This document shows, one piece after another, positions 1 through 64,000 of a stretch of DNA of 64,000 nucleotides. This stretch comes from Chytridium lagenaria. Lineage: Eukaryota; Chytridiomycota; Chytridiomycetes; Chytridiales; Chytridiaceae. The notes below the pieces were generated by a model. It did not search any database. It was not told the origin of the DNA and was given only the letters and a program-made list of their open reading frames with translations. The position numbers and the translations under genes were made by a program. The stretch lies in the NCBI GenBank assembly GCA_025449115.1, contig JAHLKC010000122.1, positions 1 through 64,000 of the forward strand. The letters are read 5' to 3'. Numbering within the stretch: the first letter of the stretch is position 1; each line of letters begins with the position of its first letter.

Positions 1-1263
1 TACCGACTGGATTCCAAAACAGCGACCGGTGACTACGCATGGCTGCTAATTCAATGTAAGTACCTCTTTAGTATGTTAATACTCATTCGCTTCGCCAAAT
101 GTCATTTAATGTCAATGTACAGACGTTCCTGATCACGCAAAGGTGAGAGCTTGAATAATATGTATGTAAGGCTAAGTCTTGCGATTTTTATTCACGTTCA
201 GGTTCGCGATAAGGTGAGGATCTGAAAGACATGCGAATGATAAGAACATGAGGATCAATAACTCATCACAATATATCAGATGCTTTATGCGGCATCAAAG
301 GCTACCCTTTCGAAGGAATTGGGTGATTCCAAGTTCATCGACTTTTTCCACACCACCAACAAGGTATTCTTAAAATTCTATAGGATCTTGATGACTTACT
401 TTAGTATAGGAGGAGGTGACGCTTGAGGGATATGGCAAGCATCTTAAGCACAAGGAGGCTGAAGCTCCTTTGACCGAGAGGGAAATTGAAAACGAGCGCG
501 TGAGAAAGACTGAGGTACGAGCATTGCCTAATTTTGCAGAACTATTTCTCATCTTCTTCAATTTCGCCAGGTAGGAGCTGATATCGGAACTTCCACCAGA
601 AGAACGAACGCGACAAGCATTGGGTTACCCGTGACGGATGACGTCCGTGGCGCATTAGAGCAGTTTAAAGAGAATCAAATCAACGCGGCCGTTTTTGTAA
701 GTCACTTTTGACGTCCACCTTATTGTCGTAGACTAGACTAGACTTTTTACTTACCTTGACATTGTTAAGGTAATTGATGGAGAAACCGAGTCTATAGGCC
801 TTCACTCTGCGCAAGCGGAGGTGCGACCTTCAGCTTTGAAGGATTTGGTAGACTCTTCGCAGCCATGCTTCTTACTGTACAGAACGCTGACGGACCAGAA
901 AACAGCATTTGTCTATGTGTAAGCTATCTTCTGTTGGACTACGAACCTTTATCTGCAATATTTCGTATGTTTACCCTATTTGCTTTAGCTGCCCACCTTC
1001 CTCTAAAGTCAAATCGCGCATGGTCTACTCATCCTCCAAAGCTGCTTTCTTGCAGTACAGCCAGGCAGATTTTGGCATCACGGTTGATTTGAAGGTATGC
1101 CTATTGACGTAGTTATCAGTGGTCTGACAATACGCAGTCTGAGCTAGACGGCATGCATGAGATCACAGAAACTTTCTTCTCTGATGAACTTACCGCCACT
1201 GTCCCTTCGTTGGCACCAACGAAACCTGCCTTTGCAAAGCCAGCGCGACCTGGCCGTAAATAA
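1..1263 (+). CDS. TWF1: Twinfilin, 5' end outside window
   Basis: Twinfilin is a cytoplasmic actin-monomer-binding and filament-capping regulator made of two ADF-homology domains. The window starts inside the first ADF-H domain. Exons joined by short GT-AG introns give the helix motif MLYAASKATLSKE, a charged linker, then a second ADF-H domain (from about 590) ending in the paralogous helix motif SRMVYSSSK. After it come a TADFLYEE-like segment (ITETFFSDELTATV) and the basic tail FAKPARPGRK, both typical of twinfilin C-termini. The two ADF-H helices plus this tail separate it from cofilin (one domain) and coactosin. At least six introns are visible; the reading frame stays open across them without correction. 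The stop is TAA at 1261-1263. The N-terminal 60-80 residues lie upstream of the window. Confidence 0.88.
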
Positions 1264-1787
1264 ATGTTAACTTTTCTTGATACACGGAAAGCCAATCAAC
1301 TCACTCAGACCCTTTGTAGGCAGTCAAGCATCCCGTCCCAATCATTCTTCGTTGTTAGAACCTTTTTAAGCTGTTTTATCTTGTTCCGTGTGCGCTATAG
1401 AGTAACAGAAGGCCCATAAACCCCATGGAACAGAATAAATGAATCTATACCGTATCACAGATCGAACGACGAGAACGGAAGACTTTTTTTTGACCGTCCT
1501 CCGTCTTTAACTTGACCTCACTCTCAGCTACGTCGCCAGCTCGTTTCGTGCAGCCCCTTGAGTTGCTGAGGGGCGCCAGCATCACATCCTCCTCAAAGAA
1601 GACAAATCTCTTTCCCAACGCGCCTCTTCGTTGAGAAATTTACAAGTGAAACCCATTTCACCTCCTTGAGTTCAGCCCTCAACGAAACGACGCATCCACC
1701 CGCATTACGGGCATCCCAGATCTCTTCGTCTGCAGCATCTAGGGATAGCCTGACAGAGACCGCGTTGTCTAGTGATAAGGTTGAACC
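1264..1787. other. Intergenic region and probable 5' leader of the PUF gene
   Basis: No convincing coding region. The segment holds the 3' end of the twinfilin transcript and a C/T-rich stretch (about 1490-1780) that probably contains the promoter and leader of the downstream RNA-binding protein gene. Short open frames here have no recognisable domain. Confidence 0.5.
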
Positions 1788-4700
1788 ATGGACCATCCCA
1801 AGAGCAGCAGCCCCGAGGCCATGTTCTCATCCAACGCCGTCCCCTCAAACTCGTTCTTTGCCGAACCCCCGGATACGGAGCCAACAGACGGCTTAGTTTA
1901 CTGGAAGAGCAACCCGAGTCTATTCAAAAGCTTTCCTCGTCGTCCGTGTCAGCTGTTCATCCCAGCGTCCCCGCATTTCGCAGGACAAGAGCCGAAACCT
2001 TCTCTTCATTCCCATCCAAGCTCCTCCCTGATGACCACATCCCATCACTTGCACCCATTGGTTCATCGCATGGAGGAAGCGGAGGAATAGGAGGAAGAGT
2101 GAGGTCTGGTTCTCTTTCTCTTCCAGCCAACGATCTCGCCCTCGCATTCGGCCCATCTCTTTTCTCCACTTGGCAACCATCCACTTCACCCAACATGCCC
2201 TCTTCTGGGTTCGCGGGTGTCGACATGGATGGCACTGGACCCACCGGAGGTGCTATTCCCTCTGGCAGTCAAGTGCCGGGCAACGTCAGCCTGAATGGAG
2301 GGAATGGCCAAGGAGGCGCTGCAGGTGCCACCGGAACGTCCCCCAGCCTCTACGCCTCCAGCCGCCCCACCTCCAACCTTGTTTCTCATGCAGCCCTTGC
2401 TGATTCCATGGGAACGCTCACAGAGGAAAGCGCGGTTGCACGCACATTGGATTACCTTGGTCTGGATGATAATGATGCAGGAATGATGCCTCGACGAACA
2501 TCCTCGGGTAATCCTTCATCAGCGACGAATGCTCTTCACATGGGACAATTCTTGAGGTCTCATACGAGTCCAAGACTTCAAGGGTTGGATATACTTAATT
2601 CTACTATGGCACCGGCGCCTTCGTTCGACGGCCGCGGCGTTGTTACCATTCTCGCATTTGAGACAGCATCATCAGCAGCATCAGATGGGACACAGCCGAT
2701 CGCGGTCTTACTCGTGGCCGTTGGGGAGACGTTTTCTTTTAACATGCCGTCATCCAACCCCGCCCCGTGTATCGCCCCAGGTCGTCGTCCATCGCGCATA
2801 TTGAGCTTAACTCGCTCGAGTTTTCGATTGCAGCGAGCTCGCTCCTCGCGCAGTCTTCAAGAGGAGAGTCCTGACCTGAACATGGAGGTGAGTCGATTTT
2901 TTGATTTCCTTAGATTTTGCTTGGTTTGACTTGGTTTCTCACGCTCTGTACTTTCAACTTCTAATGTGCTCGACCCGCAACTCATCCGCACACCCACATC
3001 CGCGTAACTTTATGTACGCACCGATACCGATGACTATGAATACTCAGATCTCTCCTCCCGACCTCTCTCAGGGCCATATGGGGAACAGCTATCTTGATCA
3101 ACCCACCCAGCAGCAAATGTCAGCCTTGAACCTCGGAACCCCGACAGGCACACCAAACGCTTCCTCTATGGCAAACGGTGGTAACACCACGATGGCACCC
3201 TCCGTTCACTGTGGATAGGCAACATTGACGCCAACCTCAGCCCTGCCGACCTTTTAGCTACATTTAGCCCATTCGGCCCCATCGAAAGTCTTCGTATCTT
3301 GCCGAGAGGGAATGTGCGTTTGTGAATTACGTTAGGACGGAGGATGCGGTGATTGCAAGGGAGGCATTGCAAGGCGCTAGGATTGGTGGATCACCTCAGG
3401 GGCCAGGAAGTTTTGGAGTTGGACCGTCAGCAGCTGTCAAAATTGGATTTGGAAAGGTGGAGGCGATTGGTGATACCCAGGGCATGCAGCCCACAAAGAG
3501 TTTATGTAAGTATTCCATTTCTTTCAATTCCGATCAATTTGTATTTCATTAATGTTTCTTTTCATTAAAACTCCCTAACCGTCTATAATTCTTGTTGCAA
3601 ATGTAGGGGTTGGAAATATTCCACCTTCGACGGAACCCGCTGAGCTGGAAGCTATTTTGCAGCGTTTGGGCCTGTGGAATCGGCTCGCGTGCTTGTAAGT
3701 TAAAGCAAAGATTTTTATTCTCCGTTCTTCCCTAACGATTTAAATCAGACCCACAAAAACTGTGGATTTATCAACTTTGATAGACTTGAGGATGCGATGG
3801 AAGCACGAAAGACAATGAATGGGAAGGATATTGGTGGATGCACAGTTAAGATTGGGTATGCAAAAGTTCCTGGAAAGAGCGGACAAAACGATGGATTTAG
3901 CGTTCAGTTTGGCGCTGGTGGGGTTGTTTCGGGTGTGAATGGTGTGAATGATGGCAGCGACAATATTGTTGAATCTTTGGATGGTCAGACCCCTGCTATT
4001 TTGGGTGATGGTGAGTTTAAACTTCTTTCCTATTAAACCGGCTGATAATTTTAAGACACTTACGCGGTCGGCGTTATCTACCCTGCCTGAGCCCATGGCA
4101 AACAGAAAGGTTGATCAGGCAAGGCTTCGTGAAATGCGAAAACGTCTTGAGGGCCATGTGCCGCCGAAGGAAGTGGAGACCATGTTTCATGAAATCCTCA
4201 GCGAGACGATTGATCTTTGCACAGGTAAAACTTTTATATCATCTGGTTCAACATTCATACGATTCCTTTAGACTATATTGGCAACGTTGTTGTTCAAAAG
4301 ATTTTGGAAAAGAGCCCCGATAACCATCGCGTTGCTTTGATGGAACAGATTTCGCCACATATGGCCGTTATCGGTGTTCACAAGAACGGCACCTGGGTTG
4401 TCCAAAAGATGATTGACATCGCCAAGACCCCAGCTCAGATGGCCGTGATCGTTAACTCGCTCAAGAAATATACACCCCCACTCCTTCTGGATCAATTTGG
4501 CAATTACGTGGTTCAGTGTTGTCTTCGTATGGGACCTCAGCGGAATCAATTCATTTTTGATGCCATGCATACCAAGATTGTAGACATTGGTTTCGGAAGG
4601 TTTGGTGCGAGGGCTGTTAGAGCTTGTCTTGAATCACAGTATACTACAAAGAGGCAGCAGAAGCATGTTGCCATGTCCATCGTGCAGAATGCTGGACAGT

Positions 4701-5591
4701 TGGTGACGAATCCTAATGGAGCAATTTTGGTCACGTGGCTTTTGGATACGAGTTCGTTGCCTGGACGGTATAGGGTGATTGCGCCTAAATTAGTACCGTT
4801 TGTGGCTGCTTTCTGTAATCATAAGCTTGCGTCTTCGACTATTTTGAAGCTGGGTATGCGTTTTTCATATATTCTACTTTATTGCTTACTTAAGTTTTTT
4901 TTTTGGTTACATATAATCTAATGATTTCATTGGTCTTCCTTATATGCAGTTAATCAAAGGATTGAGCTCGATGCTCGTGAAGTGATTATCAAGGAGCTTT
5001 TCTTCCGTGATGAAAATATCCTTCGCGAGGTGCTCTCTGATTTTAGCCACGGCGTATCAACCATCCAAAAGATTTTATCCACCGCTTGCGTAACGCCCGA
5101 AGAACGCGTTCGTCTTGCTGATCGTGTCCGTCTCGTTCTCTCTCGTCTCCCTGAAGTTCAAGAAAATCCGGTCGGCTTTAAAAGACTTCTCGACGAACTC
5201 GCTGCGATCCCTTCCTCACTCTCCCTTAACGACCCTTCGCCTCTGAACTCCCACGATATCGTCTCACCTTTGACCCCCATGCAGGGTTCTTCGCCAACCC
5301 GTTAGCTAATAACGCGAACCCTAACGGCGGCTATTACACAGGTCCAGGCGGTCACCCTACCCCTAATCACCCTCAACCGATGGGAATGGGTGGACCTGGG
5401 TATTACACTACTTCGCCAAGTACGGGTGCCCACCATACATGACACAAGTGCCAGGGGGTTACTCGATGGTGGCGTCTGCGGGACCACCGTGGGGGATGGG
5501 GCAGCCGGCACCTTATGGACTTCATCCATACCACGCCGTACAGCAGGGAGGCGGACAGTACAACCAGATGCAATCATCATCGCAATCCTAG
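1788..5591 (+). CDS. RRM and Pumilio-repeat RNA-binding protein (JSN1/Puf1-Puf2/Mpf1 type)
   Basis: Predicted cytoplasmic mRNA-binding regulator of the fungal family that joins RRM domains to Pumilio repeats. From the ATG at 1788 there is a Ser/Gly-rich disordered N-terminus with the family motifs RSGSLSLPANDLALAFG and RTLDYLGLDD. Two RRMs follow: RRM1 from about 3200 (LWIGNID ... AFVNYV) and RRM2 from about 3605 (WVGNIPPST ... CGFINFDRLEDA). From about 4110 to 5200 there are six or seven Pumilio repeats with helix signatures such as GNVVVQK, TWVVQK and NYVVQ. The tail is Gly/Pro/Tyr-rich. Introns lie near 2886, 3508, 3694, 4009, 4225 and 4853. The frame breaks without an intron near 1900, 3203, 3303, 3667 and 5285; adding one base at each of the last four restores conserved sequence such as SRSLWIGNID and QRFGPVESARVL. 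I treat these as sequencing errors. Confidence 0.88.
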
Positions 5592-6091
5592 TGGATTGAT
5601 TTATTATTTTTTTACGTGCCCATTATTTCCCAATAATAATTGTTTTCCTTCGTTTTTCATAAAGTGCTAAAATCCCGGTGTTTGCTCTCTTTCGTTTTTT
5701 GCAATATTGCGCCTTATGTTGCATACATGAACGACAAAAGTAAAGAATGAGGTTCCTTATGAAAGAAAAGTATCGAGGTTGAATTAAAGATGCGAAATCT
5801 GACAAAACGACGTATGGCCATTAAAAATGGTATCGATATTTCCGTTTGACGATAATATGGTTTAGAGACAGGTAGCCCGGACTTCCCTGCACTTCTGACG
5901 ATGGAACCATTTGCGCCGTCAGACACCAAACTTCTTTGCAATGTTCCCTCATTCCTTCTCCTACTAATAACCACAACCGCATCCCTCACTACACAATGCT
6001 TCTTGACCTCCATGGCTCCTTCTCTGGCAACATCAATGCTGGGATTTTAATAGAAGAAAAATTGTCTTGAAAAACAGTAACTGCGAACACC
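5592..6091. other. Intergenic region
   Basis: Separates the PUF gene (3' end, AT-rich) from pinin. Open frames on either strand here are short and carry no recognisable domain. The last 40 bases before 6092 are the likely leader of the pinin gene. Confidence 0.45.
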
Positions 6092-7014
6092 ATGGGAGAG
6101 ACGGACAACCATCAGGACTTCAAGTGAGCCCACATCTTTGCACATCGTCACCGTTCTTCATAAGAGGAGGCAACAGTGTTTTGAAGCTAAAGATTTAACT
6201 GTTCTGCCTCTGTCTTTTTTCGCAAACAGGGACGACGTAGACTCGAAAAAGAGACCACATGCAGCCGAACCCACCGTAAGCCCTTTAAGAAAAACTCCCC
6301 ACTAACTTCTTAGGCTGACGAAGCAAAACGTCCGCGCAACGAAGATCCCGTTCAACGTCAGCGAGGTCAACGTATGTTTGGTGTTCTCCTGGGGACCCTA
6401 TCCAAATTCAAGGAAAACATCTACGAAAAAGACCGAGGCGGTGAGTCATTGCAAGGAAATACGGTTGCTGAATGTGCTTTTAGGAGTTACGAAGGGAACA
6501 GCTTGAGCAGCGACTGGCGGAAAAGCTGAGAAAGGAACATGAAAAGTTGGAGGAGGAGGTAACCCGGGAGAAGGAGAGAAATAGGATGCGGATGTTGGCG
6601 CAAAAGGAGGAGGAGGCGAAGATAAGGAATGCTTATACTGTTAGTTTGGCGCATTCTTAATTTCTGCTTCCAGTTGTATTCTGCCGTCCATCTATTTTTA
6701 TTTTATTTTCCTTTCATTATGTCTAATTTTATGAAAAAAAAAGGCCGACATCATCAACAACCAAAAATTAAACCTTTCCCGATTCCTCCAAACAAAGACG
6801 CAACCTCCCGTCTTTTTCTTACCCGCCAAACACAACGATGCGACCCAAGCACTTCTAGATCAAGCATGGAAAAAACTATATTGCACAAACGGAGACGGAA
6901 GGCGATGATATGGATACTGCACCATTTTCCTTAAGTGCGGGCGATGGGGTCAGATTGGATGCGGAGTTGGGAGGGGATGATGAGTTGGAGGATGTAGTTG
7001 GTGAAGCATTTTAA
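6092..7014 (+). CDS. Pinin/SDK/memA-domain protein, splicing-associated
   Basis: Pinin-family proteins are nuclear, exon-junction-complex and splicing-associated coiled-coil proteins. The ATG at 6092 opens a short acidic/basic N-terminus (ETDNHQDFKDDVDSKKRPHA) interrupted by introns. The family signature follows at about 6358-6440 (GQRMFGVLLGTLSKFKEN). A strongly charged coiled coil comes next (about 6485-6640, rich in Glu, Lys and Arg), then FLQTKTQPPVFFLPAKH and LLDQAWKKL. The last part is very acidic (ELGGDDELEDVVGEAF) and ends at TAA 7012-7014; reaching it needs one frame correction near 6880-6900. Introns lie at about 6126-6230, 6275-6314, 6440-6482 and 6639-6743. The length, about 200 residues, is short compared with animal pinin but normal for fungal members. 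It is convergent with the ubiquitin protease downstream. Confidence 0.8.
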
Positions 7015-7151
7015 TAAGTTGGCTTTTTTGTCTCGTATTATTAGGTATTGGGTGGAAGAGGTCAATGTAATTTGGTTGTATATATACATAGGTGTTTGCA
7101 TGAGGCCGTTTTGTGTTGCTTTCGTGCGCGAGACAACGCAGGCACGCATTG

Positions 7152-9952
7152 TTAATCCCTCCGTTTTTGGAAGAATAGAACGTATGCTGTGGATCCCATG
7201 CTTGACATTGTATTCTCTGAACATCGACTGACTTTCGAATCATTTCGCTGATACCAGTGCCCATCGTCTGCGTTTTTGCAGTGTGCAATGTAATGACCAC
7301 CTCCGAGTCCGCCCATGTGATTAGAGACGCCAAAGAGATCGTAGATGACGACTTTGTCGTGGCCTTTTTTTAAGTTAGGATTTGAAATTGGAGGTGTTGT
7401 ACCTGGTGTTTTGCTCATTATTGTGTCGAGAGAGAGCCGCTCAAGGGGGAATGAGACTTTGGTTTCGATTTTATCGCGGCTGAACATGGTGTAGGAGAAT
7501 CGTTTGAGGTCTGTTAAAGTTAAGCAAAAGCATTCAATTAGAATTTACAATAAATGGTAGAATCTCGGGTAAAACAAAAGAGGGAGGATAATTATTCCAT
7601 ACGCAAAACAAGGACTTCCGGACACCGATATAATCTCAACGATTTGCTTGCTTTCTGGTCAGATTTGCAGCGTCCGCATCTGTATAGTTGTTCGAGCACT
7701 TCTTCAGTAGCAAATTCGCTTAAACAGTCGGTAATGCTGCATTCTTTTTCCACAACTCCTCTCCGATTCTGCATAACAATTAACGTAAAGAACGCTTGAC
7801 GGGAATACCTTGGGGATGGGAAGGGATAAGTCCCAGAATGTGTCGAAAGTGGTGGAGAGATGTCCGCAGGTCAGACAGGTGACGGTGCTTTGGAGTTGAC
7901 CGCCGAATATGTCTGTTTGAGTACAGTTAAATGTTGTGAAAGTTAATCATTCTTACCAAAAACCAGGCTGCTGCTTGTTGCGTGATATCGAGCCCATGAA
8001 AACCGCGCCTTCTCCACGTCGCTTAAAAAATATATTGTTATATTCATTTCAGCAAATATAGTAAAGTAAAACTTGGCAAAGATACAAAGAAGACATTTAA
8101 GGTTAACATTCGTACTTTAGAGAATCTACATCGTTATCTCTATAAGTAAACTTCGGTCTCTTTAAAACCCTATTCAAGTCCTCATGTAGCCCATCTAGCA
8201 TGAAGCGTAGAAACTCTAAAAGCTTAGAAAAATAGAACTCCGTTTCTCAGTCGAACCTTGCGCATCCTGTTGGCTAAAATTAATGTTAGCAAAAGTATAA
8301 CGGTAAAAACTAAATCCTTACTTATATCCTGCAAATTGAGGTGCCCAATACTCCACATATCGTTTTAAATTTGATGGATTATAGGTTTTGCCGCTATCTC
8401 CAATATACTTCATAATTTCCCTTACGGCCTCTCCAAAAGCTTGCGCTAATTTTAATATGGTGGAAGTAAATTAAATTGGTACCTGTTGCGAGTTGTCCCT
8501 TTAGCGGACTTGTTGTATTTATATGCCCTTTGTGTTCACCGCTCAAAAAATAGCCAGTCAGTAGCTCCGAAGCAAATATGCATTGAAGGATTGAATTCAT
8601 GAAGCACTACAGGAAAATGTAAGAAGATGAGGCTAATATAAAATGAGTACCGTATTGCCGAGATTTGCCAATCCGACCAAACCACGGGGTGATGTCGGCT
8701 GCCTATTGAACATGTACTGGTGCTGCATTTCAGTACGGTGTGCTTTTTAACTACTTTTTTGGACAGATGGACTCACTTTTAGAGTTTCTGTGCGTTTTGG
8801 TATATGCATGCTTAAAAGCATTTCAATCTCGTGATGTAGTCCTTTTCGGTGGGATGAGACGTGTTCAGTGGATCCTGTTTAAAATTAGAAATCTTGAGGG
8901 TAACGGCAGAAAATTACGTTTTATGGATGTTTGACTTGTTCTTTCCCGAACGGGTTCAGTGGGTTTTGTGTTTGCTTCATACTTGCTTGCGTGGTAATTG
9001 ACGGAGGGAAGGGAGGATGCGCTAGACTTGATGTAAGGAGAGAGGAGGACTCGATCCATTTTTGAACGTTCAGAAGATGAGGCTGACGTTGGTTTTGTTG
9101 GTGATGCGGGTACAGGTTCCGAGGGTGTCCTTGCGCGAGGTTTTATAATATTTATCATATCCACTCTTAAAGATGATTTCCGTCTATCGTCACGTCCAAT
9201 AGAAGGTGATCTTGTCTTCTCCGATATTGACTTTCTTCTTACATCCGCCTCTGATGAGCTTCCTTTCAAAGAATCGGATTTAGCGTCGTCAGAGTTTGGT
9301 GTGGATCGGGTTTGTTTTGACGATGAACCCCCACTGTAAATCAAAAACGTGTCCTTCATCCTAGAATTAAATGACATTGCACCAGTCGGGCTGCTGCTAC
9401 TAGAGAGCTTGTAATCCGACATCTTTGTCTCCTCCTTTGATCTCATTATCACCCGTGATGGTGACGAAGTTCCAAGAATATTCCGCCGTACATCACTTGC
9501 ACTCGCAGTTGAATTTGATTGAAGCTGACGACCATGTTTACCGGTTTGTAAGAACTCTTTCGAGTCTGATTCTTTGGCGCCAGTACTATTGGCCAAGGAT
9601 CTTGGTGTCCCTGACAAGCTTCCTGAACGACTTCTTTGAGACGTTACTCCAGATGATGAAGACTTTTTCAGTTCTTGAGGCTCGTTGTAGCTTTTTGTCC
9701 CATATGAATATCCTCCTGCTCTGTTTGACAATGCAGTATCTGCCACTGTGTTGGGGCTACTTCTCTGCGACTTAAACGAACCAATAAGGCCATATCGCTA
9801 AACCAGAAATATCAAGACAAAGAGAGCGTTAAACGTTTTTTCTTTTTTCTTTGAAATATCGATAGTGACGGCAACAGGCCAACCTTTGGGTCTCCCCCGC
9901 CGCTAATAGTTGTCGCAAAGCTGCTGGTGACCGGATCGTGCGGGGTCTTCAT
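7152..9952 (-). CDS. Ubiquitin-specific protease (USP/UBP, C19 family)
   Basis: Cysteine protease that removes ubiquitin from proteins. The likely start is the ATG at 9952 (a short first exon, [11 protein letters not shown]). A roughly 270-residue Ser-rich, basic, disordered region (9746-8880) follows. The catalytic domain opens near 8720 with [20 protein letters not shown], which holds the nucleophile Cys at an exon junction (about 8600). Zinc-ribbon-like Cys pairs appear as VTCLTCGH (about 7885) and YRCGRC (about 7680). The His box is near 7290 ([12 protein letters not shown]), followed by [10 protein letters not shown]; the protein ends KKRRD at 7152. Closest by motif order to the USP2/8/21-like group, but the exact orthologue is unclear. 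Many small introns interrupt the catalytic half. Its start codon is 30 bases from that of the divergent Cue2-like gene. Confidence 0.85.
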
Positions 9953-9982
9953 CTCATGGGTGAATGATTTTGACAATCCCTC
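9953..9982. promoter_or_regulatory. Very short divergent intergenic segment between two start codons
   Basis: Only 30 bases lie between the inferred USP start (9952, minus strand) and the CUE/Smr gene start (9983, plus strand). If both starts are right, the promoters or leaders must overlap the opposite coding sequence. No TATA-like element is present in it. Confidence 0.4.
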
Positions 9983-11446
9983 ATGGATTGGTCTCTTGAA
10001 ATCGGATTTCTGGCAGAGGTGTTTCCTCTGCAGGAGGAAAAGGTGCTCAGAGGCCTATTTGAGCGATCAGGATACGATATTGAGCTATGTGTCAAGGAGT
10101 TAACAGAGCTTATGGGGGGAGACTTATCGGACGGTAACGATGATAACGCACAAGAGTTGGAGCTGCAATCTCTTATTGACCTGGGGATTGACCCGATCGA
10201 GATACTTTACTCAAAGCTACCTCATGTCCCTGCTCACAACTTGAGAGCAACACTTGAATACTGTGGACAGAATGTTTCAAGCGCATTGAGTGTGTTATTA
10301 AGCAATTCTGGGAGCCAACGAGTTTCAAAGGATGAAAACGATATTGAGCTTCTTCAATCGCTCTTTCCAACAGTTGACCGATCGGATCTGCAGTCGGCTT
10401 TGAAAGCACATAGTAACAACGTCGAGGAAGCAGCTGAATTCCTTGTGAAAGCTGAACATATGAATGGAGTAACTGCGGTGCCTCAGCTGGTAAAGATATA
10501 CCGTTTTCATCCCTTTACTAACCATGCAATTTCTCATTTAGGAAGGTGGACGGGAGTACGACGTCATTCAGCTCAAAGAGATGTTTCCAAAGTATTCCGA
10601 TGCCGACTTAAAAAAGATCCTTCGAGTTCAAGGCGGATTACATCGTTCTATTAATTATCTCGCCGAACGCAATTCAGACCCATCGGCCGTCGCAAGATAC
10701 GAAAGGGCCGGGGGCCCGGCACCTTTTTCGAAAGTCGCAGCGGCGCAGAAAGATCTAACAACAGCTTCTTGGTTTAATTTCCAAGTATCAGGTGGAAGAA
10801 GCACGGATGCAGGCGAACCGGACTCGAATGTTCGAAACTCGTACCCATTTACCGATAGCAACGATCATATGGATCCCGATTATTGCCGAAAAATGGCCAG
10901 CGAATATCATCAAAAGAGAGTGGATGCATTCCAAAGGGCTGCTTCTTGCTTTAAGAGAGGGAAATTGACAGGAAGAGGGACGGCAGCATATTATGCAGAA
11001 ATGGTGAGAGTTGAGTTTCGGGGTAGTCCTGATAACATATAAAGGGTCAAGCAGAAACCAAAAAAATGGAACATTGGAACCGACTCGCAGCCACCGCTGT
11101 GCTTCGTCAGAATGGCGAGCTTCACAAACAGGAGGCTGGTTCGATTATCGATCTTCACGGACTTACTCGGGCAGAAGCTCTTAAGGCGATTGACCATCAT
11201 GTTAACGAATGGTACAATGCGAAGGGTGCGAATTCGTACCCCTCGGCTCCATTAAAAGTGATTACAGGGTCAGGGTCACATTCCAAAAAGAATGAGCCGG
11301 TTTTACTTCCCTCTGTCTTGGGGCACCTCAAGAAAACTGGATGGAAAACTCATTATGAGCCAGGTCAAGGTAATATCCAGTCGACCATGTTGAAAACCGT
11401 ATTAAAGTTGCTTTCAGGATGGTTCTATGTAGTGCCGAAACAGTAG
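9983..11446 (+). CDS. CUE-DUF1771-Smr protein, Cue2/N4BP2-like ribosome-rescue endonuclease
   Basis: Cue2-type proteins bind ubiquitinated, collided ribosomes and cleave the mRNA in no-go decay. The ATG at 9983 gives MDWSLEIGFLAEVFP. Three CUE-like ubiquitin-binding segments follow: FLAEVFPLQEEKVLRGLFE, ELLQSLFPTVDRSDLQSAL and QLKEMFPKYSDADLKKIL. A DUF1771 helix lies at about 10870-11080 (YCRKMASEYHQKRVDAFQ). The C-terminal Smr domain begins near 11145 with IIDLHGLTRAEALKAI, where the DLHG motif is catalytic/RNA-binding, and continues with VITGSGSHSKKN. The second Smr motif is GSG rather than the common GRG. Two clean introns (10489-10542 with branch-like CTAAC, and 11004-11043) restore an unbroken frame of about 455 residues, ending VVPKQ. 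Domain order matches yeast Cue2. Confidence 0.88.
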
Positions 11447-11519
11447 CTCTTTCTCTTGCCAATCTCACGCCGCGTTAACTCCTCTCAACTCACAATAAAC
11501 TTGAATTTAATTTTTTCCA

Positions 11520-14500
11520 ATGTCCGAAGCCAGCAGAGGGAGATGCCTGAGACAATTCCGCTCAAAGCTCTCTGCGCTGAACGTTGCAATCCAGTCCTCA
11601 CCCTCATCCCTCAATTGTCTCTCCCACGATAACACTGCTGAGAGGTTCCACCAATCTAATACTTCGCGACTGTGCGGCTTTTCGAAGAAAAAGTACCGTC
11701 GCGACCCCGCAAGGCCCGAAACTTCGGCTCATTCCAACAACCGACATGAACCATTTCTCCGCTTCTCGTTTGAATCTCCTGTATATAAATACGTGGTCGC
11801 AGTTCATGACCAGTTTAAAGATTTGTTGGAGAGATTATGGTCAGAAGAAAAAGATGCTGGACTCATCTGTCCATGAACCGCCTTGTAAACCACCTGGGCC
11901 GCTTAAGCTGACGACATTGGCTTCGTTTGCAGTTGGAAAGATGGCACCTGTAAGCGCCACGGAGGATGATGAGGCGGGGACGGATGACCAATTTTACGAC
12001 ATTATTCCGGACCACTTTTCAAGGTTTGAATTCAATCGATACGTTTCAACTTACTTTATCACAGCCTCGCTCTTTTACAGCATCTGGTTGAGTTGGCGAA
12101 AGAGTTTATCGCCATCCCCGAAATATTCTCAGATATGGTTGGATACTGCATTCACCGACAAGCATTCGAGCAGGTGAGTAAAGTAGATCTCACCAACGCT
12201 AATGTTGTTTTAAGGCTTTCGATCTCCTCTGTCACATGTGGTCTCTCATGTCTAATCATCATCTCGTCCATTTCCTATGGTTTGAACGCGAATCCCGCAA
12301 AATGAGAAAGTTTAATCAGTGGATAGACTTTATTTCCTTAAATCTCACCATCGACTTTATCCACCATTCCGCTTTTTGCAAATACGTCTGGGTCTGTAAT
12401 GACGATACTGGGACCTTACTAGCTTTCCGCGCCATACACGAGATTATAGCAAGTCGACGACTGCCATCATTTCTCAACCAAAGCGAAGAACCCCAACGCT
12501 TGTTATTCTGGCGGCTTATTAATTGCTTACCTTCGTGTAAAGGCGAAACAACGTGTCTTTGTTATCGTCTCCTCTACAAGATTTCGTTAGAGCTTGATAA
12601 AAGCAAAGTCTTAAAGGGGGAACGATTACATCTATTGCACACTATTTGGGCTTCATTATTCGTTGGCCTCCAATATTCGAAACGTTTGACTCTCCCATAG
12701 TCCGACGGTGGATTTATAAAAACTATCAAAGGTGGCCGAAAAACATTCTTTTGAGCTGCCTACACCACCTTCGCCAGTTACTGCTAAGACGGATTGCCGA
12801 GGATAGTTAAATGTTTGATGGAGAATGGGGAGATTCAGATTGCCAGAACAATCACGAATGATTTGATGGCAGATTTGATGGTTGAGAAAGAGGATGACGA
12901 CTTAACCGATTTTTCTTGTTTGATTGAAGTTCATGACATTCTCAGAACCACGGATAAGCACGCAACATCTGTCGGATTATTTTGGTAAAGTCACTTTAGG
13001 GGCCCTGACATAGTTATATTAATACTTTCAGGAGGTTTGAAGAATTTCTCGACGAATGGGTTGTACTCGAACTCGACACAAACGTTGAAGCCAAGCGTCC
13101 TCCACGCATGACCCACGTCTTAAAAGAGCCCATGGCCCATGAACCCCGTCATCTCGTCACGATGATGATGATTTTGATGTCGCGTTTGGCGTGAGCATGC
13201 CACGGTTCAACTTATCGAGAAAAGCCACAAAGCACGCCAGTGTCGAGCTTCCATGTCTTGACTCTTTATCGCCATCGCGCGATAAAAATGTGGATGATCT
13301 GGTTTTAGATTCGGCAGATATGCCGGTTCCTAATATGATTTTGGAGGATCAGCTAAGAAAACGGGAAGTGGAGGAAGAATCAAGTCTGGAAGAGTCCGAA
13401 TCACAACCGGTATCACGGAAAAGCACGCCTCGCCGGCCACGCAGGAGATGGGTTGTCAAAGAAGACGATTGGGATGGTGAAGATTCATCACCTGAATGTA
13501 CGAAACGGAGGCTGGCAAGAAAGAGGATAAGGGGCTATGGTTTTGATTTAGACGGGGAAGGAGATATAGCTCATCGACGCGTTATGCCTGAACGGCTGAG
13601 GAAGAAACGCAATAATGAGTCAGATTCGGAGGAGAATGCGGAGCCGGTTGCGAAAAGAAATCTAAGAGGTCGACCGAGTGAAATCGACGTTAGCAAAGAT
13701 TTAAGTAAGGATTTGGAGGTAGCTGTGCTGCAGCAACGTTTGGCCCGGAAAGATGCTGTGGTTGAGTCAGATTCCATTGAGAATTCAGAAACAATATTGA
13801 GACGTAGAATGCCACTGCGCTCAAGCAAGAAAAAAGCTGAAGACGCTGGTTGGGATGTGGTTTCGGGCACGGCGTCAAAGCCTGTAACTGCTCCAAGACG
13901 GACATTGCCTCCTCGTCTGAAAAAGAGCCAAACTACTGATGATACGGATGTTTTGCGAAGATCTTCGCGACATCGTATGTGCACAGAAGTTGCAGATGAG
14001 TCGCATTTAGATTCGGATGTGGCGAGCCTAATATGTCGCCGTTTAAGAAAGAATGATGGGCCGGTTCGGAACGCGGAGAAAACGATTTCCAGACGTATGC
14101 TACCACAGCGCTTGAGCAAGAATCAAGACATTGTTGAGTCTGATGGGGAGCCTGCAGGTGGCAGGTCACAGCAAGGAGGAAAGAAACGAGAGTTTGAAGA
14201 CTCGAAGTTGGAAGACTCGGATTCCAATGCTTCAGATGTGGCGTCAGAGCCTGCTTTCGCCTCACAAGTTCTACCTCGTTTGAGGAAGAGCCGAATGACT
14301 GAAGACACTTTAGAGGTATCAACGAGATCTTTACGATATCGTGCCTGCAGAAAAGATGCTGCCAATGAGTCAGCGTCAACGGTGACTACTCTCACAGCTA
14401 GACGTGTATTGCCGCAAACACGTTTCAACCAAAAAAATGGTGACGACATGGATAGGCGTATTTTGCCACAACGCTTAAGTAGAAAACGGGCCATTGTTGA

Positions 14501-14798
14501 ATCAGACTCTGAAAAGTCAGACACCTCAATGGTTATCAAGAAGACTTTACCGCAACGCGTCATCAAGAAAGGTAAACGGCAAGAATCAGATGAGGAGTCC
14601 TCGGAATCAACATATTTTTCTGAAGGCGGAGAAGAAGAGGGTAGCAACCGTTTAGATTCGTTTGATAGATTCGGCACATTCAGTCTCAAGAAGCCGTCTT
14701 TTTCCAACAAGAAACGTTTACTTGCAGCGCGTCTTAGACAACAAAGGCTTGCACTATGCAACATCACCAACGACGATTTTTTGAGTGAAATAATTTAA
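11520..14798 (+). CDS. Unrecognised protein with long Arg/Lys-Ser-Asp-Glu repeat tail
   Basis: I do not recognise this gene. The ATG at 11520 (MSEASRGRCLRQF) opens a globular-looking part to about 13130. It contains LRFSFESPVYKYVVAVHDQF, DQFYDIIPDHFSRFEFNRY, then helical stretches rich in Cys, Trp and Leu (LLCHMWSLMSNHHLVHFLWF; RLLFWRLINCLPSCKGE). Introns appear near 12063-12085, 12175-12214 and 12986-13031. Frame corrections are needed near 11870, 12700 and 13150. From about 13160 a 540-residue charged tail starts with an acidic patch (HDDDDFDVAFG) and contains roughly a dozen degenerate copies of an RRxLPxRLxKK...ESDSE unit. It ends KKRLLAARLRQQRLALCNI...FLSEII. The tail opens at a non-ATG codon, so I join it to the upstream exons; two separate genes are possible. 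The charge pattern suggests a nuclear, chromatin- or rDNA-associated protein, which is inference only. Confidence 0.55.
13573..14608 (+). repeat. Degenerate ~25-30-residue coding repeats, RRxLPxRLxKK...ESDSE
   Basis: Within the unrecognised gene, a basic half-unit (for example RRVMPERLRKKR, SRRMLPQRLSKNQ, DRRILPQRLSRKRA, KKTLPQRVIKKGK) alternates with an acidic half-unit (NESDSEENAE, VESDSIENSE, VESDSEKSD, QESDEESSE). About 12 copies are visible, several decayed. The acidic part matches casein kinase 2-type sites. Confidence 0.7.
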
Positions 14799-14815
14799 TT
14801 TGAATAAATCGATAT

Positions 14816-17041
14816 TTATTGTTTGCGAGAAATCAGACCTTTCATCATGTCAAAGGTGTTTCCATCAGGTTGGAGTAAATAAACCTCGCCGTCATCGGAG
14901 ACGGCTTTGAGAAGCCCTGATGTATCGATACCTTCAATGACAGCTGATCCTTTTCCTTCAAGTTGGACATGTTGGTTGCTACAATAACATCAGATATATC
15001 ACCCAAAAAATGCTCATTACCTGTGAATCCAATATTCGTAATATTTCGGCAAGAATTTTCCGAACGGAAAGTCACTTTCGTCTGATGCGAAGGAGGTGTA
15101 AAGGTGTTCAAATGTGGTGAGAATGCGCGGGAGAACTTCTTCGAGGGTGAGTTCCTCTAGGCTAGAGTTTGTGGTGGAATTGTGGGTGCGGATGAGATCG
15201 TTGACAGAGAGAGTTGGACGGCTATTCGCGACATTTATTCCGCAACCTTTTTTTTGTGGGGGACGTGATAGGCGATATATTTTTTGCGTTTCGAAAAATG
15301 TATGATAATCGAAAAGAAATGAAAATTGAAGCAATAAGTAAGGAAAGTGGAAAAAAAAGAACGCAGGTGACGAAAACGTAAAAATGCTGAAACTCATTGA
15401 AATACTCATAATAAAACACGAAGCCGTAAAGCAAATGGCGAAATAATAAATTGCCGCATTGAAACGAAAAGTAACGAAAAAATACAACGTACCTATAAGG
15501 ATATGGAAAAACCCAGACTCATACGAAGAAGTCACTAAAATGCCTCCAAGTTTTCGATAAATATTCTTTCCATCCTCATCAACCTGTGAACAATAAATAT
15601 CATTTGGCCACTTGATTCTCATAGGAAGTCCGCGGTAACCTGGTTTTGATCTTATCGCCTCAACTGCAGCCAATGCAAACAAATATTGAATGAAAAGCGC
15701 TGTTTTCGGGTTCTTGTGTTTCAGTGAAAAGGAAAACTGAAGGCAACCATCTTGGGATATCCAAGAATTTTTGCCTCTTCCTAAAATCAGGTCAAAAAAT
15801 GTTTGGAGAAAAATAGCTACCTCTGCCAGCGAGTTGCTGTGATCCGACGCATGTTAGACCTACAGGCGCATTTCCAAAGACCTTTCCGTTTTTCTCCAAA
15901 AGCGTGTGAGTTGATTGGACAATCTCGCCGTACAAGAGAGCTGAACCAAACTCCCAGCTAGGCCTTGACGAGTCAATCGATGAACGGATATTCCTCAGGT
16001 GCTCGAAGTATGTGGTAATATTGAATTTTGGCGTTTGTTGTGTTGTAGGTAATTGATCTTGATGGTACACAATATCCACCTCGGAATCTCCACCAACCCC
16101 AAAAGTGCTGTATCAACACTTTCTCCGTGAATTTGAATAGAGTTGACAGTATCTTGTATCCGGATGCTCTGTGTCCCAAAGAAGCCACATTCCGACAGCC
16201 ACAGATTCACAGAGTTAAATTGTGAATCTTTGCAAAGGAACATGGGGGTTGGTGAATACTCTTCGCTCACGACGGTTTCGTTCAAGCGAAGTCCAAACTT
16301 TTGAAGTATGGATTTCATTAATGTTTCACGTTTGTCATTGGACTCCAAAAGCTGTTTCTTATGTTGTTGAGAAAGAACGCTATCTTTGGCATCGGTTTCC
16401 AGATGTGGCCCACAGAGAATAACTTTGCCTTGTCCGAAATCCGTTGCAACGATCGCAACTTTCCCAACAGCATTATCAACAACTCCATCGGTATACCTTG
16501 CTAAGATCGCCAATCCATCCGCTTTTTCATCTTTGCACTCAAAGAAGGGACCCCCATTGGCCAACACACTGAAGACACTATTCTCCAACCCAGCGATCCC
16601 TTCCACTTTGACACCAACAGCACAAGCCGAAGTTTCATCATTATATCGAAACCCTGGTGTACAGCTTCCCTTTGCCGTCCCATCCAAAAAGGCCAGAGGC
16701 CGAGAACCGATCACCTCGTATTCATTCCGCCCTCGCTCAAATTCAACCCGGGAGCTTCCAAAATATGCTCCAGCGCATATCCCAAGATAGTTCCCGCCAC
16801 TTTGAACCCAATTCTTGATCTTGGATGTCCCATCGGGCGATAAGCTCTCAACGTAAGGCACATCTCGACCACCAGGAATGACGAATAAGGACGTTGTCCC
16901 CTCCCACGGCTCCTTGGACACTACCTCAGAGTTCACAGGGATAACATCGTAGCTGCTATTCAGAAGTTTACGCAGTGCCTTCAGCGTCAGATCGACGCTT
17001 CCTTTTGAAGTGCCAGCTCCAGCATAAACCAGCACATTCAT
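14816..17041 (-). CDS. BPL1: Biotin-protein ligase (holocarboxylase synthetase)
   Basis: Attaches biotin to acetyl-CoA and pyruvate carboxylases using ATP. From the ATG at 17041 (MNVLVYAGAGTSKGS) an uninterrupted exon encodes the fungal N-terminal amidotransferase-like domain, with FVIPGGRD, GGNYLGICAGAYFGS and KVILCGPHLE. The ligase domain follows. The ATP/biotin loop is GLTCVGSQQLAGRG joined across an intron (about 15826-15785) to RGKNSWISQDGCLQF. Then come RIKWPNDIYC with the catalytic-site Lys region and KLGGILVTSSYE. The C-terminal cap domain (SAVIEGIDTSGLLKAVSDDG ... YLLQPDG) ends at a stop codon at 14816-14818. A larger intron with AT-rich sequence spans about 15495-15240. One frame shift lies near 16090. 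Convergent with the unrecognised gene (18 bases between stops) and divergent from RNase T2 (45 bases between starts). Confidence 0.92.
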
Positions 17042-17086
17042 TCTGGTTAAACGCAAATAATAATTTTTTAGCGCAAACATTCAAAG

Positions 17087-18381
17087 ATGTTACCCATCTC
17101 CGCCACCCTTATCCTGCTTCTATCGTCGTGTGCTGCCGCCCAGTACTCCTGCCCTGTTGGAGGCGTCGCATGCGGTAAGGGAGATATCGCGGGAGGCTAC
17201 TGCTGTGTCCCGCGGAACGGGAAAATGGTGTTGGCGTTGCAGTGGTTGCCTGGATACTGTTCGGGGTGACGGACGCTTGCACCCATGATGTCATGGACAG
17301 GATTCCATCGGATGAGTGGACCATTCGTAAGTTCCAAGTCCACTCATAACTTTCAACATTCGCCTTTTGTAATGGCTTACTCATATCTCTTTCCTACAGA
17401 CGGTCTGTGCCCCAATTCGTGTAGCAACCAGCAGATCTACAACTGTGACCGTAAGCGCGAGCACACAGACATTGAGGAGCGTTTGAGAGGATGTCTCCCT
17501 ATACCGAATTGAAGCGCACTTGGTGAGGGCAAATGTTTTTTCTTGGTGGATGTGATATTCATGCCTTTATTTAGGGTATCTTTCAATGGGGATTGTAGGC
17601 ATTGTTTTTTCAAATATGTCTTGTTTTGGTTTTTTGCTAAAGTTTATGCGGCTAATGGAATGTACCTTTTTTCTCTTTCTTTTTATCAAGATAACAACGT
17701 GAGTCTATTGTTAATGGAGTCGTAAGTCACATACGCTAACATGGTGCCTTTAAACGTGATGATTATCTGCAATTTAGTTTTGGAGGTGAGTCGACTTAGG
17801 CATGGCCGAAATGAGAGATCTAATCTTTTTCATTAGCCACGAATGGAACAAACACGGAACTGTTGTAATTATTTTGACGGGATTTTTTTCTTTCTGCTTT
17901 TTATAATATCGTGATCTAATTGTTTCCGTTAGAATTAGACTCTCCCTCGAACCCTGAGGTAATTTTGAATTGTATACCTTTTATCTCATCTCTTTTATCA
18001 GTGTCTTCTACAAGTAATACCACAGACGTGGAACATTTTTTTAGCTCTGTCATTACTCTTAAAGACAAATGTAATGAACCAAATCTGTTGACTCTCTAAC
18101 ATTTTAGACAACATCTACAAGGGCGTTGGAGGCCCATAACATAGTGCCTTCCCAAGACAACCGTCTATACTCCTACAGATATCAAGCTGGCCTTAACTAA
18201 AGAGTTTGGCACACTCACCGTCGCGATTCCGATGCAAGGGTGTTATCTCAGCGAGATTCGTTTGGCGCTTGTTGGCGTCAACCCTGGTATCGCTCAGAAT
18301 GGTGTGCAAGACTTCCTTCGAGTTGCCCGAGGAAGGGAATTAGGTATATTCCTGGACACATGCATGCAGAGAAGCTGGTGA
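17087..18381 (+). CDS. Secreted ribonuclease T2 family protein, frame-broken
   Basis: RNase T2 enzymes are secreted or vacuolar acid endoribonucleases. The ATG at 17087 gives a signal peptide (MLPISATLILLLSSCAAAQ) and a Cys-rich start. LALQWLPGYCSG follows and, after restoring one G in the run at 17263-17266, SDEWTIHGLCPNSC across an intron (about 17323-17399). This is conserved active-site segment 1 with its His. Segment 2 appears near 17837 as SHEWNKHGT, the usual HEWxKHGTC. Downstream pieces (NIYKGVGG near 18115; VAIPMQGCYLSEIRLALVG near 18220) fit the family's C-terminal half. The exons between 17500 and 18180 are small and the frame is hard to follow, so the gene may be partly degenerate or may only carry sequencing errors. 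The end at 18381 (TGA) is the least certain part. Confidence 0.68.
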
Positions 18382-19023
18382 TTCAAGAGAACCTATAAGA
18401 ATGGAATTATTTCTGTTTTTCTTTTGTGGTCTGTTTCTTTTTGACGGTTTAATAAAAAACGTACACTTTATTTTTAGGCATTTATAGGAAAGGTGAGAAA
18501 AATAAAATAAAATGTGGTAATCTTTTACTTCGTAAACCCAAATTTGTGGTGAAGAGATCAAATTTCGAATACATCCTTTTTTTCAGCTCTGTTAGGTCGC
18601 GTAAACGATGGTAGATCCATATTGCCTTCACGTTTCTTTTTTACATACAGCGCGTGCAATGCAAACACTGTAACAAGACATACCCCAGCTCGAGCCGCCA
18701 CAGATCTCATCAATTATTCGATTTTAGAGTGAATGAACGAAAAAAAGGTTTGCCAAAGATCTCTCTGTCTAAGAAAAAAGTTCCCATGTTTTTTACGTAA
18801 CTTTATCCGAGCTGTGCCGTATGCTCGTTGCGCCATGAGTTATTCTATAATCAACCAAGAATTGATGTTAAATTTTAAGAGCACCTCAACTACGACAAAA
18901 AGTTCCCTCCACTTAAAAACTATTATAAAATATGATAGTTGAAGTGAGGGAACAGCAACAGCATGAAGCCGTGATCATATTTGTAATAAACTTGAACGTT
19001 GACTACAATCCTATCTGCACAGC
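18382..19023. other. Convergent intergenic region
   Basis: Lies between the 3' ends of the RNase T2 gene and the minus-strand Cys-rich gene. AT-rich with no supported coding region. It contains the inverted repeat listed at 18902-18953. Confidence 0.5.
18902..18953. repeat. Imperfect inverted repeat (hairpin)
   Basis: Arm GTTCCCTCCACTT...AACTAT (18902-18923) is the near-perfect reverse complement of ATAGTTGAAGTGAGGGAAC (18935-18953), with an 11-base AT-rich loop. It sits between two convergent 3' ends, so it could be an RNA hairpin in a 3' UTR, a small MITE remnant, or chance. Confidence 0.6.
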
Positions 19024-21233
19024 TCAACAAAAAAAAAAGCTAACATGGCGGAAGGTGCAATGGTTTTTAGCGGTTGACAGTAGCAACACTAAAGAAATGT
19101 TCTGAAGAAAAAAGCAACAGAATGTAAACGGAAAACATAAAAACTCAATGAGGTAGACGACAAGTAGTAGTATCCAGGCGACAAGCATAACCACTGCAAC
19201 AACACCCAAAAATGCTGTGATAGCAAGGCGTGGGGCATCAACAACACTTGAAGATGTCCTACTAGCAGTCGATCCCTGTCCACCCACGACGCCACCAGTG
19301 GAGGTCGGGACAGCCGTGATTCCCACCAGTCACAGATTCAACACTGTCCGTTAGCGTGCTGGTAGCAGTAGCGATCGACACTGAAGTCCTTGTCGTGTGA
19401 TTCGCAGTCCCGAGCACGACACAGTTCCATTGGCGAACACAGTGCATCCGTTTGAGCAAATTTGCGATCCGTCAGGTTGGTTTGTGCATTCCGTGTTGGA
19501 AGCTGGCTCTTCTTCGTCTGAGCCGCAGTGGAGTACAGTACCGTGAAAGTGGCAATCACTGCCGTCGCCGCCGTTACCCCGGCCGCTGTGGTTATCGTCG
19601 CAATGGATTACATCACCCGTCAAAGTGGCAGTTCTCCAGTCCTTCGCAGACAGGCGTGCCGTCATCCAAAACCTCACAGTTTTCAGGGACTTCTTCATCT
19701 GGTTCGTCTGAGCCGCAGTGAAGCTCGTACCGTGGAAGTGGCAATTATCATCCACCACCACCAGAGCCGCCACCTCCGTTGTGGTTATCATCGCAATGGA
19801 TAACGTCGCCGTCAAAGTGGCAGTTTTCGGCGTCCCTCGCAAACAGGCGTGCCGTCATCAAGCACTTCACAGTTTTCTGGGACTTCTTCACCGGGTTCGT
19901 GGCTTCCGCAGTGTAGTTCGAGGGTGCCGTCGTCAAGCTCATCGTAGTGGCAGCCAGGAGGGGGAGAGGGCCTGGGGTTGGGAGATGGGGATGGGATGGC
20001 GTGGGGGTGCTGCTGGTTTTGGGGGCCGTGGTGGATGATTTAGTGGTTGAAGTTTTAATGGTGGTAGTGGATGTCGAGACAGTGATAGATGAGGTCAGCT
20101 GCAGGGTGGTTGTAACAGAAGTTGGCAAAACTGAAGAGATCGAGGTCGACTCTAAGGTTGTAGCTGAAGAGGTCGGCAATGGAGAAGAGGTCGAGGTCAA
20201 AATAGCCGTCGTGGTGGTAGACGCCGTACTGAAGGACATGGTCGTAGATGTTGTGATGGGAGTGGATACCTCGCAAGTATCCTTGTCAAGACCATCACGC
20301 TCGTACCCCTTTTCATCAAAATATATGGTTAGTTTCTTTAATTTAGCAAGTTTTAACAATTTAAGACTCACCCTAATGCGTGCGCGACGGCATTGATCAT
20401 CGGCCCATCGGTGGGCCTCGGCAAGGTATTCGTCAGGCTTGGCTCCACAAAAATTCTTGGATTCGACGCACTTGACGATCGCATCCTTTGCTTGAGCACT
20501 GCACGTACACTAAAGAAGCTTATCCCGTTAATGCTTCATCAACCGTGAAAACGAAAGAGATGGAGGGGAGGTTTTTTTTTTACCTTCAACTGATCGCAAG
20601 TAATGGCAAACAAGTTCCAGGCCTTTCCAGGACCACATGGTGCAAGACCTTGGTTAGGAGCGGACACTGTGCAGCTATCAAAGCAACCTTGGTCCCCTGG
20701 AGGCGGTGGAGGACGGTTGTTGGGGTCAGGGAGAGGAACCCAGGGTAACCAACAGGTGTGGCTGATATTGTAAAGACGGGGTGGGAAGTGGTCTTCTTGA
20801 TGACTGCAAAAAGTCACAGCTTGTTCACGAGCCCAAGCATCGGATCCACACTTTTCGCGCTGATTGCAAGCAACGACGTTATCCCACCACTTGTCGACGC
20901 AGGAGCACTATAGGTGACAAAAGTATAAAGAAATCGGTAAGAAGGAGGGTCCGACGGGAGATGATGGATACAGATGACTTACTTGGTAAGTGGAGCAGAG
21001 ATTGTGGTTGGCCATTTGACGCGAGTTCCACATGGGGAAGGGCTGATTCTTGCCGCTGACTGATAACACTTTGAGGTGAGGCAAGTTCTGTTGTTGACGA
21101 TAGGATTGTTTTGGCGAAGCTCTAGGTTACGGTATGGAGACATACCCCCGTCAAAGGGGATGGCATGAGTCGATGCGACAGCCATCGCGAGAGCGACGAG
21201 GCATGAGGTGGCTACAGTATTGATGAGGTGCAT
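19024..21233 (-). CDS. Secreted Cys/His-rich protein: two CFEM-like modules, Thr-rich stalk, CHF[D/H]Gx3HC repeats, C-terminal hydrophobic anchor
   Basis: Not a named family; described from sequence. The ATG at 21233 gives a signal peptide (MHLINTVATSCLVALAMAVA). Module 1 has nine Cys in the order C-x4-C-x11-C-x11-C-x4-C-x-C-x10-C-x5-C-x13-C, after adding one base in the T run at 21015-21017 (plus strand). Module 2 (about 20730-20410) repeats it as C-x3-C-x11-C-x12-C-x4-C-x-C-x10-C-x6-C-x18-C. The C-x-C-x10-C core resembles CFEM domains. A Thr/Ser-rich stalk of about 110 residues follows (20290-19990). Next come four or five short units CHFDGDVIHC or CHFHGTVLHC, spaced by acidic DDNH or GSDE segments (about 19965-19530). 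The end is Ser/Thr-rich followed by a strongly hydrophobic tail (LAITAFLGVVAVVMLVAWIL), consistent with a GPI anchor or membrane segment. At least three frame corrections are needed in the repeat part; the exact stop is uncertain. Metal binding is inferred from the Cys/His repeats. Confidence 0.62.
19530..19968 (-). repeat. Short Cys/His coding repeats, CHF[D/H]Gx3HC
   Basis: Minus-strand units: CHYDE...LELHCGSHE, CHFDGDVIHCDDNH, CHFHGTSFHCGSDE, CHFDGDVIHCDDNH and CHFHGTVLHCGSDE. They are joined by a repeated VPENCEVLDDGTPVCEG spacer. Each unit pairs Cys-His with His-Cys around a Gly, a pattern suited to metal coordination. DNA copies are similar enough to suggest internal duplication. Confidence 0.72.
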
Positions 21234-22212
21234 GTATGAAGGTGAAGTTGTTCCTAGTAGAACGGAAGCGAGGAAGGTCCTCGTTTTATTTTAAGGCTAG
21301 TCAAGTCAGGGTTATTCCTGTATAGTTTTGAAGCCCTTGCGCCAGCTTTTCTCGTCTCTGTTTTTTTTTTCCATCCGGCCATCTTTTTTGTTCTCAGGCA
21401 AAAAGGGAAGGGACTGATAAGCTGAAGCACCCAAAGCACAAGAATTCATTGATGTTAAACTCTACACGTCTTTACTTATTTATTTCCATAGAATAATTAA
21501 AATAAAACCACTGTCATCATTTTCACGATAAAATTACAATGTGTAAAAAGAGAAAAAGAAAAAAGAAGAAAAAAAAAAGAACAAATAACAGAAAAATATA
21601 AAAAAACAAAAACCAGGAAAAATATAAAAAGTAAAAGCGACAACAAAAAAAATCAAAATAATTTTCCTTTGCAAACGGCGTTGAGTACCTCAGAGGTGAC
21701 GTGCTACCTTTCCCTTTCTCTTCACGTAACCACGTTGATTTTCTATGTAATTGAGGAGCCCGTGTTAAAAGTGATATTTTTGCAAGTTAAACAAGCATCT
21801 GCCATAAACAGCTTTTTCTGTACGCGGATAACTTTATGACATTGATTCCTTAGGGTTTGCGTGAATAAAATACTTGAGATAATAAATATTCCGAGTAATT
21901 ACAAATCACCAACTGCAGCAGTGCTTTTTCAAATGTCCAATGTGCAGGGGTGGTGGCAAACTGTATTAAAAACGGCCGGACGTAGACGTGTTATCAGCAT
22001 ATTACATGACAGAAGGAGTAAAGAAAAAAGGAAAAAAAAAGTTAAGAGTAATGGCCAAGGGCATGACCAAGGGGTTGAAGAAAAAGGAGAGAAAAAAGAC
22101 AAAGCCATAGACAGATCTCCAACAAAAGTACCCGACTGGTTATAAATAGGGCCTCTCGTGGCTCTCTTCTTTCATACATCTCCAGTTCTCCATCCACAAG
22201 CACTTTTTTACA
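21234..22212. promoter_or_regulatory. Shared divergent upstream region of the two large Cys-rich secreted genes
   Basis: The minus-strand Cys/His gene starts at 21233 and the plus-strand four-module gene at 22213, so this 979-base region serves both. It is AT-rich with a poly-A/T-rich tract at about 21530-21660. A GATA-type core (CTGATAAG) lies near 21414. No supported coding region is seen. Confidence 0.5.
22141..22149 (+). promoter_or_regulatory. TATA box of the four-module CFEM-like gene
   Basis: TATAAATAG lies 63 bases before the start codon at 22213. A C/T-rich stretch about 30 bases downstream is a plausible transcription start. A perfect TATA box suggests a strong or inducible promoter. 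Confidence 0.6.
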
Positions 22213-24048
22213 ATGCTTGCCTCCGTTGCCGCCTTAACCCTTGCCCTCGTGTCCTCTGCACACGCTTTGGCCCTTCCTGAGACGGCTCCCGTCACTCCCG
22301 TGTACCCTTTCATCGGAGATTACGATTCTGGTAATTCCCTCCTGAAATATCCCGATCAATAATGTGGTTCTGCAATACTAACCTACAATAATAATTACCA
22401 GGCGTTTCTGAATGTCTCTAACGGCTGCTACTTTGCCTCCACCTGCGGCAATCTCGGCGCTTCTGGTACTCTGCACGACGAGAATGAAGCGGTGAGGGAT
22501 TGCGTGTGCAGTGAAGACTTTGCTGCCGCCGTCCTCACCTGTGATGCTGCCTCGAGCTGCTCCGAGTTTTCTTCGGTTATCGCTGAAAGAGTCAATGACT
22601 TTTGCCTTCACATTCAAGAACACCTTGAGGAGGAGCATGACCATGACCACGAGACCCCCATCACAACCACTCTCGACACCCCTGCTGATCCGACCACCAC
22701 CCTCGAGCAGCCAGCTGAGCCCACCGCCACCACCACCATCGAAATCCCGGCTGAACCGACCACCACCACGGTCGACATGCCTGCACCCACTGAAACCGCA
22801 TCCCCTCTCCCCATCTTCCCCTTTATCGGCGACTATCAAGCTCCCATCTCAGAGTGTCTCTACAACTGCTACTTTGCCTCCACCTGCTCCAACGTGACTC
22901 CCGGCTCCCTCCATGACGAGAACGAGGCTGTCAGGGATTGCGTGTGCGGTGATGCATTCGCGTCGGCCGTGCTTTCGTGCGATGCTGTGGCCTCGTGTCC
23001 CGAGTTTTCGTCTGGCGTCGCAGAGAGCATCAATGATCTTTGTCTTCACATTCAAGAACACCTTGACGAGGAGCATGATCACGACCACGACCACGACCAT
23101 GAGACTACCACCATGGCTACTCTCGAGCCCACTCCCACCACTGCCGTCGAGGTTCCCGGAGAATCGACCACCACCCTTGAGCAGCCAGCTGAGCCCACTA
23201 CCACCACCACCATTGAGATCCCGGCTGAACCGACCACCACCACAGTCGACATGCCTGCACCCACTGAAACCTCATCCCCTCTCCCCATCTTCCCCTTTAT
23301 CGGCGACTATCAAGCTCCCATCTCAGAGTGTCTCTACAACTGCTACTTTGCCTCCACCTGCTCCAACGTGACTCCCGGCTCCCTCCATGACGAGAACGAG
23401 GCTGTCAGGGATTGCGTGTGCGGTGATGCATTCGCGTCGGCCGTGCTTTCGTGCGATGCTGTGGCCTCGTGTCCCGAGTTTTCGTCTGGCGTCGCAGAGA
23501 GCATCAATGATCTTTGTCTTCACATTCAAGAACACCTTGACGAGGAGCATGATCACGACCACGACCACGACCATGAGACTACCACCATGGCTACTCTCGA
23601 GCCCACTCCCACCACTGCCGTCGAGGTTCCTAGAGAATCGACCACCACCCTTGAGCAGCCAGCTGAGCCCACTACCACCACCACCATTGAGATCCCGGCT
23701 GAACCGACCACCACCACGGTCGACATGCCTGCACCCACTGAAACCTCATCCCCTCTCCCCATCTTCCCCTTTATCGGCGACTACCAAGCTCCCATCTCAG
23801 AGTGCCTCTACAACTGCTACTTTGCCTCTACCTGCTCCAACGTGACTCCCGGCTCCCTCCATGACGAGAACGAGGCTGTCAGGGATTGCGTGTGCGGTGA
23901 TGCATTCGCGTCGGCCGTGCTTTCGTGCGATGCTGTGGCTTCGTGTCCCGAGTTTTCGTCTGGTGTTGCAGAGAGCATCAATGATCTTTGTCTTCACATT
24001 CAAGAACACCTTGAGGAGGAGCATGACCATGACCATGATCACGAATGA
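22213..24048 (+). CDS. Secreted four-module CFEM-like protein with His/Asp-rich linkers
   Basis: The ATG at 22213 gives a signal peptide (MLASVAALTLALVSSAHALA). After one intron (about 22332-22401) four modules follow. Each holds eight Cys in the order C-x3-C-x5-C-x17-C-x-C-x10-C-x5-C-x14-C, a CFEM-like spacing. Each ends in an acidic/His run (EEHDHDHDHDHE in modules 2 and 3, shorter in 1 and 4). A Thr/Pro-rich linker (TTTTIEIPAEPTTTTVDMPA) leads to the next IFPFIGDYQAPISECLYNC. Module 1 is divergent; modules 2-4 are nearly identical at the DNA level, 474 bases apart. The protein ends right after the last His run, with no anchor, so it should be secreted free. One extra base near 22419 breaks the frame in module 1. 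CFEM domains bind heme in some fungi; His-Asp runs usually bind zinc, nickel or copper. Function is inferred only. Confidence 0.72.
22801..24045 (+). repeat. 474-bp near-identical tandem coding repeats (about 2.6 copies)
   Basis: The codon for the first Cys of each module recurs at 22855, 23329 and 23803, exactly 474 bases (158 codons) apart. The copies differ at only a handful of sites, which implies recent duplication or gene conversion. The in-frame unit length keeps the modules in register. An assembler could easily collapse or expand this array, so the copy number is uncertain. Confidence 0.9.
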
Positions 24049-24829
24049 TGCTTTTGTGGTGAATATGTTTGTTGTTGATTTTAAACCATATGTGGTTTCC
24101 TCATAATATGTTTGGATGGGGGTTGACGTTGATTGATACAGATGTTGAACCTGCATGTTGTTCAAGGTTTTTACAATAAATGAACCTCGTTTTTACTTCC
24201 ATATCATTTGGTAATGAATTATTCGCTGAGAGAAATATATTGTACGAATGTGATTATTATTATAAAGTTCTGTAAGGCCTCTACTACTTGCCATACTTTT
24301 TGAGTTGAATTCCAGGCTCCGTGTGTATGATTATATCACTATCTGCTATCCATGGGTACTTTACGTTGTTACTCTCAGAGAAACTCAGAGAGAAAAAGAC
24401 ATCAACAAAGAAAGAAAAAAAAGGAAAATATGCGCACTAGTATAGATCGTATGTGACGTTGGTTCTTTGAAGAATAGTATGAAGAAAAGGCGAGTATGTA
24501 TTATAAGATGGATGATAAAAGCATGGCGTTAGTAAATTTACAACATCCCAAACTAACCCACCTCAGTACGTGCTCTCCACTGGCACCCCTGAAATAGGTC
24601 CAATTCATACAACCCGATGCCATGCAGGTGGGAGAAATGATGACAAAAGTAGGTACATTTTCACAAAAACTTTCTTTTTTTAATTGTGATTAACGAAGGT
24701 CTTTTATTTTTTAAAAAAATTAAAGAATGAAAATGAATTCAAGGCCATAAGCATGAGGCTTTGTACTTATTAAAAATAAAACATAACAAAGGCTCATGGA
24801 CATTAGGAGGCTGCAATGTTTTTCCTTCT
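24049..24829. other. Convergent intergenic region
   Basis: Between the 3' ends of the four-module gene and the small CFEM gene. AT-rich, with an AATAAA-like poly(A) context near 24174-24180. Nothing else is recognised. Confidence 0.45.
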
Positions 24830-25472
24830 TCAAATGAGGCAGAAAACAACAGGGAACACGGCCATCATTCCAGCAATGAGAGAAAACTTTAAGGATCCAG
24901 CAGAAGACCTGGAGGTGGTGGTGGAGGCCGCAGGTGCAGAGGCGGTGGCGCTTGTGACGGCACTTGAAGTGATGAGTGTCTGGACATTGGTTGCCCCTGG
25001 GCCGGCTGTTGCACGCGGGGCGGACGTAGAGGGAAGGGCGGTAGCAGAGGTGGTAGCTTTATCAACGTCCGAGATAAGAGTGCCATCTTCGTTCCACTAT
25101 TAATAGAAAAGAATAATTAGATGGATGTTGTAAAGATATGCATGGTTGTTAAAGGGATCAACTTACGTGCTCGCCAAGATGTGAGCAATGATCTTGAATG
25201 GTGGAGACAATCTCTGAAACGCTGTTGGTGTCGCTGCAGCGCTGGGAAATGGCGCATTGGGTTGAGGCTTCGATGAAGGGAACAGAGCATGCACAGAGGA
25301 AGCTGTCACGGGATTCGTGGTTTGAGAAATCAATGGCTGGGGTGCAAGGAGGCGGGGCAGAAGTAAGAGATTGGGAGTAGCATCTTCTGATGCAAAGACG
25401 GTTAATGGCTGCCTCGACTGAGGTGAATGCGATCGCAGCAAAGATGAGAAGAATTAGACGAAAAGAGGTCAT
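24830..25472 (-). CDS. Small CFEM-type secreted protein, probable GPI anchor
   Basis: The ATG at 25472 gives a signal peptide (MTSFRLILLIFAAIAFTSVE). An eight-Cys domain follows: C-x3-C-x11-C-x16-C-x-C-x10-C-x5-C-x16-C. The Asp three residues before the C-x-C pair (RDSFLCAC) sits where CFEM proteins carry the heme-iron-binding Asp. This makes it the closest CFEM match in the window. After an intron (about 25168-25099) come a Ser/Thr/Ala/Pro-rich stalk and a hydrophobic C-terminus (LIAGMMAVFPVVFCLI), typical of a GPI-anchored wall or membrane protein. It is about 190 residues long with no frame breaks. It is divergent from the ZIP transporter, sharing 752 bases of upstream DNA. Related in cysteine spacing to the two larger proteins upstream. 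Confidence 0.75.
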
Positions 25473-26224
25473 TTTAAGAAATTGGAGGTGGGCGGGGTGG
25501 GAGAGAGATGTGCTTTCTCTAGTAAGTTCTGGTGGTTTCGTTTAAATACTTTTTATACTTTATGTACTTCTAACACAAGTTATCCATTAATACATATGCA
25601 CACATTACAATCATGGGTAGGGTTCAAGTCTTTTTTTTTCTCTTCAGAGTTAAAGTCAAGGGTGACGATGGAAAGGAATTAAGACGGACGGAAAGGGAGG
25701 CAAAAGCGGAGAGGAGACGAAGGATGTAGGACGACGAGGAGGAAGGAGGAAGGAGGAGCGCTTTTGAATGCGACGCCATTGGAGAACTTGCAAGACTGGA
25801 GCACAACGAGTACCCTCCTGCTGCATGCGAGTATTCTGATTGGACAGTCAGAAAAGGTTCCTTAACCAGAGAGGCCCTCAAAAATAAAATAAAATTAGAT
25901 TTGAGAAAAAGTTTATTTATCAAAAAAGACGGTTTTTTTTTTATGTTCCTCATTTTCCCCGAGTCGCTCTTTTTTTTTTTAAAAAAAACCAAGGAGCTTT
26001 ACGTCCGTACAGTCTCTTAGGGTTATCCTTAACTACCTTTGCGCTTTTAAATTATGTTTTAAAAAACTATAATCTACTGAAGAACTGCTTTAAAAAGGCC
26101 GGTATCCGACGAGCTAACTGTCTTTTGCGATATTTATCACCCACATTACCTTAAAGTTGTTCATCATATCTCACTCACAACCTCACTCCCCTGCTTCTCC
26201 ATCATCGACGTACATCTTTCCATC
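25473..26224. promoter_or_regulatory. Shared divergent promoter region of CFEM and ZIP genes
   Basis: Contains a minus-strand TATA-like TATAAAAAG at 25549-25557, 77 bases before the CFEM start. Near the ZIP start there is an AT-rich TTTAAAAAGG (26089-26098) and a ZRE-like ACCTTAAAGTT (26148-26158). Open frames in it (for example about 25624-25992 on the minus strand) are low-complexity and unsupported. Confidence 0.5.
26148..26158. promoter_or_regulatory. Zap1 ZRE-like 11-mer upstream of the ZIP gene
   Basis: ACCTTAAAGTT matches the yeast zinc-responsive element ACCTTNAAGGT at 9 of its 10 fixed positions. It lies 67 bases before the ZIP start codon. One mismatch in one copy is weak evidence, and whether this lineage has a Zap1 orthologue is not known from the window. 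Confidence 0.3.
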
Positions 26225-28214
26225 ATGCGAGGCATCAAGACACTTCGTTTCATCGCTACTTTTCTGCTCCTCGCAATTGTGGTCCCTGCCGCTGTGAACG
26301 CCGTAAGTCCAAATCTTCTTTGCCCATCCTTTCCATATCTCACACTGCTTGTGATTATTGTGAAAAGCTTTTAATCTGAATACCATACATTTCACACATA
26401 CAGGCCAGCGATTCACACGAAGGTCATACCATGAAGGTCACGACCACGGCGCTTCCGGCACCATCATAGTTGAACACAAGCCCAACCCCGCTGCAGCAGT
26501 GTACAAACCGGCAGACTTTATCACCGACCTGTTTTCAGAGTATGGCACAGGCATTGGAGCCAACCGCATCCTTAACCTGGATGACTTGGTGCAAATCTAT
26601 CAAGCACTTTCCATCATTGGCGGCTCTCAAGAGGAGGACCCTCACGCAGGTCATAACCATGGCTCTAAAGCTTTGGTGAAAAGACAAGTTCCCGCCAACA
26701 CCACTGAGTTTGACCCTGTAAGCCTTACATTCAACCCATAATATCGCTTCTCTGCAGCACTCATGATTCCACAACTAATTGGCTTTTCTCTATCAGTGTC
26801 TACTTCCTTACGACCTCATGACCATCTACGGTCTGAACACTACGGCCGGTCTCAACCGCACCCAATTCGAGCGCCTAAGTCCCGCTCTGATCTATGTCTC
26901 CGCTGCAAAACTCTGCAAGGACAAAGTCTTTCCAACAACTGAAGTCAAGACAGAGAAGCCCAGACCGGCAGCAGGACTTGTCTGGTTGTACTCCATCATC
27001 GCCAACGTCCTCGTTACCGCTGGTTGCATGCTCGGTATCGCGTTTGTTCCGTTGATGCGAAAGTCGCCGTTCATTGCAGATTTAACGTTGTCATTCTTTA
27101 TCGCGCTTGGTGCTGGGACGCTTATCGCAGACGCTTTGCTTCACCTTATTCCTTCCGTGAGTATCCATCCGTTCAACAGCTTTGGTTTCTCACCTATTGC
27201 TTACCTTTCAATCAAATTCAGGTCCTCGAACTTCACTCCCACGGTCTTGGTGAAGAACATGAACACGACCATGGCTCTATCGACTACATCAATGACTTTC
27301 CTTACATCTGGAATATGTCCATCGTCATGCTTGGTCTCTACCTCTTTTGGTCCGCCGAACAACTCCTCAGCTACCTTCACACTTACCATTCCGAAAAGGC
27401 CGGTCTTCCCTTCCCTATCGCGCACTCGCACGCCCATACCCACAGCACCCCATCCCACGAACATGGCGATGAGGTCGTTATTGTGGCGACGTCGTCAGAT
27501 GTTGTAGATGGGAAGGATAAGACGTCAAAGCAAATGACGCTGTGGCAAGAGATGAAAACTGTGAGACCCGTCGCCATCTTGATTTTGTTGGGTGACTCCC
27601 TCCACAATTTCGTTGATGGGTTAGCTATTGGTGCAAGTTTCTCAGTCAGTGTCAAGCTCGGTCTTACCACCTCTATCGCAGTCCTTTTGGTAAGTTAGCC
27701 TCGCATTCATCACAACACCCAAATCTCACCTTCCCACGTTCTTTTTTTTTTTCCCCCAGCATGAACTCCCGCACGAACTCGGTGACTACGCGATCCTCTA
27801 CGCCTCTGGTTTCTCCGCTCTCCGTGCCGGCATCCTCAACGCCGCCTCCAACCTCACCGCCTTTATCGGCATGTGCATTGGAATTGGCGTCACCCAAGCC
27901 GCATCCGCATCCATCATGAAAAGTCAACAAGCCATCTTTGCCATCGCATCCGGCATGTTCATATACATTGCTGTTGCGGATCTCCTTCCTGAGCTTCGTG
28001 CCGTGCATGCCATCTCTGGAGTGGTTGAGCCTGCGTATGAGGAGGTTGAGGGGAAGGATGGTGAAGTCAAGAAAATGAGGGTTGGGAAGGATGTAGGTGG
28101 GAGACGATTCATCCTTTCGCGTGGACAAGAATTGTCGCTCAGCATGCTGGTTTATCGATCGGTTGGCTCATCATGGTGTTAATTGCTCTGTTTGGTGAAA
28201 GTATCAAGGTCTGA
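26225..28214 (+). CDS. LIV-1-type ZIP metal transporter (SLC39A4/8/12/14-like)
   Basis: ZIP proteins import zinc, and some import iron or manganese, into the cytosol. The ATG at 26225 gives a signal peptide (MRGIKTLRFIATFLLLAIVV). A His-rich stretch follows (HEGHTHEGHDHG after adding one C at 26430), then an extracellular domain. This has CLLPYDLMTIYGLN and GLNRTQFERLSPALIYVSA; the latter contains the PAL motif of LIV-1 ectodomains. The membrane part has about eight segments, starting at WLYSIIANVLVTAGCML. A His-rich cytosolic loop (HSHAHTHSTPSHEHG) precedes TM4 (GDSLHNFVDGLAIG). The LIV-1 metal-site motif HELPHELGD in TM5 spans an intron near 27690-27759. The protein ends after GWLIMVLIALFGESIKV; one frame correction is needed near 28139. 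The first residue HELP (not EELP) is like ZIP4/6/10/12. Divergent from the CFEM gene. Confidence 0.9.
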
Positions 28215-28744
28215 GCCAAATGAGAATGAAACGTCCTGATAGAAATGTATCCAGTTTTTGCTGGTTTTAAGCCTCATGCTTGTTTTAATCCCTCTCCTCC
28301 GTCGTGTTATGTCGCTTTTTATGATCCTCTGATTCTGGCCTCTTCGATCTCCCTGATGTTTTTGTTCCGGCTTCTTGCTGTATTCTCAATATAATATTCC
28401 TCATCATTGTCTATTCATCACTCTCTGGCTATCGTTCAAGTTTAACAACGTCTACATACCACACAGAGGAGTCCATGAACCGTTTGGTCTTAATCGCGAT
28501 GTCAAGTTTTAAAACCACCAAACAATCACATCCAAAAGTCAGTAAACTCATCATTTAGATCCATTCCGCATATTACACATACCCGCAGATAAATGCCTTC
28601 CATCACTCTTGTACCGCAAAGGAAAGTCCAAAGACAGCAAGAGGTACCGGTGTCCAGGTGAGTCCATCCCATTTGTATCGAGTGGGTAATGACGGATACA
28701 TCCAAAATTGTCCCCAATTCAAATTTTCTTGTTTTGATCCCAAC
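28215..28744. other. Intergenic region
   Basis: Between ZIP and CFAP70. An upstream in-frame extension of CFAP70 to 28658 is possible but has no conserved sequence. No other feature is recognised. Confidence 0.4.
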
Positions 28745-31700
28745 ATGTCAGACTCCAAGAAGAACCCGCAGCAACCCCCGCCAACAGCAGCCCCACCTCC
28801 ATCCAAACCACTCACCTCCAAAACCGGTACAGCACCCATGCCTCCCACAACATCAGGCGGGATCATGGGCAAGCTTGAAGATATGGACGGTACATTGATG
28901 GGTGGCGTGAACGGTGAAGACAGTGTGGTGTTGACGGTTCGAGTCGTTGCGGCTAGGAATGTGAGGGGTGCGAAAGGTGAACATGTGAATACGTTTATGA
29001 GAGTCCAGTTTGCGGATTTTGACTACAAAGATGTATGTCATAAAGTTTTTGGGTTGGACGATGCTGATGGTTATCTTAGTCGCCGGTTGTTGTGGATAAC
29101 GGGAACCCCGAATATGGATTTGTGGTTGAGCAAAGCTTACATGTCGATGAGGTACATTCCATTTCTTTTATAAATATACTCACTAATGTTACAGGGCCTC
29201 GTGGACACATTTTCCAACAAAAGAGTAACCTTCACACTCATTGAATCCCTTCCCAAAGAGAAAACCCAAATCCTCGGCACCTCCGAAGTCAGTCTCGGTC
29301 CCGTTTTCCTCAAATACCAACCCAGAGATCCCTCTGGACCTCCTGAGGCACCCTTGATTCCACCCCCGCTATCATTTAAAGAATCACTTCCTATAACTTA
29401 CTTGAACCCGCGGTTGCTTCCAGCACCATCAAAAGAAGGGGAGTGCATAATCAGCCAGAGATTATGTTTGAAGCAATGTTGTCGAAACCGTTGTTGGCGC
29501 CAGAGGTTGTGGAGAATGGGAATTTTTTGACGATTCGACTGGAAGATGTGTTTCCAGTGCCTGATGAATGGACGTTGAAGGAGGGGACGGAGAAGGATTT
29601 GAACTCGAGTAATTATAAATTTCCTATTTCTTATAATGCTTGCCGCCCTTTTGCTTCGTAGTTATTGTGTATTCTATTCCAGCGTTAACAACGTGACTTA
29701 ACTTTGTCCTTTCCAAAAGATATCTACACCTACAATATCAACCTCCTCATTCCCTCCGAAGCCACCTTTGAACGACACATCCTTATTCCGTCCGGACTCC
29801 TCACAACCTGCGAAGTCCCCATCGTCTCCGGTAAGGCAAATCCCACTCTCCCATGTAATCTTTATCTAATTGTAACCAGACACCCCATCCTCGGTGCCAC
29901 CCCATCTACCTCTCCAAACCCCCCGACGCATCACCCACAAACTCCATCGACGTCTCCATCGACCCTAAACCCGACAGCATCCCGCAAACCCCTGCGACAA
30001 GCGATAAAGCCGCTGAAGTGCCGATGCAGAGTTTTAAAAAGGTGACTTGGGGTGGTGCATGGACGGTTTGGTTGCCACCAGAGAGTGTGGGAAGGTTGAG
30101 AGAGAAGATATTGGCGAAACAGATGTTGGAGATTGAGGTAGATCATTACTTTCACCTCTTCGCTAATGATGTAGTTTTCGAGAGAGTTTCAACCGAAATT
30201 CGCGCATCTCGTTGATTCGAATCCTGGAAAGTATCGGGGAAAGGCATTGTTGGATGCCGCGTGTTTACTCTTTCCAAGAGTAATTGGAATGAAGGGTAAG
30301 GTTTCGCGTATTTTATTTTTCTTTTATGTTTGACTCTATTTTACAGGTCGATTTGCTCTTGATGTTTTCGATCCCCTGGAAGTCCCGACGGAGGTAACGG
30401 CGACCAAGCGTCTGGTGCCAACGGAAAAGGAGGAAAACAGGCTCGTGGTGCAAAAGACGAGAGTGAGCCATCTTTTCCTCACACCATAAACTAATGACTT
30501 CGAAAGTTGACAGCAATATATACAAGACCCTCGGGACGAGCGTTGGCGTTGAACTTGTTCTCGAAAAGCCCCTTCTCGACAAAAAGAAACTTCAGCCGGT
30601 CTGTTCCCCTTTCTTTCCTTTTCATAACGCAGCCCCATTCCTTTTAACCACTTTCCGCCCATCCTCACCACCCACTTCTTTAGATCACGAAATCCGTCTC
30701 AGATTTTATTCCACGTCGCATCATCCCCGACGATATGGTCTTTGAGAAACGCTCCCTGAAAGCTGACGACGACTACCGTATCCAGATTCAAGAGATCGTG
30801 AGATGCCTCGTGACTGAATATCAGGTTGCGTTGACATCACAGCTGTTTACCGGAAATACTGGGGCGGAGGAGGAGGAGATGGTTGGGGTACAGTCAAGGA
30901 GTTTACAAGAAGAGCAGATGGTAAATCATTTGTTTTCCTATGGTATTCTGCTACATTATACTGTTTTGATATATATTAAAGCACTAATCCTTTTCTGTCA
31001 CATCAGCGACGCAAGAAATTCCTCTTCCATCTGAACAAGAACGGGTCTTATTTTAGTTTCAAAGAGCGTCTCAAGACCGCTGTTGTCGATATCGTGAGAG
31101 AGGTGATACTCGTTATTTCTCTTCCATATAATTAAATCCCTTTATAGCGCTTTCAACGAAAATCCCCGTTTGCTTCAAAATCTGAGCTCCAGTTGTTTAT
31201 GAGTGAGGTTTATGTGTATTTGGTGGATCAAATGCATGTGGCGATAAATAAGGTGAGATTTCTGGAAGGTTTTGTGGACGACATTAGGATTTCTTTTTTT
31301 GTTACCGACAGTTTAATGGTTCTTTTTCTACCAATTTTTTTTTGAAGTTTCTTTTGCCGTTTTATTACCTTCAACTTCAACTGATTTTCAGCCTTCCATT
31401 ATCCTTTTATGCGAACCCAATTCTCCCTTTCTTTGACACATTCCCTTACAACCTCAAAATCGTCTTCTTCCCTGCGTTGTTTTCTCGTATTTTCATCGTT
31501 CGCTTCACCCTCATACAACTGTACCGCTAAACTATCACCCATGCAGATGTTCCACGACAAAGAAACCGCCTTCACCGACCCCACCACCACCAAAACCGCC
31601 GACTTTTCCCTCCTCTCTCGCTTCGCAAAAGAAGCCGAAGAAGACCACAACGTCTCAATCGCAACCTCCTACCACCAAGAACGTATATCCAAATACGAGG

Positions 31701-33428
31701 ATAGCTTCCAAGCATGGTAAAACCCCAATGTATTTTTTTTGTTAACCGTTTGGATAAGGTTTGATTATGGAACATTCTGTATGAGGAATGGGATGGCGAG
31801 TAAAGGCGTTGAATGTTTGAAGGAGGTTGTGGCGAGGAATGGAAAACATGTCCCGAGGTGAGTTGTTGCGTTGTGGGATATGGGGTATTGATGATGAGAT
31901 AGTTTGTTGGCTTATGGGCGATTTGCTCGGGACTTGAAAAGTATGACGAGGCGAGGGTGTTTCTTGTGACAGCGGTGGAGTTGCAACCGACCTATGTGTT
32001 GGGATTAACAATTTTGGTGGGTCTTTTTATTGTATGGTGTTTGTTGATGGTTTGCTTTTGTAGGGATTGTTTTATGATATTATTGGGGAGGAGGAGGAAT
32101 CGGAAAAGTATTTGAGCGAGGCTACGAAACTCCACAAAGCGTCATCAGGTAATGCCAGTTTCCCGTTATGTTCGATTAAGGCAACAATACCCTTCGCCAT
32201 CTACATCCATTCTGTCAACAACTTGTTCATCCAACAAAGCGTTTCATTTTCTTTCCAAGCTAACCACTTTAACGCCTTTTATACACTATTCCAAAACAGA
32301 TGACCCCGAAACCATCTTTATGTCCACCGCCCGATTCCTCGTCACCACGCACGCCCCTCAACTGGCCGAACGCGCTCTCTCCCAAGAACTCTTAATCACA
32401 GGTCCCAGCGTCTCCCCGTACCTCCTTCTCGCGCAACTCGAGATCCAAAAAGGCAATCATGGACATGCATTCCAACATGTCAGGGAGGCGTTGGAGGTGA
32501 GACAGGATGATCCGGACGCGTGGACCTTTTTAGCGAATGCACAGTTTGTGGGGAAGATGTGGGCCGAGGCGCAACTGAGTTATGAGACGGTTTTGTCGTT
32601 GCCGGAGGGTGTGTATAGTTTCTCCATATCTAGTTTTCCTGCCGACAGCTGGTCCTGCCTGTTTTTTTGAGTTTAGTTTTTTGAGACTTTATGAATGCTT
32701 TTCTCCGTGCTATGATGAACTTACGCGCCTTTGTAGAACCCAAAGACCTCCCTAAGGTCTATATCCGTCTTGGCACCGTCTACCTGACTACTATCAAAAC
32801 CCTCGTCACGATTACCGGTTCAAAGATCCAGCGCTGTGACCGCACCCAGGTGGAATTAAATGCAGCTCGAATGGCCAAGACGATGTTTTTACGTGCATGC
32901 GAGTCTCAGCCAAGTTCAAAAAGTTGGTTGGGGGTTGGAAGAGCTTGTTTAGCATTGGGGTGATTTTGGGGAAGCTGAGGATGCTTTCTCGGTGAGTGCC
33001 CGTTTTTTAAAGGTTGTCGGTTGATGAATTTTGTGTAGGAGGCAAATGTGTTGAATAACCGTGACGGAGAGGTTTGGGCGCATCTCGCGTTGCTGTGTTA
33101 TGTCTTGATAGAACATTTGAGGCGAACCAAGCTATAAGCGCAAGCACTTCGAGTTGGTGTGAAAGACGCGGAAGTGCTCAAGTAAGTTGCCTCCCATATC
33201 CCAAATTTTTAACATAAATTCAGAACAACCGGTACAGCTTTTTTCGCGGTGGGGTGCGTGCCGAGTGCTGCGGAATGTTTGCGGATGGCGATTGAGTTGG
33301 ACCCGCATGATGCTGTTGCGCAGGATTTGTTTATGAAGGCTATTACGCAGGGGTCGCGGGAGTTTTTGGAGAGGGATGGATTGGGGAGTGGGAGGAGGGT
33401 TGTTGATGGGGAGGGAGAGGGGGATTGA
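28745..33428 (+). CDS. CFAP70: CFAP70/TTC18, axonemal C2-TPR protein
   Basis: CFAP70 (TTC18, FAP70) is a flagellar axoneme protein needed for normal beating. The ATG at 28745 opens a Pro-rich N-terminus. A C2-like domain follows (VVLTVRVVAARNVRGAKGEH ... FMRVQFADFDYKDSPVV ... RVTFTLIESLPKEKTQILGT). A central region contains IMFEAMLSKPLLAPEVVENG and RLEDVFPVPDEWTLKEG. The C-terminal half carries TPR repeats, seen as LAERALSQELLITGPS, DDPDAWTFLANAQFVGKMW, VYIRLGTVYLTTIKT and FLRACESQPSSKSWLGVGRA. The pattern closely follows the animal protein, including the AKTMFLRAC segment. There are at least 15 short introns. Frame corrections are needed at about 29442, near 30180 and near 33130. The gene marks the organism as flagellated. 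Stop TGA at 33426-33428. Confidence 0.85.
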
Positions 33429-33793
33429 GGCTGGAGCTTGAAAGTGTTTTATTTGTTTTGTTTGTTTTGATTTTGGTAGTAAATAAAAGCATGTGGTCAA
33501 CTGAGCTGTGAACTAGTAGTAAACCCGGTTTGAATGAGAGTACAGTATGTAGCAATCGCGAGAAAGGGAAAGACTTTGTGGTTTTTTCTTTTGTTTATTG
33601 ATTCATGTACATGGCATAATTGAAATAATGGATAAGACGAGGTCGAACAAAGATGGGGAATATAAAAGGGCGTTTTGGAGATTTCCAAAAGAAATGGTGC
33701 GAAGGAAAGAAAAATGGGTTTAGAATGATTGAAGGCGACCGTGTTTACCAGAGGAGATGATGAAGGAGCACGATTGTGATATGAATGATGTCT

Positions 33794-34515
33794 TTACTTT
33801 CCAATGTCAGAGATGGGTTTGCCCGCAACTTGTCCGTCCTCGATGAGGGTCTTGAGGTTATTTGTGCACGTCTCGAAGGCAGGTCCCAGGAACGGCCCCA
33901 AAAGGAACTTGTAGAGGAAGGTGCCACCACCAGTGAACTTGACGCCCATCTTCAATTCGGTCTCAGTGTCAGAGGTGCGGTCAAAGTCCCAGTACCTTTA
34001 CCATAAAATTAGACCTTTTGACCTTTTACGACAACGAGGAAAGGAGGAAGGAGAGAAAACTCACCAGTCAGCATCAGCACCAGGCAGTTTTGTAAGGTAA
34101 GAGACGTAGCGGTTCTCCTTGATGCCGTGAATGGTAAAGTCAAAGGATCGGCCATTATTCATGGTGAGCCTTCCGTTTGCGCCTTCAAGCGTTGCTGGAT
34201 TCTTGTCGTTGAGGTTGACAACCTTCAGATCCACGTCCCAAACTATAATTATTATCAAAGTGGGTAAGTCCCATGTAGTATGTAAAAGTAGATGGAGGGT
34301 TATTCACTCACCAGGCCATTTCTCCACGTCCTTCAGGATAGAAAAAAAGTCGCTCTTTTCAAGATACAAAAGTTAGTTATGCAAGTTGCAGAGTGAGAAG
34401 AATGCATTAGGGATTGGATGGATGGATGGATGGATGGAATCGGACTAGCAGAGATACTTGGATCTCACTTACCAGGGCTGCCACGGAAGCGAATGATCTT
34501 GAATGAATCATACAT
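33794..34515 (-). CDS. SRPBCC/START-like (polyketide cyclase/Coq10-type fold) protein
   Basis: Small protein of about 170 residues with the helix-grip ligand-binding fold pattern. The ATG at 34515 (MYDSFKIIRFRG) is followed by introns and then DFFSILKDVEKWPVWDVDL, VVNLNDKNPATLEGANG, FTIHGIKENRYVSYLTK and WYWDFDRTSDTETELKMG. The C-terminal helix is FLYKFLLGPFLGPAFETC and the end is GKPISDIGK. The 'ILKDVEKWPVW' start and the C-terminal 'LGPFLGPAFE' helix are typical of polyketide_cyc/CoxG-like SRPBCC proteins. The ligand is unknown; lipid binding or transfer is only a guess. Introns are near 34475-34355, 34308-34245 and 34062-34000. No clear secretion signal. Confidence 0.7.
34416..34437. repeat. 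(GGAT)n microsatellite
   Basis: Five to six perfect GGAT units lying in an intron of the SRPBCC gene. Confidence 0.85.
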
Positions 34516-34867
34516 GACGGAGTGGTGTGGTGTGGTGTGGTGTGGTGTAGTTGAGTAGAAGAGCTGCGGTGGTTACGGCAGTGTGTGTAGGTAGAGCACA
34601 GCTGTGAGTGTGAGTGAATAAAAAGTGTTCCGTCGATATATTTTTTATAGGTGGTTTTAGTCAGTCAGATCGAGAAATGATGTGGAATGGAACGGGTTCT
34701 GTTTTTCCGCAGCAAACAGCAGCACACGGAAAACCCGACCTTTGAAAAAGCCGCACAAACGGGATTGGATCTCCGATTTCATATTCTGATCACGTGACTT
34801 GAGTTGAGCGAGAGAAAAATTTGGTTTCTTTGTCCGACCCTCATTACGTACCCAGACAGCAAGCAGC
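34516..34867. promoter_or_regulatory. Divergent promoter region of SRPBCC gene and ATG7
   Basis: A 352-base region between the two start codons. It contains the GGTGT microsatellite and, on the minus strand, TATAAAAAATATA-like sequence near 34638-34650, suitable as a TATA element for the SRPBCC gene. No coding sequence is supported. Confidence 0.45.
34522..34549. repeat. (GGTGT)n microsatellite
   Basis: About five GGTGT units just upstream of the SRPBCC start codon, in the divergent promoter shared with ATG7. Confidence 0.85.
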
Positions 34868-37688
34868 ATGACCTCAACTCCGTCTCCTTCAACACCTCAA
34901 CAGCAGCAGCAGCAGCAGCAGCAGAACCTCCTTCAGTTCGAGTCATTCTCATCCGCTGTTGATGCTACATTCTGGCATGCCCTGGCTTCAAGAAAAGTAG
35001 AGCTGTTTAGGCTGGATGATGGAGAGAGGGATGTTCAGGGGTATTACCCCATTGGGAGCGGTGCCACTACATCTACCACCACCACTTCAAGTACGGGAAC
35101 AATCATGACTCTACCCGCGCGTCTCTGTGTTGGTCATTCTGCATTTGAAGCTTCTGGGTACGTTCTACGTTTCCATCCACATCCATTCATCTCATATGGT
35201 GATATACTTAAATGGATGACAAATGTCTGACTACATACATTTATATACAATGCGCGATCTATTAAATAATTAGAATTCCACCGAATGCGGTAACGGCTCC
35301 TGGCATTCTTCGCAACACCAACACCATTGAAGACTTTAAAGCCATCGATAAGGCTGAAGCCATTTCATCCGTTGGAAAAAAGGTTTTTGTCCTTAACCTG
35401 TCCTTTCTGCAACGCGATACGAATACAAACCAAACTTATGCAACATATTAAATACAGATATGGGATGCTATTCAGTCGGGTGAAGCTCTTAAAGACCCTT
35501 CCCTTCTTTCCCGTTTCCTCCTCATCACCTTTGCCGACCTCAAGAAATACAAGTTTTACTTTTGGTTTGCATTTCCTGCATTCAACCTTCCCAATCACCC
35601 TTTTACAATGGCCCAAGGCGAACGCGCCAAACCTCTAAAGTCTGTATGGACTCCCGAGCAGGTAATAATTTTTAAACCAAAATAACGTGAACGCTTACCT
35701 GTGAAAAAGATGACCTCCCTTCATGTTCAAGTCAACGCGTTCCGTTCAAGCCCTCAGGGTTCTGGCTACTTCCTTATTAAAAAAGCTTCAACCTCTGTCA
35801 CCATCTCCCCCTTTCCTCTTGGTCCTCCACCGACACCACTGACACTATTCTCGGATTCTGTGACCCCGGTTCACTCCCCTCCAACCCAGGCTGGCCTCTC
35901 CGCAACCTTCTTGTCCTCGCTAAAATCGCGTTTAAATTGGACAGCGCCCAGGTTGTGTGTTACAGGGAAACGTCGACGGGTGTGAGGGACGCGTCGCCAT
36001 CGTTATTCTTGACGGTTGAATTGAAGGGGACGACGCCGGTTCCTGCTGAGGCGCCGAAATGTGTCGGGTGGGAGAAGAATGTGCAAGGGAAGCTTGGACC
36101 GAGGTTGGCGGATTTGGCACCGTTAATGGATCCGTTAAAGTGGGTTTATTGATTGATTTTAACTATTTTTTATAATTGGTTTTAATGGTCTTTTTGTTGT
36201 ATTTTTTAGGTTGGCGGATACTGCTGTGGATCTTAATCTCAAGTTAATGCGGTGGCGCATTATGCCTGAAATCCAGCTGGAAAAGATTGCTGGGACAAAG
36301 TGCCTTCTTCTCGGATCAGGGACTTTGGGATGTTACGTAGCTCGGGCTTTATTGGTAAATTATTCTTTTAGTGTATTTAGCATGATTAACCTTCCTTTTT
36401 TAAAAATTTATTTGATAGGCATGGGGCGTTCGTCATATCACCTTTGTCGATAGCGGAGTTGTTTCATTCTCGAATCCTGTTAGACAGCCGCTATTCACGT
36501 ATGAAGATTGCTTGAATGGGGGTGCTCATAAAGCAAAGGCGGCTGCTGCTGGGTTGAAAAGGGTGTTTCCTGGTGTGGTGAGTTAGCGCTGTTTGTATCT
36601 CTTGGCATCCCCTTATTTAAATACTTTAATAATGTTCTAATGTGATTTCAGGAAACGGAGGGTATTAACCTCTCCATCCCCATGCCAGGCCACTTTCCAT
36701 CCTCAGACGACTCATTCAAGCAAAGCTACACCGAGCTCCATGATTTAATTGAAAGGCATGACGCGATCTTCTTGTTGACCGATAGTCGTGAAGCGAGGTG
36801 GTTGCCGACGCTTCTTGGAGCCAAAATGAAAAAGGTTTACTTCCTATTCCTATTCCGTGCCCTTTTTTTAAACAGGCCTTTTTTTAGATTGTGATTACGG
36901 CTGCAATTGGATTCGATACTTTTGTGGTGATGAGACATGGGATGAGGGGGTTGAAGGGCAGACGCAGGATTTGGGGTGTTATTTCTGTAACGATGTGGTC
37001 GCGCCTAGAGATGTGAGTGCTGATAAATTACGCATTCTGTTCCTTTTTTTTTGTGTCTTATCAGCGTTTTTGCTTTGCGGCTAGTCGTTGAGTGATAGAA
37101 CCCTCGACCAACAATGTACCGTCTCTCGTCCTGGTCTCTCCCTCCTTGCAAGTGGTCAAGCTGTGGAGCTTTTGGTTTCAATCTTGAATCATCCGGATGG
37201 GTAAGCTTTTTTTTTGCTATCCTCGCTCTCTGTATATTGACGGGTGTAGGGCTTTGGCGGATGGCGATAAGGCGCTTGATCCAACAGAGAGGACGCCGAA
37301 TTTCTTTGGATTGGTGCCGCATCAGATTAGAGGGTTTTTAGCGCATTTTGGGAATTTGTTGATTACGGGGCGAGGGTATGATCGGTGTATTGGGTGTTCG
37401 GAGAAGGTAGTTCTTTTATCTCTTTTTTTATTGTGTTTTCGTGGCAATTGTTTTCTTTGTTTGATTATTCTGCATTTTGCGGATAATTTCAAATTTTGCG
37501 GATGAATTTCCGGTGGATGATTTATTGACTTTTTGAAGATTCTTGCGGCGTTTGAGAAGGATGGGTTCGAGTTTGTGAAAAAGGGGGTGACGTCGCCAAA
37601 GTACCTTGAGGAAGTTACGGGACTTGCGGAGCTTCATAATCAAACGGATGAAACGGATTTGGAGTGGATGGAAGGCGAGGATGAATGA
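34868..37688 (+). CDS. ATG7: Autophagy E1-like enzyme Atg7
   Basis: Atg7 activates Atg8 and Atg12 and passes them to Atg3 and Atg10. The ATG at 34868 is followed by a (CAG)n-encoded poly-Gln run (34899-34924) and [20 protein letters not shown], the Atg7 N-terminal domain. [14 protein letters not shown] is the Atg3/Atg10-binding domain. The E1 nucleotide-binding core is [18 protein letters not shown] then [20 protein letters not shown] and [11 protein letters not shown] Cys pair ([14 protein letters not shown]) precedes [17 protein letters not shown], where the Cys is the catalytic thioester residue (about 37113). The C-terminus has [20 protein letters not shown] and ends in an acidic tail ([13 protein letters not shown]) that in Atg7 binds Atg8. 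A missing base in the G run at 36946-36950 breaks the frame; others occur near 35790 and 37085. About eight introns. Confidence 0.95.
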
Positions 37689-38368
37689 GTGTTATCTATG
37701 CCGAGTTGGGTGAGCCATTTCAATGGAAGTCTTTCTTTTGTGATGCGGAATGAAATGTGGAGGTGGGATTTTGAGGCCATTCCGTTTCATGTAATGCCGT
37801 TGTTGTGGGTTATTGTGTGTGTGGTATATCCCTGTTTCTTTCATGTAACGTGTTTTTTTCGTCGTTGAATAAACGTGTCCATGGTTTTTGTTGTCATTTC
37901 CACCGCAGGTTTCAATTCATCCACAAAACTTTTGTTGAATGAGTGTCATAAGAAACCTCGGGCATTGATGACTCGCGGGTCAACCTCTCCTTGACTGTTT
38001 GCAGTCGCCATCACACGATGCGCTTGATCGATTGTTCTGGTTCCGTGTCAGATATCATTTCGATGTAAATGGGGCTTACAGCTCTCTGGTTGGGCCTTGA
38101 CCGCATCTGATGCACGGGACATGATACAAGAAACAAGTTTATGAACAGCAAGGCGTCAAGTCCAACGTTAAACCACCGATGAATAAAAGACCACAAAAGA
38201 AGCAGTCCCATAACTCACATTAAGAAAAACCTCCGAAACGCTTTACAAAAGATATCTCCGTGGTTATCTCTCAACGTGCACTGATACTGCATACACTGCT
38301 TCACGGTGCATCCCGTCTCCTCCACCTCTTTCATTTTTCTTAAGACAAATTCCACAACAAAAATTGAC
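37689..38368. other. Intergenic region
   Basis: Between ATG7 and the LRRC43-like gene. No supported gene on either strand. No tRNA-like cloverleaf was found by eye. Confidence 0.45.
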
Positions 38369-40900
38369 ATGGTCTCCCTCTCTCAAGCCTTCTTTGCTCT
38401 TCTCGATCGCGACCTCGGCATCAAACCCTCGGCATCTTGTCCACAGCCGCCACCACTTCCGTTAAAGCAAACGATACCAACGAAACCGACCAGGGAGAGG
38501 AAAAAAGAGGAGGTGGGGAAGAAGAGGACGGATTCGGCGTTTGGGACAGTGGGATTGAGGAGGAGGAGGGCGCCGTTGACGTTGAAGGATTTGGGGGATG
38601 AAGATGTGGAAGAGGTTTTTGAAGATTGTGTGTTGGAGGAGAGGATGCAAGGTAAGACGATGTGGTGGAAGTCGTCAAGATTTTTTCTCTCGGTGTTTAA
38701 GGGTGTGGTGTCCCATGATATGTTTTCTTTCTTCATATGATCCCTCCTTCGCCTCTTTTTCATGTGTCGAGTTCATTGGTCTCCTTATATACAAGTATCG
38801 TTTATTAATATTCTTTTTCATGCAAACCATCACTCACCCGTCTTCACAGCTCTAGACTGGAGCGACGAAGCCCTCCCCCTCGCCCGTCTCTCCCAAAAAC
38901 TCCACCGCACCTCACACCTCCTCGCCTCCCGTCGTCTCGCTGATCTCAACAAATCCATGCACGAAGCGCATCTCCGCGGTCAAGAAACACAGGCCACCCC
39001 ATCTGTAGATGTGGAAGCGACAGGGTTCAGTGCAGAGTTTTTGTATGAGTATTTTCGAACATTGAGATTAGTGGATCTGGGGATTGCGTGGGTGGATGAG
39101 GAGGCGAAAAGGTTTAGAGTTCGGGAGATGAGTTTAACGGGGAATCGGTTGAAGGACGTTGGAGAATTGTGGGAGGGGGTGGAGGTGTTGCACGTGAATG
39201 CGAATTGGTGAGTGCGGGGTTTTGTGGGGGGTTTGGTTTTTGGCCTGCCGCTACTTATCTTCTTTGTGTATATACTCTTTCTTTGCGATGGGATAAGTTT
39301 TGACTTCCCACCCTCCTTGGTTATCATTTTTCGTTAGATAGAAATTTGTGTTCTATTTTTTTTCTAGAAGCGGGAGCTGACCGTTTCGTTTGGCAGTTTA
39401 TCGGAATGCCCAAATTTGACACATCTCAAACGTCTCGTCCATATTGGATGCGGATATAACTCTATCTCAAGTCTTCGGTGCAGCGACCCCCTCCTGACAG
39501 ACCCCTTCACCTGGTTTCCCGAGACCCTCGTGTCTCTCGACCTATCCGGCAACAACCTGATTGATCTCGATGAAACTGTCGCCACGCTAGAAAACGCGCG
39601 AAACCTAAAAATCCTATCGCTGATGGTACGATTTGTTTTCTTTTGTAAGCTTAAAAGATCAATGTTGATACGGGAGTGAATAGAAAAACCCGATTGCGTT
39701 GCTTAAAGTTTATCGAACGGTTGTCGTATCGAGATTGTGGAAGCTGGTGTCGTTGGATGAAGTCGGAGTCACGAATTTTGAAAGGGGGTCTTTGGCGAGA
39801 AAGAAGTTCAACGAGGATGATAAAACTTGTATGTGACTCTTGTTATATCCGCCTTTAACAGATTCGCAGGTATAAAGCTTCTCCTTCATCTTCAAGAAAT
39901 GACGGCACTCAAGCAACCTGATGTTGAGGCGACAGAAGATCGACCACTTGACGAGGTAAAGTATTTTGTGAGAGCGGGGTTTGGGGAAGGTGCGTTTGGG
40001 GTGTCGAGTTGTGCGTTGGGGTGGTTGGAGGAGGTGTTAGATTTTAAGGATGAGACAGTAATTGAAGCGGGGGTGACGAAAGAGTTTCGGGATGCATTAA
40101 ATGGTTTGTTCCGTTTACTCTTTACGTGTTCTAAGTTGCCTTGTCCATGTTTCTTTTAATCTGTGAGAAAACTGAATCTTTTTTAGGTGGCTTCACATTG
40201 TGTTTGTTCGAGCAACGCTTCACATACGTTGCAAAAGAAACCCAAGAAGCTGAACCAAACTCGATTTACCCGATCAACTCCACCCTTCACGTCCAGGTAG
40301 CAGTCTTAGCAAGAAAACGATAAACCCACGACAGTGCCCGCCAAACCACCTGCCAAGAAACCCGACATGAAGAAAAAGCCGGGTGGGCGAACGCGAAAAA
40401 CAAGAAGAGTGTAGACGATGAAGGTGAGCCCAACAACGTTTCCTTCAAATTAATGTTTGTTTAGTGTTGTTTTCAAAGGTCCTCGCGTATGAGCGCGAGG
40501 TGGGGAGGACGTGTGTGGGGCTTGAGGAGGTGTTTGCACCAGCGGGGAGTGCAGAGGTTTCAGGGGATTATCATTTGAGAGGATGGAGGAAATGAAGGAA
40601 GAGGATGGTGGGGGGAAAGGGCAGGTTCTTGTTGCGATTATAAGGTTGACGGTGGCGCTCAACCCCACGATCGAGGAGAGAGGACCTGAGGAAACGCCGG
40701 TGCGTGTTGTGAAATATCCTTGAGGGATTGTTTGATGAAATGTTGTAAATATGAAATAGATGACGTGGATAGAGTTTTACAGAGAAATCCCTTTGGATGT
40801 TTTCCAGGAATCGTGTAAAAATCAACAAGATTTGCTGAGTGTCAAAATACAACCTGTGACAATTCCGTTTACCGATGTTGCTCTGCAGTTAGCTGTTTGA
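38369..40900 (+). CDS. Leucine-rich repeat protein, LRRC43-like
   Basis: LRRC43 is a conserved LRR protein of ciliated eukaryotes with poorly known function. The ATG at 38369 (MVSLSQAFFALLDRDLG) opens a Pro/Lys-rich start. A helical part follows, then TLRLVDLGIAWVDEEAKRFR. The LRRs are VREMSLTGNRLKDVGELWEG, LEVLHVNANW, LVHIGCGYNSISSL and LVSLDLSGNNLIDLDETVAT. The LRR cap (LKILSLM/KNPIALLKVYRTVVV ... LVSLDEVGVTNFE) is very like the 'GNPLALVPYYR' cap of LRRC43. A C-terminal domain with WIEFYREIPLDVFQE ends at TGA 40898-40900. Introns lie near 38651-38850, 39207-39395, 39625-39682 and 40160-40185. Frame corrections are needed around 39755, 40330 and 40590. The C-terminal half has no domain I can name. 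Presence beside CFAP70 supports a flagellar role. Confidence 0.65.
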
Positions 40901-40957
40901 TCCCAACAAATCCCCCAAGAGATCCTGAGGGAGAGAGCGTTCCTGTGAGAGATCATC

Positions 40958-43900
40958 ATGGGTGGTTGGAAGGAGAGGATCATGAAGGGGCTCAAGAAAC
41001 GATGCCTGCAGAAAATGGCACCTCCCAGAAAAGTATTTGTGAACATGGATCCACCATCAGAGATGCTCTTCAACAACAAACCATCACAGAGTTTCCCAGA
41101 AAATGCTATCAGAACAACAAAGTACACCGCATTCAATTTCATTTTCAAGAACCTCTACGAGCAATTTAGGTAGTGGAACTTACACTGTTATTGTATGGGT
41201 CAAACTGACTTCTTTGATAAAGACGGATAGCAAACCTCTTTTTCCTTTGTCTCGTCATCCTCCAGTTTTTCCCAGAATACCAAACCATCAACCCCTTCGT
41301 CGCCGCACTACCGCTCACAGCCGTCATTATACTCACCGCTGCAAAAGATGGGATGGAAGACTGGAAGCGTCATAAATCTGATATCGGGATGAACGCTCAA
41401 CCCACCCAAGTTCTCGGAGGTCAATGGAAAAACACTAACGCACCGTTCCTAAATAAAAATGCAAGGCTTGAGAGAGTATCACCCGACGCACGTAGAAAGG
41501 TGGGGAAACATGCAGGAACAGTGTCACCTGTCGAAGACGATAATCATGACCTACAACATGGAAAAGATTCATCTGGAAACGACAACGTTTGGAAGGAAAC
41601 GTCATGGGGAAACGTAAAAGTCGGCGATGTGGTTTTATTGAGAAACAACGAACCCATACCCGCTGATCTCGTGATCCTCTCCACCTCTGAACCCGAATGC
41701 CTCTGCTACATCGAAACCAAAAACCTCGATGGCGAAACCAACCTTAAGATTCGTAAAGGCTTAAGCGAAACCTCCTTCCTGACCCCTACATCCATGCAAG
41801 AGTTCCACCATCTCCAATTTTGCATTGAATCTGAACCCCCAAACTCGAACTTATTTTCATTTAAAAGCACTGCAGTGTTTCCAAGATCAACGTTGACGTT
41901 TGTGGAGGGAAAGACGGCGATGAAGAGTCTAGGACAGAGTTGGGGGAGTGAAACCAATACTATTGTGATTGAGGAGGTGGGCGTGCCAAAAGTGCCGTTG
42001 AATGTGAATGGGTTTTTGTTGAGAGGATGTGTGTTGAGAAATACAGAGTGGGTTGTGGGGTTGGTTATTTTCACGGGGGCTGAGACAAAGATATGTTTGA
42101 ATGCGGGGGAGACGCCACTAAAGCAGTCAAAGATTGATGTTGGGATGAATAATCAAGTGTAGGTTTTTTAGTTCCCTTCGAGCTGAAACTAATCTGTGCG
42201 TATATCGACAGAATGGCGAATCTTATCATCTTGGGGATGTTGAGCATTATCATGTGCTTTACGAGCCCGTACCTTGAATATCTTCAACTGAATCGTAGTA
42301 GAAAACATTATGGCTTACCGCGAGTTTTAGCTCCTCATCTATTTCATGGGCTTGGGAGGGGTTTGTTGCATTTTGGTATGTCTTAAATTCTCTTTCCCAT
42401 TAAACTCATATTACTGCTGCAGGGCCAGTTTAATCACTTTTCAAAATATTGTCCCGATATCCCTTTACATCACATTAGAAATCGTGAAAACGTTTCAGGT
42501 AAACATCTTTTTTATTTCAGTACTCTTACTCCATCGAAAGGCGTTTTTCATTTCTATGGATATTGAAATGTACTATGAGAGAATCGACCAACCTTGTCTT
42601 CCGCGGAGCTGGAACCTCGCAGATGATCTCGGCCAAATCGACTACATTTTCAGTGACAAAACTGGTAACCCTTTTCCCCTTAAACATAGACATTATAACA
42701 GATCTAACGGTTGAAAAAATAGGCACTTTAACCCAAAACATCATGCAATTCCGTAAGTGCTCCATCAACGGTGTCATCTACGGGGACCCTCCACCATCCA
42801 TCTATAATTTCCGCACTTCAATACGCAGCTCCACAACATCTCTCACAGCTATCGCCCTACGACACTCTGAATCTCCAAGTCGGCCTTCCACCGCTCCACG
42901 CGTTTCAAAAGTCTCCCCTAAATCCCGTCACCGCATCCGTCCAAGAAAAAAGAAAATCTCCCCACTCCCACCAAACCCGAACCCCCACCGCAACCCGACG
43001 TCTCTCCCGACCTCCCAAAACCTCTCTTCACAGACCCCCGTCTCCACACGGAACTCTCCAACGTCCTCTGCAGCCAGTACAGCGCCATCCGTGACTTCTT
43101 CACCTCTCTTGCAGTCTGCCATTCAGTCCTCGTATCGGGTCAACCACCACACACAAAATACCTCTCTCAAAGCCCCGACGAAGCCGCCCTCGTCCAAGCC
43201 GCTGCGGATCTCGGCATTGCGTTCGTGTCACGTGAAGAGTCGTCGATTATAGTTGACGTACTTGGAGAACGGGAACAGTGTACGCTGTTGAATATCATTG
43301 AGTTTAACTCTACGCGGAAAAGGATGAGTGTGATTGTGAGAAGGCCAGCGGGGGAGATTGTACTGTATTGTAAAGGGGCGGATTCAGTGATTTATGAGAG
43401 GCTTATGACGGGGCAAGACGCGATAAAGGACGTTACGGCGAATCATTTGGAGATATTCGCGACAGAGGGTGAGAGCTTTCAGCTATTTTCTTCTCGGTGG
43501 TGCTTTCTTTATAAAATTACTTTATACGTTCTGTGTAAATCTTTTTTTGTGCGTCAGTCAGCTTGCTGCATACATCCTTCTCACTGACCTTGTAAAATCA
43601 ACGTATTTCGAGTCTGTAATTAATTATCTTCCATGCAAACAGGCCTTCGAACCCTCTGCATCGCTTACACCATCCTCCCCGAATCCACCTATGCCCTGTG
43701 GTCCCAAAAATACCACGAAGCCTCCGTCTCCCTCTCTGACCGGGACGCCAAAATGGATCTCGTAGCTGAAGAGATTGAGCAAAATTTCCTCCTGATCGGT
43801 GCAACGGCCATTGAAGATAAACTCCAAGACGGTGTTCCCGAATGCATACAACAGCTCTCCCGTGCCGGCATTAAATTGTGGGTGCTCACGGGTGATAAAA

Positions 43901-46104
43901 TGGAGACCGCGATCAATATTGGATTGTCGTGTAATCTGTTGACAAAGGATATGAATTTGATTTTAGTGAAGGGGGAGAATGGGAAGGAGGTTGGCGGGGA
44001 TGTGATTCGACAGCAAATTGACGGGGCTTTGGAGAGATTTTGGGGGGGAAAGGGGGATAAGGGGTTGAATGAACCGATTGAGGAGGGTGAAACCTATGGG
44101 CTTGTTATAGATGGTAGCGCGTTAATTTACGCGTTAGAACCCGCCAGCATTGACGGGTTTCTCGACCTTGCGACCCGCTGCGGTGCCGTGATATGTTGTC
44201 GCGTGTCTCCGCTTCAAAAAGCGCAGGTTGTTGAAATGGTGAAGAGCCGACGTCATGCGCTGTGTCTTGCTATTGGGGATGGGGCGAATGATGTGAGTAT
44301 GATTCAGGCTGCGAATGTTGGGGTTGGGATCGCAGGGGAGGAAGGATTACAGGCGGTTATGGCGTCAGATTATGCGATTGGACAGTTTAGGTACTTGGTA
44401 AGGCTGTTGTTGGTGCATGGGCATTGGTCCTATGTGAAGACGGCCGGGATGATTTTAAACTTTTTTTTCAAGAGCTTGATTTGGGTGTGAGTGGAATACT
44501 CTTTTCTTCATTTGTTTTTTGGTTTTGGAAAAGAAACTAATAAGAGACTTATGCTGCTTTCTTTTTTTCTTCTTAGATTCGTCTTGTTTTGGTTCCAGCT
44601 TCATTGCGAGTTTTCGGCCGAAGTAAATTTGGATTTGACGTTTATGTAGGTTAATTTTCACATAATTTTTCGACTATTCGGGGTTAGCCAAAAGTTTTAC
44701 ATTATTCTATCCGGAGTCCAACATTATCTTCTAACTATGTCACAGGCTCTTATACAACATCGTCTTGTCCTCACTTCCCGTTATAGCAATGGGCGTCTTT
44801 GACCAAGACATCTCCGACACCATCGCCGTCACCTTCCCATGGTCTATCGTGCCGACCACGCCTTTTCCCCTTCACCCTCTTCCGCTTCACCGCCTTTGTC
44901 CTCGAAGCCGCCTACCAAGCCGCAATATGCTTCTACTTTACCTTTTACGGGTTCAGCGAAACCCCATTCGACCATTCCGGTCGTTTACTAGAAAAACCAG
45001 AACTCTCGGTGATGCTATCCATCATGGCGGTGTTGAACGCAAACTTTCTTGTCGCGGTCAACATGAACAGTTGGAATGTAGTGTCTATCACTACGATAGG
45101 GGTGACGCAGGTGTTACCGTTTTTGTATACGGCGATATACTCTGCACTCCCTATATCGCTTGTTGAGGGATTTGTGGGGCCGCTTTATAGTGCCCCAATG
45201 TTCTGGTTGAACCTCATCCTCACGTCGTTTCTCTGTCAGTTCCCTCGGACCGTGTTTCTCTTTGGAAGGAGAACAGTGTTCCCCACGGATATACATATTT
45301 TGCAGGAAAGTCAAGCGTGGCATGCAGATTCGACAACGAGTTTAAGTGAGCAGAGGATCAGCAATGCAGAAATTACATGCCATGAGGTGAAATGGGCTAG
45401 GAGTGAACGCCATAGCATTGCTTCAAAGTTCGTGGAGGCAGGAAGACCTAGCATAAGTAGACAGAGCGTCGGAGGACCAAGCGCGTACAGACAGAGTATG
45501 GCTGGACCCGGTGTGAATCGACAGAGTATAAGCGTGGCACCAGCAAATCGACAAAGTGTAAGCGGACCGTCAATAGACAGAGCCTAAGTGGACCAGCTGT
45601 CACAAGACCCATCTTTAGCGGCCCCACTCACAATATAACACCCCACATATCAGAAAAGGAGATCCCGGTTCATCAAGTTGAATCAGATCACATATTGACA
45701 CCACCCGCCCCAGCATATGTTGAACATCCTAAACCCCGGACGGCTCACAGCGTCCCCGACATCCCCGCAATAGCACTCTCCTCCGCCGATGTAGAGCGCC
45801 AACACAGTTCTGGATCCATGTACTCCATGGCCTCTGTCGTCCGCACACCTGTACATATCGCATTCAGCGACGACGTGATCACAAAGCCAAGAGAAAGCGT
45901 CAACATCTTGACTGTTATGAAAACCGGACAGATGTTAAGGAATCGCGGTATTCGTTTTCACAGTCTCCGGGGGCGAGGGACATCATTATGGGGAGACATA
46001 GTATTTGTGCACCGATGGATGCGAATGAGGAGGCGGAGACGGAGGCTAGGAGAGTCACACATTCCACTCCGTTGTTTGTGCGAACGAATACGGCACCACA
46101 ATGA
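40958..46104 (+). CDS. P4-type ATPase, Dnf-like phospholipid flippase
   Basis: Moves phospholipids from the outer to the inner membrane leaflet; normally paired with a Cdc50/Lem3 subunit. The ATG at 40958 gives MGGWKERIMKGLKKR, then RTTKYTAFNFIFKNLYEQF and the M1-M2 region ending AVIILTAAKDGMEDWKRHKS. The actuator domain has CYIETKNLDGETNLKIRKGL (P4-type DGET). The phosphorylation motif DKTGTLTQN is split by an intron (42664-42720). The nucleotide-binding segment YCKGADSVIYERL is near 43375. The hinge GDGANDVSMIQAANVGVGIA is near 44275. C-terminal membrane helices run from about 44450 to 45260. A long cytosolic tail with RQS-type repeats ends RGYSFSQSPGAR...NTAPQ, after restoring one G near 45948. 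Other frame corrections lie near 42780-43200 and 44840. Closest in tone to the fungal Dnf1/Dnf2 group. Confidence 0.92.
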
Positions 46105-46491
46105 CACGCGTTTTTGTTGGGTGCCTAAACAACACGCCGCTGTTGTTTTATTGCTGTAAAGGGGTTGAGCTTTTAAATTTCTTTGCCACCTGTTTTGTGA
46201 ATAACGTGTATATTCGTGATTACAATGCTCTTATCAATATTTCCCACTTTCAACAGCCGTGGTGCGTGCTGTCATGGCCACAATGATCAGAACCGGACGG
46301 AGATGAAAACTTTTGACTTGACTCGACTAAAAAAAGACCTTGCTCCAAAGTCGCGACTTGTACTCTCAAAGTGCCGTTGCTTCAAGTCTACTTGGGTATG
46401 ATTGGGTATTTTTAGCAGGCCAACGCTTTACGTGTTGGTTTAGCAAAGCAACATCGCGTGGCACGTCCAGTAACGCGACATCGCCTTGACT
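46105..46491. other. Convergent intergenic region
   Basis: Between the 3' ends of the flippase and MoaC genes. Nothing recognised. Confidence 0.4.
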
Positions 46492-47133
46492 TTATTTTTG
46501 CTGTATCGTGGTTGAGCTTTTCCCACCTGATTTATGGATAACTTTCACATTCGTAATCATGATCCCTTTATCCACTGCTTTACACATGTCAAAAACCGTG
46601 CACGCCGTCATCGATACTGCAACCATGGCTTCAACCTCCACGCCAGTCCGTCCCACACATTCAACCGTTGACACAATATCCACGGATTGTGCGTCATCCT
46701 CCAATGTCAAATCCACGGCGATACGTGAGAGGGAGAGGGGATGCGCTAAGGGAATGAGAAGACCAGCTTGTTTAGCGGCGTTGATGCCTGCGATTTTGGA
46801 GACGGTGAGAACGTCGCCCTTTTGGATAGCATTGGATTTGAGGAGACTGTAGGCTTGTGCGGTGGAGAAGGTGACGCGGCCATAGGCTTTTGCTATACGG
46901 TGCGTTTCGTCCTTGTGAGCAACGCCCACCATAGAGACCTTTCCAGACGCATCAACGTGTGATAAGGAAGGTGATGATGCTGATGATGAAGTAAAAGATG
47001 ATGATGATGATGCTGATGATGGTGATGGTAGTGATGATGGTGATGATGGTGATGGTGATGGTGATGACAAAGTATTAGAGCATGAGCGTATCAACGCCCT
47101 ATGGAGTCGTCGTAGAGGTAGTAGTGTCGACAT
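46492..47133 (-). CDS. Cyclic pyranopterin monophosphate synthase (MoaC), stand-alone
   Basis: Catalyses the second half of cPMP formation in molybdenum cofactor synthesis. One intron-free frame of 213 residues starts at the ATG at 47133 (MSTLLPLRRLHRALIRSCS), an Arg/Ser-rich, acid-free start suited to mitochondrial import. A Ser/Pro-rich low-complexity linker encoded by GAT/GGT trinucleotides follows. The MoaC domain covers HVDASGKVSMVGVAHKDETH, KGDVLTVSKIAGINAAKQAG, LIPLAHPLSLSRIAVDL, VECVGRTGVEVEAMVAVSMT, FDMCKAVDKGIMI and the C-terminal K-x-GGKS loop (HKSGGKSS). All the conserved active-site motifs (HPL, GVExEA, DMCKA-DK, GGKS) are present. In many Dikarya MoaC is fused behind MoaA; here no MoaA domain is attached. 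Confidence 0.93.
   Translation of the reverse strand: MSTLLPLRRLHRALIRSCSNTLSSPSPSPSSPSSLPSPSSASSSSSFTSSSASSPSLSHVDASGKVSMVGVAHKDETHRIAKAYGRVTFSTAQAYSLLKSNAIQKGDVLTVSKIAGINAAKQAGLLIPLAHPLSLSRIAVDLTLEDDAQSVDIVSTVECVGRTGVEVEAMVAVSMTACTVFDMCKAVDKGIMITNVKVIHKSGGKSSTTIQQK
46966..47066. repeat. GAT/GGT-type trinucleotide low-complexity tract
   Basis: Imperfect (GAT)n and (GATGGT)n repeats that encode the Ser/Pro-rich linker of MoaC on the minus strand. Confidence 0.75.
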
Positions 47134-47367
47134 TGTATATTGTGATGGGTAAATAATAAGCGTTTACTACTAATTTGTGAATAGGTGAATATGCATTTCC
47201 TGTACTGAATATTTACTATGTAGATTGCGCCACACCCCCCCTCTGCTATTCCCTCTATTCCTTCCAGACCAATTCAACCAATAGGATGATGAATTTCAAT
47301 TGGACTTTGAAGGAGTGGGTTGCACTAAATTATTCGGCCTTTTTTCTTTCGAATCCATTTCTGAACT

Positions 47368-48330
47368 ATGGCAGAGCAGGTGAGCCCATCAGATGGATCA
47401 AGCAGAGGAGCAGCAGTTGGGGGGGCAGACGATGGACGAACGGCATGGAAGGAGTGGATTCGCATGATGTGAGGAGGGGGTCAGAAGGAACGGAATGGAT
47501 GATGGAGGAGGTGGTGGTGGGGATGAGGAGTTTTTATGATTTGGCAATTGGACTTGGATCAAAAAAAAATCCAACTTTTTTGATGGATGACTTGTGGACG
47601 GGTCGATGGATGTTGAGGTATTCATCGACAAGCTAGGACTCACGCGAGGGGGGGAGATGTCGTTAAGGGAGTCTACGGAGGGAGGGATAACAAGATGAAC
47701 CTCTGCGTTGGGCATATACTTCATGCAGAAGAATCAAGGCATGCATTTTACTTATCTCGCATAATCATCATCATCACAGACCGAGAAGGCTTTCCAGCGT
47801 CAGGCAGGGATCTTCCTGAACTCCAAGCTTGCGGCCAAGAAGAAGGGAGGCCCCCAGCGTTGGTACAACGATGTCGGTCTTGGCTTCAAGACCCCCAGGG
47901 AGGCTATTGAGGGCACCTACATCGACAAGAAGTGCCCCTTCACTTCTGGAACCATCTCCATCCGTGGTCGTATTCTCACCGGTGTCGTTGTCTCGACAAA
48001 GATGAAGAGGACCCTTATCATCCGCCGTGACTACCTTCACTACATCCCCAAGTACAACAGATACGAGAAGCGTCACAAGAACTTGGCCGCTCACGTCTCC
48101 CCCGCCTTCATCGGTGTTGAGGCTGGTGATGTCGTGACCGTTGGACAATGCAGGTGAGGAGAGATTCTTTTTGGCATTTACCATATTTATTACTTCCACT
48201 TGTCTTAATGACTGACCTTGTATTTCTTTCCCACACCAGGCCCATCTCCAAGACCGTCCGCTTCAACGTCCTCAAGGTCCAGAAGAAGACTGTCAAGGGA
48301 GCCGGTGGCAAGCAGTTTGCCAAGTTCTAA
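47368..48330 (+). CDS. RPS11: 40S ribosomal protein uS17 (S11)
   Basis: Core small-subunit ribosomal protein. A tiny first exon (MAEQ, 47368-47379) ends at a GTGAGC donor. A 400-base intron follows, a usual layout for fungal ribosomal protein genes, and coding resumes at 47780 with [20 protein letters not shown]. Conserved segments are [79 protein letters not shown] and [20 protein letters not shown]. The protein ends KQFAKF at 48330. A second intron lies at 48154-48240. It is GC-richer and more codon-biased than its neighbours, as expected for a highly expressed gene, and the coding frame is unbroken. Confidence 0.97.
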
Positions 48331-48615
48331 GCATCTGCACAGGGTTATTGGTTTTGACCTAGCCGGGGTTTTGTTTGATAATAAAAAAAACCATTTTATT
48401 GCCTGCCATTCATGCTTCTGGCGTCACGCGTTATTTCCTCACAGTATGCCCAGTTCGTCCCGTTTCCCGTCATCGTTAAAACAAAAAGAAAAGCAACTCG
48501 GGATACAATAAAAAAAAGGTGATGGATATTATTGTCCTTGTTCATGCATATAACCCGCCATTCGTCTTTCACATACGCCGTAAAGCCCAAATCCCCTTCC
48601 CTTCTACAACAATAA

Positions 48616-49061
48616 CTACCACAAAGCCTTCCGCCGCATGCGATCAATGAGGGTCTGCTTCTTGGATATCGATAGCTTATTAAAAGAATCCTCCTTCTGC
48701 CTCTCCAAAAACTCCCTCCTCTGCTGCGGCATTGGCGCTATTCTCAAAATAAACGCCGGGAACGTGTTGTACTTGCGAGCGAGTTGTTGAACGGTCCATG
48801 TGTCTGGGTCTTCTGTGCGTAACCTCCTGGCCTCTTCAATCTGCTCCTTGCTCATGATGGACCGTTTAGGGTGTTCTCGGAGTCTTGGGGGAGGGCGTCT
48901 TCGGTGGTGATAGGGGCAGGGTCTTTGCGACGATGGATAAGAGTGCTGCCATCATCTAACCGGACTCTTTTGGTGTCTTTAGGGATGTACCAGGTGTAGA
49001 AGGTACGGCATGAAGTCACAGATGAGGACCGTCCGATGCAACGATTCAAGAGCCCACTCAT
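48616..49061 (-). CDS. Mitochondrial large-subunit ribosomal protein mL58 (MRP-L20 family)
   Basis: Fungal mitoribosome protein. The start is the ATG at 49061 (MSGLLNRCIGRSSSVTSCR), a mitochondrial-type presequence. The frame runs to ENTLNGPS and stops; the MRP-L20 domain continues directly in the next frame from about 48857 (SKEQIEEARRLRTEDPDTWT, VQQLARKYNTFPAFILRIAP, RREFLERQKEDSFNKLS). It ends RMRRKALW at 48616. The two frames overlap by an ATGA, so a single missing base is the simplest explanation. The whole protein is about 148 residues, normal for the family. The EEARRLRTEDPDTWTVQQLA segment is the family hallmark. Confidence 0.82.
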
Positions 49062-49158
49062 GATTTGAGAGAATTGATTTTCCGTTTTCTTTTTTCGACA
49101 ATTCTTTTATTTTGGTTTTTACAAACTCCACCTTTTTTGGTTTGGGGGAAGGGAGAGG

Positions 49159-51340
49159 TCAGAACTTGTGGGTCCAAGAGGTGGACCTGATGCCGTCGTA
49201 GATGAGTGTGTTGTTCAAAGGAATGTACTGGTGCGTCAAAATCTTAATGACCTCTTGTGAGACAATGCCTCCCATAATGCCAGCCATTGCAGGTAACTCG
49301 GCTCCACCGCATCTAACGCTGCACTAATGTCAACACACTAGATACACTATGGGTTTAAAGGAGAACACAAACTTACGTTTCATGAATATGATCGTCAGAA
49401 ATAGACGACGGGTTCAATTGCCACTTTGAACAAAGCGACGCGACAGTCTTTTTAAGATGCCCAATATCAACCTCAAGGTCCTCGCTAAACGCACCTGAAA
49501 AATAAAATAGAATGAGCATAAAGGGGTTATATCATTCACAAAAACCTTCCGCACCTGGAAGCTTCTTATAAGCCTCTTCAAATTTATCCACAGCACGAAG
49601 CAAAATGTAAAACACAACATGATTGTCCAAATCGTCCAAAAATCGAGCTACCATAAACTTTAGTACTGGTGTGAACGAGGAAAACACAACGCACCTATAT
49701 CATGAGACAACATCTCAGTCTTCTCGTATTCCTCTTTTATAGATCGATACCGAAACACTTGAAGCAGTGACGCGTTTTTGCAAAACCTCTCAATCTCTTC
49801 AAGCGGGATGGCATCCGGAGATCTGTCTAAACTAGAAAGCAATCCCTGAACGCGGGTTCGGACGCTGTTCACATTTTCCCTTGCCTTTGTACGGTATCTA
49901 TTAAAAAAAAAATGAGCATCAGAGTATAAGGGAGTCACTTTACAGTGTTTGGAGTTGGACGTAGGTCTCGGTGTCGGATTTCATGTCTGGAACGGCGCCC
50001 ACCACAGGAAGTTTTCCTTTTCCTTCATTGTTCACAAAGTCGCGAACTGCGCGAGCGATAATCCAAAAGTTGAGAGACTGCAAAGATAAGAAAGATTTAT
50101 AACTGTAGTGCTCTACCTTAGCAGTGAGATTTGTAGCGAGAGCATCGTCAAGGAGCGTTTGAACATCTTTTGAGATCTACAAAATCGTTGGTAAGTTCTT
50201 TGCATGGAAAAGAATCTACCGTTGTTGTAGTGCAGGCACGATGAACGGAAGCAATAGCCTCATCAAAGTTCTCATTATCATCTGAAGCTGACCTCCTCTT
50301 GGAATTCACAAGTTCCTTAAACTCATTCTTCTCTTTGTAGTTTTGAGGAATCTTGCCGTCATGCTAAACTAATAAATACAATATCGTCATAAACTTAAAG
50401 CACCAACCTCACTCCTCCATTGCTCTAAACACTGAAGAAGAATAATCGGGTACGGGACGTGATTAAACTTCATAGAGTCCAAATCTTCAAGCTTGATGGA
50501 CTTGGAAAACGCCGTAAGCTCATCAAATGGACAATCTAACCGAAGATCCACAAGCTGATCAGGGTGAGTCTCGACAACTACACAAGCATGGTTAATCACC
50601 AGAACTATCACAACCATCTCCAACCTGTGTGTTCAGGGATGGCGATCCGGAGGTATCCAACAAACCCATAGGTTTTCACCACAACCAACGGTACACCATG
50701 CTGCCAACAAATCTCTGAAAGTTTCACCACAGCCGCTTCAGCAAGATTACAAGTAATGACCACTGTGAACTGTTTGAAAAAGTCTGGTCGAGTTTCAATG
50801 ATGCTAACAGGGTCCTTTTTTTATGCAACCCATTAAACCAAAAACCGTTTGTTTTTTTGTCCACAAACCTCATCCACATGATAACTCGAAACCTCTTCAT
50901 TCAATTCCCGAGTAATTCTGCAGCGCACTTTGCTCGATTCTTGCCAATATGATCTTGTTCAAGGAAAAAGTTGCAGCCAACATCACTCCCATCCACCGTC
51001 TTCCCGTCTACCAACGTAAAAGAACCGATACCTAGGAGTGTCGTATAAGCCAGTGCATGCATATAACCACGATAAACCTAAACCATGAACTCACCTGGAA
51101 GAACTAAATTCTTCAACGTTTCTGTTCCCGTCGCAGTCCCATGCAACAAGCAAACGCGGGCAGTTTCCAACGCATGCTGGCCATGCGCTTGCCACAACCT
51201 TTTCATAAATTAACCCGCATGAAAAGGTCAATCATTTCGATACACCTTTCGACTTGCTTGAATGGGGTAGGGGAAATGCGATACTCACCGCAACTGTCTG
51301 TCGTATTTTGGGACTTGTCGACCTTGGTCCCCTCTATCAT
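49159..51340 (-). CDS. NEDD8-activating enzyme E1 regulatory subunit (NAE1/APPBP1/Ula1)
   Basis: With Uba3 it activates NEDD8/Rub1 for cullin neddylation. The ATG at 51340 ([11 protein letters not shown]) is followed by [20 protein letters not shown] once one A is added to the run at 51306-51309. Then come [20 protein letters not shown], the adenylation-like fold [60 protein letters not shown] and [20 protein letters not shown]. The NAE1-specific helical insert runs from about 50400 to 49700. The C-terminus is [20 protein letters not shown] with [17 protein letters not shown], ending at a stop codon at 49159-49161. No catalytic Cys is expected, since that lies in Uba3. About nine introns; one further break near 50900. 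Confidence 0.93.
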
Positions 51341-52376
51341 TTCGAATGCAAATTTCTTTGAAGCGACACTTTGCCGTCATGCAAGTTTGTTGTCAAAGCC
51401 GAACGGACAGAAGTGGATGCGGGAGTATTGGTACAATATGGGGTGGAGTCATGTTGAATATGGTACTGGATACTATACATCCCTCCGTGCTGTCATGGAT
51501 TTTGTTTAATTCAATACGGCCCAAAGTAATCTTTTATTTAAGCCTCCGGAAGTGAAGATGGAATGGGTAACTGTTTTTTTTACCTTGTCTCCCAATTTAT
51601 AACGCTGGGGAATTCTCTCCAGAAATTCAGTAAAAAAAGCAATCTTACTCGATTAACCTTAAACATATTACACCTGCGTTAAGGAAAACGTCTTTCTAGA
51701 AAGAGTAATGAGTCAATGCACTAAAAGGCATAAATGTAGGGCCCGTTGAGGTAGCAAGGATAGTTCTGGAATCTGACTTCATCTGGAGACACGGACTGGA
51801 TTTATATATAATGTAGACACATGTGTTTCCGTGGATCCATTCACCTGAGCCAGTTATTAGTCTCAACCTCGACTCAAATGTGATGCTTGATGGGGTAAAG
51901 GGAGTTTACCGGAATTATTATGATGCTTTACCCACTGTCTTGATATGTAGCATTAAATCCAATATTTTTATTTTAATGTCCAAGTTACGACGAATTCTTT
52001 GGAGATCATTCCCGGAATGTAAGTAAAAAGGTTAGCCTTCTTTTTACAAATAAGGATGCTTTTCATATTTTACCGTATTTCTTTTCGTTTTTTCCCTTCT
52101 AGCGATAAATGAGCTTTTTATGAGATAATTGATTTATTTAGTTAAAGCTTTTTCTTTTTACAACAACAATTAAACACGATTACAATCATTTATTACTTCT
52201 TTTCTCTTACTTTTATCCTCTTTCCTTTTTTTTTCCTTTTTTTTTTTTCTTTTTCTTTTTCTTTTCTTTTCTTTTCTTTTCTTTTCTTTTCTTTCTGGTT
52301 TCCTTTTTTTTTTTTCTCCTTCTTTACTCTCACAACCCACGGTCTGGATCAAATCCATGTACTGACGCGGGTCTCT
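51341..52376. other. Intergenic region upstream of NAE1 and downstream of the NRPS
   Basis: AT-rich. No supported gene. It contains the pyrimidine microsatellite at about 52196-52319. Confidence 0.5.
52196..52319. repeat. (CTTTT)n polypyrimidine microsatellite
   Basis: Nearly pure T/C strand with a run of CTTTT pentamers at about 52257-52301, flanked by T tracts. It lies just past the 3' end of the NRPS gene. Confidence 0.9.

Positions 52377-64000
<11,624 letters not shown>

Follow-up and report, generated by a model that had tools for sequence, protein, structure and literature searches.

A LIV-1-type ZIP gene divergent from an eight-cysteine surface-protein gene at two loci of the chytrid Chytridium lagenaria

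Zincophore/transporter gene pairs, in which the binder is Pra1, are already known from Dikarya. The genes for Pra1 and Zrt1 share an upstream region and are described as co-expressed under zinc limitation (PMC3386192, PMC5751234), and the core of Pra1 is given as HRXXH plus a third His (PMC12663325). In the chytrid Spizellomyces punctatus, the Pra1 orthologue is reported not to be syntenic with the ZRT1 orthologue (PMC3386192). On the transporter side, ZIPs of the LIV-1 type are described by the ectodomain consensus C(X26)CPALLYQ(X5)C and the TM5 motif HEXPHEXGD (PMC9861476). Here, we report a locus of the chytrid Chytridium lagenaria at which a LIV-1-type ZIP gene lies head to head with the gene of a small surface protein rich in cysteines, a pairing that recurs on a second contig. 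Among the matches listed for CFEM with zinc or ZIP, zincophores in chytrids, LIV-1/ZIP in chytrids and Chytridium lagenaria, the titles and abstract openings hold no report of such a locus.

The locus lies in a 64-kb stretch of DNA (the window) and comprises four genes: A (19024..21233, minus strand; its 19024 end is taken from an earlier, sequence-only reading), B (22213..24048, plus; BC829DRAFT_447399), C (24830..25472, minus; BC829DRAFT_454881) and the LIV-1-type ZIP gene (26225..28214, plus; start and stop as read, with internal frame breaks). The gene starts are those of that reading (A at 21233 and C at 25472, both minus; B at 22213 and the ZIP at 26225, both plus), and checking them bore out the two divergent pairs, 21233/22213 and 25472/26225, that it had described. 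A and B share an upstream region of 979 bp (21234..22212, plus-strand numbering), and C and the ZIP gene share one of 752 bp (25473..26224, likewise). C, which encodes 190 aa, is the only intact gene of the four; A, B and the ZIP contain frame breaks, and none reads through as an open frame in this assembly. Indels introduced in the draft assembly most likely account for the breaks, since gap openings rival or exceed mismatches in near-identical contig pairs, unlike in real alleles (C101/C56, 97.7% identity over 9808 bp with 77 mismatches and 114 gap openings; C225/C47, 97.8% over 12,263 bp with 114 mismatches and 100 gap openings). Alternatively, A, B and the ZIP may be pseudogenes. The two contig pairs look like haplotype copies remaining in the assembly, overlaid by a high indel error rate. 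Elsewhere in the window, an ordinary gene for a biotin-protein ligase N-terminal domain (BPL_N) lies at 15995-17080 (minus).

By its sequence features the window transporter is a LIV-1 ZIP, as had been proposed. The Pfam Zip profile matches three exon pieces (26977-27159, 27243-27689 and 27760-28002, plus) with 38.5, 66.1 and 63.8 bits against a cut-off of 35.1. TM4 (HNFVDGLAIG) and TM5 (HELPHELGD, at 27760) lie within 27603..27786 (plus), separated by an intron, and TM5 agrees with HEXPHEXGD. The ectodomain carries a CPALLY-like motif, C-x26-SPALIYV-x5-C (26797..26916, plus), which keeps the exact spacing of the LIV-1 consensus with three letters changed (C to S, L to I, Q to V); the ZIP4 ectodomain 4x82 aligns weakly at this region (E 0.32), and EF-hand_Zip scores 26.8 bits, just below its cut-off of 27. 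The window ZIP thus resembles the LIV-1 (SLC39) transporters ZIP4, ZIP6 and ZIP10 in both transmembrane motifs, its His-bearing N-terminus, the C-x26-xPALxYx-x5-C motif and the near-cut-off EF-hand_Zip, but differs from them in being fungal and in its genetic pairing with a binder gene of wall type. A genome-wide profile search gave at least 25 ZIP matches on at least ten contigs, the best candidates of which were scored. In the regions fetched around these matches, only the window and a second contig (C48) combine a TM4 HN-x2-DG with a TM5 HExPHE. The remaining matches were rejected as LIV-1 types, being Zrt-, Zip9- or ZupT-like by eye, and one, on C20, by eye resembles a CDF protein instead of a ZIP.

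The partner of the ZIP in the window, C, consists of two exons (25472-25167 and 25096-24830, minus) separated by one intron, and its product is 100% identical to the nr record BC829DRAFT_454881. It comprises a signal peptide, an eight-Cys domain ending in C-x-H-x3-H, an S/T/A-rich stretch and a hydrophobic GPI-type tail (signal peptide and tail assigned by inspection). The eight-Cys domain (25167..25409, minus; Cys gaps 3, 11, 16, 1, 10, 5 and 16) is predicted to be mostly helical (pLDDT 82), with H-x3-H on the last helix, and would hold four disulfides. Searching a protein collection with C returned its own record as the sole match at E<=1 (1391 candidates); a search with C and its homologue on C48 found both and no other species among the matches listed (7997 candidates scored), and one with a B module gave a single match, from C. 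lagenaria (13 candidates). Because these searches require common five-residue words and a length near that of the query, they may miss remote relatives of B and C.

A genome search with exon 1 of C gave three rows: C itself, a homologue on C48 that we denote C′ (E 4.8e-23, 43% identity) and a row at E 0.54 that contains a stop and was taken for noise. Searched in turn with the C′ domain, the genome returned six rows at E<=10, namely C′, C and four B modules. C′ (BC829DRAFT_417579) starts at 47454 on the plus strand of C48, 2.3 kb from the end of the Pfam-matched exons of a ZIP gene on the opposite strand (44239-45185, minus), so that the two are again divergent. By inspection, its intron has the same position as that of C; a His-Asp-rich GEDHSEHEGEDHDHDHDHEGEGH precedes its GPI-type tail, and it contains 10 His in 191 aa. 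A C-family gene therefore lies head to head with both of the LIV-1-type ZIPs found in the genome. The proposed divergent linkage of a ZIP importer with surface proteins that are rich in Cys and carry His is thus upheld, and its ZIP/C part recurs at a second locus. When the open frames in 20 kb of C48 (at least 50 aa) were compared with those of the window (at least 40 aa) at E<=1e-4, the ZIP and C alone were common to both, which indicates that the ZIP/C pair rather than a longer segment was kept.

The sequences of the two pairs have diverged widely. Identity between the window and C48 ZIP exon pieces is 69%, 56% and 67%, with dS of 1.85, 2.02 and 0.67, and the C and C′ exons (43% identical) show dS 3.5 and pS 0.74. 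In three of the four exon pieces, synonymous sites are near saturation (pS 0.69-0.74, dS 1.8-3.5, dN 0.29-0.57), which argues for an old and constrained duplication; the exception is the ZIP 3′ exon (pS 0.44, dS 0.67, dN 0.21), which looks younger. Because the divergent pair is repeated on C48 and nothing else was found in common, the ZIP and C probably form one functional unit, and we give roughly even chances, on sequence and analogy, to such a unit serving the uptake of a divalent metal, most likely zinc. Chance adjacency offers another account, which we regard as unlikely: an ordinary wall-protein gene may have come to lie beside the ZIP and been duplicated with it, with no joint function. 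Fungal genomes encode many GPI-type Cys-rich wall proteins, there are two ZIP/C copies only, possibly from one event, and co-duplication alone could account for both; the younger-looking ZIP 3′ exon and the finding of no copy of A or B elsewhere in the genome also fit such passive carriage. Co-duplication explains less easily, however, why both pairs were retained for so long, given that synonymous sites approach saturation in three of the four exons and that no further common gene was found, and the kept divergent order, the conserved His and Glu positions and the His-Asp tail of C′ likewise speak against it.

The eight-Cys domain is also found in B, which consists of a signal-peptide exon followed by an open frame (22402-24048) with four eight-Cys modules (Cys gaps of a module 3, 5, 17, 1, 10, 5 and 14), T/P-rich linkers and (HD)n tails; module 1 is broken at its start, and the nr model (P0003) has a shorter exon 1 and a module 1 without its first Cys. 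The modules form a tandem repeat (22691..24044, plus; 474-bp unit, 2.9 copies, 97% matches), and no copy of them was found beyond their own locus in the genome search. Over 474 bp, module 2 and module 3 share 99% identity, which suggests recent tandem amplification or repeat homogenisation. Alignment scores of the B modules with C were reached by 2 of 2000 shuffles with cysteines fixed, and those with C′ by 0 of 2000. When C, C′ and the four B modules are aligned, 15 columns are invariant; nine of these are non-Cys, among them the two His and the Glu of C-x-H-x-x-E-H. Judged on these comparisons, the homology of B and C extends past their cysteines.

The kinship of A to the eight-Cys proteins is weak. 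By inspection, A comprises a signal peptide, two C-x-C modules and an S/T-rich stretch, followed by Cys/His hairpin-like repeats and a hydrophobic C-terminus, with several frame breaks. Its first module has the core CSC-x10-C-x5-C-x13-C-x-H-x3-H (20788..20907, minus; motif search), and its second, again by inspection, has x6 in place of x5. A genome search with one A exon gave no match at any other place. The C-terminal repeats (19354-19918 of the window, minus) are 44% identical to one another and were found nowhere else in the genome search. The C-x-C-x10-C-x5/6-C core ascribed to all three secreted proteins is nevertheless real: C-x-C-x10-C-x5-C-x12-20-C has seven matches in 190,179 fetched bases and one across 20 shuffled sets, the x6 form being that of the second A module. 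Its extension, C-x-C-x10-C-x5-C-x12-17-C-x-H-x3-H, has seven matches in the 190 kb and none in 20 shuffles, and in the fetched DNA it is confined to the two ZIP/C loci (A module 1, the B modules, C and C′). The two large proteins had further been called His-rich, which is true of B (30 His in 577 aa) and of the C-terminal repeats of A, in which its His is concentrated, but not of most A pieces, where His is modest.

The same proteins had been read as CFEM-like, with heme as a possible ligand. Pga7, like Csa2 and Rbt5, is a CFEM protein. C resembles these proteins in its eight Cys in the order C-x3-C ... C-x-C ... C ... C, its secreted/GPI architecture and the mostly helical model of its domain. 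The published CFEM consensus, PxC[A/G]x2Cx8-12Cx1-3[x/T]Dx2-5CxCx9-14Cx3-4Cx15-16C, comes from a survey that gives CFEM as absent from the Chytridiomycota it covered (PMC4530338). The pattern of C, C-x3-C-x11-C-x12-D-x3-CxC-x10-C-x5-C-x16-C, lacks the Pro and the A/G and fits six of the eight spacings, but not C3 to Asp or C6 to C7; in C′, the last spacing (x14) also misses. Only C and C′ have an Asp at a CFEM-permitted distance, and the eight-Cys proteins here differ further from CFEM proteins in the C-x-H-x3-H after the last Cys. The CFEM profile (PF05730) matched none of C, C′, a B module and two A pieces at E<=10, and none of ten longer pieces at E<=1; a whole-genome search gave 0 matches, but its controls likewise gave none. 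With no Pfam match and with spacings off the published consensus, CFEM membership is not borne out, and heme loses its support as a ligand along with it.

A rival reading is iron or heme uptake. The secreted proteins could be very divergent CFEM heme carriers and the ZIP an iron importer, within an iron island that includes siderophore genes. A hydroxamate siderophore gene set (SidA-like, GNAT and NRPS domains) does lie roughly 24-49 kb downstream on the same contig, recognized by domain matches at 52763-64000 of the window (minus) and at 931-1695 and 4960-5901 of L050 (minus), with a further part at L048/L049 (C122:75768-77051). Condensation, adenylation and carrier domains of NRPSs are present in all nine window frames scanned, and a GNAT (Acetyltransf_8) domain adjoins the SidA-like ornithine monooxygenase gene, which lies about 48 kb downstream of the locus at the only place with a match in the genome search. 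For comparison, a 2008 survey lists no ferrichrome synthetase for the single chytrid in its table (PMC2644324). Because the siderophore genes share the contig, they leave room for an iron role and count against a purely zinc reading. P4-ATPase and MoaC genes separate them from the locus, however. We consider iron or heme uptake improbable.

The closest described arrangement is that of Pra1–Zrt1 in Candida albicans and aspf2–zrfC in Aspergillus fumigatus, in which the gene of a His-bearing surface or secreted protein is likewise divergent from a ZIP gene, as we find at two loci. The proposed site here has H-x3-H as its core, which recalls the HRXXH plus His described for Pra1 (PMC12663325). In contrast to Pra1, the partner C is a GPI-type eight-Cys domain, and the ZIP is of the LIV-1 type with a CPALLY-like ectodomain. 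The HRXXH profile (PF13933) matched no B piece, C piece, C′ domain or A piece in Pfam scans, and a genome search with it, which lacked a working control, gave 0 matches. Since no Pra1 domain matched, the likeness is one of working, not of membership. Each ZIP/C upstream region contains one Zap1-like element (one mismatch), but across the window such elements are at chance level (three found, 2.4 expected).

By analogy with Pra1–Zrt1, we infer the following working for the locus. C, a small surface protein of GPI type whose eight-Cys domain is predicted to be helical, would hold zinc, or raise its concentration, at the wall and membrane. The metal would be bound by the two His of C-x-H-x3-H, which directly follow the last Cys and are spaced by one turn of a helix, with acidic residues or runs of His and Asp contributing. 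C would then pass zinc to the His-rich ectodomain of the LIV-1 ZIP, which would import it, and C′ may be a zinc-holding wall protein that feeds the C48 ZIP in the same manner. B could act as a secreted, free multivalent binder, its homologous modules with His-Asp tails derived from the same domain as that of C; the case for A as a third component is weaker. In the order put forward by the earlier reading, the secreted binder may load the wall protein, which would in turn supply the ZIP. Two observations run against a zinc unit of ZIP and C: C has four His in 190 aa and no His-Asp tail, and in TM5 of the C48 ZIP (HELPHELAD) a single letter departs from the LIV-1 signature. His-Asp runs show little selectivity among the metals they bind. 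The wall proteins might instead buffer or sequester excess zinc or copper, with the neighbouring ZIP oppositely regulated, and the common upstream regions could equally serve such regulation. The ZIP is an importer, however, and the divergent importer/binder pair that has been described serves zinc scavenging (PMC3386192, PMC5751234), which makes metal protection the least likely of the readings considered here.

If C and the ZIP do form a zinc-uptake unit, the C. lagenaria lineage may have invented a zincophore system independently of Pra1, a tentative proposal in which we place less confidence than in the unit itself. Such a system would combine two forms of a new eight-Cys C-x-H-x3-H domain: a wall-anchored one, genetically fixed at each of two paralogous loci to a LIV-1 ZIP of animal type, and a secreted multi-module one that arose by recent tandem amplification. 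The repetition of the ZIP/C pair makes the idea of joint function directly testable. If true, a second, unrelated partner in a chytrid would mean that fungi evolved divergent binder/ZIP units on more than one occasion, and having the extracellular partner of a LIV-1 ZIP marked genetically would bear on how metal is supplied to the His-rich ectodomains of LIV-1 transporters.
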